This document shows positions 1 through 64,000 of a stretch of DNA of 64,000 nt, one piece after another. The notes beneath the pieces were generated by a model. That model was not told where the DNA came from, ran no database searches, and saw nothing but the letters and a program-made list of their open reading frames with translations. Each line of letters begins with the position of its first letter. Within the stretch, counting starts at the first letter, position 1. Position numbers and translations under genes: made by a program. Location: assembly GCA_028583605.1 (NCBI GenBank), contig CM053337.1, positions 23,164,764 through 23,228,763 of the forward strand. Reading direction: 5' to 3'. This DNA comes from Dastarcus helophoroides (Eukaryota; Arthropoda; Insecta; Coleoptera; Bothrideridae).

Positions 1-192
1 TAATGATTTTAATTTTAAGAGAAGATAGAGAAAAGTGAGTATGATACGAATACGTGATTAAAATTTTTTCTTTGGGTATATTAACGCTGAAAAATAATAA
101 CTTAATGTGATATCGCGAACAGGGTGGGATATTTTGAAAAGAAATGGGTATACGTCTTATAAATGAGCTAATACTCGAAAAAAAAGGGCTAA

Positions 193-351
193 TATTCGAG
201 AGATTCCAACAAACGTTACAAACGCGTCGAGTTTTGGGAATCTATGAGGGACATAGGTAATGCCGACGGAAATTTTTTAAGCGATATGGTATTGACAAGC
301 GACGAATCATCTTCGTTCCTTCAGACGCTACAACCGTCAAATAATTCGTAA
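193..351 (+). pseudogene. possible mariner-like transposase remnant
   Basis: An open stretch of about 52 codons ending at a TAA reads like the region around the first catalytic aspartate of Tc1/mariner transposases: a KRVEFWESM block (compare the R-x-x-F-C-x-W helix of these enzymes), then LTSDESSSF, resembling the F-S-D-E-S-x-F signature. There is no start codon, no N-terminal helix-turn-helix, no later catalytic residues and no visible terminal repeats. If the reading is right it is a short dead fragment. The resemblance is short, so an accidental match is possible. Confidence 0.35.
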
Positions 352-1190
352 AAATATCCACTTGATCATTTCTATAAGTAAATTGTATCTACGAAGAAAA
401 ATTAAATGATTGAACTGTTGGGAATTTCCATCGTTGGTACATTTTTTGCTATAAACAACCTGACTATCTACAAATGGTTAAGTAATCCGGTCGTTTTAGT
501 CTTGAACATTAATCTTGTGGATGCTTCCTTACGACTTTATTTAATGTTTAGAATTCTCGCTTTACTTGTCAAACTATTTCATTGTTCTCCGCACCAGTTG
601 ATTAAAGGAAATAAAAATCGATGCAATTATTTTCTTATTAGTTTAAAGCGTATGGAAATACATAAAAAATTATTGCTTATACTTTGATTTTTCTGAAATA
701 TGTCAGGACAAATCTTGACAATTATGGTCCTTCGTTGTGCAAATGATTAGGGAACAAAAGTTCACGTAAGTAGCTATCGTAAACATAGGAAATAACACAG
801 CAAACAAGGTAATGAAGAACGAAACGCTTCCATTTTCCGGTAATTGGGCTCTAAGTAAACCATTAGCGAACCCCAACATCTAAATCAATCAATACCGCAA
901 GAATATGGTCCTGAAGGGCCATAATGCGCCCCTCCTGCAAATATAGGTGATTAATTGGGCATAATTTGGCCCTTTATTGACAAAAGCTTTCGAACGTATT
1001 AATGAAATTCGATTCTGAAGCTAGCATTGTGTGCTGTGTTTATCCAGATTTTCTCAAGTCGAAATCTACGTAGATACTTCAATGAGAATTCCCCAACGAT
1101 CAATAAATTAATTATTTAATCATGTGGCTCACTTCTACTGTTTAAATATGTAGCTAGTAATAATTCACTTCATAAACACTCATGTTTCAG
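352..1190. other. AT-rich non-coding stretch, no recognisable feature
   Basis: No convincing coding exon, RNA gene or mobile element was recognised here. The open frame of 93 codons at 406-687 has no recognisable motif and untypical composition. If the downstream terminal exons at 1191 and 2178 are real, this stretch is intron of their gene, ending in the acceptor CATGTTTCAG at 1181-1190. Confidence 0.4.
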
Positions 1191-1298
1191 GTGAAGCAAT
1201 TTGTTCCTTTAATAGAAAAGGATTTGGAAATTAGACCAAAACGACCAAGAAATAGTGAGAGCAATGAAGAAGATATTAGGAAAATAATCAGTCGTTGA
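1191..1298 (+). CDS. candidate terminal exon A of an upstream gene
   Basis: A polypyrimidine/AG acceptor (CATGTTTCAG) is followed by 35 in-frame codons and a TGA stop. The peptide begins VKQFV, contains KDLEI, is strongly charged (RPKRPRNSESNEED) and ends IRKIISR. A related short exon lies 1 kb downstream (2178-2264), opens in the same phase, also contains KDLEI and also ends KIISR. The bases after both stops remain similar (ATGCACC, GATCTCGTCCCTA). Conservation of the reading frame and of the C-terminal residues argues for coding use. The two are probably alternative last exons made by exon duplication. The rest of the gene would lie left of the window. The product is not recognised. Confidence 0.5.
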   Translation: MKQFVPLIEKDLEIRPKRPRNSESNEEDIRKIISR

Positions 1299-2177
1299 AT
1301 GCACCAGATCTCGTCCCTACGACCCATGTACATTAAGTGAATGAAAACCGTGTTTCTATGCAACAAGATTCCAGGTTCAGTCCCCAGCCAACGTGTCAGA
1401 TTTTCATGATTTAAAATTCCAATGGTGTTACCCTCGACCAACAATTACGTGCCAGTTCGGTGTGTTTGAATTTCATTAAAAAATTCAGTGCTCGAATTTC
1501 ATAATTTGTGGCGTCGTTTCAGAATCTAGTTAAAACTAGATGACGCAGCGTTAACGTAGTTGGTCTTATTTTAATCTCTGGTCTTATTAAAGGGAAAACT
1601 CGATTTTGTTTGCACATATCGGAGACTAGCACATACTAAAGTGGCTTTTCATAAGTCACCCCCACTTCCTTCTCATAATCGAGGGTTGTAAATCCTTTAA
1701 ATCTCCCCGAACGCGCCAAATCTGGGGGAGACTTTATATCAAATGCACACAGCATGTGGCTGTCTGTCGATGCCTTATCATTGTAAATTATGGTCGTGCT
1801 TTGGTAACAGACAAGACGTCTTTTTCAATTGAATACACGTTGGCTGTTGTTCCATTTTGGGCTTTAAATAGTCCGCCACTTTCTCAGTCACAGTTTAAAT
1901 ACCTGCGACGTTAAACTACTTAGGGCGTCGAGAAAGATATCCGCTTTGATTTGACATTTAAAAGCTCGTTCATTGCTTGGGAATTATGTAGACTTTTTGT
2001 GGCAGATGCAGTTGAAGAGCAGATTGTTCTATAAATAGGTGGAGATTTTCACTGGAACGTAATTGACATTCAAATACCTAAACATGAAAAACTCTGTTAA
2101 GTAACATTAAGGAAACATATATTTCTTAAGTGTTCGTTGTGACACTTTGTTTGACTATTTCGACGCATTTTTTATAG
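1299..2177. other. non-coding DNA between the two candidate terminal exons
   Basis: AT-rich sequence with no convincing exon. It would hold the 3' UTR of exon A and the intron before exon B, whose acceptor TTTTTTATAG ends at 2177. No transposon or RNA gene was recognised. Confidence 0.4.
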
Positions 2178-2264
2178 ATTGCCATCCTTAATAAACATAA
2201 GGATTTGGAGATTCCGAATGGCGACATAAGTGAAGAATATATCAAGAAAATAATCAGTCGTTGA
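2178..2264 (+). CDS. candidate terminal exon B, duplicate of exon A
   Basis: After a T-rich acceptor ending in ATAG come 28 codons and a TGA. The peptide starts IAILNKH, contains KDLEI, continues PNGDISEEY and ends IKKIISR. It aligns with the exon at 1191-1298 over KDLEI and the KIISR C-terminus, but is shorter in the middle. Both exons open in phase 0, so one upstream donor could splice to either, giving two isoforms that differ in the last 28-35 residues. The nucleotide match continues past the stop into the presumed 3' UTR. The function is unknown. One copy could also be a decaying duplicate. Confidence 0.5.
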   Translation: MAILNKHKDLEIPNGDISEEYIKKIISR

Positions 2265-4440
2265 ATGCACCTGATCTCGTCCCTATCCATATACCTTGTT
2301 TATTACATGAATTAAAAACAAACTGAAACAACTTTTAATTGTAAAAGAAAACAATTTAATCCAAATTCAATTTAAGTTTATTTGTTGTATTATTATTTAT
2401 TATATTATACTCATTTTATGTTTTAAAACTATAGCAAAATTTAGTTCGGAATCTAACACATTATGCAACTGATCAGAAAAAATACAGATCAGATTGATTG
2501 AGCTTTACAAAAAGATAACTGATAATGTAATGATTTTATTTTAAAAAATTGTGAACTTCTGCTTAAAGAGATTCAAAAAAATGCACACGAACTACCGCGC
2601 CACTGGTCTGTTTGGAGCACCTATGATAAGACCGCTTGATCTAGAGGGGTTGAAATGCTCGAGAGAGAAGGCCGCAAGGGTCCGGGACAACTGTCAATGA
2701 ATGAGCGTACAGCTGTTTACTTATACCCCTCGAGCGCGTGCTGAGTACAATAAGTCTTCGTTTTTCAACAAATTCACAAAGCTTTACGTAAAAGTACACC
2801 AGATTCCGACCCATTTTTAATTCAAATTAGAAATTTTTTACCTGTAGCGACAGATGTTGCAAAACCATGTAAAAGATTGACAAGGAAAGTATCTTGTGTT
2901 CAATTGAAAAAAGCATAATGTGAAAATTCATGTAAGAAATTGTAGCGAATTAGGGTTTAGGTGTTTTTTTGAAGATATGGGTGTCTTTTTGAAGAAGTGA
3001 GTGTCCTTTTGAAGACATATCAATTCAGTGGAGAATTGAGCTCCTCTTTCCCAGTAACAGAATAAATTCGAAGATTGTAAGTAATTAATGAATGATGCCA
3101 CAAATACGCCTCTAAACGTATGTGGCAGAGCCAATGATCTTTTGATTAATGTCGTTTTTAGCTTTGTTAAATTTAGACTGATGGACATTTTGTACCATAC
3201 CACAAGTGAATTATTGGAATAATTACCGACAACTTTTGAAAGCGAGCGGTTTTCTGCTGCTGTAAACCACTTTGATCTAAATTTAAAATCATTGGCTTCG
3301 TAATTTGAAAACGTGAGTATGATAAAATGCTAATTTGGGCGACAATTTCTTACTACAACAGAACCCCTCTATAACGATGACCGTTATAACAAGAAACCAT
3401 GACCCTATAACTAATAGTAATAGTATCATTATCATGGGAAGAAATAGCGAGTGAATTTCTTAAGTACTCTTGTTTGCTTATTGTTTATATTTAAACAGGG
3501 CGAACATTTTTTATAACGAGCATTTTTCTGGTATCTTGCGTTCTTGTTTTAACCGAGAATAACCATAATAATAACCATAACCAGAAGGTGCTATCTTATC
3601 GATATGCAACCTGAAAGGCCAAAGCACTGTAGATTATATTTTTATTTGAAAATACGTTATACAACTAAAATGAAAAAAATTGTATGTACGTTATACAGGT
3701 CGAAATATTGTGATAGCAATTCCCGTAAAAATTTATGATCAGTGATCATAGTTACAAAAAAAAATGACTCGATCATAAAGCAGGTACTGATTCAATAAAG
3801 ATTTTTTTTTACATAGAATAAATCTGCTTTGGAGAAATACCACTTCATCCATAAAGGCTTAAAATAGAGGCAGTAAACCAGATATAAAACTAGAGAACTT
3901 GCAGGTGTAAAGGTACAGACTAAACAACTTTGAACTAACAAATAGTAGACCATAAAAAGAGGGCGATTCCCTCCAACTTTCTGTTTTATTGCGAATTTAT
4001 TAGTTTACCTTTTCCGAGGTATATCGATCCCTTATTTAGCTTTATTTACGTTTGGTGTCCAATAAATCCCAAAGCTTAGAAATTATGCCTGCTATATGCG
4101 TCTGGTTCTCGGCTATAAGTAGCGAGACGTCTGCGAAACGATGAAAACACATGCCAACACGGAAGTCTGAATCGAAATGCCGTTGTAATGAACCCTTTAA
4201 CAACCGTATTAGTTTGCGGTCGGAACAATATGCCATATGTCACCCCTTTGGTGAATTAATTAATATGAAAATTAGTGTTACCCTCGAACGTGTCAATAAC
4301 TCATAAATTAGGTGTAATTGAAGGTACTCGTGGAACGAACACCTATTATTTTTGAATAATTGAATTTTCGAGGAAGCTGCCTCGATTCCTTATTATATTA
4401 TAAAGATAGCTTCAGGTGAAATTTTGAAAAAGTAATTTTT
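2265..4440. other. intergenic AT-rich DNA
   Basis: No gene is evident. Two weak leads: CAGAACCCCTCTATAACGA at about 3359 resembles the ends of pogo/Tigger-type short elements. On the minus strand at 4042-4236 a short frame contains RFADVSLLIAENQ, loosely like the FADD box of non-LTR reverse transcriptases with one aspartate missing. Neither is strong enough to annotate on its own. Confidence 0.35.
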
Positions 4441-7400
4441 CTTCTATTCTATTCTCCCTGTTTCCTTCCCGTCTCTTCCTTTGACCTTTATTTTCCTTCT
4501 TCTCTTCTCTTCCCTCCGCTTATCTTTTCTTCTCTTCTTGTCTGTTCTCTTCTCTTCCTTTTTCCTCTTTTCTTACTTTTTGTTCTCTTCCTCTTCTCTT
4601 TCTCTTCTCTTTTCTTCCCTTCTAATCTATTTTCTTCCTCTTTGCTTTTTTGGTCTCTTCCTCTTCTCTTTCTCTTCTCGTTTCTTCCCTTCTAATCTAT
4701 TTTCTTCCTCTTTACTCTTTTGGTCTCTTCTCTTCAAATCTCTTATTTTCTATTCCCCTTCTCTTCCTCTTTTTTCTCCCTCTTCTAGTCTCTCCCCTTC
4801 TCCCTTCTTTTCTCTTGCTGTTCCTCATCTGGTATCTTCTCTTTTAGTATTTCCTCTTCTCTTTCTCTTAAATTGCTCTTCTCTTCCCTCTTCTCTTTCC
4901 CTTTTCTTTATCTTCTTCTCCTCTTCTCTTCTAATCTCTTTTCTTTCCCGTCTTTTCCTCTTGTTTTCATATTCTTTTCTTCCTCTTTTCTTTTGTTCCT
5001 CTTCATTTTCTCTTCCTTTTATCTTTCTCTTCTCTTCCTCTTCTATTATTCTTCTCTTCTAGTCTCTTCCCTTCTTTTCTCCTCTCCTGTCTTAAATTTC
5101 TCTTCTCTTCTAGTCTTTTCCCTTCTTTTCTCGTCTCCTCCCTTATATTTCTCCTATCTTCCACTTCTCTTTATCTTCTTCTCTTTTCTCCCTCTTTCCT
5201 TCCTCTCTCTTCTCTTTTAGTCTCTTCCCTTCTTCTCCCTTCTTTTCTTTTACTTCTCTTCTAATATCTTCTCTTCTAGTCTCTTTCCTTCTTTTCCCTT
5301 TCCTTCCTCTTAGCTTGCATTTCTCTTCTTCTTCTTCTTTTCTTCCTCTTCTCCCTTTTTCCTTTTCTCCTCCTCTCTTCATCCTATCCTCTTCCTCTCC
5401 TCTTTCTCTTCTGCTTCTTCTTCTTCTTCTTCTTCTTCTATTCTTTTCCTCCCATATTCCCCTTCTCTTCCTCTGATCTTTTTGTTTTCTTCCAGTCTCA
5501 TCTCTTCTCTTCTTCTCTCTTTTCTTATATTTCTTTTGTCTTCCACTCCTCTTCACCTTCTTCTCTTCTGTTCCTCTTTTCTCCCAGTCTCTTTTCTTTC
5601 TCTTCTCTCCCTCTTCTGTTCTAGTGTCTTTCCTGCTTCTCCCTTCTTTTCTCTTGCTCTTCCTCTTCTCTTCTTTCCTCTTCCTTTTCTCTTCCTTTTC
5701 TCTTCCTCTTCTCTTCCTCTTATCTTCTTATCCTCTTCCTCTTCTCTTTCTCTGCTTCTTCTTCCAGTCTTTTCCCCTTCTCTTCCTCTCCTATTCTCAT
5801 TTTCTTCCTCTGCTCTTTTTCTTTTCTTCTAGTCTCTTCTTTTCTTCTCTCCTTTCTTATAATTTTTTTGTCTTCCACTTCTCTTCATCTTCTTTTCTTC
5901 CCTTTCTCTTCCTTTGCCCTTTCTCTCCTCTTACTCTTTCTTTCAGTTTCTTCCTCTTCTCTCTCTCTCTCTTCTGTCCTAGTCTCCTCCCTTCTTTTCT
6001 CTTACTTTTCCTCTTTTCTTTGGTATCTTCTCTTCTAGTTTCTTCCCTTCTTTTCTCTTCTCTTCTTCTTATATTGCTCTTCTCCTCCTCTTCTCATTAT
6101 TTTCTTCTCTTTTCTTCTTTCTCTTCTCTTCTTTCTCCTCTCTTCCACTTCTCTTTTCTTTCTCTTCCTTTTATTTTCCTATTATTTTATATTCTTTTCC
6201 TCTTCTCTTCCTCTTCTCTTCCAGTCTCTTTCCATTTTTTCTCCTCTCCTCTCAAATTTTTCTTTTTTTCCACCTCTCGTCATCTTCTCTTCTCTTCCTC
6301 TTTTCTTCCGCTTTATTTTCCCTTCCTCTTTCCTTCCGGTCTCTTCTCTTTTAGTGTCTTCCCTTCTTCTCCCTTTTTTTCTCTTGCTCTTCCTCTTCTC
6401 TTCTGGTATCTTCTGTTCTAATCTCTTTCCTTCTTTTATCTTCCCTTCCTCTTATCTTGCTCTTCTCTCTATCTTTTTCTCTTGTTTTCTTCTCTTTCTA
6501 TTCGTCTTCTTCTCTTCTTTTTCTCTTCTCTTCCTCTCGTATTTCCCTTCTCTTCCTCTGCTCTTCCCCTTCTCTTCCTCTGCTCTTCTTTTCTTCTAGG
6601 CTCATCTCTTCTTTTCTTCCTTCCTTTCTTATATTTCTTTTGTTATTCACTACTCTTCATCTTCTTCCCCTCTCTGCCTCTTTTCTTTCAGCCTCTTTTC
6701 TTTTAGCCTCTTCTCTTCCTATGTTCTGACTCTTCTTTTCCTTTTCTCTCCCTCTTCTGTTCTAGTCTGTTCTCTTTTTCTCCCTTCTTTTCTCTTGCTC
6801 TTCCTCTTCTCTTCTGGTATCTTCTGTTATAGTCTCTTCTCCTTTTTCTTTTCTCTTTCTCTTATCTTGCTCTTCCCCCTGTTTTTACCTTCTTCTCTTT
6901 TCTTCTTTTCTTTTTCTTCTCTTCCTTTTCTTTTATTCTTATCTTCCTATCATCTACCTCTTCTCTTTTTCTTCTTCTCTTCTTTTTCTCTTTGCTTCCT
7001 CTCCTATTCTCCATCTCTTCCTCTGCTCTTCTTCTTTTGTTCCGGTTTCATCTTTTCTTTTCTTCTCTCCTTTCTTATATTTCTCTTGTTTTTCACATTT
7101 CTTCATCTTTTCTTCCTCTTTTCTTTCAGTCTCTTCTCTTTTAGTCTCTTCTCTTCGTATTCTCTTTCTCTTCACTTCCTTTTCTCTCCGTCTTCTGTTC
7201 TAGTCTCTTCCCTTTTTCTCCCTTCTTTTCTCTTGCTCTTCCTCTTCTCTTCTGGTATCTTCTGTTATAGTCTCTTCCCTTTTTTCTTTTCTCTTCCTCT
7301 TATTTTGCTCTTCCTCCTGCCTTTATCTTCTCTTTTCTTCTTTTGTTTTTCTTCTCTTCCTTTTCTCTTATTCTTATCTTCCTATCATCTGCTTGTCCTC

Positions 7401-8640
7401 TTTGTCTTCTTCTTCTTCTTCTCTTATTTTTCTCTTCGCTCCCTCTCCTATTCCCCATCTCTTCCTATGCTCTTCTTCTTTTGTCTGGTCTCATATTTTC
7501 TTTTTTTCTTCTCTCCTTTCTTATATTTCTCTTGTCTTTCACTTTTCTTCATCTTCTTTTCTTCTTATTCTCTTCTTTTTCTCTTTCTCTTCTTTTCGTC
7601 TTTTCTTCCAGTCTCTTCTTTTTCTCTTTCTCTTCTTTTCGTCTTTTCTTCCAGTCTCTTCTCTTTTAGTCTCTTCCCTTCCTTTTCTCTTCCTATTCTC
7701 TTCTCTTCTGGTTTCTTCTCTTCTAGTCTCTTCCCTTCTTTTCTCTTCTCTTCCTCTTATCTTGCTCTTCTCTTTATCTTCTTCTCTTCTTCCTCTTCTC
7801 TTCTTTTCTTCCTTTACTCTTTCTATGTTATTCCCCTTCTCTTCTTCTTTTCTCTTCTTTTTTCTTCTTCTCTTCTCTTCCTATCCTCTTCCACTTCCCG
7901 TTCTCTTCCTATCCTCTTCCTTTTCTCTTTCTCTTCTTCTTCTCTCCTTTTTCTCTTCTTCTTCTCTCCTTTTTCTCTCCTCTACCTCTTCTATTTCCTT
8001 TCTTTTCCTCTGCTCTTCTTCTTTTCTTCTAGTCTTATCTCTTCTTTTCTTCTCTCCTTTCTTATATTTTTCTTGTTTTCCATTTCTCGTCATTTTCTTC
8101 TCTCTCCTCTTCCTTCTCTCTTCTCTTCCTCTTTTCATTTTCTTCTCTTCCTTTTCTTTAACTCTTCTCTTCCTGTTGTTTCCAGTCTCTTCCCTTATCT
8201 TCTCTTATTCTTCTCTTCATCTTGTTCTCTTTCTCTTCTCTTCTAGTCTTTTCTCTTTCCGCCCCTTCACTTCTCTTTTCTTCTCTTCTCTTCTCTTCTT
8301 TTCTCTAATCCCTTCAACCTTTTGGAAATCCATTTTCTTCTTCTTTTCGTTAATTTGTTTTTCAAAACTCCTTATTCTTCCTATTCTTTCCCTCTTCTCT
8401 TCCTGTTCCGTTCCTCTTCTCTTTTTTTTTCTCCCTTTTCTCTTATCTTCCTCTTTTATTCCAGTCTCTTCTCTTTTAGTCTCTTCCCTTATCTTCTCTT
8501 ATTCTTCTCTTATGCTTCGCTACTTATTCTCTTCTAGTATTTTCTCTTCCCGTTCCTCATCTTCCCTTCTCCTATCTTCTCTTCGCTTCTTTTCTCTAAT
8601 CCCCTCTCTTTCGAAATAGATTTTCTTCTTTTCTCCCGTC
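4441..8640. repeat. 4.2-kb polypyrimidine (TTCTC-type) simple-sequence tract
   Basis: The + strand is almost purely C and T for over 4 kb, built from variants of TCTTCTCTTCC and TTTTCTTC. Larger near-copies recur, for example the blocks around 6790-6900 and 7230-7340 and the doubled stretch near 7600-7660. Because TAA, TAG and TGA need purines, long frames rich in Ser, Leu and Phe run through it on both strands. They have no start context, motifs or splice structure and are not genes. Such tracts can form triplex H-DNA. Confidence 0.9.
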
Positions 8641-8714
8641 TTCAAATTGTTTTTCCAAACTCCTGTTATTCTCACAATTTTGATTTGTCTTGTCTCGAAA
8701 TTTCGTTTTTTTTC

Positions 8715-8935
8715 TCAAAAGAGGAAAGAAGCGAAGTGAAAAGAAGGGCAGGAGGGGAATAATATAATGAGGAGGAGAAGAGAAGAATATGAGGAGGAGG
8801 GGAAGAGAAGAAGAGGAAGAGAAAAGAAGAATAAAAAGCGAAGAGGAAAAGAAAAAAAGAATAGAAGAAGAGGAAATTAAAATAAAAGGAGAGAAGAGAG
8901 GTAGGAGAAAAAGAAGAGAGTTAAAAGAGAAAGAT
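8715..8935. repeat. polypurine tract facing the polypyrimidine tract
   Basis: About 220 bases of nearly pure A/G sequence (units such as GAGGAGGAGAAGAGAAG) follow 75 bases after the 4-kb pyrimidine tract. The two are complementary in composition, so the purine tract could fold back on the pyrimidine tract as an inverted repeat. Confidence 0.75.
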
Positions 8936-11028
8936 CTGGAAAATTCGACGTTTTTCTCAAAATGTAATGCTCAAACTGGGAAGTTTAAATTATTCAGTTT
9001 CTGTTACGATTCTCGGAAATAATTTTCCATCTATATTTGCATATTTTTCGCCTACGCAAGTTCAGTTGGAATAGTAAAAGAGTAATAATGATTTCTTTTA
9101 TTATTCCCAGAGACTAATTATTCCTTTCTTATTATATCGTATTCTCTGTTTGAAACGTAACTACTCCATTTTTCAAACGCTATACATTTTAAGGATTCCC
9201 ACCTTCAAGGATGCATATCAAATTTCCAGCAGGGATTTGGATTTCTTTTAGGAAATTTCTTGAATATAAATTTAAGGGCCCAATGCTAACCATCTAAGCA
9301 AGAATAAGTTCATGTTGCGTTCTTGCAATCTTCCTCATCGGAAGTGATTCATGTCGCCTTCCAATCAAAATGATAAAAAACCAAATCGTCAACAGTCAAG
9401 GCGCTTTTGTAATTAGAAAACGCAAACAATGGATCGCCTTACAAAGCCGCTCGAACGGCAAAACAATCCCCCTTGTATCGTGGTAAAATCGTAAAATATG
9501 GGAACAGGAAGTGCCCGTTTAAATTCACAGGCTTGTAAATTGAATTGATTCCATTGGGTTAATGTTTAGGTGGATGTCCGCACTTCCCTTCCACCTGGGT
9601 AGTAAGTATCAGAATTCAAACGATTGGGTTAAAATTGGTCAATTAATTGAAAACTGCAACCGGTTTCACTGTCAATGACCCATTATTTCATCCGCAATTA
9701 ACTCAGTATGGTATTATTTATTGTATTAATTGGTTAAGTGCTGTTTTTCAAAGCTGCATTGTTACAGAAAAATAAACTAGCGTGGCGGTAGAAATGACCT
9801 TTAAAATAAATTTTATAAATACAAATAATTATGGTTATAAAATTATATTTAATGATATTTAGATTAGGTCTTTCAGTTGCACAGATATATCAGGTGACTT
9901 TCACACTGCAGTTATTTTAAATTTATATTTATTGATTGACTAAATTTAATCTTGCGTCTAAAGTAAAAGAACCAATAAATAGAAGTAGTTAAGAATCTAT
10001 TTTAGCTCCCTGCATTTCAAAACAAAATTACTCTATTGATATATCAACAACCAGAAGCAATAAGTTTTGGCTCGTAACATTGTAAATTGGCGTTAAATTT
10101 TGTTTCCTCATTTCAATCAGTCAGCTGTGCGAATTCGATAATTAAATTGTTAGTTTAGGTGCGAAATTTCAGCCTTCGCAATTAAACTATTGATAGATAA
10201 CTAATACAACATAAATCACGTTTTTCAAACTTGGGCGAAATTAAAATTGAGCGACGACAAAAATTCGCTTGGAGTTTATGACTTTCAGACGGCTGGTGTT
10301 ATTTTTGCACATCCGCCTAAGAAATATGTAGGAATTTCCTTTGAAGCCAAGGAGGAATTGGGGCACCTTTTTATATTTTTACTTTTTTCACTTTAAAATC
10401 TATTTCTATGGTAGATATTTCTGTTTATTTTTGAATAAGAATCACAAGTTCAGCTATTTTCAGAATGGATAAGGTGTTCTAACAATTATTAGAACACCTT
10501 AATCGACTGAAACTTAAATAAATGGGTTACTAGCCTTTAAACTGTTAAGACTGTTTTCGTAATATTGTACTTATCTACTTCTAGATTAGGTCAAGAATGT
10601 TATTTTTCATTAAAAAAAAACACAGAAAAAAACAACTGTTTGGTATCATTATAATCATTATCGCTTTGGAGTAAAACAAATGGCAAGTAATAATTGATAA
10701 AACATATATTGTGAAAGTCGAACTCAAACTGTCTAAACTCGATTGTGTGCTAGATGTAAATGAAATATGATAAATATTATTCGAATAACTGAAATAAACG
10801 ATTGTTTTGTTTCGATTACTTAACAAACCAAATTGTATTGTCCACCTCGATTAATTATAAATTAATCGTATTTGATGGCAGTACGAGTTTTTTTTGGAAA
10901 TTAGATTTTTAATGATAATATTTAGACTTTCTTTCCGAAATTTTAACTTCTAATTCAACATTTTTTACTTATTTCTCGAATTTAAAACATACTGACTTCG
11001 ACTTTTGGCTTTAATACTTTCGATGTTT
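8936..11028. other. intergenic AT-rich DNA without recognised genes
   Basis: More complex sequence than its neighbours, but no exon, RNA gene or mobile element was recognised. A small perfect inverted repeat, AAGGTGTTCTAA / TTAGAACACCTT, at about 10470-10500 could form a 12-bp hairpin. Confidence 0.45.
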
Positions 11029-13025
11029 AAATCTCTTCTCTTCTCTTTTCTTCTCTCTTTTTTTCTCTTTTCTCTTCTTTTCTCTTCTCTTCTCTTCTCT
11101 TCTTTTCTCTTCTCTTCCCTTCCCTTTCCTTTCCTTCTCTTCCCTTCTCTTCTCTTCTCTTCTCTTCTCTTCTCTTCTCTTCTCTTCTCTTCTCTTCTCT
11201 TTTCTTCCTTTCTCTTCCTTTCTCTTTCCTTCTCTTCCCTTCTCTTCCTTTCTCTTCCCTTCTCTTCCCTTCTTTTCCCTTCTCTTCCCTTCCCTTCCCT
11301 TCTCTTCTCTTCTCTTCCCTTCTCTTTTCTTCTCTTCTCTACCCGTCTCTACTCATTGCTTCCCTTCTCTTCTCTTCTTCTCTCTTCTCTACTCTTCTCC
11401 CATGTCTTTTCTTCTCTTCAAATCAAACTTTGACCCTTTTTCTCAAAATTCTTTTTAGTTTGTTAAAATCAAAATTTCGACTTTTCCCTTCTCTTCTCTT
11501 TTCTGTTTTTTTCTCTTTTCTCTTCTCTTCCCTTCTCTTCCTATCTCTTCCCTTCTCTTCCCTTCCCTTCTCTTTTCTTCCCTTCTCTTTCCTTCTCTTC
11601 CCTTCTTTTCCCTTCTCTTCCCTTCTCTTCCGTTCTCTTCCTTCTCTTCCGTTCTCTTCCTTCCCTTCTCTTCTCTACCCGTCTCTTCTCTTCTCTACTC
11701 GTCTCTACTCTTTTCTTCTCTACCCGTCTCTACTCTTCTCTTCTCTACCCGTCTCTACTCATTTCTTCCCTTCTCTTCTCTTCTTCTCTCTTCTCTACTC
11801 TTCTCCCATGTCTTTTCTTCTCTTCAAATCAAACTTTGACCCTTTTTCTCAAAATTCTTTTTAGTTTGTTAAAATCAAAATTTCGACTTTTCCCTTCCCT
11901 TTTCTTCACTTCTCTTCCCTTCCCTTCTCTCCTCTTCTCTTCTCTTCTCTTCTCTTCTCTTCTCTTCCCTTCCATTCTCTTCTCTTCCGTTCTTTTTTCT
12001 CTTCTTTTCTCTTCTCTTATCTTCTCTACTCTTCCCTTCTCTTCCCTTCTCTTCCCTTCTCTTCCCTTCTCTTCTCGTCTCGTCTCTTCTCTACTCGTTT
12101 CTTTCCTTCCCTTCTCTTCTTTTCTTCTCTCTTCTCTACTCGTTTCTTCCCTTCCCTTCTCTTTTTTTCTTCTCTGTTCTCTTCTCTACTCGTTTCTTTC
12201 CTTCCCTTCTCTTCTTTTCTTCTCTCTTCTCTACTCGTTTCTTTCCTTCCCTTCCCTTCTTTTCTTCTCTCTTCTCCTCTCTACTCTTCTCTCCTTTCTT
12301 TTCTTCTCTTGAAATCAAACTTTGACCCTTTTTCTCAAAATTCTTTTTAGTTAGTTAAAATCAAAATTTCGACTTTTCCCTTCCCTTCCCTTCTCTTCCC
12401 TTCTTTTGCCTTCCCTTCCCTTCTCTTGCCTTATTTTCCCTTCTCTTCTCGTCTCGTCTCGTCTCTTCTCAACTCGTTTCTTCCCTTCCCTTCTCTTCTT
12501 TTCTTCTCTCTTCTCTTCTCTACTCTTTTCTTCCCTTCCCTTCTCTTCTTTTCTTCTCTCTTCTCTTCTCTACTCGTTTCTTTCCTTCCCTTCTCTTCTT
12601 TTCTTTTCTCTTCTCTTCTCTACTCTTCTCTCCTTTCTTTTCTTCCCTTGAAATCAAACTTTGACCCTTTTTCTCAAAATTCTTTTTAGTTAGCTAAAAT
12701 CAAAATTTCGACTTTTCCCTTCCCTTCCCTTCTCTTCCCTTCTTTTGCCTTCTCTTCCCTTCTCTTGCCTTCTTTTCCCTTCTCTTCCCTTCTCTTCCCT
12801 TTCCTTCTCTTCTCTTCCCTTCTATTCTCTTCTCTACCCGTCTCTACTCTTCTTTTCTCTACTCGTCTCTACTCTTTTCTTCTCTATCCGTGTCTACTCT
12901 TCTCTTCTCTACTCGTCTCTACTCTTTTCTTCCCTTCTCTTCTTTTCTCTCTTCTCTTCTTCTCTCTTCTCTTCTCTACTCGTCTCTTCTCTATTCTTCT
13001 ATCCTTTCTTTTCTTCTCTTCAAAT
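11029..13025. repeat. second polypyrimidine tract with a higher-order repeat of 340-490 bp
   Basis: CTTCT/CCTTC simple sequence is interrupted at 11419, 11825, 12311, 12650 and 13021 by the same roughly 80-base anchor, which starts (C/G)AAATCAAACT and ends in CAAAATTTCGACTTT. Spacings are 406, 486, 339 and 371 bp, so this is a tandem array of a compound unit (anchor plus a pyrimidine tract of variable length). Open frames inside it are compositional artefacts. Confidence 0.85.
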
Positions 13026-13039
13026 CAAACTGTGGCCCT

Positions 13040-16000
13040 TTTCTCAAAATTCTTTTTAGTTAGTTAAAATCAAAATTTCGACTTTATATAGATTTTGGCT
13101 TTTTTATCGAGATATTTGATCATAATTTTGAAAATCGACTTTTTTGATATTCTATTTATGCTTGATTTTTTTTATAAATTTCGATTTCTTTTCGAAATTT
13201 CAAGCATCTTATCGTACATCCAAGTTTATATTTGATTGTAAACTAGAAAATTCCGTACTTTTTCATATTTTTTTCCGAAATTTTGATTTCTTTCAAATTT
13301 TGTCTTCACTAATCTCGAAATTATGACTTTTTTTTTGAAATGTTGGTTACAAACTTAACATTTTTCGCCGGGGTTCATCTTAACACATTCGAAACTGTAT
13401 GGGAAACAATCCCCCCCCCCCACTTTAAACTTTGATTTGGAAGAAAAATTTTCAGAATTTTCTTCATAACTTTCCTTAGAATTCCCAATTTTATCTAAAA
13501 ATGTTCATCTTGTCTTAGAATGTCAAAATATTTATTTCAAAGTTGTGGCATTTTTTTGTAAATTTAAACTTTTTTTGAAATTTTTGACATTTTTTGTAAA
13601 TTTTTACGTTTAAGCATTTTTACTTTTGTTGAAAAATTTTCACTTTTTCTTCAAATTTTAAATTTTCGAAATTTCGGTTTTTCAATATTTTGATGTTTTC
13701 TAAAATTCAGTTTTTTTTAAAATTCAATTTTTTCGAAAATTTCAATTTTTAAAATTTCTGCCTAAATGTCTACTTTTATTCATTTTCGCAATTTTGTTCT
13801 ATTTTTAAAATTTCGATATTTTTTGAAAGTATTGACCCTTTTAAAAATTTCTGTCTTGAAAATTATTTTCAACATTTCGATTTTTTTTTTAGATAATTGC
13901 TAACTTTTTTGAAACTCGAACTTTCGCGAAATTTTGAGTTTATGAATCTCAACTTTTTTTGAAACATTTCGACTTTTTAGCCTTTTAGAAAGTTTTAATT
14001 TTTCTACTTTTGTTGACCTTTTTGAAAATTTCTGTCTTAGAAATTATTTTTAACATTTCGATTTTTTTTAGATAATTGCTAACTTTTTTGAAACTCGAAC
14101 TTTCGCGAAATTTTGAGTTTATGAATCTCAACTTTTTTTGCAACATTTCGACTTTTTAGCCTTTTAGAAAGTTTTAATTTTTCTACTTTTGTTGACCTTT
14201 TTGAAAATTTCTGCCTTGAAAATTATTTTTAACATTTCAATTTTTTTTAGATAATTGCTAACTTTTTTGAAACTTGAACTTTCGCGAAATTTTGAGTTTG
14301 TGAATCTCAACTTTTTTCTTGAAACATTTAGACTTTTTAGCCCTTTGGAAAGTTTTAATTTTTCTACTTTTGTTGACCTTTTTGAAAATTTCTGCCTTGA
14401 AAATTATTTTTAACATTTCAATTTTTTTTAGATAATTGCTAACTTTTTTGAAACTTAAACTTTCGCGAAATTTTGAGTTTGTGAATCTCAACTTTTTTCT
14501 TGAAACATTTCGACTTTTTAGCCCTTTGGAAAGTTTTAATTTTTCTAGTTTTGTTGACCTTTTTGAAAATTTCTGTCTTGAAAATTATTCTTAGCATTTC
14601 GATTATTTTTAGATAATTGCTACCTTTTTTGAAACTCGAACTTTCGCGAAATTTTGAGTTTGTGAATATCAACTTTTTTTTGAAACATTTTGACTTTTTA
14701 ACCTTTTAGCAAGTTTTAATTTTTCTAGTATTGGTATTTTTAATTTCGATTTTACATTGAGGTTTTGAATTATTAAAAATTTGGCTTTTTTTCTGGAATT
14801 CGACTTTTTTTAAGCTTCGGTATATTTCAAAAAATATTGGAATAAGTTTACATAAACTTGGCAGAATTTCCACTTTTTTGCGAAATTCCGACTTTTTCTT
14901 CAGATTTTGACGTTTTGAAAATTGTGACTTTTTTGGTAATTCGATTCTTGAAAATATCGACTTTTTTTAAAGCTTCATTATTTCAAAATTGAAACTTATC
15001 AGAATTTCGACTTTTTTTTCAAAATTGCAACTTGCTTAAAAATTGTATTTTTTTTTTAAATTTTGACTTGAAAATTTTGATATTTCTTGTATTTTTTTTT
15101 TTTTTGGCAATGTCGACTTTTTTTGGCAACTTGACTTTTTTGAAATATCGATTTACTTAAGTTTTGACCTTTTAAAATTTAAACTTATCAAAATGTTCAC
15201 TTTTTTTAAATTTCTTCTTTCTTCAAATTTTGATTTCTTCTACAAAATTTTCACTTTTCTTATAATTTTTTTTTCAAAATTTTAATTTTTTCTTGAGATT
15301 TGGATTTTTTGACAAATTCAACATTTTTGGTAATTCGATTCTTGAAAATATCAACTTTGTTTAAAGTTTCATTATTTCAAAATTTAAATTCATCAGAATT
15401 TCGAATTTTTTTTCAAAGTTGCAACTTTCTTTTGAAATTTTTGACATTTCTTGTAATTTTTTTGACAATGTCGACTTTTTTGGGAACAGGACTTTTTTGA
15501 AATATCGACCTAAGTTTTGACTTTTCAAAATTTAAACCTATCAAAATGTTAACTTTTTTCAGAATTTCGTCTTTCCCCAAATTTTGATTTATTTATTCTT
15601 CACTTTTCTTATAATTTTTTTTTAATTTTAATTTATTTTGAGATTTGGACTTTTTGACAATTTTGACTTTTTTGGGAACTCGACTTTTTTGAAATAACGA
15701 TTTTTTTTTAATTTTGTACCTTTCAAAATTTAAACTTATCGAAAGTTCGACTTTTTCAAAATTTATTTTAGAAAATTTGGACTTTTCTTGAAAAATAAAA
15801 TTTTGGACTTTGGGGTCATTCATAAATTAAGAGGGAGAAAGGAAGTCGCTAGAGTGTGACGTCCTGTGTCAGAGGAAATGTTATAAAGTCCGTGCGACTT
15901 TTCGAAGAATTCCACTTTTTTAAAACTTTCGAATATTTCGTCTTTTCTGAGAATTTTGACTTTTTGAAAATTTAGATTTTAATTTCGACATTTTTTTTAC

Positions 16001-17600
16001 TTCTATTTATTTCCACTTTTTATGAAAAGTTCGATATTTAAAAAATTAGACATTTTCTGATAATTCCGATGTTTTTGGATTTTTTGTTGTTGGAAAGTTT
16101 CAACTTTTTCCAAATTTGAACTTTTTATCGAAATTTTAATCCTTTGAGAAATTCGGCTCTTTCCGAAAAAAATACTCTCTTTCATTATATCGTTTTTTTC
16201 TTTTTAAATTTGATTTATTTAAAAATAATTTCGACCATTTTTAGAATTTTACTTTTTTCAAAATTTTCATCTAATTCAAAATTTTTACATTTTTCTTTTT
16301 TAATTTTGACTTCAAAGTTTCGATTTTTTTGAAGATTTAGGCTTTTTGAAAATTTTGAAGTTTTGTAAGATTTCGTTATATTTTTAAACCTTCCGCTGCT
16401 TGAAAATTCTTACTTTTTTGGAAAATGCAATTTTCTTGTGAGCTGCACTTTTTGAAATTGTCGAACGCTTTTCACTTGTTTTGCAAATTAAAACTTTTTG
16501 AAAATTTTGACATTTTTTAAAATTGTTAGTTTTCGAAAACGGTTATTCTTACAAACTTTGACTTTTTTAGTATATAACTAAGTTTTTTCGAAATTTTCTG
16601 TTTTTGCACATTATATTTTTTTCCAAAATTTGGAGTTTCTTCAGATATCAACTCTTTTTGAAAATTTCGATTAATTTTCAAATCGCGATTTTTTTGAAAT
16701 TTAATTTTAAAAAACTCGACATTAATGTCGAACCATTCATCTTTTTGAAAATTTCGTCTTTTTTAAATACTTTTAAAAATATCGCCTTTATTTTTGGCTT
16801 TTTAAGAATTTCGAAATTTTTTCAAAATATTCTTTTTTTTTAATTCTCAATCAAAATTTTATCTATCCAAAATTTTGACAATTTAAAATAACTTTTCAGA
16901 ATTTCGACGATTTTTAAAAATTTGCACTTTTTTAATAATTATGGTTTTTTTCTCTTTTTTGAAAGTTTGATCGAACATTTTTCAATTTCTTTTAAATCTT
17001 GAAATGTTTTCAAAATCTTATCTATTTTTAAAATCTTATTCTACTATTTTCCAAAATTGAAACTTTTTTAAAAATCACAATTTTGTTGCAAATGTCGCCA
17101 TTTCTTTAAATGTTCTAATTTTTTTAAATTTCGATTTGTTCAAGATGTTGAAATTTTTTTTCAGATTTTCGATTATTATTTAAAAATCTTAACTTTCCAT
17201 GAACATTTCTACATTATTCCAAAATATGATATTTTTCAAAATTTCGTTCATTTTCGAAATGTTTAGCTTCAGTATTTTCGACTTTTATCAAAAGTTTACC
17301 TTTTTTAAAAATTTTTTTTTTAAATATCAAAATCTTTACTCTTTTAAAAAATTTTATCTTAATTTTTAATTTTTTTTTTAATTTTGACTTTTTGAAAATT
17401 CCGTATTATTTTTTTAGCTTTTTGGAGATTTAGACTTTTAGAAAATTTCCATTTCTTGGGAATCCAACTTTTTTGAAAATATCTTTTTTTTTAAGTTACA
17501 ACATGTCAATTTAAACGTATCGATATTTTTACTTTTTTTTTCAAAAATTTGACTTCTAGAATGTTTAATTTTGAAAATGTTGACCTTTTTTTAAAATTTC
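13040..17600. repeat. block of degenerate AAATTTCGACTTTTT words, T-rich orientation
   Basis: Almost the whole stretch consists of imperfect repeats of a 15-20 base word such as GAAAATTTCGACTTTTT. No exon was found. A ten-base C run sits at about 13411. The block contains the 180-bp tandem array described separately. At about 15810-15840 a GGGGTCATTCATAAATTAAG word resembles ends of short DNA transposons, but no partner end was found. Confidence 0.8.
13800..14725. repeat. tandem repeat of about 180 bp, roughly five copies
   Basis: The word AGATAATTGC starts at 13891, 14070, 14249, 14430 and 14611, giving periods of 179, 179, 181 and 181 bp. Within each unit the same ordered words follow (TCGCGAAATTTTGAGTTT, CTACTTTTGTTGACC and TTGAAAATTAT). 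The unit has evidently been amplified from the surrounding degenerate repeat. Confidence 0.85.
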
Positions 17601-17754
17601 GACTTTTTTTCAAAATATCCACTCTTCTTTCAACGTTTATCTTATAAAGCAACATACACACATGATTCTTTTTGTGTTTGTGTATGTGTGGGAACATCTA
17701 TGGCATAATATCTTTTGAGTTATAAGAGTTTTATTCCCATTTTCTTAAAATAAA

Positions 17755-17822
17755 TATTGAAAAAATGTACGACAATTTTCGGTGTTCAGTGGACATCGAA
17801 AATTGTCGTACGTTTTTTTTTC
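17755..17822. repeat. perfect 15-bp palindrome with poly-A/poly-T shoulders
   Basis: GTACGACAATTTTCG at 17767-17781 is followed, after a 15-base loop, by its exact reverse complement at 17797-17811. The left arm is preceded by AAAAAAT and the right followed by a poly-T run, so the hairpin extends by an A/T stem. It could be a miniature fold-back transposon or a transcribed hairpin with a U-tail. No gene overlaps it. Confidence 0.7.
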
Positions 17823-19390
17823 TTTTCTAAAATTGGTTTTAGACTGCAAAGAAATAATCTAGAGGACACCCAAGTTAAAAAAGCTAACTTGATAAATTAT
17901 GAACACTTTAATTTTCATGCCTTAGTACTGTTGTGTCACCGGTTCAAAATTAAACACTGTGGATTTTTAACACTTATTTAACTGAACAACTTATTCTTAA
18001 AACTCTTAAATTGCCAATTTACGAGGGCGTTTACGTGTAAACTGACGTCTAGTAGAATATTCGATATCGCACAGTTGCATTATTTCCTTAATAACCACTT
18101 AATTCTTTGTAAACATTCAGTAGATGCGTAATCTCACAATAGTTTCTCATAAACATCTACTAAAGCTGTCTATACATTTTTAATGTTAAAATCCGTTAAA
18201 ATATTGTAGATATCTTTCTAAAGCTACAACTGCTGAGGATATCTTTTCCTAAACTCCACCACACTGTTCTTATTTTTGTCAATTAATATGGTATTTGATT
18301 CTTTCAATCGAGTTCCTTCATATCTTGCACCCATAATTTTTTTCTCAGTAACTTGGATAACTTGCAAGTCGAATTCGGCCCCTAGGGCTCCATATGATCA
18401 CTGCACATAGTTATCGTATGAAAAGTGTTTCCATACGCTTCATTGTCATTCCTTCTCTTCGTAGTCCCGTCTTTTCGAACAAAAACCTTTATTTTTTTGC
18501 TTACTTTAATTCATGTGTCCAGTATTACATTTCAGATGCAATGTGATGAAAGGCGTATTGATAAAAATAGAGTTAAATGACATGATTTCGGCAAGAAAGT
18601 GTTTCAACATCCCAAACCAAATAGACATTTCTGGCACGCACAACTAACAAAATGAAAACAGATGATTTGCGGCCGTACACATAATTTATTTAGACTGTAA
18701 CCCAATACAGCGCACTCTACGGCATCTCCATTGATTTTGGTTAACGTTCTGTAACAATATCAACCGCATTTGACGCAGGGTGAAAGTAAATATACCCCCG
18801 TTAAAACGCAAATAAACAAAGTCGAGCAAACATTACCAAAATATATACAATCGGCGGCATTTTAGAAAGAAAAAGCGAGGAAAAACGCGGACACAACATA
18901 AAATTTGGCGTCTCCGTATCCGGTATACAAATACCGGTATTATTAGGCACGTGTATGCATTGGATGTGAAAGGGAACCAGCCACCCTCTAATCCCTTGAA
19001 TAATGTGGATTCGTGAGAAGGGACAACCCCTAATTTAGCTTTATCGCCCCCTAGCTGCATCTCTCATCAAGCGCTGGCTTAGATCTGTTGCATCCTCTTT
19101 TCGAATTAAACTTGGAAAATGCTCAGATTTTAAAACCTTGAAATTCGTTTCTAGCTATTTGGTAGGAAGGTCTACTTGTTAACGTTCCCCGTAGGCCGTA
19201 AGATAATTGCGATAGAAAAGTAGTACTTCCCGACGCCCTTATATATATATTACGAGAAGTCAACATGGGAGCAGACAGGATTTCCTTCAAAGAGTGTGGA
19301 AAGGGGGGAGGCAACTATCATTCTGAAAAATTCTTGGGGAAAAAACCTTCCGACTGAGTAATGTGTATTTTCACTTAAAAACTACACGAA
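17823..19390. other. unique-looking intergenic DNA
   Basis: Less repetitive than its surroundings. Short open frames on the minus strand (18833-19060 and 19123-19314) show no recognisable motif or splice structure, and I do not call them genes. No RNA gene was recognised. Confidence 0.4.
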
Positions 19391-19874
19391 CTGGGCGGAT
19401 CGAATTTCCTGATTAAAGTCGAAATTTCGAAAAAGTAGCAAGCTTTAAGCAGAAACCTTTCGTAGAACCTCAAAAAATTTTCAAAATTTCGAAAAAGTGG
19501 GAAAATTAAAAAAAGACGAAGAAAGTCGAATTTAGTTAAGAAAGTATTTCAGAATGTTTACTTTATTTAAATGTTGTCACATTCTTGAAATTTACAAGAA
19601 ATCCTATTCTCAAAATTTCTTAAACATATTATTCTCAGATATTTGGATTTCTATTGAAATTTTGATTCCGTTTTAAAAAAATAAATGCATTTTGTGAAAA
19701 AATCGAAATCTATAGAAAAAATTCAATTTTAAATCTAAATGTCTAGAAACAGAAAATATTGAATTTTGAGATAAAAGTCAAAATTTGGAGAATGAATTTT
19801 GGACAAGTTGAAATTACCGGGAACTAAATTTAAAAAGAAATTCATAAAAAAACGATGATGAAAGGTTCGACCTT

Positions 19875-20230
19875 TCCAAAAAAAAATTTCTCTAAATTCG
19901 TCTTTCCAAATTACTACTTTATTTTAAATTCCCATTTTCCTCTTAAAATTGGACTTAATTTGGAATATTTTCTAGTAAGTTCGATCTTTTTCTCGGAATT
20001 GCAACGTATTTTTCAAAAATCGTGATTTTTTTGGAAGTTCGTTTTGTTAATTATAAAGTTCGAAAAAAATTTACGATTTTTGAAAAAATGCAATTTCGAA
20101 AAAAAGATCGAGCTTTCCAAAAAATATTCCAAATTTCCAATAGAAAGTCCAATTTTAGGAGCGAAATGGGAATTTTTTAAAAGTAAACTAGTAATTTCGA
20201 AAGACGAATTTCGAGAAAAATTTCTTTGGA
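19875..20230. repeat. imperfect inverted repeat with arms of about 165 bp
   Basis: The left arm (about 19880-20045, with words AAATTCGTCTTTCCAAATTA and GTTCGATCTTTTTCTCGGAA) is the diverged reverse complement of the right arm (about 20057-20225, with TAATTTCGAAAGACGAATTT and TTTCGAAAAAAAGATCGAGC). The arms almost abut, so a long hairpin is possible. Confidence 0.65.
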
Positions 20231-21047
20231 AAAATCCGAATTTTCCTTAAACCTAATTAAAATTAAAAAAAACTTGACTTTTCTAAAAAACGGGAAAAAT
20301 GTCCAAAATTAGAAAAAAGTCAAAATTTTCAAAGATCTAATTTTGTGAAAAGATGCAATTTTCAGAAAAATTTGAATCTTGGGAAAGAAAAATGGCAATT
20401 TCCAAAGGCATTGTTCTCAAAATTTAAAATTCAGCGAATTTACAAGAAGTGTCTTTCTCGAAATCCCTAAAAATAGTTTTCTCGACATTTTTATTACCAT
20501 TTCGATCTATAATTTAGGGAGAAAAGCGAACATTTTCAGAACCATAAAACAAGTTCGAAAAAAATTTACGATATTTGAAAAAATGCAATTTCGAAAAAAA
20601 GATCGAACTTCCCAGAAAATATTCCAAATTTCCAATAGAAATTCCAATTTTAAGAGGAAAATGGGATTTTTTTTTAGTCAACTAGTAATTTCGAAAGACG
20701 AATTTCGAGAAAAATTTCTTTGGGAAAATTCGAATTTTCCTTAAACCTAATTAAAATTAAAAAAACTTGACTTTTCTAAAAAAACGGGAAAAAATGTCCA
20801 AAATTAGAAAAAAGTCAAAATTTTCGAAGATCTAATTTTGTGACAAGATGCAATTTTCAGAAAAATTCGAATTTTGGAAAAGAAAAATCGCAATTTCCAA
20901 AAGCTTTGTTCTCAAAATTTAAAATTCAGTGAATTTACAAGAAATGTCTTTCTCGAAATTCCTAAAAATAGTTTTCTCGACGTTTTTATTAACATTTCGA
21001 TCTAATTTAGGAAGAAAAGCGAACATTTTCAGATCCATAAAACATCA
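20057..21047. repeat. two-copy direct tandem duplication of about 495 bp
   Basis: The word AGTTCGAAAAAAATTTACGA begins at 20057 and again at 20552. The following 490 bases stay collinear (matching words AGACGAATTTCGAGAAAAAT, TAAACCTAATTAAAATTAAA and TCCATAAAACA or CCATAAAACA), with scattered substitutions and small indels. The first copy is also the right arm of the preceding inverted repeat. Confidence 0.8.
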
Positions 21048-22190
21048 CATTTCAGGCTAAAAGTCGTGATTTGTTGAAAACGACAAATATCCAAAAAAAT
21101 GGCAGAATTTTGAAATAAATTAAAAATTTTTGAAACAAGAGTTCAAAAAGTAAGATTTTGAAAATAAAATTGAAACTTCAGAAAGACGAATTTTAAGGAA
21201 AATGCGAATTTTAGAAAGATTTTTAGAAAAAGGTAAAATTTTGAGAAAAATGATGAAGTTACCAGGAAAAAGTCAAGAAATATCAAATAACGGATATTGA
21301 TTTAAAAATCAAGTTTAGTTTCTAAATTAATGATCGAAATTTTCAGAAAAAGCCAAATGCTTAGAAAAATATCGGATTTTGGAAAGAAGCGAAATTTCCA
21401 GAAAACTTCGAAATGGGAAAAAATTCAAAATTTTCAAATGAAAGTCAAATTTTAAGAAAAAAAGGTCTTGAATTTTGAAAAAAATACTTGAAACTCCGAA
21501 AAAAAGATGAAAATACGAGAAAGTGCTCGAAATTTTGCGAAAAAGATCTAAATTTTGAGGAAAAGCGTTTAATCTGGTAAAAATTCGAAATTTCCTAAAA
21601 GAAGTTAGATTTTATCGAGATTTAGGAAAAATAAACAAATTTTAAAAAAATCAAAAATTTGAGAAAAAAAAAGTCGGAAGTTTCCTGGGAAAATATTTAT
21701 TTTGTCTTGCTTGCTCGAGGATGACAGGAGTCGAAAAATGTCCAATATTGTAATAATTTTGGCAAACAAGTTAGGGCTTCCAAAAATTTGGATCAAAAAA
21801 CAGTTGAAATGTACAAAACAAATTTTTGCCCTTTTATAAATTTCGAAAAAATATACTTTTTGATCAAAAGATCGATCAGATTTCGAGGAAAAGGCGTAAA
21901 TTTTAATAAAACTTCCAGAATTAAAAAAGTCGAAATTTTCACAGAGTCGAATTTCGACAAAATGGCGAAATTTCAGAAAATAAACGACAAACTTTTAAAA
22001 GAAAATTCGAAAATTTGACTAAGTCGTGTTTAATAAAACAGGTCGAATTTTATGAATAAATGCGAAATTTCAAAAGAAAAAGACAAATTTTGTAAAAAAG
22101 ATGCTAAATTTGGGAAAAAAATTTAAATTTCGAAAAAAGATTTCAAGGAATGGATGAATTTTGAAAATAAAAATTTTTGGAAAAAGCTTC

Positions 22191-22711
22191 CCAGCTGAAT
22201 ACATATAAATTTTCGATTTGTTGCATGAACCGGAGAACCCCACCCTGCCCTATTCTAGTGACGCATGTGGAAGTTAATTAAGAAAAATGGAAATTTAGTA
22301 GAGTACAACAAACTCGAAATTTTAAAAAATGGGCAGCCGACAGAACTGAAAACTTAACTCTGTTTAAAATTTTTAAAAATTCTAAAATCTACGTGAGAAT
22401 GTTAACAGAAATATAAAATTCTAAATCGGAAGTCAGCAATTTTAAGAAAAATTGTATTCAAAAAGTTTGCTTCAAAACTTCAAAGCTACTACTTTACTGC
22501 TCATTTCCACAAAGAAACTAAATAAGTCAGAATTTTTCTAGAAGTTTACATCTGGATTACTGACAAAATTTAAAATGTTTCGTATAAAATTTTAAATCGA
22601 ATGAGACAACATTTCCAAGTTTAAAATAAAGTCTAATTTTCAGAAAGTCGAAATTTCGAATGAAAAAAACTAAATTTCAGTCAAGATGTATTACATTTGG
22701 TGGAACGGACT
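22191..22711. other. AT-rich intergenic DNA
   Basis: No coding or mobile feature recognised. Confidence 0.4.
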
Positions 22712-22857
22712 GGTCCTTGGCTATCTTCAAAAATTGAAATACAGAACTTGTCCCCTCAAAGAGATACTCTGAAGATGACAGCTTGGCTGTCGAAACGCGT
22801 TAGAACAACTTTTCTTGGTTTCAGGGGACAAGTTCTGTATTTCTATTTTTAAGATGT
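22712..22857 (+). ncRNA. hammerhead-like palindromic element (degenerate ribozyme)
   Basis: The outer arms pair almost perfectly (GAAATACAGAACTTGTCCCC with its reverse complement, about 21 bp). Near the centre is CTGAAGA (22769-22775), one extra U, a perfect 6-bp stem GACAGC/GCTGTC with loop TTG (22777-22791), then GAAAC (22792-22796) and the palindromic ACGCGT. CUGANGA, stem II, GAAA and a short palindromic stem III are the ordered parts of a type I hammerhead ribozyme. The extra U before stem II and the poorly paired inner stem I suggest low or no activity. Related, more decayed copies occur at 29884, 38565 and 58420, so this is a dispersed family. Confidence 0.5.
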
Positions 22858-22859
22858 AT

Positions 22860-25800
22860 TTTTTGATTTGAAATTTCGAATTTTTTGGAAATGGTACTTT
22901 TAAAATTGGATCCTGAAATTTCAAATTTTTTGTAAATGGTTCTTTTAAAATTGGACCGTTTTGAAATTTTCAATTTACCTACGAATATTTAAATTTTTTA
23001 GAAATTTCGCCTTTTGAAATCATTGATTTACTGGCAATTTTTGATTTATTTTTAACTTGGACTTTTTTCAAGAAATTTCAATTTTTTTCAAAACATTTTT
23101 GAAATATCTGTCTTTGATTTTTATTGACAATTTTAACTTTTTTTGAATATTTTGACTTCTGAGAATTTCGAATTTCAAATTTTCCATTTTTTACCGAAGT
23201 TTTCACTTTTTCCAAATTTTTATTTATTTTGAAAATTTCAATTTGTTTGCCCTTTTTCAAAATTTTGACTTTATTTGCTAATTTCGACTTTTTTTGGAAA
23301 TGTTGACTTTTGTGTTAGCTTCCACTTTTTTAAAATATTCTAGTTTTTTAAATTTTAGCTTGATTGAAAATTTTGACTTTTTGAAAATTTTGACCAAATT
23401 TTAACCTTTTTTTTAATATTCCAACATTTTTTTTTCCAAAAACTCCAAAGATTTTTCTTCCTGTAAATTCTATTATTTTGAAATGTTTTTAAAACTTCGA
23501 GCTTTTTTCAAAACTTTTTACTGAAAATTTCGACTTTTGTTCAAAATATTGGCTACTTTTAGGAGTTTTGGTTTTTTTTATTTCTTTTTGTTATTGTTTT
23601 TTTTTAAAAATTTCGACTTTTTTTATGTAAATTTAATTTTTATTTGAAAAGTTCGGTTATTTTTTAATTTCGAGTTTTTTTTAAAAGTTGGATTTCTGTC
23701 AAAATTACGACTTTTTGAAATTTCCAACTTTTTTTTCAAAATATCCACTTTATTGGATCGATCATAAAAATTTCGACTTTTTCTCAAATTTTGTTTTTTT
23801 TTCTGAATTCGAACTTTTTGAAAATTTAAATCTTTTTTTCATAACTTCGATCTTCTTTTAAAATTTCGAGTTTTAAGTTGGATTTTTGTCAAATTTACGA
23901 CTTTTTGAAATTTTCAACTTTTTTTTTTCAAAATATCCACTTTATTTGATCGATCATAAAAATTTCGACTTTTTCTCAAAATTTTGATTTTTTTTCTGAA
24001 TTCGATCTTTTTGAAAATTTAGACCTTTTTATCATAATTTGGATCTTCTTTTAAGATTTCGAGTTTTTTAAAGTTGAATTTTTGTTAAAATTACGACCTT
24101 TTGAAATTTTCAACTTTTTTTTTTCATAATATCCACTATTGGATCGATCATAAAAATTTCGACTTTTTCTTAAAATTTTGATTTTTTTCTAAATTCGAAC
24201 TTTTTAAAATTCAGACATTTTTTTCATAATTTCGATCTTCTTTTAAAATTGTCAGTTTCTTTGGAAATTCTTTGAAAAATTTGCCTTTTTCTGAAAATTT
24301 GGAATATTTTTCAAGAATCTGATTTTTTAAATTGGGAATTTTTAAAATATTAAACTGATTTGGAACTTTTAACTAAATTTAGATTTTAACTTAGCATTTT
24401 TTAAAAAGGGAAACTTAAAAAGTCGATATTTTTACAAAAGTCGATATTTTCAGAAAAAGTCGAATTTCCAAAAATGGTATAAATCCAAAAAGTCAAAATT
24501 TCACGCAACCGTCGAAATTTTGAATATAAGAAAGGTCCAAATTTTCAAATAGTCTATTTTCTTAAAAAGAGTCCAAATTTTTAAGTTTGGCCTTTTTCAA
24601 AATTTTGACTTTATTTGCTAATTTTGACTTTTTTTGGAAATGTTGACTTTTGTGTTAGCTTCCACTTTTTTAAAAAAATCTAGTTTTTTAAATTTTAACT
24701 TGATTGAAAATTTTGACACAAAACGTTGACCTTTTTTTTCAATATTTCAACATTTTTTCTTTTTAAAAATTCCAAAAATTTTTCTATCTGTAAATTTAAT
24801 TATTTTGAAATGTTTTAAAAACTTCGAGCTGTTTTCAAAATTTCGACTTTTCTGAAAATTTCGACTTTGTTCAAAATATTGGCTACTTTTAGGAGTTTTG
24901 GTTTTTTTTTAATTTCTTTTTGTTGTTGTTTTTTCACAAATTTCGACTTTTTTTATCCAAAATTCTGACTTTCTTTCAGTTTCGACTTTGATGTAAATTT
25001 AATTTTTATTTGAAAAGGTCGCTTATTTTTTAATTTCGAGTTTTTTTAAAAGTTGGATTTTTGTCAAAATTACGACTTTATGAAATTTTCAACATTTTTT
25101 ATTTCAAAATATCCACTTTATTGGATCGATCATAAAAATTTCGACTTTTTTTAAAAGTTGGAATTTTGTCAAAATTACGTTTTGAAATTTTTAATTTTTT
25201 TTAATAAAATATCCATTTTATTGGATCGATCATAAAAATTTCGACTTTTTCTCAAAATTTTGATTTTTTTTCTGAATTCGAACTTTTTGAAAATTCAGGC
25301 CTTTTTTTCATAATTTCGATCTTCTTTTAAAATTTCGAGTTTTTTTAAAAGTTGGATTTTTGTCAAAATTACGACTTTTTTAAATTTTCAACTTTTTTTT
25401 ATCAAATATCCACTTTATTGGATCGATCATAAAAATTTCTACTTTTTCTCAAAATTTTGATTTTTTTCTGAATTCGTACTTTTTGAAAAATCGAGCCTTT
25501 TTTTCATAATTTTGATCTTCTTTTAAAATTTCGAGTTTTTTAAAAGTTGGATTTTTGTCAAAATTACGACTTTTTGAAATTTTTAACATTTTTTTTTAAA
25601 ATATCCACTTTATTGGATCGATCATAAAAATTTCGACTTTTTCTTAAAATTTTGATTTTTTTTCAGAATTCGACCTTTTTGAAAAGTCAGAAAAGTCAGT
25701 TTTTTCAAAATTTGGATCTTCTTTTAAAATTGTCAGTTTTGGAAATTTTTTGAAAAATTCGCCTTTTCCTGAAAATTTCGAATTCTTTAAAAGAATTTGA

Positions 25801-26395
25801 TTTTTTAAATTGGGAATTTTTAAAATATTAAACGGATTTGGAACTTTTAACTAAATTTAGATTTAAACTTTGGCATTTTTTAAAAAGGGAAACTTAAAAA
25901 GTCGATATTTTAAAAAAGTCGATATTTTCAAAAAAATTCGAATTCCCAAGACTGATATAAATTCAAAAAGTCATAATTTCAAGAAACCCTCGACATTTTG
26001 AATATAAGAAAAGTCCAAATTTTCAAATAGTCTGTTTTTTCAAAAAGAGTCCAAATTTTCAAAAAAGTTGCGATTTGGAGTTAAATTTTCGAGAAAAATT
26101 TGAACTTATAGAAAAATGTCGCAATTATCGGAAAAAATCGAATTTTAAGAAATATTTTGAAAAAAAATCGAAATATTTGGCAAAAACCAAAATAAAGCGA
26201 AATTTTTAGAAGAAATCAAAACTTTGAGACAGAGAAAATTTCTAAAAAAAAGTGGAAATATTAAAAAATAGAAATTTTCAAAAAAGTTCAAATCCAAAAA
26301 AACAGTTGAAATCTTCAAATAAAGATTTCGACATTTTAGAACAATTTCAAGATAAATTTAAAATTCCAAGAAAATTTATGAAGGAAATTCTCTAA
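22860..26395. repeat. degenerate repeat block with a 1.3-1.5 kb direct duplication and a 190-205 bp sub-repeat
   Basis: CCTTTTTCAAAATTTTGACT begins at 23251 and again at 24591. About 1.3-1.5 kb after each point stays collinear, ending in the shared words near 24330-24590 and 25820-26070. Inside both copies a shorter unit marked by GGATCGATCATAAAAATTTC, or a one-base variant, repeats about every 190-205 bases (near 23755, 23945, 24130, 25123, 25217, 25420 and 25616). The second copy has gained units, making it longer. Confidence 0.75.
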
Positions 26396-26419
26396 ATTTC
26401 TGTTCCTGATCAAAATCGA

Positions 26420-26590
26420 AATAAGATGCAAAAACAACCTCCTGAGGTGGGGCTATGCGGAAGAAGATGCGTGCATATGCGGAGACCCTCAGACAATGGA
26501 ACACCTCCTGTCCTGACGATCCTTGCAGGTTCCGTGCACCATCCGAGACCTGTGGAGGTGCAACGAGAATGCCGTCACGTGCGCCAGCCA
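26420..26590 (+). pseudogene. non-LTR retrotransposon fragment, C-terminal end of pol
   Basis: The + strand reads CKNNLLRWGYAEEDACICG then DPQTMEHLL before a stop. This is the C-terminal cysteine motif of Jockey/R1-like LINE polymerases (W-G-x..C-x-C-G..Q-T-M-x-H-L-L). The part after the stop continues with IRDLWRCNENAV, a plausible continuation of the same tail. It is severely 5'-truncated, broken, and embedded in degenerate repeat. Confidence 0.7.
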
Positions 26591-26599
26591 CTAGAGTGA

Positions 26600-28080
26600 T
26601 ATATGAACGCTCAAATTAAATATATCGAAATATTAGGGGGAATTTTTTTTAATACATTTTCGAAATTTTAACATAAATACGCAATTTCCCAAAAATGTCA
26701 TAATTTTGAGATTGAAGGCAAAATTTCAAAAAGCTTGAAATTTGTAAAAAAAAGTTTGAAGGAAGAACGCGACATTTAGAGATTTAAGGCGAAATTTTAA
26801 AATAAAAACTCTAAATATTCAGAAAAAAAAACAGAAACTTCAAAATAAAAGTTGAATTTCGAAAAATAAAAATAAAATTTACAAAAAAATTCGAATGTAA
26901 CTTGAAATTTTAAACAGTTCCATACAAAAGTTTGTGAAAAAATTGAATTTTTAGAAATAAAGTAAAGTGGAAATTTGGAATTACATGAAAAAGTTCAAAA
27001 TATTGGAAGCAACAAATTTATAAAAAAAATATTGAGTTTAATTCCAACAAGCCAAAAGATGAAGTTTCACAATTAAGATAAAAATAGTGTTCACTAAACA
27101 TCGATTGTTTCTGATATCTACAGTAACAATATCCCTCTTATGAAAATATCGATATTATCGATAGTTCTTACCGATAGTTTCATGTATTAATTTTATTTAA
27201 CGAGAATAAGTTAGTTTACAAAATATTTAGTAAGAATAAAATAAAAAAGAAAAACAGAATTTTTTGTATCTATTGTACTTTCGCGATATTTTGAATATCT
27301 TCTGTTATTGATAAGCTTGACAGGAAATTTTAGAAATGACGATCTTTTTTTTGCTTTTCTTTGAAAATATGATTTAAAGTTGATTTTTTTCCAATTTTAA
27401 AGACGAAATTTCGAAATTATAATCGAAATTTTCAGAATAAACTTGAAGAAGTTCTAAAAGTTAGGATCTAATTTCAATGAATTGTGAAATTTCTAAAAAA
27501 AATATATCCGAAAATTATTTTTGAATTTTTCAAAACCTCAACTTATTCAGAATTGCACGTTTACATTTGGACTTACTATTTTTTAATTTCAGCACTAAAA
27601 TTTCATGATTAAAGTTGAAATTTCAAGACGCAAGTTTAAAATTTGGAAAGATTCGAAAATTTTGAATTTTAAATTTCGAAAAAGTTGGACATTTTTTAAG
27701 AAATTTTTCAAATTTTTTTCAGAATATTCGATCTCTTTGTTGGTTACATTAAAAGTAGAAATGTCTTATTTTTCTTTAATTTCGACACAAAATGTTGCGA
27801 ATAAACTCAAAATATTTGTACAAGGGACAACTTCGACTTATCTTAAAATTTTGAAATGAAAGAAATTTCGAGTTTAAAGTCTAAAAGTCATTATTAAGTT
27901 AAAAGTTCAGGAAGAAGACGAAATAGACGAAAGGTTCAATTTATTTTTTTATAAGAATCTGGCGCACTTTTTATTGTTTGTACAGTCACCTAAAATAATA
28001 ATCAATGTTGTTGCAATTTCAACCTTACAATACAATCATTTTGAATTCGCGAAATCTACAATCATATTTTGCTTTTTCAG
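26600..28080. other. repeat-rich upstream region / presumed 5' UTR intron of Mcr
   Basis: Degenerate A-rich repeat continues to about 27.0 kb, then more mixed sequence. No coding exon was recognised. A good acceptor, TTTTGCTTTTTCAG, ends at 28080, 13 bases before the Mcr start codon, so an unseen non-coding first exon probably lies upstream. The promoter could not be located. Confidence 0.5.
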
Positions 28081-28093
28081 ATATATTTTTGTA

Positions 28094-28638
28094 ATGAACT
28101 GGGCAAAACTACCGTACCAATGGATGCTGATACTAGGATATTTAGTCGCTGGTCAAGATATCAACTTAAATCAACAATACGATGCAAATAAACCCTTCGG
28201 TCAAGATCCCAACAGCCCGCACTCTTCGAGCACAGCAGCACCATTCGTTAATTTCGAACAAAACGATGAGTTAGCCAGAAATGATCAGTTCGGTCGAAAT
28301 GATCAATTCGGGAGAAATGATCAGCTGGGGAGAAATGATCAGTTAGGGAGAAACGACCAGTTAGGGAGAAATGACCAGTTTGGCCAAAATATACCAATTG
28401 GGCGGGATAGGGATCAATTTGGGGGCAATAGGGACCAGTTTGGTGGGAACAGAGACCAATTTGGCGGAAACAGAGACCAGTTTGGTAACAGGGACCAGTT
28501 CGGTGTAAACAGAGATCAATATGGGAAGCCCGATGAGTATGGTGGTAGGTTCCCGTATGGGTCGACGCCTGCGCCCAACTGGAACGATTTTGGGAGAAAC
28601 TCGCTCGACTTCGGTCACAGCACAATTATAAGGGAGGC
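28094..28638 (+). CDS. Mcr: Mcr coding exon 1: signal peptide and repeat-rich N-terminus
   Basis: The chosen ATG (28094) is the first after the acceptor at 28080 and opens a signal peptide (hydrophobic core WMLILGYLVAG, probable cleavage before QDIN). The mature start is Asn/Gln/Asp-rich and carries the RNDQFG repeats. The exon ends IIREA with donor GTAAGT at 28639, phase 2. An in-frame ATG at 27974 lies before the acceptor and would bury the signal peptide, so it is rejected. Confidence 0.9.
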
Positions 28639-31600
28639 GTAAGTATTTGCTCTTCATTCTAGTTTAGTTCTTTTGACGAAAACTTTTTTTCGAAATTTTT
28701 TGCCGTTGGACTATGCATTGGATTAATCTAGGAAAAATATAATGAAAAATCCAAAAATTCGTATTTTTATAAATAACGCTGAAAATAAAAATCGTCAGGG
28801 GTCAATTTGTTGCAGGACTTCGAACCGCTATGTTTTTTCTTCCGGTTTTCGGTTTTCGTTCCGGCAAAAAAATTACATCGATTCAGTTTTGGTTTTCGTT
28901 CCGACAAAAAAAACGGTTTTTTCCGGTTTTCGGTTCAGTTCCAGGTGACTCATTTTTTGATTTTTAAAAGTCTTTAAAAATTGATTTTTGGACATAATTT
29001 AGAAAATGTGATGTCTTTTTTATTTTAATATTACAACCTTGCCTAAAATTGAAGGAAAATATTTTATATTTTTCAAGTTAAAATTTTTCATGGTGAAACT
29101 CTGAGTTTTTAGTTCAATTTGAGCTCAAATTTCAAAAAAAACCTAAAGTTTATAAAAAACTAAATTGGAATTTCGGGTTTAGATATTTGAAATTTAAACT
29201 CTGAATTTTTATAAAAATCCTAAATTATATACCCTCGAGTTGAAAACTTCTAGAATATACGAACTTTGGCGATTAAAATCGAAAATTTGAGAGACCTTTT
29301 TCTTTTATAATTTTGGTTCTCTATCGAAGTTTTGACTTTGATTCGCTTTTTCTAATAAAATTGATTTTTACTGTTTCGACTGTGTTTTCTATAACTGTCG
29401 ATTAAAAAGATCAAATTAAAAAAATAAACGAAAATAAAAAAGACCAGCCACAATTTCAAAAAAAGAACTTCAAATTTATTTAAAAAAAAAGAGTTCAAAA
29501 TTTCTACCCTAATTCAGTCTTGACTTTAAACCCAAATATTCGATTTTGTTCCTGGAAATGTTGCTGAAAACTTCAAAATTTCTAAAAAAAGTAAAATTTT
29601 TCGAAAGTTTTGTTTAATGTATTTAGCTTTTTTCAATATTTTAACTTTTTTCTTTTGAAGTTTTGAATTTAAACTTGTAGGTACTTTTCATTATTAATTT
29701 TTCTAAAATTTCAACTTTAAACAAAATTTAGTCTTTCTCTCTCTTTCTCTAGCAATTTCTTAACCCTTTTTGTCGACATGTTGACTTTTATTCTTTAATT
29801 ATAGACATTTTTCTCAAAATTATGAGTTGAGACTTGAACTATAAGAAATTGACAAATATAAATTTAAATTTGGAATAGTTTTTTCATCTTTCTCGGTTTC
29901 GGGGACAACATCTGTATTTCAGTTTTTGAAGATAACCAAGGACCAGTCCGTTCCACCAAAAAAAATAATAAAAAAATAGATATTTTTAACGAAGGTCGAT
30001 AATTTAAAAACGATTTTCAAAAAAGCACAGCTTTTGAAGGGAATTGAAATTGTCATGAAAATCGAAATTTTTAAGAGATTTTAAAAAAACTCCGAGATAT
30101 TAAAAAAGGTCCAACAAAGGTTCAGATGTTCAAATAGAAAATTTTTTAAACCTATATTTTCAAAAGAAAAAAATGTCAACAAATCGAAATATAAAGAGAG
30201 AGTCGTAGTTTGAAAAAATATAGAACTTTTCAAATATTCTACTTTTCAAAAGACGCCGTTTTTAAAAAAAAATTCAAAAAAATCGAAGCTTCGAAGTTGA
30301 AGTCAAATATTTTATAATTAATTCGTAATGTTTCAATAAAGTCGAGATTTTTAGCGAAAGTCGAAGCTTTCAAAAAATCAGAATTTTGAATAGATGGAAT
30401 TTTCAAAGCTGAAAATTGTCATAGAAATGGAGTTTTTTTTTTAAAAAAAACACTGATTTTTCCAAAGAATTTAAAATTTCCGAAAAAGAACCGTTTTTTA
30501 TTGAAATTATCAAAAGGTCCTCATTTTTAGAAAATCGAGAAACTTTAAAAAAGTCAGAAATTTAAAAAAAAAAGCTATGATTTTCAACAAAGATCCAAAT
30601 TTTCAAATAAAGAATATTTTAAAACTAGTTTTTGAAAAGACAAAATGTTCACGAAGTTAAAATATCAAGAAAGAGTGAAATTTTGAAAAAATATAGAAAT
30701 TTTCAAATATTCATTCATATTTTAAAACTCGTTTTGAAAAAAAGTCCATATTTTTAAAAAACTCGAAAATTTCAAAGTCAAAAATTTTAAAATGAATTCG
30801 TAATTTTTTAATAAAGTCGAGATTCTTTGCGAAAGTCGTTTAGACTTTCGCAAAGAAAGTATTTCAAAAAATCAGAATTTCAAGAAAATCACCATTTTGA
30901 ATGCATGAAATTTTGAAAGATGTTGAAATTGTAAAAATCGAAATTTTTCAAAAAAGTGCCAAATTTTCTAAAAATTTCCAAATTTTCAAGAAGTCGAAGT
31001 TTTCAAAAACTTCGAAATTAAGAAAAAGTGAAACTTGAAAATAGATAGTTTGAAAAAGGTCGAATTCCTCAAAAACAGTCAAAATCTTGAAAAAAGTCAA
31101 ATTTTTAAAAAAGGGGAAATTTTGAACGAGAGTTGATATTTTCAAAAGTCGAAAGTTAAAAAACCAAATTTTTACAAAAGTTCAATTTTTTAATTTCTAA
31201 AATAGGTTTAGATTTGCAAAAAAAATCAAACATATTGTTACGGGCTTATCGGTTCGATTGATTACACTTATCAAATAAGACCCACTTTATTACTGAACTC
31301 AACAATTTACAATTAACTCACTTCTACTAACTCACTAATTGCACTGATTCTAACTGACTGACTCGAGGGAAAACTGAGCGCCTTTTTATAGTTTCGGCCC
31401 GCGTCTTCCAGAATTTTCGGCAGATAAGGCTTTCGAATGCCGAAATTTCTGGAAGGCTTATCTGCCGTTTGTTTCGTTATCGCGGCCGCTTTCCCCTTAT
31501 CAGATCCTTCTAGAAACTTTTTTTATTTACTAAATTCTACAATTCTATTCTAAATCCTATTTCATCTATTTACATTGCGTTACAATATTAAAAAAATTCC

Positions 31601-34600
31601 AAATTTAAAAGTCAAAGCTAAACATTTTTAATGAGAACCGAAATTTTTAAAAAGGTTTCAATTTTTAGATTTTAAAAAGGTCCAGAGCCAACATTTCGAA
31701 ATTTAAAACTTAAATGATTAAAATCGTTAATGAAAGTCGACATTATGAAAAGGTCGTGATGTTTAGAAAATGGAGAAATTTTGAAAAAAGTCGGGGATTT
31801 TAAAACATTTTTAGATTTTCAATAAAGAATTTTTTAAAGCTACATTTTCAAAAAACTAAACGTTCAAAGGATCGAAATATCAAAAAAAGAGTCAAATTTC
31901 CAAAAAATATACATATACATTTCTAAAGTCGCCGTTTTGAAAAAAAAAACAATATTTTCAAAAAATCGAAATTTTGAAATATCTTAAATTTTTAAAATAA
32001 ATTCATAATTTTTCAACGAAGTCGAGATTTTTAACGAACGTCAAAATTCTCAAAAAAAAACACAACTTCAATATTGAATTTTGGAATAAAATGGAAATTT
32101 GGGAACGAATGAAACGAACCGAAAATCCCAAAAAAGACGTATTTCGAGCAGAAAGACAAAAGTTCAAAAAAACAATAGAAATTTTTAACAGAAAGTTAAA
32201 TTTTCAAAAAAAATAGTCAAATTTTGAGAATAGTTGTCTACGAAGAAGACGAATTTGGAACGAAAAACTAAATTTTGAGAATGACAAATTTCGAAAAAAA
32301 GTTGAGATTTGAAGCATCACAAAAGTAGAAATTTCGAAAAGACAATTTTGAGAAAACTTGAAATATCCAAGATAAGACGAATTTAAAGAACAAAATTTAG
32401 TTCCCAAAACAAATAAAAATTTCGAATAAAAGGTCGAGATTTCAAAATATCTCAGTCTTCAATTGTCTTTCAATTTTGTGCCAATTTTGAGGAAAAATTG
32501 GGATTTTCTGGTCGAATATTTATTTTATTTGACTGCTTAAGTCGGAGGGAGACAAGTGCCTTACCATGGCGTCAAAAAATATCCAATAATGAGATAAATG
32601 TCAACTTTTTAAGAAACAAGTTGAACTTCTTCGGAAAATTGAATTGAAAAAAATCTCGAAATCTTTGAAATTTACAAAAAAAGTTTTCTAGAATTTTTGT
32701 CTTTTTAGAAAAATTCAGAGTTTTTAAAAAGTTTTCTCAAAGTTTCTATTTATAGGAGAAAAAATTGAATACTTCTAGAAAAAGTTTCAAGTTTCAAATC
32801 AAAATTATATAAAAAATTTGAAAATTGGAATTGAAATTTATCGAAATCCATAATAAAAGGGCAAAATTTACAAAAAACAAATATTATCTATATTAAATAT
32901 TAGAGAAGAAAAGAGAGAACGTCTTCCTAATTGACTGAAAAAATTTTAAATTTTGTTTTCCAAAAAGTAAACAATTTTCGAAGAAAAACTGAATTTTTCA
33001 AAAAAGTGCCAAATTTTCTAAAAAAAATCCAAATTTTCAAAAACTGGAAGTTTTCAAACAATTCGAAATTAAGAAAAAGTCGAATTTTGAAAATAGGTAG
33101 TTTGAAAAAGTCGAATTCTTGAAAAAAACGAAATCTTTAAAAAAGCTAAAATCTTGAAAAAAGGTCAAATTTTAAAAGAGGGGAATTTTCAGGACTCAAA
33201 ATTTTGGGATTAATTTTGAAAAATCGTTTGTCAAAAATGTTGTCTTTTTTTCTCGAAAATTGAATACTCTTTCGAGATTCTGAATATAAATATTTAAAAT
33301 AAAAATTAGCATAAAATTTTTAAATTCAAGTTAGCACTTTTGCGTTTGAAATCTATCTTCTGCTAACATTTTGAGCAAAAATTTGAAATTTTTAATGGAA
33401 ACGTGAATTTTAAGAATAAAAATAAAAGATTCCACAAAAAGTTTAATTTGAATTATTTCTAAAGTTCAATTTTCTATAAAAAAATTGAAATTTTAAGATC
33501 AACAACGAGTTTTCAATTTTAGAGACGAAATTTTGTGAAATTTGTGAAAAAATTTAACATTTTTAGAATAGATTTTTGACACAAAAGTTGAAGTAGCAAA
33601 GAGTCGAATTTGCAAAGGACCAAATTTTCGAATTTATACCAGAGGTTTAGCGAAAGCAATTACATAATATTTAAGAGAACACACAATTTTGACTTTCAAA
33701 TTCTAAACAAATCACAGTTTTGAGGCTTGAGGAAAAAATCAAAGCTTATAGAATAAAAATTACTATTTTAACGTAAGCAAAATTGTTGCAACTTTAAGTT
33801 ATACATTTTCTAACATGTCACAATTGGAATATCATGTTGGAATCTTTTGCAAGAAGAATGCAACCTAGACTACAAATTCATGCAGCCCTCCAGGCGTGTA
33901 TAGTGAATCATAGGTAGCTGAACTACCAACAGTTGAAACACTGCGCCACCTAGCGAAGCGGTTGCTCTCTAGGAGAGTTCCCAGAAGACAAGGATTCTAT
34001 AATGCACAGACCAATAGGTTTGAACATTTATTAGATTCGAAGTTTGGAAACCAAATACCGGTTTCGATCTTGTTAGATCTCGTCAGTTTGGTATATCCAA
34101 CTCGAATGCTAATAAATGTTCCGACAAGTAAGTACTAAAACAATCACAGGCGTCGATTATAGAATCCTTGTCTTCTGGGAACTCTCCTAGAGAGCAACCG
34201 CTTCGCTAGGTGGCGCAGTGTTTCAACTGTTGGTAGTTCAGCTACCTATGATTCACTATACACGCCTGGAGGGCTGCATGAATTTGTAGTCTAGGTTGCA
34301 TTCTTCTTGCATACGACATTGTTGGCGATGGCCATAGTTTCTCTATGGACCAATAGGTGGTAGTACTAAAGAGTCACTCGCTCGACGCCTGTGATTGTTT
34401 TAGTACTTACTTGTCGGAACATTTATTAGCATTCGAGTTGGATATACCAAACTGACGAGATCTAACAAGATCGAAACCGGTATTTGGTTTCCAAACTTCG
34501 AATCTAATAAATGTTCAAACCTATTGGTCTGTGCATTATAGAATCCTTGTCTTCTGGGAACTCTCCTAGAGAGCAACCGCTTCGCTAGGTGGCGCAGTGT

Positions 34601-37600
34601 TTCAACTGTTGGTAGTTCAGCTACCTATGATTCACTATACACGCCTGGAGGGCTGCATGAATTTGTAGTCTAGGTTGTATTCTTCTTGCATACGACATTG
34701 TTGGCGATGGCCATAGTTTCTCTATGGACCAATAGGTGGTAGTACTAAAGAGTCACTCGCTCGACGCCTGTGATTGTTTTAGTACTTACTTGTCGGAACA
34801 TTTATTAGCATTCGAGTTGGATATACCAAACTGACGAGATCTAACAAGATCGAAACCGGTATTTGGTTTCCAAACTTCGAATCTAATAAATGTTCAAACC
34901 TATTGGTCTGTGCATTATAGAATCCTTGGAATCTTTGTTAAAATTTTGACTTGAAATTTAAAAATTTTTAGGTTAAATTTGAAACTGCGATATTTTAGCG
35001 AAAATTTTGAGAAAAAATCATATTTTGGAATTTTTGGAAGATTTAGAAAGTCGGCAGCAGGAATTTGAATTTGGGATTTCGAAAAAAAATTGAAATACTA
35101 AAATCAAAGTGGAATTTGAAGGAAAAAATTTACGAAAAATCGAAAATGTGATTAATAACTTAAAAAATAGAGGTATCAAATTAAGAAAAGAAAATTGAAA
35201 GTCAAAGAAAGAATTTTTTATAAAAAGATTCCAGAAAAATGTCTAGAAAAACTCGAATTTGGAAAAAAAAATGTAGGGAAAACCGAGTTTCTCTAGCTTC
35301 AATGAAAAATATGCTACATCTTTATTCCAAAGATACAACAGAGGAATTTTTTTTTTATTTTAAACTCGAAATTTTAGAAGAAGAAAAGAAATATTTCGAG
35401 TAATTTCCAGATAAAAGTCCAAATTTCAAGAAAAAGTCGAAAATCGAAAAGCTTCAAGTTAAAACTTAAAATTTTTATTTGGGTTGAAAATGTGAAAATT
35501 GTGTTTCCAATCTAATCTAATCAGAAATGAGAGATGAAGATGAGATGAAAGTTGCAAGGAATTGTGTACAGTTTCGAAATAAAAATTGAAATTTCAAAAA
35601 AAATTCCAATCTTAAGTATAACAAAAAATTGTTAAATATACGGGGTGTTTCATAAATGCATGCTGAACCGGCAGGGGGATATTCCTTGGGCAATTTTAAG
35701 ACAAAATTTTCATATTAACATAGGTCCGGAAACGCTTCATTTTCGATATACAGGGCGGTAAAAATTGAAGAAAAATCGGTTTTTCTTCAATATTTCTGAG
35801 ACTGGTTTAGATATTTTTTTGATATTCAGTACACGATATCTGGGTATAAAAGCAAGTATTTTGACAAAAAAACATTTGTTCTGATTCCACCAGTGGCGTT
35901 CCCACAAAGAGGTCGATACACATTTTTGAAAAAAAAAATGTGACGCCAATGCTATTTTTCAAAATAAGAATTATTTTCCTAGTCTTTGTTGTGTTTCTAT
36001 CAAAAATGAGCTCTTGACTTTTTGTCCTATGACGGACGGTTTCCGAATTAAAAAATAAAAATCATTTACTTGCTATGCCGCTGTGGTAGATTAATTTATT
36101 AATGAAAATCTAGTAGGCCACTGAGATTTAGTTTTGTGTTTACAACCAAGTGTCAAATTTTTCACTTCAATACTTTATCTGAATGTGAGTGATTGATAAG
36201 TATAAGAAAATATGTTTGAGAATGCTGAGTTTGCCGATATTCATTACATGTACGGTCTTGCGGATGGAAATGCATTTGAAGCCAGGCGACTGTATGCAGA
36301 GCGTTTTCCGCAAAGAATTGTGCGAGATGCAAGAACTTTTTCAAGCGTTCATAGAAGACTACGCGAGAAGGGATGTTTTAAACCCGATCATCACTTAAAA
36401 GGGGCACAAAGAACCGCAAGAACAGAAGAAACTGAAATAGCTGTTCTTAATTCAGTTGAGCAAAATCCCGAAATAAGCACAAGGAAAATTGCTAGTAATT
36501 TAAATATCTCCCATATTTTAGTCTGGAGGATACTTCACGATTTTTTGTTATACCCTTACCATATTCAACGGGTTCAAGCCTTACTGCCTCGGGATTTACC
36601 ATTTCGTATAAATTTCTGCCAATGGTTTGTTCAAAAAATTGTTGAAAATCCACTATTTGACAGAGAAGTATTATTTACTGATGAAGCCAGTTTTTCCCGA
36701 AATGCAATTAGAAACTTCCACAACAATCACTTTTGGAAGAGAACCCGCATGCCATGGTCGAAGTCAATCACCAAGAACAATTCTCGGTAAATGTGTGGGC
36801 AGGAATTGTTGACGACCATTTAATTGGACCCCTTTTTTCTGCCAAGAAGATTAAATGGAGAAAATTATCGTCACTTTCTTGAAAATGATTTACCAGCGCT
36901 GTTAGAAGATGTCCCCGTTTTAATCCGAAATCGAATGTGGTTTATGCACGATGGTGCCCCTGCGCATTTTAGTGTTTTGGCACGTGCATATTTGAACCAA
37001 AATTACAATAATCGCTGGATAGGCAGAGCAGGAACAGAATTATGGCTGCCTAGATCCCCTGACCTGAACAGTCTAGATTATTTTTTATGGGGCTATCTTA
37101 AAACCTTAGTTTATAGCACCCCAATCCAAACTGAAGAAGAACTGAGAAATCGCATAACAGATTCCTGCAACACTATAAGAAATACGCCAGGAATTTTTCA
37201 ACGAGTACGCGAATCTATGAGAAAAAGAGTTGAGGCGTGCATACTTGCAGGTGGTGGACATTTTCAACACCTGATATGATTTAATTAATTTCATTGTTAA
37301 GATTTCATTAATAAATTAATTTACCACAGCGGCATAGCAAGTAAATGATTTTTATTTTTTAATTCGGAAACCGTCCGTCATAGGACAAAAAGTCAAGAGC
37401 TCATTTTTGATAGAAACACAACAAAGACTAGGAAAATAATTCTTATTTTGAAAAATAGCATTGGCGTCACATTTTTTTTTTTCAAAAATGTGTATCGATC
37501 TGTTTGTGGGAACGCCACTGGTGGAATCAGAACAAATGTTTTTTTTGTCAAAATACTTGCTTTTATACCCAGATATCGTGTACTGAATATCAAAAAAATA

Positions 37601-40600
37601 TCTAAACCAGTCTCAGAAATATTGAAGAAAAACCGATTTTTTCTTCAATTTTTACCGCCCTGTATATCGAAAATGAAGCGTTTCCGGACCTATGTTAGTT
37701 AATATGAAAATTTTGTCTTAAAATTGCCCAAGGAATATCCCCCTGCCGGTTCAGCATGCAATTATGAACCACCTTGTATAAATTCGACGAACCGAAATAA
37801 ACCGATATATTTTTTTCGGTTTCGTTCCGGTTTTTGGTCCGGCGAAGATAACGGTTTTTTTCGATTTTCGGTTTCGGTTCAGTTCCGGTTCAAAGCCCTC
37901 GTTTGTTGGCCTTTCACAGTTGAGATAAAAAAATCTAGTTTCTTACATAATGTTTTGTATTGTTCAACTTCCAAAGCTAAGAATAACCCTCTGAACAGTA
38001 AATATAGTCTGTTATTAAGTGAGGTTTCATTTTGGAAAAGCATGCTAAATATCTCCCAGAAGCAGAAGATAAATTTCCATTAGTAAACAAGTCGATATTT
38101 TAGGTACTCCATTCGATAATCGGTTAAGTGGTAGACAAAATAATCGCCTCAAATGTATACATTGTAGTTTGTTAGTTTATTAGTTAGTTCATTAAGTTCC
38201 CCTGCCACAGTAACATTCAATCTCTATTTCAAGCTACCTCTTTGAATGTATAATTTCGCTTCTAAACAAACTTATAGATAAATTTAATATTCTAGGCCGT
38301 ACTCGATCATGTCTTAAATTTATGCACAAATACGCTCGAGTGCATTTCCTATCAGCCAGACACTTTGATATGTCACTTATTGCATTTTTGATGCGGTTCA
38401 CCCCATGAATTTTAATTTGTAACGTAACGCATTTCGCCTGTTTTGCGAATTACCAACAGGGGAGCAGTAGTTTATAACTTTCACTTGAAATTAAACGAAA
38501 TTTTTAGAGAAAAGTATTTCTTAAAAATACGTATTTTTTTATTTAAAAAAATCAAAAATTTTGGCTGGTTATCTTTAAAAATTGAAATACAAATGTTGTC
38601 CCCTGAAACCAAAAAAAGTTAAGTTGCGTTAGAGCAACCTTTGATGAGTTTTTTAATCTTTCTTGGTTTCAGGGGATAAGATATGTATTTCAATTTTTTT
38701 TAAAATCGAAGCTTTGAAAAATTGCTCAAAATGGGAAAACGTACCTTTGGATTTTAATTCAGAAATTTCCAAATTTTTTCTGGAATTTCTAATTCTTGGT
38801 TTATTTTTTTATTGATGTCCGAGAGGCTCAAGAGGAGGACTTAAGTCCCTAAAGCCCTCTACCCTTTTGAGTGCGCCAGTGATTACCAATATTACGCGAT
38901 TTGTTACACTTGTATTCAAATCTGTTGCAGGACATACTTCATCGTTGCCTCGAAGTTGGTACGACCGGGCCACTTATACAGGGTGTCCGTGACTGTCATT
39001 AAGGAGAAACAACCGATAGTTGTGAGGGCTTCCATACAGAGGAACGGTGTGGAAATGTCTTCCGATCACAAAGATGTGAAAGAGAACATCCAAGAAACAC
39101 TATTGATGCGAGTAAGTTATTCAGTCTGTGTAGTTTTTTTTTTAAGTTTAATCCACTCGCAAAGGGTAACCCCAGTTATGCTTTCAAAGCACTGCGAGTA
39201 GGATGCGGAAACAAGGTTAGATGGCGCCTTCTTATGGATAGGTTGTAATTTTTGGAGAAAATTCCTTTTAGTAACAAGTTCCATAACTTGGAAGTTCTAA
39301 AATTCCTTCTGGTAGCGAGTTCCATAGCTTGGAAGTTCTATAGAAAAAAGAGTCTCCGTAGACAGAAGTCCTCACTGTGTCAAGTTGGACCGCACAGGAA
39401 TTTGCTGTCTCCGACTGTATACTACGCCTCAAGAATCTTGCCCTTGGGGGATCAATCCTATTAGTTTCTGCGAGCATCTTCCATGATAGTACTTGTAGAA
39501 AAGAGACAAGTCACCAACCATACGCCTGTGCTCTAGTGTTTCGAGAGAATCGCTCAAACTCTCGTCATCAATTAGTAGAATCGCTCTTTGAATTGAATCC
39601 AAAAGATCTAAAGTGTGTTTTGGGGCTGAACTCCAAACATGAGAACAGTATAGGCTAGTGTTGGCCTAACTTGAGCTTTGCATAGTGTTAATAGCTGATG
39701 AGATGTGAAGTACTTTTTAGCTCTAAAAAGAAAGCCTAGCTTCTGAGAGGCGGATTTGTCAATCGAAATGTTACTATTTTACGAAGTGATATTTTTAAAG
39801 TAAATTCAATTTTTTCCTGTTTTGTCGTGGACAAGATTTTAAAAATTCAAAGTTTTCAAAAATTTCAAAACTGCGATAAACATTTTTCTAGAAGTCATAA
39901 TTTTTAACAAAAGTATAATTTTTCAAAAACAAGTCAATATTTTGAAGAAACGACGTTCCGAAACGGAGTTAAAGTTATAAAAATGTAGAAATGTTCAAAG
40001 ACTCATATAGTTCAATTTTTCAAAATCAACAGAATTTTCCAGACAAAAAAACAAGTTTAAAGAAAAAGTCAAAACTAAAAAAAAGAAATTTTCTAAAAGG
40101 AACAAAATTTCCAACAAAAAAAATAATCGAAATTTTGAAATAGTCGTAAGCTTGTAAAAAAATCACTATTTTCAAAAAAATTCGACGCCGACATTTTCAA
40201 AAAAATTGAACTTTTCAAAAACACTTGGTCAAAAAATGAAATTTGAGAGTAGATATTTTTAATCAAGTTAAAATGTTTAAATAATTAACATTTTTTTAAA
40301 TTTAAATTTTCGAAGAATGCATTTTTTCAAGAAAATCGAAATTTACAAAAAAGTCAAAAGAAAAGGGAAACATTCAGAAAGAAAAAATTTAAATTTTCAG
40401 TAAAAGTCAATCTATTTTCAGACCAAAACGAAATCTTCTAAAAATCAAAATTTCGAGAATTTTAAAAAGGTGTAAATTTTGATAAAAACATTTCCAAATG
40501 CTGAAGTTTTTAAAAGTCTAAATGTTCGAAAAGATCAATATTTCTCAAGAAATGTTCAGTTTTCAAAACATTTCTCATTGTCAAAAAAGTCGAATTCTTA

Positions 40601-43600
40601 AAAAAACAAAAATTCGAGAATAAGTCGAAATTCTAAAAAAACTTTTTTCGGCCTTTTTTGAAAATTTCAACTTTTCCAAATTTTGATTTTTTAAACCTTT
40701 CGACTTTTTTTAAAACTGCTTTTTTTTGAAAATTTCATTGTTCTTTAGAATGTTTACTTTTTCTTGAAATTTCGAATTGTTTTTGTAAATTTGATTCTTT
40801 TGAAAACTTCGATCTTTTTTAAATTTGGCTTTTTCAAAGTTTCACTTGTTTTCGATTTTTTCTGGAAGTTTAGACCTAAAAATTTCTACTGTCTATGATT
40901 CCTATTTTCAAGAATTCCATTTTTGTTCTTATTTTTCTAAATGTCTATTTTTATGCAATACTACTTTTTTGTTCAAAGGTTGAACTTTTATAAATATGTT
41001 TTAATTTCTTTAAAATTTCGACTTTCTTTTCGTTTAGAACATCTCAGCTTTTTTCCAAAATTCGTTTTTTGGAATGGACTTCCAAATTTAGCCTTTTTTT
41101 TTACTTTGACCTTTTTTTTTTATTTTGACCTTTTATGAAAATTTCTACTTCTTTGAAAACCTTAAAATTCTATCAGAATTTTTATTTTTCTCGAAATTTC
41201 TATTTTTTTGTAAATTTAACTTTTTGAAACCATCGTTTTTTTTATTTCGATTTTTCCAAAACTTTGACTTAAAAGATTAGTTTTGTTTAATTCCAACTTT
41301 CTTCAAAATTTTGACTTTTCAAGATCTCGACTTTTTCGAAGTTTCGACTTTTGGGCTCTTTTTTAGAGGAGATTTGATTTTTTTTTTGAAAATTGGAACT
41401 TTTACAACTTTTTTTCAAAAATTTTGTTTTGTTTTTAAAGTTGAAGTTTAACCGAAAGTTATTCATAACGTCAATTATATCAAAAACAAGTTAAACTTCG
41501 TTACTTCTATAGACACAATTGATCGAATTTCGATCGATCCACCACAATGCTAAATTTATTGGAAGTAGGTATAATAATTTTGTATTTGAATACTCCAAAG
41601 GGAGGGTCCAAATCCATAGATCCCCTCCGTGGATTCGCTCAAGCCACGTATAATGGTACGTTATGTTACAGGTACCAAGCACTAGTGCCCCGGGAGAATA
41701 CAAACTTCGAGTGGAAGGGTTGTACGAGGACGTCCTAGGGGGCTCCGCTTTCGTCAATGAGACAAAATTGGTATTTTCTCAACGATCCATGACGATTTTC
41801 ATACAGGTGGAGAAACCAGTTTACAAACAAGCTGAAACTGGTAGGTGAATTTGCATTTCTCGTTTCTTCTTCCTCTTAGTCTTCTTTCTATTCTTATTGC
41901 TCTTCTGCCTCCCATTCCTCTCGTCCCTGCTTCTTCTGCCTTCCGCCCATCATCTTCTTCTACTTTCTCTTTTTCTCTATATTCTTCCTGTTCTTGCTCT
42001 TCTTTTGCCTCTTCTTTTTTCTCTTCCCCTTCTTCTTCCTGCTTCCTATCTTATTTCTCTTCGGCTTGTTATTCCTCTTCTTTCTCTTCCCCTTCTTCTT
42101 CCTCTTTTTTCTGTTCCTCCTTCTTCTTTCTCTTCCCCTTCTTCTTCCTCTTCGTTCTCTACCCCTTTTTCTTTCTCTTCCCCTTCTTCCTTTTCTTCCC
42201 CTTCTTCTTTTTCTTCCCCTTTTTTCTTTTCTTTTTCCTTTTCTTGCTTAATCTTTTTTCCATTTTTCCTTTTCTTGTGCCTCTTCCTTTTCTTCTCTCT
42301 CTTCTTCATCTTCCTCTTTTTCTCCTCTACTTACACTTCCGCTTAGTCTTTTTTCCATTTTTCCTTTTTTTCTGCCTCTTCCTCTTCTTCTTCCTCTTCT
42401 TTTCCTTCCCCTTCTTCCTCTTCTTCCTCTACCACTTTCTTTCTTTTCCCCTTCTTTCTCTTCTGCATCTTCCTCTTCTTCCTCCTCTTCTTACATTTCC
42501 GCCTAGTTTTCTTTCCATTTTTCCTTTTTTTCTGCTTCTTCTTTTTCCCCTTTCTCTTCTTCATCTTCCTCTTCTGCTTAGTTTTTTAATTTTTCCTGTT
42601 CTTCTGCCTCTTCCTCTTCTTGCCCCAACCCTTCTTCTTCCTCTTCTTCCACTTCTTTTTAGTCTTCTTTCTATTCTTACTCTTTCTTTCATTCGTTCTT
42701 TTCTTTCTCCTTTTCCTTTTCTGCTTGCTCTTCTTCTTTCTCTTCTTTCTTTTCGTCCTCTTATTCCTCTCCCCCTTCTTTTTTATTTTCTTATTCCTCC
42801 TCCCCTTCTTCCTCTTTTCCTTCCTCGTCTTCTTATTCCTCTTCTTGCTCTTCTTCTTATTTCTTTTCCAACATTTCCTTTCTGTCTCTCCCTCTTCTTT
42901 CCCTTCCCGTTCTTCTGCCTCTTCCTCTTTTTCCTCTTCTTACTCTTCCTTTCATTTGTCCTCTTCTTTCTCCTCTTCCTTTTCTGCTTGCTGTTCTCCT
43001 TCCTCTTCTTTCTTTTCGTCCTCTTATTCCTCTCCCCCTTCTTTATTTTCTTATTTCTCCTCCCCTTATTTTTCCTATTTTCTTTCCGCTTCTTCTTATT
43101 CCTCTTTCTCTTCTTCTTATTTCTTTTCCAAAATTTCCTTTCTGCCTCTTTCTCTTCTTTCACTTCCCCTTCTTCTTTCTCTTCTTCTACTTCCTCTTAG
43201 TCTTCTTTCTATTCTTACTCTTCCTTTCATTCGTCCTCTTTTTTTCTGCTTGCTCTTCTTCTTTCTCTTCTTTCTTTTCGTCCTCTTATTCCTCTCCCCC
43301 TTCTTTTTTATTTTCTTATTCCTCCTCCTCTTCTTCATCTTTTCCTTCCTCGTCTTCTTGTTCTTCTTCCTCTTCTTGCTCTTCTTCTTATTTCTTTTCC
43401 AAAATTTCCTTTATGTCTCTTCCTCTTCTTTTCCTTCCCCTTCTTCTTATGCCTCTTCCTCTTCTTCCACTTCCTCCTAGTCTTCTTTCTATTCTTCCTC
43501 TTCTTACTCTTCCTTTCATTTGTCCTCTTCTTTCTCCTCTTCTTTCTCCTCTTCCTTTTCTGCTTGCTGTTCTTCTTTCTTTTCGTCCTGTTATTCCTCT

Positions 43601-46600
43601 CCCCTTTCTTTTTTTTCTTATTTCTCCTCCCCTTCTTTTTCCTATTTTCCTTCCGCTTCTTCTTATCCCTCTTTCTCTTTTTCTTATTTCTTTTCCAAAA
43701 TTTCCTTTCTACCTCTTTCTCTTCTTCCACTTCCCCTTCTTCTTTCTCTTCCCCTTCTTCTTCCTCTTTTTCCACTTCCTCTTAGTCTTCTTTCTATTCA
43801 TTCTCTTCTTATTCTTCCTTTCATTCGTCTTCTTCTTTCTCCTCTTCCTTTTCTGCTTGCTATTCTCCTTCCTCTTCTTTCGTTTCGTCCTCTTATTCCT
43901 CTCCCCCTTCTTTATTTTCTTATTCCTCCTCCCCTTATTTTTCCTATTTTCTTTCCGCTTCTTCTTATTCCTCTTTCTCTTCTTCTTATTTCTTTTCCAA
44001 AATTTTCTTTCTGCCTCTTTCTTTTCGTTCACTTCCCTTTCGTTCACTTCCCCTTCTTCTTTCTCTTCTCCTTCTTCCTCCTCTTCTTCCACTTCCTCTT
44101 AGTCTTCTTTCTATTCTTCCTCTTCTTATTCTTCCTTTTATTAGTCTTCTTTCTCCTCTTCCTTTTCTGCTTGTTCTTCTTTCTCTTCTTTCTTTTCGTC
44201 CTCTTATTCCTCTCGCCCTTCTTTATTTTCTTATTTCTCCTCCCCCTCTTCTTCCTCTTTTCCTTCCTCCTCTTATTCCTCTTCTTATTGCTTTTCCAAA
44301 ATTTCCTTTTTTAGATCGGTTATCTATTTTAAAACTTGGATCAACTTGATGAATTTTCAATTTTTCTTAAAATTTAACTTCTTTTTTTTAAAAACTATTT
44401 CAACTGGAATTTTTTAAATTCCAAAATTTTCACTTCAAAAGTTTTATTTTTTGTAATTGTCGACGGTAATATGAAAATTTTTCGAAAATTTCGCTGTTTT
44501 TTCGAATTTTTGAAATTGTGAATTTTATTTGACGTTTTTTACCCATGTTTTTTAAAATCTCAGCTTCTTTTTGGAAATTTTAATTTTCTATGAAAATTTT
44601 AACCAAAATTCCATTTTTTAGTGATTTTTTTCTTTTCGCCTATTTTTAAAGTTTTTTTAAAATTTTGACTTTTCCAAAAAGTTTGACTTGTTTCAAAATT
44701 TCGACTTTGAAAAATTCCATTTATTTTTTAAAATTTTGTCTTTTTCAAAAATTTGGGACTTCTTCAATCTTTTTTGGTACTTTTCGTTTTTTTTTAGGAA
44801 ATTGGACATTTTTCAAAATTCGACTACTTTTTAAGATTTCGTCCTTTTTATTGAAAATTTTTACTCTTCTTCTTTTCCTCTTCTTGCTCTTTTTCTGCCT
44901 TCTTCCTCTTCTCCTTTCTCTTCGCCTTCTACTTCCTTTTCTTCTTCTTTCTCTTCCCCTTTTTCTTCCTCTTCATCTTCCTCCTTTTCTTACACTTTCT
45001 GTTAGTCTTCTTATTTCCACCTTTCCTCTTCTTTTGCCTCTTTTTCTTCTTTCCCTTCCCCCTTGCTCTTCCCCTTCTTATTCTTCTTCTTTCTCTTCTT
45101 CTTCTTCTTCCACTTCCTCTTAGTCTTCTTCTTGCAATTTTTCCTCTTCTTACTCTTCCTCTCATTCGTCCTCTTATCTCTTCTCTTCTTTCTTTTTTGC
45201 TTTCTCTTCTTCCTTCTATTCCTCTTCCCCTTTTTCTTTTCCTTCTTCTTCCTCCTCCCCTTCTTCTTCTGCTTCCTCTTTTTCTTGCCCTTCTTCCTCT
45301 TCCTTCTCTTATTCTTCCTTTTCCCCTTCTTCGTTTTCCCATTCTTCCTTTTTTCCACTTCTTAGTCTTCTTCTTATTTTTCCTAATCTTTTCCTCTTCT
45401 TCTTGCTCTTCTGCCTCTTGCTCTTCTTTATTTTGCCCCCCTCCCTCTTCTTCCTCTTCCCCTTCTTCCTTTTCTTCTTTCTCATCTCCTTCATGCTCTA
45501 CTTCTTCCTCCTCTTCTTCCATTTTCTCTTAGTCTTCTATTTTCTCTTCTTCCTCATTTTCTTTCATTTTCTGCTAGTCTTTTTCTTTCCATTCTTCCTC
45601 TTCTTCTTCCTCTTTCGCTTCCTCATGATCTTTTTCGTTTGTTCTTTCTCTTCTTCGTTTTCTTCCCCTTCTTCCTCTTCTTCATCCTTTTCGCCTTCTT
45701 CGTCTTCTTTCTCTTCTTCCTTTTCTCCTTTTTTGTGATGTCTACAAATTTTTAAATTTCCTTGAAGACATTTTAACCCAATAAACCTTAAATTATTTAC
45801 AACTAAAACGCTATGAGTACAGAGGGAAACAGGAGAAATTAGAATTGGTTTACCGAGAGAAGTCGTGCTCATCGATTCTTCTAAGTAAATCAATTCAAAT
45901 CGCAAGGCAAAAGAGCTTGTGACACCAATTCTAAGAAGTAATTGGCTAAATTCAGCGAGTCTTTGACGTGATTATTTAGCGGTTTTCCACCTTCGTGGAA
46001 GGAAACCGAGACGGTGGCGCGTGCCAAAGCGCAGGCGGCCGTTTTACATTGATTCAAGTTAAAATTGATTGGGGAAGGTCGGGACCAGTGGCGTCGGCCC
46101 ATCATTTTTGGAGCTTTTCGTGCTTTGCGTGATTCCATTTTCAAGCACTTTGAGATTTAATCAAAAACAAATTATAGAGAATAACAAATGTATCATATAA
46201 TTATTTTAAACATTTACGATTTTTCAAATTTTCTGTAGCCATTTATCAGTTTAAATATTTTAAGCCAAAATACAGGACGCGTCAAATAAATGCAGAGAGA
46301 ATTAATATTGTCCTTAAATAACCCTTGACATTTTTAATCCTTACTGTGTATTATATTGTTGAATTTATTGTTAATAGAGTTTAGTAGTTACGAATTTAAA
46401 TAATCCTAGTGCTAAAGCACTAAGCAGTATAAGGTCCGAAAGCGTTTTGCTTCTTTGTATTACACTCGAATTTTAACAGAGATGATTTTAAAAATATTTT
46501 GCATGCAACGAATTAAGGGTGGTATTGTCTGTGACAGGAATTGTCGAATTATCTGAGGGTTCTGGCGTTTATGACGAAAAAAAATATATGATTCGTCCCT

Positions 46601-49600
46601 CTTCGACAAAAAAAAAACACATCTTTCTCCTGTACATTCACAAAACTCAAAACGTTTGTATGGTCGTCGAAAATATTTCGTTAGTATTAATCACTTTATA
46701 ATTTCATTTTAAATTATTCGCAATTTTATATTAACTTTCTTCTGCAATTCGTTGTCGGTATCGATCGATTTTCATTCGAAGAAAATAATTGTCCAAAGAT
46801 TTCTTCCCTCTGGATTCTGAATTTGGGTGGGTTGCCCAAAAATTTGTAGACCGGCACTTTGGCCACCCTTTCTGGGCCCATTATGCTATCATGTGATTGA
46901 GGCTTCCTTGGCTAGCCACCCAATTTCGTTGAGAAACTGAAGAACGTCCTTTGGATGCGCCTCTCTCAAACTAAGCACACTATACTAGAAGTCTTCCAAT
47001 GTGGATCCTCTGATTGATGCTAGTGCCAGTTGACACATCACGTGTTCGCCACTCTTATCTTTTTCTAAACACCCCCTATAGCTCGGGTCGTTTATAATTC
47101 CTATTCTGCAAAGATATTTGTTTAATCGACAGTGACCTATCCAAATCCCTATAAGTTTCCCGAGATTGAAAGTTGTAGGGATAGTTTCGCCCTTATGCTA
47201 CCTTATTCGAAAATATCACTTAAAATGATTTTTTTTAGTTCGATTTCGAACAATTCCTATCAACACCGAACTCAAGGCCTACAATGATGCCATGGATTTG
47301 TACATGTTGGACCCAAATGGTCATATAATGAAGCGATGGTTGTCCAGACAATCAAATTTGGGCACGGTAAGTCTAACGTACGAACTTTCGGATCAACCGG
47401 TCTTCGGCGAATGGAAAATTAGGGTCATAGCTCAAGGACAAGTAGAAGAAAGCTCTTTCATGGTGGAGGAGTACTACCAGACCAGATTCGAGGTAGGGCA
47501 TTATACCCATCAAGAGAATTGTTAAGAAAAATTTTCGTTTTAGGTCAATGTTACCATGCCTGCGTTCTTCCTCGATACCGACCAGTACATTCACGGGATA
47601 GTGATGGCGAATTACACAAGTGGCGCCCCGGTTAGAGGGAATTTGACGCTTAGAGCGCTTGTTCGTCCTATTGCTCCCATCGACGTGAATCGAGTGATAA
47701 AGAAGAACAAATTCAGAAACAGGAACGTCTATCCTGATGTGTATGGTCATGAACAGGATAGATATTATCCTTACGATCCTGATCAGACGTACTCGGAATA
47801 TGACTCAGGAGGTGTTGGAGGAGGAGGCGCCTATTTTAAACCAGTAGTTAAATATTTCACTTTCGTAAGTTGCAAACTACTTAGTAGAGGGCTGAATTGA
47901 CTACGTTTGTATTTATTTATAGGATGAGAAATTTCCATTTTGGTTCAAGCTGCCTTATAATTATTATGAGCCTATACCTCATTTAAAATACGTAAGTATC
48001 CTTTGTGTTTTTATTTCATATTTCAATTGGTATGAACTCGAATGAACTTATTGGGTTTTGAACTTTTTTAAAACATTCAATTTTTTCCAAATTTATACTT
48101 TCTTGACAAATGACTTCCAAACTTCTCGTTTTTAAATATTTTGATCTTTTTTAAAATTTTTACTTTGGAAAATGTCAACCTTTTTGTAGAAATGTTTTCT
48201 CGAAATGTTGACTTTTGTGGATTTGACTTTTAATTAGATTTTTTAAACTTCAACTTTTTCAAAACTTTGACTTTCAAACTTTCGAATTTTTTTCGAAGTT
48301 TTGACTTCTAAATATCAACTGTTTATTTGAAGAATCCAACTTTTTTAAAAATTTCAACTTTCATAAAAATTATGACCTTTTCAGTAAATTTTCGATTTGT
48401 TCCTGAAAATTTCTAGTTTTTGTTGTTTTTCATTTTTTAGGGAAAGTTTGACCTTTTTTTCAATAGTTTTGCTTTCTCTTAAAGTATTGAGTTATTTCGA
48501 AAATTTTGACTTTTTCGAAAATTCTGACTTTTCACAAAATTTTGGCTTTTTTCAAAGTTTCCTGGTTTTCTGCATATTTTGACTTTTTAAATGACAATTT
48601 TTATTGTGAAATTCTACTTTCATTAGTTTTGATTTTTCTAAAAATCTGTTTGCTTATTTTTTGAATCTTTTAACCTTTTCTTGAATATCTCAATATTTTT
48701 TCAAAATTTTTTTTGGAAGTATTGATTTTTTGTTTAAAATTTTGCCTTATTTTCAAATTTGTCGGCTTTTACAAATTAACTACACTTTTTAAACAATTCA
48801 GTTTTTTCATAATTTGCCCTTTTTTGAAATTTTCAAATTTCGAGTTTTTAAGATTTTGACCCTTTTTAGAACTACCACTTTTGAAATTGTTTTATACTTT
48901 TTATTCCGTTATAAAAACTTGTTAAGTATTGATTATTTAGAATTGAATTTTAAATTTTGTTTTTTTCCAAATTTGACTTTTTGTTGGAAATTCGACTTTT
49001 TTTTATTTTGACTTTTTTAAAATTTCTACTTTTTCAAGATCTCTTCTTTTCTGGAATTTTTGACTTTTTAAACTATTAAAAGTTTTTTTTTGAAGTCGAC
49101 TTAATTTTAGAATTTAGGCTTTTTTTGGGATTTCGGCTTTTTGGGATTTCGGCTCTTTTGAAAATTTAGATTTTTTTTGAAAATGTCGACTTTTTAGAAA
49201 TTTCGACTTTTCGCAAATTGTGACCTTCCAAAACTTCGACTTCGACGAAATTTTTGAACTTTTCCACTTTTTCAAGATTTCGATTTTTTTGGAAATTTAG
49301 AATTTTTCCCGAAAATTTCGACTTTGTTTAAAATTTCATGATTTACTGGACATTTTGAGTGTTTATTAATTACATTTTTAATTTTTTTATAAATTTCACT
49401 TCTTCGAAAAATTCCATTTTTTTATTTTGACTTTTTCAAAATTTCCACTTTCTCAAGATTTCTACTTTTTTGGAAATTTTGTCTTTTAAAAGTACCAAAA
49501 CTTTTTTTGAAGAATTCAACTTTTTTAAGATGTCGCCTTTAAGATTTCGAATTTTTTTAAAAATGTTGACTTTAGAAATTTCGACTTTTTGAAAAATTTG

Positions 49601-52600
49601 ACTTTTCGAAATTTTGGAATTTTTTTAAAGTTTTCCACTTTATTTTAAAATTTCGATTTTTTTTTCTAATTTTGACCTTTTTTTTCAAAATATTTACCTT
49701 TTCTGGAAGTTTTATTGTTTTTTTTTTTTGAAAATTGTGACTTTTTCGAAAATTTACACTTATTTCACAATTTCATGATTTACTTACTGGAAATTTTGAG
49801 TTTTTATAAATTTCGTTCTTAATTTTTTTATAAAGTCTTCATCTTTGAAAAATTCATTTTTTTTTGTTTTGACATTTTCAAAATTTCCGTTTTTTCAAGG
49901 TTTCTACTTATCTGACTTTTCAAAGTATCAAAAATTAAGAATTCGATTTTTTTTAGAATTTTGAATTTCGGCTTTTTTGAAAATGTTGAGTTTTTGATTT
50001 TTTGTAAATTTGACTTTTAAAAATTGAATTTTTATATTTGACTGGAAATTTCAACATTTCAAAATATCAAAAGTTTTTATTTTGAAAATTTCGACTTTTT
50101 TAATATTTCGGCCTTTTTTTGAAAATCCTTTTTTTTTGAAGTTGTTGACTTCTTTAGAAATTTCGATTTTTTTTTTAAATTTGGGGCTTTCAAAGTTTGG
50201 GCTTTTTCTAAAATGTTTGAACTTTTTTGAAGTTCTCCACATTTTTTCAAAATTTTGACTTTTTTTGAATTTTGACCTTTTAGGATATCGGCTTTTTTTG
50301 GATTTCAGCTTTTTTGAAAATTTCGATTTTTTTTGAAAATGTTGACCTTGGAAATTTCGACTTTTTGAAAATTTTGACTTCCACATTTTTTCAAAATTTT
50401 GTCTTGAATTTTGAGATTTTTTTAGGATTTCGGGCTTTTTTTGAATTTTGGCTTTTTTGAAGATATTGATCTTTTTGGAAATTTCGACTTCTTGAAAATT
50501 TTGACCTTCCAGAATTTCTCCTTTGTTTGAAATTTCGAATTTTTAAAAATTTTGACCGACTTTTTTTAAAATTTTCAAATTTTTTTGAGGTTTTCCACAT
50601 TTTATTCAAAATTTTGACTATTTTTGATACGACTTTAGGATTTCTGCTTTTTTGAAAATTTGGATTTTTTTGCAAATGTAGACCTTTTTCGAAATTTCGA
50701 CTTTTTGAAGATTTTGACCTCCAAAATTCCAACTTTTTCTGAAATTTCGATTTTTTAAAAATTTGGGTCTTCCAAAGTTTGGGCTTTTTATAAAATGTTT
50801 GAACTTTTTTGCAGTTTTCCACATTTTTTCAAAATTTTTACTTTTTAGGATTTCGGCTTTTTTTGGATTTCAGCTTTTTAAAAAATTTCGATTTTTTTGA
50901 AAATGTTAACCTTTTTGGAAATTTTGACTTTCGATTTTTCTAAAATTTTCAAACTTTTGAAGTTTTCCACGTTTTTTCAAAATTTTGTTTTTTAAATTTT
51001 GAATTTTTTTTAGGATTTCGGGCTTTTTTGGATTTTGTCTCTTTTGAAAATGTTTACCTTTTTGGAAATTTCGATTTCTTGAATATTTTGACCTTTGAGA
51101 ATTTCTACTTTTTTTGAAATTTCGAATTTTTAAAAATTTTGACCTTTCAAATTTTGACCGACCTATTCTAAAATTTTCGAATTTTTTTAAAGTTTTCCTT
51201 CCACATTTTTTTCACAATTTTGACTATTTTTGAATTACGACTTATTTAGGATTTCTGCTCTTTTGAAAATTTGGATTTTTTTTGGAAATGTAGACCTTTT
51301 TGGAAATTTCGACTTTTTGAAAATTTTGGCCTCCAAAATTGTAACTTTTTCTGAAATTGCGAATTTTTAAAAATTTTGACTTTTCGAGGTATCGACTTTT
51401 TCTAACATTTTCGAACTTTTTTGAAGTTCTGTACATTTTTACAGAGTTTTTACTTTTTTTTAATTTCGCCTTTTTTAGGATTTCGGCTTTTTTGGATTTC
51501 GCCTTTATGAAAATTTGGATTTTGTTAAAATGTTGACCGTTTTCGAAATTTTGACTTTTTGAAAATTTCGACCTTCTAGAATTTGGATATTTGAAAATTT
51601 CGCCTTTTTCTGAAATTTTTAAACTTTTTTGAAATTTTCCACTTTGTTTTCCAAATTTCGATTTTTTTTTAACTCCTCGAAGCTTTGTGAAAATTTGACC
51701 TTTTTTTCTCAAAAATTTCTACTTTTTCCTCAATTTCGTGATTTTCTGGAAATTTCGATTTCTTTTTTAAATTACGATGGTTACTTTCGGAAAATTCTAG
51801 TTTCTTTAATTTTAACTGTCCTGAATATCTGTTTTAATTTTAATAAATTGTCCGATTTTTTTTAAATATTTTCCACTTCTTTTAAAAATGTCGATCTTTT
51901 TTAAAAATTTTACTATTCTCGAAGTTTTGAATTTTTTAAAAATGTTGTCTTATTTTAAAAAATTTTGACTTTGCAAATTAAGTATTTACATAATTAGAAA
52001 GTCAGGCTTTTTTAAAAATTTGAACTTTTGTTGAAAATTTTTACTTTCCAAAATTTTGATCTTCCAAAATTTCGACTTTTTCGAGATTTTCAAACTTATT
52101 TGAAGTTTTCCACTTTCTTTTAAAAATTTCAATATTTTTTAAACTCTTTCTCGGAGCTTTGTGAAAATTTTACCTTTTTGTCTCGAAAATTTCTACTTTT
52201 TTCACAATTTCGTGATTTTCTGGAAATGTCGAGTTCTTTTGTAAATTACGACAGTTATTTTCGGAAAATTCTGGTTTCTTTAGTTTCAACTGTCCTAAAT
52301 ATTTTTTAATTTTTATCAATTTTTCGATCATTTACAAAATTTTCCTTTTCTCTTAAAAATGTCGGTCTTCTTTCAAAATTTTAACATACTCGAAGTTTTG
52401 AATTATTTTTTTTAATTTTGTCTTTATTTTCAAAAATTTTGATTTTTTTGCAAATTAAGTATGTTACTAAAATATCAAACTTTTTGAACTCATTTTGAAA
52501 ATTTAGTTTTCCAAATTTCAAATTTTTGAAAGTAATTCCATTCTTATTTTAGGATTTTGTACCTTTTCACGAAATTTCAACTTGTTGACAAATTTTATTT

Positions 52601-55600
52601 ACTAATTTTTTTATGAAAATTAGATTCTTTTAAATTTCGATTTTTTGAAAATTTGGGATGGAAATTTCATTTTAAAAATGTGTGCTGTTTTTGTAAGAAC
52701 TCGACTGAAATCTTCGTATTTTTTCACAATTTCAAATTTTTTAAGGCGTCGACTTTTTTTAAAGAAATTTCGACTGTTTTTGAAAACATCGACTTTTTCC
52801 CCTCCCTGCATCTTTTCTTCGCATTTTTCCATTCTTTCTCCTCTTTTCGCCTTCTCCCTGTTATCTAATATCCTCACAATTCTTCTATCTCCTCCTTGTT
52901 CTCTTCCTTAGTTTTTTCTCTTCCTCGTGCCCTCCCTTCTTCCTCTTTCCTCTGCTAGAACAACTTATCATTGATGAAGGTCGAAAATAAGCACCCAACT
53001 AAGTATTCTACAATATTAATGAGAAAGCGACAAAATGTAGTATAGAATTTAAAGAGATGCTTAATTTCAGTTTTATGGCGTTTACCATTTCAAATACCCA
53101 ATCAGAGATCTCATTCCCTATGCCACCGAAAACGGGCTGGAGGTGGTGGTAACTGCAACCGTAGGCGACCCATTCTATGAAGAAGTGATAGAAGGTTATT
53201 CTATGGCGCGCATATTCAACTCTTCGATTAAGCTGAGATTCATCGGCGATACACCCCAAGTGTTCAAGCCAGGAATGCCCACAACGACATACGTAAGCGA
53301 TGCTTATAAAACGTAAATTTCGTTTCAATGGAATGTTGTTATTTGTTTAGATTGTTACATCCTTCCAAGATGGTTCGCACCTTCCAGTGGAAAGATTGCG
53401 CAACGGTAGGATGGAAGTGACTGCCAATATCCAGATGCGTAATGGAGGCAGACGAGACCTACCAAGGAGAGAGTTGATCATGTTGGAAGACCATCCGGGC
53501 GTTTTTGAATATAAGATCGATATGAAAAGAGATTTAGGCTTGGCAGGTTCACCTCGAGCGGCCGAGGAACTAAACGAAATTTGTAAGCTTATTAAAATAG
53601 AGTATATATTCCCTAATGAAAACTGTAATGTAAAGATCTTTTACAAATTCGCTTTTATTTTAGTTCAAATACAAGTAAGGGCGACGTTCACAGACTACAG
53701 TTTTAATGGAGGCGAAACAGTCGCTGATTTACTGATGTTAGCCCACCACAGCCCTAACGATCTCCACTTGAAAGTAACAACTAGCACTCCGGACCCTAGG
53801 GTAAGTCTTCCAAACACAGAAGTTCCGTGTTTTATCCCCTGATTCGCAGGTGGCCGAATACATGATATTCCACATAAGAAGCAACTACTTCGTCCCAAAA
53901 TTCAACTACTTAATCGTCTCCAAAGGTTTAGTTCTCCTCACTGGAGAGCAAGACATGAACGACTTCGTGAGCACCATGGCTATAGCTCTGAGCGCTGAAA
54001 TGGCGCCGCTCGCCACCATGGTCATATGGCATGTGGGGCGCTACGGGAACGTCGTCGCTGACAGTTTAACGTTCCCAGTCAACGGGATCAGTCGTAACAA
54101 ATTTAAGGTTTACATTAATAATAAGAAAGCGAGGACGGGACACGAGGTGGAAGTGGCGATTTTCGGGGAACCCGGCTCATATGTCGGGGTTTCTGGTATA
54201 GATCGCGCCTTCTACACCATGCAGGCCGGAAACGAGCTCTCCTACGCGAACGTGATCACCAAAATGTCGTCCTATGACGAGCACTTGAACGGAACCCATC
54301 GGCACGTGTGGTTCTCGCATGAGGGGAACCCGGATGTTTTGGTGAATTTCCCGTCGTCTACCTTCGGGATTGATGCCAATAGGACGTTCGAGTATTTGGG
54401 GTTAGTGGTCTTTAGCGACTTTGAACTACCCAGGAGGTACGCGTTTTGCAATGCCTCCAATGGTTGGGGGGAATGTCTAGACGGCCAATGCTACAGGATG
54501 GAGATGAGGTGCGACGGCAAGAAAGACTGCAATGATGGAACCGACGAATCAGGGTGTAAGTTTTACGTTTGGTTAAAGGCAAAGTCATTTGGGTAAATTT
54601 GCCACAGGTACGTTTCAAAACACCACTGATTTGGCCCTCTTCCGGAAATTCCGCTTCAATCGCATCCAGAGACAATATGAGAATAAGTGGGTGTGGAAAG
54701 ATGTCAATATTAGCCCCCATGGTAGGTACATCTTTAACGTTCCGGTACCAGCGCGACCAGTGCATTGGATGGTCTCTGTTTTCTCCATGAGTCCAACGCT
54801 AGGTTTCGGTATGCTTGTGAATGCTATAGAGGTAGGTTTTCGTGAATGTTAAATTATTTGTTTCTGTTAATAATGCTTGTAGTATTTCGGGGTGTTGCCC
54901 TTCTTTATTAACGTGGAAATGCCCAATATTTGCATGCAAGGTGAACAAGTTGGAGTTAGAGTGACGGTGTTCAATTACATGACCACCGATATTGAAGCCA
55001 CAGTTGTACTGAATGGATCGCCAGACTATAAGTTTGTTCATGTGGAGGAAAATGGGGCTGTTAGGTCTTATAATCCACGTACTTCGTTTGGAGACCACCA
55101 ATTTTTCATTTACCTTAAGGTATGTACGATGGTTCTTTTTTTACAAGGACATGAAACTAAAAGTGTTTTATAGGCTCAGGACGCTGTTATGGTGTATCTT
55201 CCCATTGTACCCCAGAGATTAGGAGACATAGAAATTACAGTGCATGCAACAACCTTAATAGGAAAAGACCAAATAACCAGAAAACTTCACGTTGAGGTAA
55301 AAATTACTTTTTTTAAAAAACAGTTTCAGTTTTTACTTACTTTAACTTTCCCAAAACCATGAGTTTTTGTTGAGAAAGTTATTTTCGATAACGTTAACAA
55401 ACCCCGAGTTTTAAGGAAAAAGCGAAATTTAGGAAAATATTTATTTTTACAAGAAAAGGTCAAAATTTCTATAAAAATACGAATTTCAAAGTAAAATGTG
55501 TAAATTTATAGAAATATTGAATTTTGAATAAAAAATCAAAATTTTGAGAAAAACAAAGCTCTGATAATTCAGTCGTATTTCTGGAAATTCAGATTCTGAA

Positions 55601-58600
55601 AGATCGAAATTTTCAAATAATTAATGGAATCTTGAAAAAAGACGAAATTTGCGCATGCACAGATTTAGAAAAAGACGAATTTTTGAAAAAATAGCCAAAA
55701 TTCTTGAAGGAAAAAGGATTTTTGGGGAAAAAGCGAATTTTAACAGAAGATTTATTCTCAGAGAGAAAATTTCTAGAAAAAGACGAATTTCAAGGCAAAA
55801 GTTCCAAATTTGTAGACATATTAAATTTTGAGATAAAAAACAAAATTTCGGGAAAAACCAAACTAAGAATTCGGTTGTATTTTTGGACGTTCAGGTTCTA
55901 AAAGGTCGAAATTTTCATAAAAATAACGGAATCTTGAAAAAAGGTGAAGTTTTGAGAAAAACCCTCAAAATTTTAAGAAAAATTTCGACATTGAAAAAAA
56001 ATTTAAAATTTAGCTGAAAAAAAGACGAATTTTTATCAAAATTCTCTAGGGAAATTTGAGGAAAAAGCGAAACTTCGAGAAAAATTTGGAATTTTCTCAC
56101 AAAAAGTCAAATTTTGACGAAATAGTTCAATTTTGACGACGGTCGTTTGTGAAAAAAAATGAAATTTGGAGAAAATGAGGAATTTCGAGGGTCTGATTCT
56201 GACAAAATCAAAATTTAAAAAAGATACAGATTTTTAGAAAATTGTCTACATTTCGAGTAAAAGCGAATTTCGATGAAAAAAGTTCCTAAAAACAAAAATT
56301 TTGAACCAAAAAATCAAAATTTCACAAAAAGAAGAAAGAGTCATTTCCAAAAATATTAAATGCCATCAAATTTTGAGAATAATAAACTAAATTTCAAAAT
56401 TCTGGAAGTTAGAAGTCCAATATTAAAAAAATAGTGGAATTTCGAGAAAAAGCAAAATTTCGAGTAAACAGTCGAAATTTCAAGAAAAACTTCAAAGTTG
56501 GGAAAAATATTCGAAATTCTCGTCAATTTTTTTTGTCAAATTTTGCTAATAAAGGAAAAATTAAAAAACACCGAAGAATTTCGAGAAAGTAGTTGACATT
56601 CCGAGAGAAGGGGAATTTCGAAGGAAAAGACAAATTTTGAGAATGGTCGTTTATGATGATAAAATATGAAAAAAATTTTGATTTTTTAACGAAAATTTGA
56701 ATTCAAATTGCAACATTTATTTTTATGTTACTATAATTTATGCCTCAAACTAAACATTTAGAAATTTCCTGAAATTAGTTAGGACTTACTGAAATTTTGA
56801 TTTTTATAGATGTTAAAGTTAAAATTAAAAAATAATAAAATCTTCCAGTTTTTCAATTTAAAAATTCTGAAGTTTAAAAGCACTTTTTGAGAGAAGAATC
56901 AAAATTTCGAGAAAAGTTGAAATCTTGGTTTTAACACAAAATTTTTTGATAAAAAAAGGTCCAAATTTCGAGTATTAATTTTATTTTGCGAGAAAAAATT
57001 CAAAATTCCTCAACAAATATAAAAATTCATATCAAAAAACTTAAAATTTTTGTTTACTCTCACATTTTTTATTTGATTTTTGAAGTTTCTACTGTGAATT
57101 TAAATAGTCGATTTTTTTCTAAAGTTATTTCGTCTTTTAAACTTGAAACCTCGTTCGACTTCTTTTCTCCAAGTTACAGCCTTCTGAAAGTTGCTTAAAA
57201 ATTTGGATTTTTTTATATTCCTTGATGGTAACTGTGACTAGTTTATTATTATTAAACTTGCTTAAAAGGAAGACAAATGTTCTAACTTTAAACTCTGTTT
57301 TCAGTCCGATGGCTTACCACAATACAGACACCAGTCCATGTTGCTGGATTTGAGTAATAGGGCTTACGCCTTCCAGTATATGCACGTTAACATAACCGAA
57401 ACCCCCATAATCCCCTATGAGTATGATCGCTACTACGTTTACGGTTCCAATAAAGCCAGAATTTCCATAGTTGGCGACGTCGTGGGTGGCATTTTCCCCA
57501 CGATGCCAATAAATGCTACATCGTTGTTGAACCTTCCGATGGAATCTGCAGAGCAAAATATGTTTTCATTCGCAGCCAATATGTACACTATTTTATACAT
57601 GAGGTACACACAGCAGAGAAATCGTTCTTTGGAGAGGTTGTCGTTCCACCATATGAATATTGGTTACCAAAGACAGTTGTCTTTTATGCAGCCAGATGGA
57701 TCGTTTAGTTTGTTTAGAAGCGATTGGTATGTTTTTAGTGTTTTAAGTTTTTTTAAGCTAGTAAGTAAATAAATTATGTATTAAGTTAAAAGAAAGAAAG
57801 AGAGAGGTGAGAGTTTTTTTTTTCTCTCAATCAACAAATACATGCAGTCGTGTCCTCTTATAACGAATCTGCTTAAAATGAACCAAACTGTAAGATATAG
57901 ACGGTTGAAGTGCTATTAGTATTTATCGTTTAATACAAACTTCTTTTTAACAAGCTGACTTCTTCGGTCCCTTGAGGTTTATTATAAGCAGAGACCACTA
58001 TATCTATTTAGGATATCATCATAAATGTTTTATAACAATTCTGAAGCATCTACATTCCAAGCAAAACCATCAATAGTAGGGGGTAGAACTATTAATGTTG
58101 CCAAAGATAGTTCCTTCTCTGTACAAATCACCAGTTTTCATGTCTATAGCTCTGAGAGGATGATGCTTATCACTAACTTACAATTTGAAGAATTTTTTTA
58201 CCTTTTTCTCACTAACTTCGGTCTTTTATTGTTACTAAATCGTTTTAAAAACAATTTTTATGAGAAACTTTTCATTTGCTTATTTAATGATGATTTTAAA
58301 CAGGGTTGGATCATGCTTGTTCAAGTCCCTCCGCATCTCACTGGTGGGGGCCCCTTTATACTATGAAAAGTGACAAAACGTTGTGTCTAAAATATTTTTG
58401 GCTAAACGACGCCAACCATTTCATAAATTGATATACAAATTTGTCCCCTGAAACCAAGAAAAATTACAAAACACAACAAAACTTGCTTTAACGCGTTTCG
58501 CTAATCAAAGTCGACATTTTACAAAAGCATAGGAAGGCATTGATTAAAAAATATATTTACAAATTTCGACATTTTACAAAAGTGTAAAATGGACATTGAT

Positions 58601-60343
58601 TAAAAACAATATTTTTAGAGATTATGACTTTTTTCTCAAAATTTCTACTTTAATCTTGAAATTTCGGATTTAAATTCGTGGTTAAATTCTGGTTAAATTA
58701 ACCAGATGACAGTTATGTCCCCACCATTTCTCTTTCCCAAGAATCTTGACAGTTGGTAGTAGGGTGCGTTCAATAATTGCTACTTTTAATCAGCAAATGT
58801 TGGTCTTTTTTTAGAAATTTCAAGATTAAAATTGAAATTTCAAAAAAAATGTTGAATTTTCGAGTTTCAAATCGAAATTCCGTGATTAAGATCAAAATTT
58901 AGAGAAAAAAATCGGAATTTGAGAAAAAAGTCGAAATTTCGAAAAAAAGAGTCGAAATTTAAGAAAAAAGTCGAAATTTGAGAAAAAAGTCGAAATTTGT
59001 AGAAAAAAAAAGTCTAAATTTTAAGTTTAAAGTCGAAATTTCGAGAAAAAAGTCGGTATTTGAGAGAAAGGTTGAAAATTGAGAAAAAGAAAACGTAATT
59101 TCTAGAAAAAAGACGAACTTTTCAGATTAAGGTCGAAATTTCGTGAAAAAAATCTAAATTTGAAAAAAAAAGTGGAAATTTCGAGAAAAAGTCGACATTT
59201 TGTTATATTTCGAGAAAAAAGTCGAAATTTAAGAAAAACATCGAAATTTCGAGAAAAAGTCGAAATTTTGAAATATCTCGAGATGTCGAAAAGTCGAAAT
59301 TTCGAGAAAAACAAGTCACAATTTCGAAAAAAAAATCTAAAATTTGACTTTAAAGTTGAAATTTCCAGAAAAAAGTCGAAATTTTTGATTAGAAAATTTA
59401 AAATTTTGAGTTCTAAGTCGAAATTTCAAGAAAAAAGTCGAAATTTGAGAAAAACGTCGAAATATTACGATAAAAAAGGAGAAAAAGTCGGGATTTCGAA
59501 AAGAAAGTCGAAATTTCAAGAACAAATTGAAATTTTGAGAAAAATATCGAAATGTCGATATTAAGGTCAAAATTTCGAGAAATGAGTTGAAATTTGAGAG
59601 AGAAAAAACGAAATGTCGATATTAAGGTCGAAATTTCGAGAAAAAATCGAAATTTGAGAAAAAAGCCAAAATTTCGAGAAAAAAATCTAAATTTCTAAAA
59701 AAATAACATTTTTTTTAAATCGATTTCCTTTCTATGCCTTTGAAACATTTCGAAAAATTTTAAATTTTCAGAAAAAAGTCGAAATTTTGAAAAAAGTCAA
59801 AAGTTGAAATAAAAGTCGAAGTTTGAGAAAAGAGTCGAAATTTCTAAAAATAATATTTTTTTTAATCGACCTTGAGACTTGAAAAAACCGATTTTTCGAT
59901 TAATCGATCTCAGATCGACATCCCTAACGGCAAGTATGGTATTTTGTTTAATTGTCGATGTGGTAAAGAGGTAAAATCTTCTGTAGACTTAATCATAAAC
60001 CACAGTGTTTAGTTCAGTGCTCTAATAAATCTAATATTTGTACTTTTTAGGAATCAGTCAGCATCCTCTGTTTGGTTGACGGCTTACTGCGCGAGGATTT
60101 TCCAAGAAGCCAGCTTTTACGAATGGGAAAATTTCATATACATTGATCCTACAGTGATAGCGAAAGCAGTTGAATGGGTGCTGCAGCATCAGAGCCCTTG
60201 GGGGGCGTTCTATGAAACTACGTGGTTGCCCGACCGCAAATACAACGCTACTTTGAACATTGAAAACGACCACATAAGACTGAGAAATATTTCCTTAACG
60301 GCACATGTGCTTATAACGTTGCAATCTGTTAAAGACCTTACAA
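28094..60343 (+). CDS. Mcr: macroglobulin complement-related protein (Mcr), 15 exons, 3' end outside window
   Basis: Fifteen exons with GT/AG borders and matching phases give about 1378 codons (28094-28638, 38931-39111, 41672-41840, 47239-47492, 47544-47864, 47923-47991, 53071-53292, 53351-53582, 53664-53800, 53850-54555, 54608-54831, 54883-55119, 55174-55296, 57305-57726, 60051-60343). Order: signal peptide (about 1-20), RNDQFG repeats (62-146), macroglobulin domains (from about 183), LDL-receptor class A module (910-946), A2M/MG7 region (about 960-1140), then the start of the thioester-domain fold (from about 1141). The LDLa insertion and the loss of the thioester cysteine (ESAEQ at 1220-1224 in place of GCGEQ) separate it from canonical TEPs, CD109 and alpha-2-macroglobulin. 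In Drosophila, Mcr is a secreted or junctional protein needed for septate junctions and the epithelial barrier, with reported roles in Draper-dependent autophagy signalling and phagocytosis. These roles are inferred by family. Drosophila Mcr is about 1760 residues, so several hundred C-terminal residues are off the window. Confidence 0.93.
28277..28531 (+). repeat. coding minisatellite: RNDQFG and RDQFGGN repeats
   Basis: Six 18-bp units encode RNDQ(F/L)G (28277-28384). After a short spacer, six units of 18-21 bp encode RDQFGGN-like motifs (28409-28531). Units differ mostly at silent sites or Phe/Leu, suggesting unequal crossing-over with selection on the protein. The segment (residues 62-146) is hydrophilic and probably disordered. 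The region is prone to copy-number variation. Confidence 0.9.
28795..28955. mobile_element. hAT-like short element (CGGTTTTCGGTT family), copy 1
   Basis: Starts GCAGGACTTCGAACCG and is filled with TTCGGTTTTCGTTCCG-type words in imperfect inverted array. Two relatives lie at about 37786 and 60421. The CAGGGCTTCG..ACCG-like end seen best in the third copy resembles hAT-type terminal repeats. No transposase is encoded. Boundaries are approximate and target duplications were not confirmed. Confidence 0.5.
29884..29961 (-). repeat. fragment of the hammerhead-like palindromic family
   Basis: Contains GGTTTCGGGGACAACATCTG and, after TGTATTTCAGTTTTTGAAGA, the word GACCAGTCCGTTCCACC. That word is the reverse complement of the left flank of the copy at 22.7 kb (GGTGGAACGGACTGGTCC), so it is one arm of the same element in opposite orientation. 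The catalytic-like centre is absent. Confidence 0.6.
31236..31584 (-). mobile_element. solo LTR of a Ty3/Gypsy-type retrotransposon
   Basis: A 349-bp unit begins TGTTACGGGC and ends GCGTTACA, that is TGTAAC...GTAACA read on the minus strand, and is flanked by ATAT on both sides (31232-31235 and 31585-31588), a plausible 4-bp target duplication. On the minus strand it has a TATA box (CTATAAAAAGGCGC) followed by a TCAGTCAGTTAG-like initiator zone and AATAAAG, as expected for a U3-R-U5 LTR. No gag, pol or primer-binding site adjoins it, so it looks like a solo LTR left by recombination. The superfamily is inferred only from the termini. Confidence 0.75.
33837..33847. repeat. 11-bp target-site duplication, left copy
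   Basis: TTGGAATCTTT directly abuts the left end of the hammerhead-bearing element. The identical word abuts its right end at 34926-34936. Confidence 0.85.
34022..34121 (-). ncRNA. type I hammerhead ribozyme, inverted copy
   Basis: On the minus strand the same 100-nt motif as in the direct copies: extended stem I arms GAACATTTATTAG/CTAATAAATGTTC, core CTGACGA, stem II GATCT-AACA-AGATC, GAAAC, short stem III ACCGGT, then cleavage expected after the A of GGTA (between + strand 34056 and 34055). It is antisense to the Mcr transcript. Confidence 0.85.
34417..34516 (+). ncRNA. type I hammerhead ribozyme, direct copy 1
   Basis: All invariant core parts are present in order: CTGACGA (CUGANGA), stem II GATCT/AGATC with loop AACA, GAAA, a very short stem III from the palindrome ACCGGT, and U16.1-A17 at the cleavage site (predicted between 34482 and 34483). 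Stem I begins ACCAAA/TTTGGT, has an internal loop (TAT/TT), continues TTGGA/TCCAA and extends to GAACATTTATTAG/CTAATAAATGTTC. The tiny stem III suggests that two ribozymes act as a dimer through ACCGGT self-pairing, as described for newt satellite and Penelope hammerheads. It is sense to the Mcr pre-mRNA. Confidence 0.9.
34796..34895 (+). ncRNA. type I hammerhead ribozyme, direct copy 2
   Basis: Identical, as far as can be read, to the copy 379 bases upstream, with cleavage predicted between 34861 and 34862. Cutting at both direct copies would release a 379-nt RNA, which host ligases could circularise, as reported for retrozymes. Confidence 0.9.
34926..34936. repeat. 11-bp target-site duplication, right copy
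   Basis: TTGGAATCTTT, identical to 33837-33847. Confidence 0.85.
35641..36110 (+). repeat. left terminal inverted repeat of the DD41D transposon
   Basis: Pairs with the right end over about 470 bp with few differences (for example GAGGTCGATAC versus CAGATCGATAC). Confidence 0.85.
36212..37279 (+). pseudogene. DD41D transposase with two compensating frameshifts
   Basis: Starts MFENAEFADIHYMYG. The N-terminal part (about 1-65) is the helix-turn-helix region typical of these insect transposases (GNAFEARRLYAERFPQR), followed by a second helix-turn-helix (STRKIASNLNISHILVWRIL). The DDE catalytic domain shows LFTDEASFS (first Asp), MHDGAPAH (second Asp, codon at 36950) and SPDLNSLDYFLWG (third Asp, codon at 37076), with 41 residues between the last two. 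The reading frame is lost near 36738 (one base missing in TGGAAGAG) and regained near 36831 (one extra C in GGACCCC). In between, another frame carries the expected NPHAMVEVNHQEQFSV. It stops prematurely at 36788, so this copy is inactive, though otherwise intact and presumably young. Confidence 0.9.
37301..37776 (-). repeat. right terminal inverted repeat of the DD41D transposon
   Basis: Reverse complement of the left terminal repeat. The inner limit is near GATTTCATTAATAAATTAAT. Confidence 0.85.
37786..37908. mobile_element. hAT-like short element (CGGTTTTCGGTT family), copy 2
   Basis: Begins CGACGAACCGAAATAAACCG, contains TTTTCGGTTTCGTTCCGG and ends GGTTCAAAGCCCTCG, which read in reverse is CGAGGGCTTTGAACCG, the same end as the other copies. 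It sits immediately next to the DD41D transposon. Boundaries approximate. Confidence 0.5.
37909..38564. other. Mcr intron 1 segment without recognised features
   Basis: AT-rich sequence of ordinary complexity. No exon, RNA or mobile element was recognised. Confidence 0.4.
38565..38702 (+). repeat. palindromic element related to the hammerhead-like family
   Basis: Arms GAAATACAAATGTTGTCCCC and GGTTTCAGGGGATAAGATAT pair over about 30 bp. The left flank GGCTGGTTATCTTTAAAAAT matches GGCTATCTTCAAAAAT of the copy at 22.7 kb. The centre (GTTGCGTTAGAGCAACCTTT) is too decayed to show a hammerhead core. Confidence 0.6.
38931..39111 (+). CDS. Mcr: Mcr coding exon 2: start of macroglobulin domain 1
   Basis: Acceptor TCTGTTGCAG, donor GTAAGT, in phase with exon 1. 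Begins TYFIVASKLVRPGHLYRV, the classic N-terminal strand of alpha-2-macroglobulin family MG1 domains, and ends QETLLMR (residues 182-242). Confidence 0.95.
39140..39775 (-). pseudogene. non-LTR retrotransposon fragment (reverse transcriptase C-terminus)
   Basis: Read on the minus strand: KLGFLFRAKKYFTSHQLL, then CKAQVRPTLAY, then after a frame change CSHVWSSAPKHTLDLLDSIQ, LEHRRMVGDLSLFYKYYHGRCS, and after another change VYGDSFFYRTSKLWNSLP. This order is that of the C-terminal end of Jockey/CR1/RTE-like polymerases. At least two frameshifts make it dead. It lies in Mcr intron 2, antisense to the gene, starting right after exon 2. Clade not resolvable by eye. Confidence 0.85.
39776..41671. other. 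Mcr intron 2 remainder: degenerate repeat
   Basis: Mostly A-rich GAAATTTTC/TCGAAATTT words to about 40.6 kb, then the T-rich orientation to about 41.4 kb. No exon seen. Confidence 0.6.
41672..41840 (+). CDS. Mcr: Mcr coding exon 3: MG1 to MG2 boundary
   Basis: Acceptor TTATGTTACAG, donor GTAGGT, phase 0 in and phase 1 out. Encodes VPSTSAPGEYKLRVEG..FSQRSMTIFIQVEKPVYKQAET (residues 243-298). The VEKPVYKQ motif is the conserved entry to MG2. A glycosylation sequon N-E-T is present. Confidence 0.93.
41850..44315. repeat. polypyrimidine macrosatellite in Mcr intron 3 (unit about 260-300 bp)
   Basis: C/T-rich simple sequence in which TTCTTTTCCAA(A/C)ATTT recurs near 42861, 43121, 43391, 43688, 43990 and 44290 (spacings about 260, 270, 297, 302 and 300). 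Each unit also holds TCTTTCATTCGTCCTCTT-like and CTTAGTCTTCTTTCTATTC words. Long frames here (Ser/Leu/Phe-rich on +, Lys/Arg/Glu-rich on -) are artefacts of composition. Confidence 0.85.
44316..44859. other. Mcr intron 3 segment, degenerate T-rich repeat
   Basis: AAATTTTGACTTTTT-type words; no exon or element seen. Confidence 0.6.
44860..45735. repeat. second polypyrimidine tract of Mcr intron 3
   Basis: C/T-rich simple sequence (CTTCTTCCTCTTC units) resembling the 42-44 kb array but without its regular anchor. Open frames are compositional artefacts. Confidence 0.8.
45736..46888. other. Mcr intron 3 segment of ordinary complexity
   Basis: No exon or mobile element recognised. Short open frames (for example minus strand 45890-46144) show no known motif. 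Confidence 0.4.
46889..47166 (-). pseudogene. non-LTR retrotransposon fragment (RNase H / C-terminal region)
   Basis: Minus-strand reading LIGIWIGHCRLNKYLCRIGI then NDPSYRGCLEKDKSGEHVMC, followed by an in-frame stop and then KDVLQFLNEIGWLAKEASI before the terminal TGA. The G-H-C-x-L-N-K-(H/Y)-L, C-x(n)-E-H-V-x-C and LLxFL-GWL pattern is the tail of LINE polymerases that carry RNase H (R1/LOA/I/Jockey-like). 5'-truncated and stop-interrupted, antisense in Mcr intron 3, just upstream of exon 4. Confidence 0.85.
47239..47492 (+). CDS. Mcr: Mcr coding exon 4: macroglobulin domain 2
   Basis: Acceptor TTTTTTTTAG, donor GTAGGG, phase 1 in and 0 out. Encodes VRFRTIPINTELKAY..VSLTYELSDQPVFGEWKIRV..SFMVEEYYQTRFE (residues 299-383). 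The FRTIPI, GEWKI and F-x-V-E-E-Y strands are hallmarks of MG2 in this family. Confidence 0.96.
47544..47864 (+). CDS. Mcr: Mcr coding exon 5: macroglobulin domain 3
   Basis: Separated from exon 4 by a 51-bp intron. Encodes VNVTMPAFFLDTDQYIHGIV..NYTSGAPVRGNLTLRALVRP (residues 384-490), the MG3 pattern. A Tyr/Asp/Gly-rich insertion follows (YPYDPDQTYSEYDSGGVGGGG) before the domain resumes. Sequons NVT, NYT and NLT suggest N-glycosylation. Confidence 0.96.
47923..47991 (+). CDS. Mcr: Mcr coding exon 6 (23 codons)
   Basis: Small phase-0 exon between a 58-bp intron and a 5.1-kb intron. Encodes DEKFPFWFKLPYNYYEPIPH and LKY. Both splice sites are good (TTATTTATAG, GTAAGT), and it connects in frame to exons 5 and 7. 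Confidence 0.88.
47992..53070. other. Mcr intron 6 (5.1 kb), degenerate AAATTTCGACTTTTT repeat
   Basis: Filled with the T-rich orientation of the degenerate word. Between about 50.2 and 51.7 kb a higher-order unit of roughly 145-230 bp is visible, marked by TTTCCACATTTTTTCAAAAT-like words near 50231, 50374, 50590, 50814, 50960, 51200 and 51425. A short C/T-rich tract lies at 52799-52957. No exon recognised. Confidence 0.75.
53071..53292 (+). CDS. Mcr: Mcr coding exon 7: macroglobulin domains 3-4
   Basis: Acceptor TTAATTTCAG, donor GTAAGC, phase 0 both sides. Encodes FYGVYHFKYPIRDLIPY..GLEVVVTATVGDPFYEEV..NSSIKLRFIGDTPQVFKPGM (residues 514-587). The F-K-P-G-M segment is the conserved start of the MG4 strand in this family. 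Confidence 0.96.
53351..53582 (+). CDS. Mcr: Mcr coding exon 8: macroglobulin domain 4
   Basis: 58-bp intron upstream; donor GTAAGC; phase 0 in, 1 out. Encodes residues 588-664: IVTSFQDGSHLPVERLRNG..GRRDLPRRELIMLEDHPG..EYKIDMKRDLGL. Basic pairs (RRDLPRR) occur but I do not claim a processing site. Confidence 0.94.
53664..53800 (+). CDS. Mcr: Mcr coding exon 9
   Basis: 81-bp intron upstream; phase 1 in, 0 out. Encodes FQIQVRATFTDYSFNGGETV..LKVTTSTPDPR (residues 665-710), strands of the MG4/MG5 region. Confidence 0.94.
53850..54555 (+). CDS. Mcr: Mcr coding exon 10: MG5/MG6 and LDLa module
   Basis: 49-bp intron upstream (acceptor GATTCGCAG); phase 0 in, 1 out. Largest exon, residues 711-945. 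YFVPKFNYLIVSKGLVLLTG begins the MG5 fold, GEPGSYVGVSGIDRAFYTM carries the conserved D-R/D-K region before the insertion, and the exon ends in the LDL-receptor class A module. The sixth cysteine codon of that module is split by the following intron. Confidence 0.96.
54447..54609 (+). other. LDL-receptor class A domain (spans intron 10)
   Basis: Six cysteines over residues 910-946 (CNASNGWGECLDGQC, then MRCDGKKDCNDGTDESGC) with the calcium-binding D-G-x-x-D-C-x-D-G-x-D-E pattern. The last cysteine is made by T at 54555 plus GT at 54608-54609. An LDLa module inside an A2M-family protein is diagnostic for Mcr and is absent from ordinary TEPs. Confidence 0.95.
54608..54831 (+). CDS. Mcr: Mcr coding exon 11: A2M domain
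   Basis: 52-bp intron upstream; donor GTAGGT; phase 1 in, 0 out. Encodes TFQNTTDLALFRKFRFNRIQ..NKWVWKDVNISPHGRYIFNVPVPARPVHWMVSVFSMSP..GMLVNAIE (residues 946-1020). KWVWKDVN and the following strands are the A2M signature region. Confidence 0.96.
54883..55119 (+). CDS. Mcr: Mcr coding exon 12: macroglobulin domain 7
   Basis: 51-bp intron upstream; phase 0 both sides. Encodes YFGVLPFFINVEMPNICMQG then EQVGVRVTVFNYM..ATVVLNGSPDYKF (residues 1021-1099). The M-P-x-x-x-x-x-G-E-x-x-x-x-R-V-x-V-F-N-Y pattern is MG7. Confidence 0.96.
55174..55296 (+). CDS. Mcr: Mcr coding exon 13: MG7 end / CUB start
   Basis: 54-bp intron upstream; donor GTAAAA is weaker but phase fits (0/0). Encodes AQDAVMVYLPIVPQRLGDIE then ITVHATTLIGKDQITRKLHV E (residues 1100-1140), the IVP..LG.IEITV.A strands. 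Confidence 0.94.
55297..57304. other. Mcr intron 13 (2.0 kb), degenerate A-rich repeat
   Basis: Mostly GAGAAAAAGCGAAATTTCGA-type words, with two related segments near 55.63-55.90 kb and 55.92-56.1 kb. No exon recognised. Confidence 0.65.
57305..57726 (+). CDS. Mcr: Mcr coding exon 14: CUB/thioester-domain start with degenerate thioester site
   Basis: Acceptor CTGTTTTCAG, donor GTATGT, phase 0 in, 2 out; residues 1141-1280. Starts SDGLPQYRHQS and reaches the thioester site as NLPMESAEQNMFSFAANMY: the GCGEQ pentapeptide is ESAEQ, so the reactive cysteine is serine and no internal thioester can form. The surrounding EQNM..AANMY.I.Y context is fully family-like. It ends in GYQRQLSFMQPDGSFSLFRS DW. 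Confidence 0.96.
57542..57556 (+). other. degenerate thioester motif ESAEQ
   Basis: Codons GAA TCT GCA GAG CAA stand where thioester proteins have Gly-Cys-Gly-Glu-Gln. Loss of the cysteine is a known trait of Mcr/TEP6 proteins and predicts no covalent target attachment. Confidence 0.93.
58420..58510 (-). repeat. fragment of the hammerhead-like palindromic family
   Basis: Contains TTTGTCCCCTGAAACCAAGA and AACGCGTTTCGCTAATC. On the minus strand the latter reads GATTAGCGAAACGCGTT, the GAAAC plus ACGCGT half of the centre seen at 22.79 kb. The CTGANGA half is not recognisable. Confidence 0.55.
58820..59860. repeat. minisatellite-like array of AAAGTCGAAATTTCGAGAA words
   Basis: The clearest concentration of the window's degenerate word: about 1 kb of units of roughly 20-22 bases (GAGAAAAAAGTCGAAATTT), with indels and substitutions, all in the A-rich orientation. 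Confidence 0.85.
60051..60343 (+). CDS. Mcr: Mcr coding exon 15: thioester-fold domain (continues off window)
   Basis: Acceptor TACTTTTTAG, donor GTAAGC, phase 2 in, 1 out; residues 1281-1378. NQSASSVWLTAYCARIFQEA and IDPTVIAKAVEWVLQHQSPW are the alpha-helical repeats of the thioester domain (W-L-T-A-x-x-x-x-x-F and I-D-x-x-V-x-x-x-A-x-x-W-x-x-x-x-Q). No later exon was found, so the coding sequence must continue beyond 64000. Confidence 0.96.
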
Positions 60344-60420
60344 GTAAGCGAACGTAATTTTAAGTTTTTATGAGATGGATTCCATTTTTGGATCTCAATT
60401 CCCGTCATGGTTACTTTTCA

Positions 60421-60562
60421 CCAGGGCTTCGTACCGTTATTATTTTCATTTCGGTTTTCGTTCCGAAAAAAAAATTATATCGGTTTAGTTCTGGTTTTCA
60501 TTTTGACAAAAATAACGGTTTTTTCCGGTTTCGGTTTTCAGTACAGCTCCGAGTGACCAATT
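60421..60562. mobile_element. hAT-like short element (CGGTTTTCGGTT family), copy 3
   Basis: Starts CAGGGCTTCGTACCG and contains TTTCGGTTTTCGTTCCG and ACGGTTTTTTCCGGTTTCGG. Best-preserved left end of the three copies. Boundaries approximate. Confidence 0.5.
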
Positions 60563-63500
60563 TTTAATTTTTTATTTAAAAGAAAGAATATATATTTCAA
60601 CTAATCTCGAAAAAAATTCTGAATTTCAAAAAAATAAACCCTGAAATTTAGGAAATAATTCAAGTTGAAATTTTGAGTATAAAGTCAATTTTTTTTAGAA
60701 AATGCAGAAATTGTAAGTTTGTAATCTAACTGTTAGAATAAATAGAATAAAAAAATATTATCATGATTTAAGTGATGGCAAAAAAAGGATGAATCACAGC
60801 AAACATCTCTTAATATAAAATCTGTGTGATCATTATGTATTACAAAATATTTAGTTTAAACTGTTTAGAAAACTTATTAAGTTTAAATTATGTTTAGAAA
60901 ATAATAAATAAAACAGAGTTAGTATTGCTAGGAAATTGAATTTGAAGTAAAATTTTCAGAAAGAAACTAGCAATTGCAGAATTTTGCAAAAAATTCAAGA
61001 TTAAAAAAAGTATTAATTTGCAAAATTTCGACTTATTCTAGAGATTGTAAGATTAGAGAAAATACTCGAACAATCCATTTAAAAGTCAAAATATTGTGAC
61101 TAAAATGAAAAAAAAAATTACATTAATTTCCAGGTTTTTTTTTCAAATTTTAGCTACTTTCTTAAAAGTATAAGTTAAACCTTAATATTGTAAGTTAAAT
61201 TTTGACATCTTTTTAATTTCGTGTTTTAATTCGACATTCTGAGGAAAACATTTAAATTTAAGAAAAGAAATTTCAATTCAATCAAAGATCAAAGTTCGAA
61301 AAAACAAACTAAATTCATAAATAAAAATATCTCAAGATTTCAAATTTCAACATTCGAATTTGAGATTTAGGTGCTAACATAAAAAAGTCATAATCTTTGG
61401 AAAACGACTACATTTAGTGTTTCAAATCGAAATTTTAGAAAAAAAAACACAAAAATTGCAATTTTTATATCAAATTTTAAGACAAATGTAATAATTTAAA
61501 AAAAGATCGGATATATTAAAAAAAACTGTATCCAAATTCTGAATTTCTTTTAAACATTTCGAAGTTTTCAGGAAATTTGAAGAAGACATTTTCAGGTTCT
61601 TTTCGAAATTTTCTTATATTCTGAAGATCAAAAATTCAAATTGGAAATTCTAATTTTTTAAGATAAAAGTAGTCTAAATTTGAAAAGAAAAATATCAACA
61701 TTTTTTTGAAGTAGTCTATATTTTGATTGAAAAAGGTTTATTTAGAAACTTTGATTTTTTAAGCAAATGTTGAGAAATCCAAATTTCATCGAAAATCCGA
61801 GTTGGTACTGTGATGAGCAGCCGTCGTGATTAAATCCAGGTCAAGTGGATTAAATGTGATGCGCGACCAAAACCAGTGATTGTATATAGTTTTTCAAAAT
61901 TGTCGAATTTTGCTCATCTTTAAAAATTTTCGAAGAATAATTTACTTCGATTTTCGGACCCAATTTGTCTACGTTGTGTTTAAAATTATTTTATTCCAAT
62001 AAATTGTAACCCCAACTCGTAGAGTCGACAGGGAAGTGTTATCAAATTCAAACAACAGTTGACCTCAACGTTTTATTACAATAGGTCAACAAATAAATCA
62101 ACAAAATTTCAAGTTTGTGATTTTCAAGTGTTCTTAAATATAATACAACAAAATAAAGTGAACCTGTTTGTTTCAACTTGTTTAAATTTGCTGGACACAG
62201 ATCCGAGAGAAATATTTCTTTAGAGAATTAAGAGAATTCATTAAGCACAAGTAATCTGACATTCTTTGTCTAACTCTTTCGCTCGTATATGGTGCGTCGG
62301 TTATTAATTTCCAAAAGTTTATTTTAACCCTAATAATCGCAATGTTTTCCCCAGCTGGGCCATTTAGTTTGTACTCGAAGGTTTTCAAACCAAATGCAGC
62401 TAACTTTGTACCTGATTATCGGAGGGCGTTCGCTGGTTAGTTTGTACACAGAGGTTCTCAAACTATTTTCAGGTGTCTGTTTTATTCCCCAATTCTTTTG
62501 TGTTTTTGTCGCTTCTTAATTCAAGCATACTTCACATAGCATGCAGTTTCCTGTTAAAGCTTTGAGCTAACAATATCCAAAGGATAATGCTACGAGAAAA
62601 TGGAGCCCAAGCTTGGAAATGAAGTTGTGATTTGTCGTAATAAATCAAATTTATAAATGTTAATTCAATCTTACAGATCTCTCGTTCTCTCACTCTTTCT
62701 TTCTTTCTTTCCTTTGTTAACTTGTTCCATAGTTTGTTTTTTCTGTTTTTCTCATACCAAACTCAATCACTCGAACTCAAACCAGTGTCATAAAAGAGAC
62801 TAGAAATATTGTTCAAATTTCATAGAAACTTTCTGAGCCGAATTTCCCTTTCAACACTACATCTAGTTCTACGACTGCTGTTCTAAAGAAAGGGCGCTTT
62901 TGGCTTAGAAAGTGGCTAAGCTTGACTTAGCACAAAACATTGAAATTAAAGTTAGAAACTGGCAAGAAGTTCTCATTTCTTTCGTCAAAACATTTCCCTA
63001 ACGAGAGTTGATACTGCTCGTTCACCGACGTTAGTACTCCCCATTTGTCAACAGATCTATAAGGCTCTCTTTGGGCCAGGTTGTCTTATCCTATATTTTT
63101 GGGATTCAAGCAACCTAAGAAGGAGAATCTGCGAATGAGGTAGCACTAGGTGAATACACCAAAACAAGAACTAGGTAAGAGCTCATTGTGGCTTATGCTT
63201 CTAGGATGTTAAGGTGTACAACGTTTCTAGAACTTGCAGAACATCATCAGTAAAATCCAAATATATGTGTCTGCTGCCAGTTGCCGGACCTTTGTGGTGA
63301 TGGGTATAAATTATTTTGGAACCCCTGGAAACTCAGCTTCCAACAGCAGAACACTAACATCGACCTTAAGGAAATGAAAATGTTTGTATGAAGCGAATGC
63401 GCTTTATTTCCTTTTCGTTTTCTTGTCTTTGTATTTTTTGTTTCCCTTTTTGAAACTGAGACTGATAGTTGCACCAGTCAGCGGTAGGGTTCTTGGCCCT

Positions 63501-64000
63501 ATAATTATTTTCTAACAACGACTTTCTCATTCATTCTGTTGTTGCGGAAGTTTTACATTCCTTTCTCTTTTTTTGTGTGTACGCCCCCCAACCCCATATA
63601 GATCAAAATTAGGAACAAGTATTTCTCAAATTTTAGGAAAAGTTAATTAAATCATATAAGAGCGAAAAAATCATCAAATAAAATCATGGGACAATTTAAA
63701 ATGTACTTGCCTATTTATCCCGTAGCAAACATCACATAAATGGCACTAGAACTTCACGTTGAACAGAAATTGTTTTTTTTTGTTCATTTTCGTTAATTAG
63801 CACAAACAGAAGCAGTCTTTTTTTTTAAACTCCCGTATTTCGTACTCGTTTTTATAAGTCCGGACGTTGAACATAATTTCTAAACTATTTTCATTTTCAA
63901 GTTTAGTACTTGACTACCCTGTAAATTTCTTTACATCTTTACGGTGTTTTATCTTTTTATTCCCCTACCCTTAACTTCTGGGGACCGAAAGACATCCTCT
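60563..64000. other. open-ended Mcr intron 15, no exon recognised
   Basis: To about 61.8 kb the sequence is degenerate A-rich repeat. After that it becomes more complex, with a CTTT microsatellite at about 62.69 kb. A minus-strand frame at 62182-62388 (containing SERVRQRMSDYLCLMNSL) has a protein-like look but no recognised family. No further Mcr exon was found. Confidence 0.5.

Follow-up and report, generated by a model that had tools for sequence, protein, structure and literature searches.

A hammerhead retrozyme in an Mcr-like intron of Dastarcus helophoroides, probably inserted by two-ended copying of one RNA circle

The window, a stretch of 64,000 nucleotides of Dastarcus helophoroides DNA, carries in an intron of an Mcr-like gene a short element with three hammerhead ribozymes, two in directly repeated units and one in a partial unit of opposite orientation. 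The element has no long frame and no gene for a reverse transcriptase (RT) or GIY-YIG endonuclease. The features of the locus, in window positions, are as follows.

28094-28638 and 38931-39111, plus strand: exons 1 and 2 of the Mcr-like gene, with GT/AG ends and joined in frame
28639-38930, plus strand: intron 1 of the Mcr-like gene, GT/AG splice ends, in-frame exon join, holding the insertion
33837-33847: left target-site duplication, TTGGAATCTTT, an 11-bp exact match to 34926-34936
33848-34155, minus strand: inverted arm (B arm), 308 nt or 0.82 unit, running from unit position 208 (site B, outer end) to 280 (inner end)
34033-34104, minus strand: hammerhead of the inverted arm, Rfam HH9 34.4 bits; cut predicted from the motif at 34056/34055
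34155-34156: arm junction, 1-nt overlap
34156-34928, plus strand: direct arm (A arm), 773 nt or 2.04 units, from unit position 53 to 67 (site A)
34156-34534 and 34535-34913, plus strand: direct units 1 and 2, 379 bp each
34434-34505, plus strand: hammerhead of direct unit 1, Rfam HH9 34.4 bits and descriptor; predicted cut 34482/34483
34483-34861, plus strand: predicted monomer or RNA circle, 379 nt, unit positions 1-379, from the spacing of the sense cut sites
34813-34884, plus strand: hammerhead of direct unit 2, Rfam HH9 34.4 bits and descriptor; predicted cut 34861/34862
34926-34936: right target-site duplication, TTGGAATCTTT, an exact copy of the left one

These coordinates bear out the two direct 379-bp units, the partial inverted unit and the exact 11-bp flanking duplications reported by a first-pass annotation. 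The direct units differ at a single position (34299 C vs 34678 T), 15 further unit bases (34914-34928) lie directly 3' of the second, and the inverted part (33848-34156, 309 nt) is 100% identical to the first direct unit by blastn. The last 3 nt of the direct arm (TTG) are common to arm and duplication. The unit has a GC content of 42.7%, and neither arm of the window copy has a stop-to-stop frame above 74 aa. The target resembles the unit end in 9 of 10 bases, a likeness equalled at 115 of 3000 random sites. The proposed location in an Mcr intron is upheld by the splice ends and the in-frame join, as well as by frames downstream that match the A2M bait region and TED above Pfam cut-offs, with MG2 and LDL-receptor class A matches falling just under theirs. 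The protein that the bait-region exon hits best in a protein search carries the name Dendroctonus (75% over 89%).

The type I hammerhead claimed for each unit is recovered at all three places, where Rfam HH9 gives 34.4 bits with an E value of 1.5e-6 (1401 bases) and an alignment of type I layout, as opposed to the type III motif and 4-bp duplications of plant LTR retrozymes. The covariance check is divided: the E value supports a hammerhead, while the score lies formally under the gathering score of 52, and a scan of the entire window with gathering scores as cut-off listed zero matches. The low score is probably explained by stem III, on which the earlier description needs correction, as it is a bare palindrome, ACCGGT (ACCGGU in RNA), without its own loop. 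A structural descriptor, written after the element was seen and comprising the core, a 5-bp stem I, a 4-bp stem II and a palindromic or paired stem III, has exactly 3 matches in the window, namely the three hammerheads, and 0 in 100 dinucleotide shuffles. Among the 157 hammerhead instances extracted from loci, both core blocks are kept in 153 and the palindrome in 152, corresponding to a minimal hammerhead lacking helix III, a Penelope-like feature. Predicted fold energies (active dimer -36.5, two constrained monomers -15.4 each, inactive dimer -40.4) are no more than suggestive of a dimeric ribozyme. As a circle, the 379-nt segment is predicted to fold at -133.2 kcal/mol (z -8.6 vs 100 shuffles) with 69.7% of bases paired, the figure given for retrozyme RNA in the relevant part of PMC4918200 being above 70%. 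Two-sided covariation amounts to 0 in an alignment of 30 units, which counts neither for nor against the fold.

The unit is not single-copy: an exact 36-base core occurs 2302 times in the host genome (control 0), and at least 168 unit matches are found with 40 of 1000 candidate places scored. The family shows several retrozyme traits, among them tandem units of ~150-450 bp, non-coding sequence, GC below 50% and many dispersed copies. On sequence grounds, the description of a retrozyme-like, dispersed element that entered the intron recently as a single mobile insertion holds throughout. Its copies end at fixed places. At 39 of 56 places (55 and the window) both ends lie at or near unit sites A (59-67) and B (205-217), as 37 A/B, 1 B/B and 1 A/A-like insertions, the remaining 17 being one-armed, cut off or irregular. 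In a first set of 36 places, made up of the window and 35 places from the listed genome matches to the unit, both outer ends fall at the sites in 26, all of them A/B (0 A/A, 0 B/B). Exact duplications of 11-14 bp flank all but one of these 26, 16 of them measuring 12 bp, as against 4 bp in plant retrozymes. The ten exceptions comprise 7 one-armed places, some of which may have a duplication of 8-10 bp, 2 that are cut off and 1 with an end at 175. A second set of 12 places, whose sole criterion was a minus and a plus core at most 1 kb apart, contains 9 A/B insertions with duplications of 8-13 bp, one with a mismatch; both ends of L262 are at B, without duplication, and L255 and L261 each have one end away from the sites. 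A sample in list order yields clean A/B ends in just 2 of 8 places, and an old copy, L246, has both ends near 55-56. Two identical adjoining copies with the same duplication at L202 represent a plain segmental duplication, and the second was excluded from the end, junction, difference and shared-variant counts. L253 resembles a satellite-like array.

The head-to-head arrangement of two arms recurs across family copies. Among the first 100 exact cores listed, neighbours within 1 kb are oriented -+ in 12 cases, ++ in 3, -- in 2 and +- in 0. The 28 two-segment places have 28 distinct pairs of inner junction positions; each arm is one unbroken match to the repeated unit, with at most 8 nt between arms, and the junction mostly consists of a 0-7 nt overlap or a few filler bases at a variable point. 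A arms reach at least 2.0 units in 10 of 25 cases, and the longest arm found measures 4.92 units. The arms also share private variants. In the 42 loci with two arms, 65 non-majority bases are fixed in plus arms and 60 in minus arms, and 30 are common to both arms of a locus, whereas shuffling the partners 2000 times gives 3.9 on average and 14 at most (this count leaves out L242-L248, L250, L251 and L253, which are Penelope loci or old or complex copies). A variant at position 248 is present in 7/7 passes at L204 and 0/102 elsewhere, and one at position 74 in 5/5 passes at L189 and 0/125 elsewhere. Sequence difference is 0.51% within an arm, 0.59% between arms and 1.28% between elements, leaving out L242, L243, L245-L248, L250, L251, L253 and L255 on the same grounds. 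Since private variants are shared far above chance, both arms probably derive from one RNA circle, and gene conversion between arms could have contributed further to the sharing.

The reading that we favour, with a probability of roughly 0.7, is that the element is a metazoan retrozyme whose insertion arose through target-primed, two-ended copying of a single circle, for which a Penelope element probably supplied the enzyme. We also lean towards an enzyme that acts as a dimer of Penelope type, holding one circle and steering each nicked strand to its own fixed start. A transcript with at least two direct units would cut itself at the hammerheads, perhaps as a dimer across the palindromic stem III, and the 379-nt monomer would close into a circle. 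A trans-acting enzyme, most likely encoded by a Penelope element, would cut the target strands ~12 bp apart, and each cut 3' end would prime reverse transcription on the same circle, one strand at site A and the other at site B. Copying would run a variable length round the circle on each strand; the two cDNAs would then join head-to-head at a variable point, and gap filling would produce the duplication. In the Mcr intron this would have left an A arm of 2.04 direct units and a B arm of 0.82 inverted unit. The fixed sites and the A/B pairing are seen directly in the copies, and the single circle is backed by the shared variants. Mobilisation of retrozymes by Penelope enzymes was proposed in PMC7229834, and in the experiments described in PMC11167929 a Penelope protein in purified form begins synthesis at internal RNA positions and extends each of the two strands, the optional tail being located between its two start sites. 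That the start site in vitro shows no difference between strands counts against the scheme, as do the copies that depart from the A/B pattern and the lack of an above-chance match of the unit to the host Penelope family that was read.

An unlikely alternative is a one-ended insertion with strand or template switching, or twin priming of the LINE type on a linear multimer, in which synthesis is primed from one nick at A and the RT then either jumps or is primed a second time, upstream on the same RNA, to give the inverted arm. Inversions of such kind are known in LINEs. The short overlaps and fillers at inner junctions fit such events, as do the one-armed places (7/36), from which one-ended insertion seems to occur too. 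However, a random jump is not expected to place the second arm's outer end at one constant position, site B, as seen in the A/B insertions, and both the A arms of at least 2.0 units (10/25) and the private variants common to both arms speak against it.

It is also improbable that the 379-bp unit is a Penelope pseudo-LTR and the copies are Penelope elements minus their coding part, formed without a circle. The loop-less stem III of the hammerhead, the inverted-plus-direct order and duplications of comparable length are Penelope features in the accounts of PMC3846280 and PMC7761336, but the arms of the 28 two-segment places are unbroken and at most 8 nt apart, no frame above 74 aa lies inside an arm of the window copy, and matches between the unit and Penelope loci of one family stay at chance level. 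The exception at those loci is an independent copy of the retrozyme close to the Penelope element of L244. An origin at the DNA level, through unequal crossing over, palindrome formation, a transposase acting on ends A/B or assembly error, would suit the segmental duplication L202 and the satellite-like L253 but is highly improbable, as copying of finished DNA or misassembly is not expected to give 28 distinct inner junction pairs and 25 A/B insertions each with its own exact duplication.

For two-ended copying of a circle, the Penelope elements of the same genome offer a candidate source of enzyme. At least 91 GIY-YIG matches lie above cut-off with 150 of 1070 candidates scored; L242 joins RT and GIY-YIG in one frame, and two other frames tried have GIY-YIG alone. 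The host Penelope family has two alternative 3' ends ~37 nt apart. Such an end was found at 14 Penelope loci, and 4 of these have two arms: L244 combines one long and one short end with a 12-bp duplication, L213 does so with a 9-bp duplication found by eye and missed by the script, and L236 and L215 fit long and short ends without a duplication. In these few cases the family shows what appears to be a like insertion design. A head-to-head pair of long Penelope ends on C9 has a best shared word of 7 nt and, lacking a common duplication, is taken to be two insertions. When the long end is compared with the unit, site A is the best of 379 windows by a 3'-anchored score, whereas 15 windows beat it by a local score; the short end is not outstanding at site B, with 8 and 14 windows better. 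Sites A and B are analogous to the two Penelope 3' ends, homology being unsupported by these window scores. Nor are A and B unusually close in the predicted circular fold, where 12% of positions 147 apart are equally near.

The element resembles the metazoan non-LTR retrozymes of PMC7229834 in its tandem 379-nt unit, type I hammerhead, lack of a long frame, GC content of 42.7%, duplications above 4 bp and very stable predicted fold. It differs from them, as they are described there, in that its copies are head-to-head, each side has its own fixed end site, and the private variants common to the two arms suggest a single circle as their source. The suggestion that the inverted-plus-direct order is undescribed is half right: it is typical of Penelope structure (PMC3846280), while the word 'inverted' occurs 0 times in the main text of PMC7229834. 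According to PMC3846280, Pen2a of Adineta vaga, a Penelope-like element, likewise combines direct repeats with a partial one in inverse orientation, and has 8-10 bp duplications and an optional tail at one end; unlike the element here, it encodes RT and GIY-YIG, and the spacing of ~147 nt between end sites on the 379-nt unit compares with ~30-40 nt in Penelope-like elements. PAc, an Anolis Penelope protein studied in vitro, shares the internal RT start, two start sites and extension of both strands, although its template is a linear RNA and its strands show no difference in start site (PMC11167929). Hammerheads of newt and axolotl repeats and of Aedes likewise have a weak stem III, with a palindromic loop and with dimeric cutting shown or proposed, but those of newt and axolotl form tandem satellite repeats instead of short dispersed insertions (the passages concerned in PMC7229834, PMC6155905 and PMC3088659); the satellite hammerheads reported for cave crickets are another insect case. 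A hammerhead pattern search gave at least 117 stretches in prokaryote genomes, 80 of them listed as loci, and in viral contigs 0 with the specific pattern and 51 with the loose one. A structure filter of 131 loci left a single hammerhead, on the viral contig L041, which is not a relative.

The spread of animal retrozymes through RNA circles and a borrowed enzyme, with Penelope as a strong candidate, has been put forward as a proposal (PMC7229834). The insertions analysed here seem to record that spread, in start points inside the unit that are fixed on either side, repeated rounds of copying and shared variants. They link retrozymes and Penelope elements through the way in which both integrate, and they make the insertion mechanism of Penelope elements testable on a 379-nt template. 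If the proposed mechanism is true, A/B ends would provide a genomic fingerprint for circle-templated insertions in any genome.

Sequence comparison bears out the first-pass annotation of the insertion at 33848-34925 as two direct 379-bp units with a partial inverted unit: the tandem part spans 34156-34928 with a period of 379, one base separates the direct units, and over 309 nt the inverted part is identical to the first of them. The exact flanking duplication claimed there, TTGGAATCTTT, is indeed present as two identical copies. The element lies within intron 1 (28639-38930) of an Mcr-like gene, whose flanking exons join in frame and whose orientation the direct units share. The top named match of this gene is a beetle protein; in its downstream frames, the A2M bait region and TED domains exceed Pfam cut-offs, with MG2 (32.2 vs 32.8 bits) and LDL-receptor class A (23.6 vs 24.1) narrowly under theirs. 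Exon 1 encodes, at 28261-28515, an imperfect NDQFG/NRDQFG-type repeat. A DNA transposon with inverted arms of ~500 bp (69-185 nt pieces, 94-98%) occupies 35637-37780 and is probably broken, since only one of its two frames has HTH matches:

36206-36787, transposon frame between the arms, HTH matches
36824-37276, transposon frame between the arms, no matches

Against Rfam HH9, all three hammerheads of the window score 34.4 bits (E 1.5e-6), under the gathering score of 52, and a scan at Rfam gathering scores returns no match anywhere in the window. A structural descriptor, composed after the element had been seen, recovers the same three and finds 0 in 100 shuffled windows. The ribozyme sequence, CCAAA-CUGACGA-GAUCU-AACA-AGAUC-GAAA-CCGG-UA-UUUGG, has complete stems I and II, stem III being the self-complementary ACCGGU without its own loop. 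Such loopless or minimal stems are known in other systems too: Penelope elements are said to carry hammerheads "lacking the helix III" (PMC6155905), and newt and axolotl comparable weak-stem-III hammerheads that are more effective as dimers (PMC6155905, PMC7229834). RNA folding gives a single monomer a free fold that differs from the active one, and makes an active dimer possible, though not as the lowest-energy fold. Among 157 hammerheads extracted from the loci studied, ACCGGT is kept in 152 and both core blocks in 153; an old copy (~90%; L244, ~4563-4935) has ATCGAT instead, still palindromic. As a predicted circle, the 379-nt RNA has a folding energy of -133.2 kcal/mol (z -8.6 vs 100 shuffles), and its opposite strand reaches only -108.7, which hints that selection may act on the sense RNA.

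Other hammerhead-like sites were also seen. A loose core, CTGATGA..GAAACGTTGT, lies at 63218-63250 on the minus strand, for a pattern expected 4.7 times by chance in the window. Near a GIY-YIG copy, L234 (position 232 of the reverse complement) carries a second kind with a 10-base palindromic stem III (ACATCGATGT), perhaps another retrozyme family, and the viral contig IMGVR_UViG_3300013947_000058 (L041, position 6002, minus strand) has one with a 5-bp stem III.

The host genome (538.9 Mb in 50 contigs) holds at least 168 matches to the unit, a count from the scoring of 40 out of 1000 candidate places, and 2302 exact copies of a 36-base hammerhead core (1134 on one strand, 1168 on the other; 0 for the control). 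With position 1 of the unit placed at window 34483, immediately after the predicted cut, outer ends were classed as A (55-70) or B (205-220) at 36 places, namely the window and 35 from the listed unit matches. In L202 two identical four-armed insertions, separated by 3.4 kb, carry the same duplication; they represent one complex insertion copied by segmental duplication and were counted once. Both ends fall into these classes at 26 places, every one pairing A with B (A/A 0, B/B 0), with B left and A right in 15 and the reverse in 11. Exact duplications flank 25 of them (12 bp in 16, 13 in 4, 11 in 3, 14 in 2), where A ends lie at 59-67 and B ends at 208-217; the 26th (L205, ends 62 and 212) runs into Ns. 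The exceptions are cut by Ns or by the end of the stretch (L179, L201), have one end at 175 and an 11-bp duplication (L187), or are one-armed (L183, L188, L191, L192, L198, L200, L210).

A control set of 12 places, chosen solely for a minus and a plus core at most 1 kb apart among the listed cores, gave A/B in 9, with duplications of 8-13 bp (one mismatch in L256; B end at 205 in L260); L262 is B/B without duplication, and L255 and L261 have one end outside both sites. Eight further places, taken in list order, include A/B at L249 and L252, an old copy with both ends near 55-56 (L246), a one-armed copy with a 10-bp duplication (L247) and four one-armed or complex cases (L248, L250, L251, L253). 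L253 is a satellite-like tandem array of variant units in overlapping pieces (positions 28-131 matched repeatedly). Of the pooled 56 places, 17 fail to qualify; in the remaining 39 each end falls at or close to one of the sites, the pair being A/B in 37 (P 1.4e-9, assuming independent ends and A and B equally frequent). Core neighbours within 1 kb among the first 100 listed cores are -+ in 12 cases, ++ in 3, -- in 2 and +- in 0, those of opposite orientation being head-to-head in every case. A literature search covering parts of main texts turned up no retrozyme in head-to-head form with a fixed end on each side, and an earlier description is possible.

Arms and rounds of copying that all had a single RNA circle as template should have its private bases in common. 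Non-majority bases fixed in an arm were compared across 42 two-arm loci: of 65 such bases in plus arms and 60 in minus arms, 30 recur in the partner arm of the same insertion, against a mean of 3.9 and a maximum of 14 in 2000 partner shufflings. Variants at position 248 of L204 (7/7 passes, 0/102 elsewhere), 74 of L189 (5/5, 0/125) and 49 of L208 (3/3, 0/165) are examples; numerous loci, the window included, have no private base or none in common. Differences amount to 0.51% within arms, 0.59% between arms and 1.28% between elements. Arms of 2-5 units could not come from a linear transcript of a single unit. Transcription of a uniform array could yield them instead, and gene conversion could help to produce the common variants. 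The RNA circle is thus well supported by these sequences as the template, rather than proven.

Arm length in the 25 duplication-flanked insertions ranges from 106 to 1190 nt for A and from 61 to 1865 nt for B, the longest arm, in L204, reaching 4.92 units. The 28 two-segment places show 28 distinct pairs of inner positions, their junctions mostly overlapping by 0-7 nt, with 1-8 nt filler in four and overlaps of 32-34 nt in two, which probably reflect a complementary stem of the unit. At A and B alike, the mean overlap between insertion end and duplication is ~2.5 nt, which is what one would expect were the exact start set by a short stretch of target-RNA pairing. Flanks outside the duplication prefer GTCAA read outward (at least 4/5 matching in 6/25 on either side; 2.5-2.7% at other offsets), a lead only, since the motif was picked from those very sites. 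The implied target, TTGAC-N12-GTCAA, is a weak palindrome and suggests a symmetrical endonuclease.

With 150 of 1070 candidates scored, the host genome contains at least 91 GIY-YIG matches that exceed the cut-off. In one Penelope family, L242 has a 416-aa frame with both RT and GIY-YIG, and L244 and L245 have frames with a GIY-YIG match only. The 3' ends of this family are short (..CTTCTTTGGAC) or long (with a further tail of ~37 nt), and either class occurs in 14 of 34 loci examined, with two arms in 4. One long and one short end stand head-to-head in L244, with a 12-bp duplication, and in L213, with a 9-bp duplication, CTTAAAAAT, found by inspection and missed by the script; L236 and L215 fit the pattern with no duplication evident. 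A long palindrome at window 22740-22840 (TACAGAACTTGTCCCC and its complement) encloses a minimal hammerhead-like core, CTGAAGA..CGAAACGCGT, and is possibly a Penelope relic; a similar core adjoins the Penelope copy in L245. No sequence is common to the unit and the Penelope family read. The long end scores best at site A among 379 unit windows when anchored at its 3' end, 15 windows being better in local score, and the short end shows nothing outstanding at site B. The typical Penelope of A. vaga carries an inverted pLTR adjoining two direct ones, together with an optional tail and a duplication of 9 bp (PMC3846280). In vitro, extension takes place on both strands, and the two sites where the RT starts flank the tail (PMC11167929). 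In the few cases seen, the pairing of long and short Penelope ends resembles the A/B logic of the retrozyme, whose RNA would cut itself, form a circle and then be copied from both ends of the target, probably by a Penelope enzyme.
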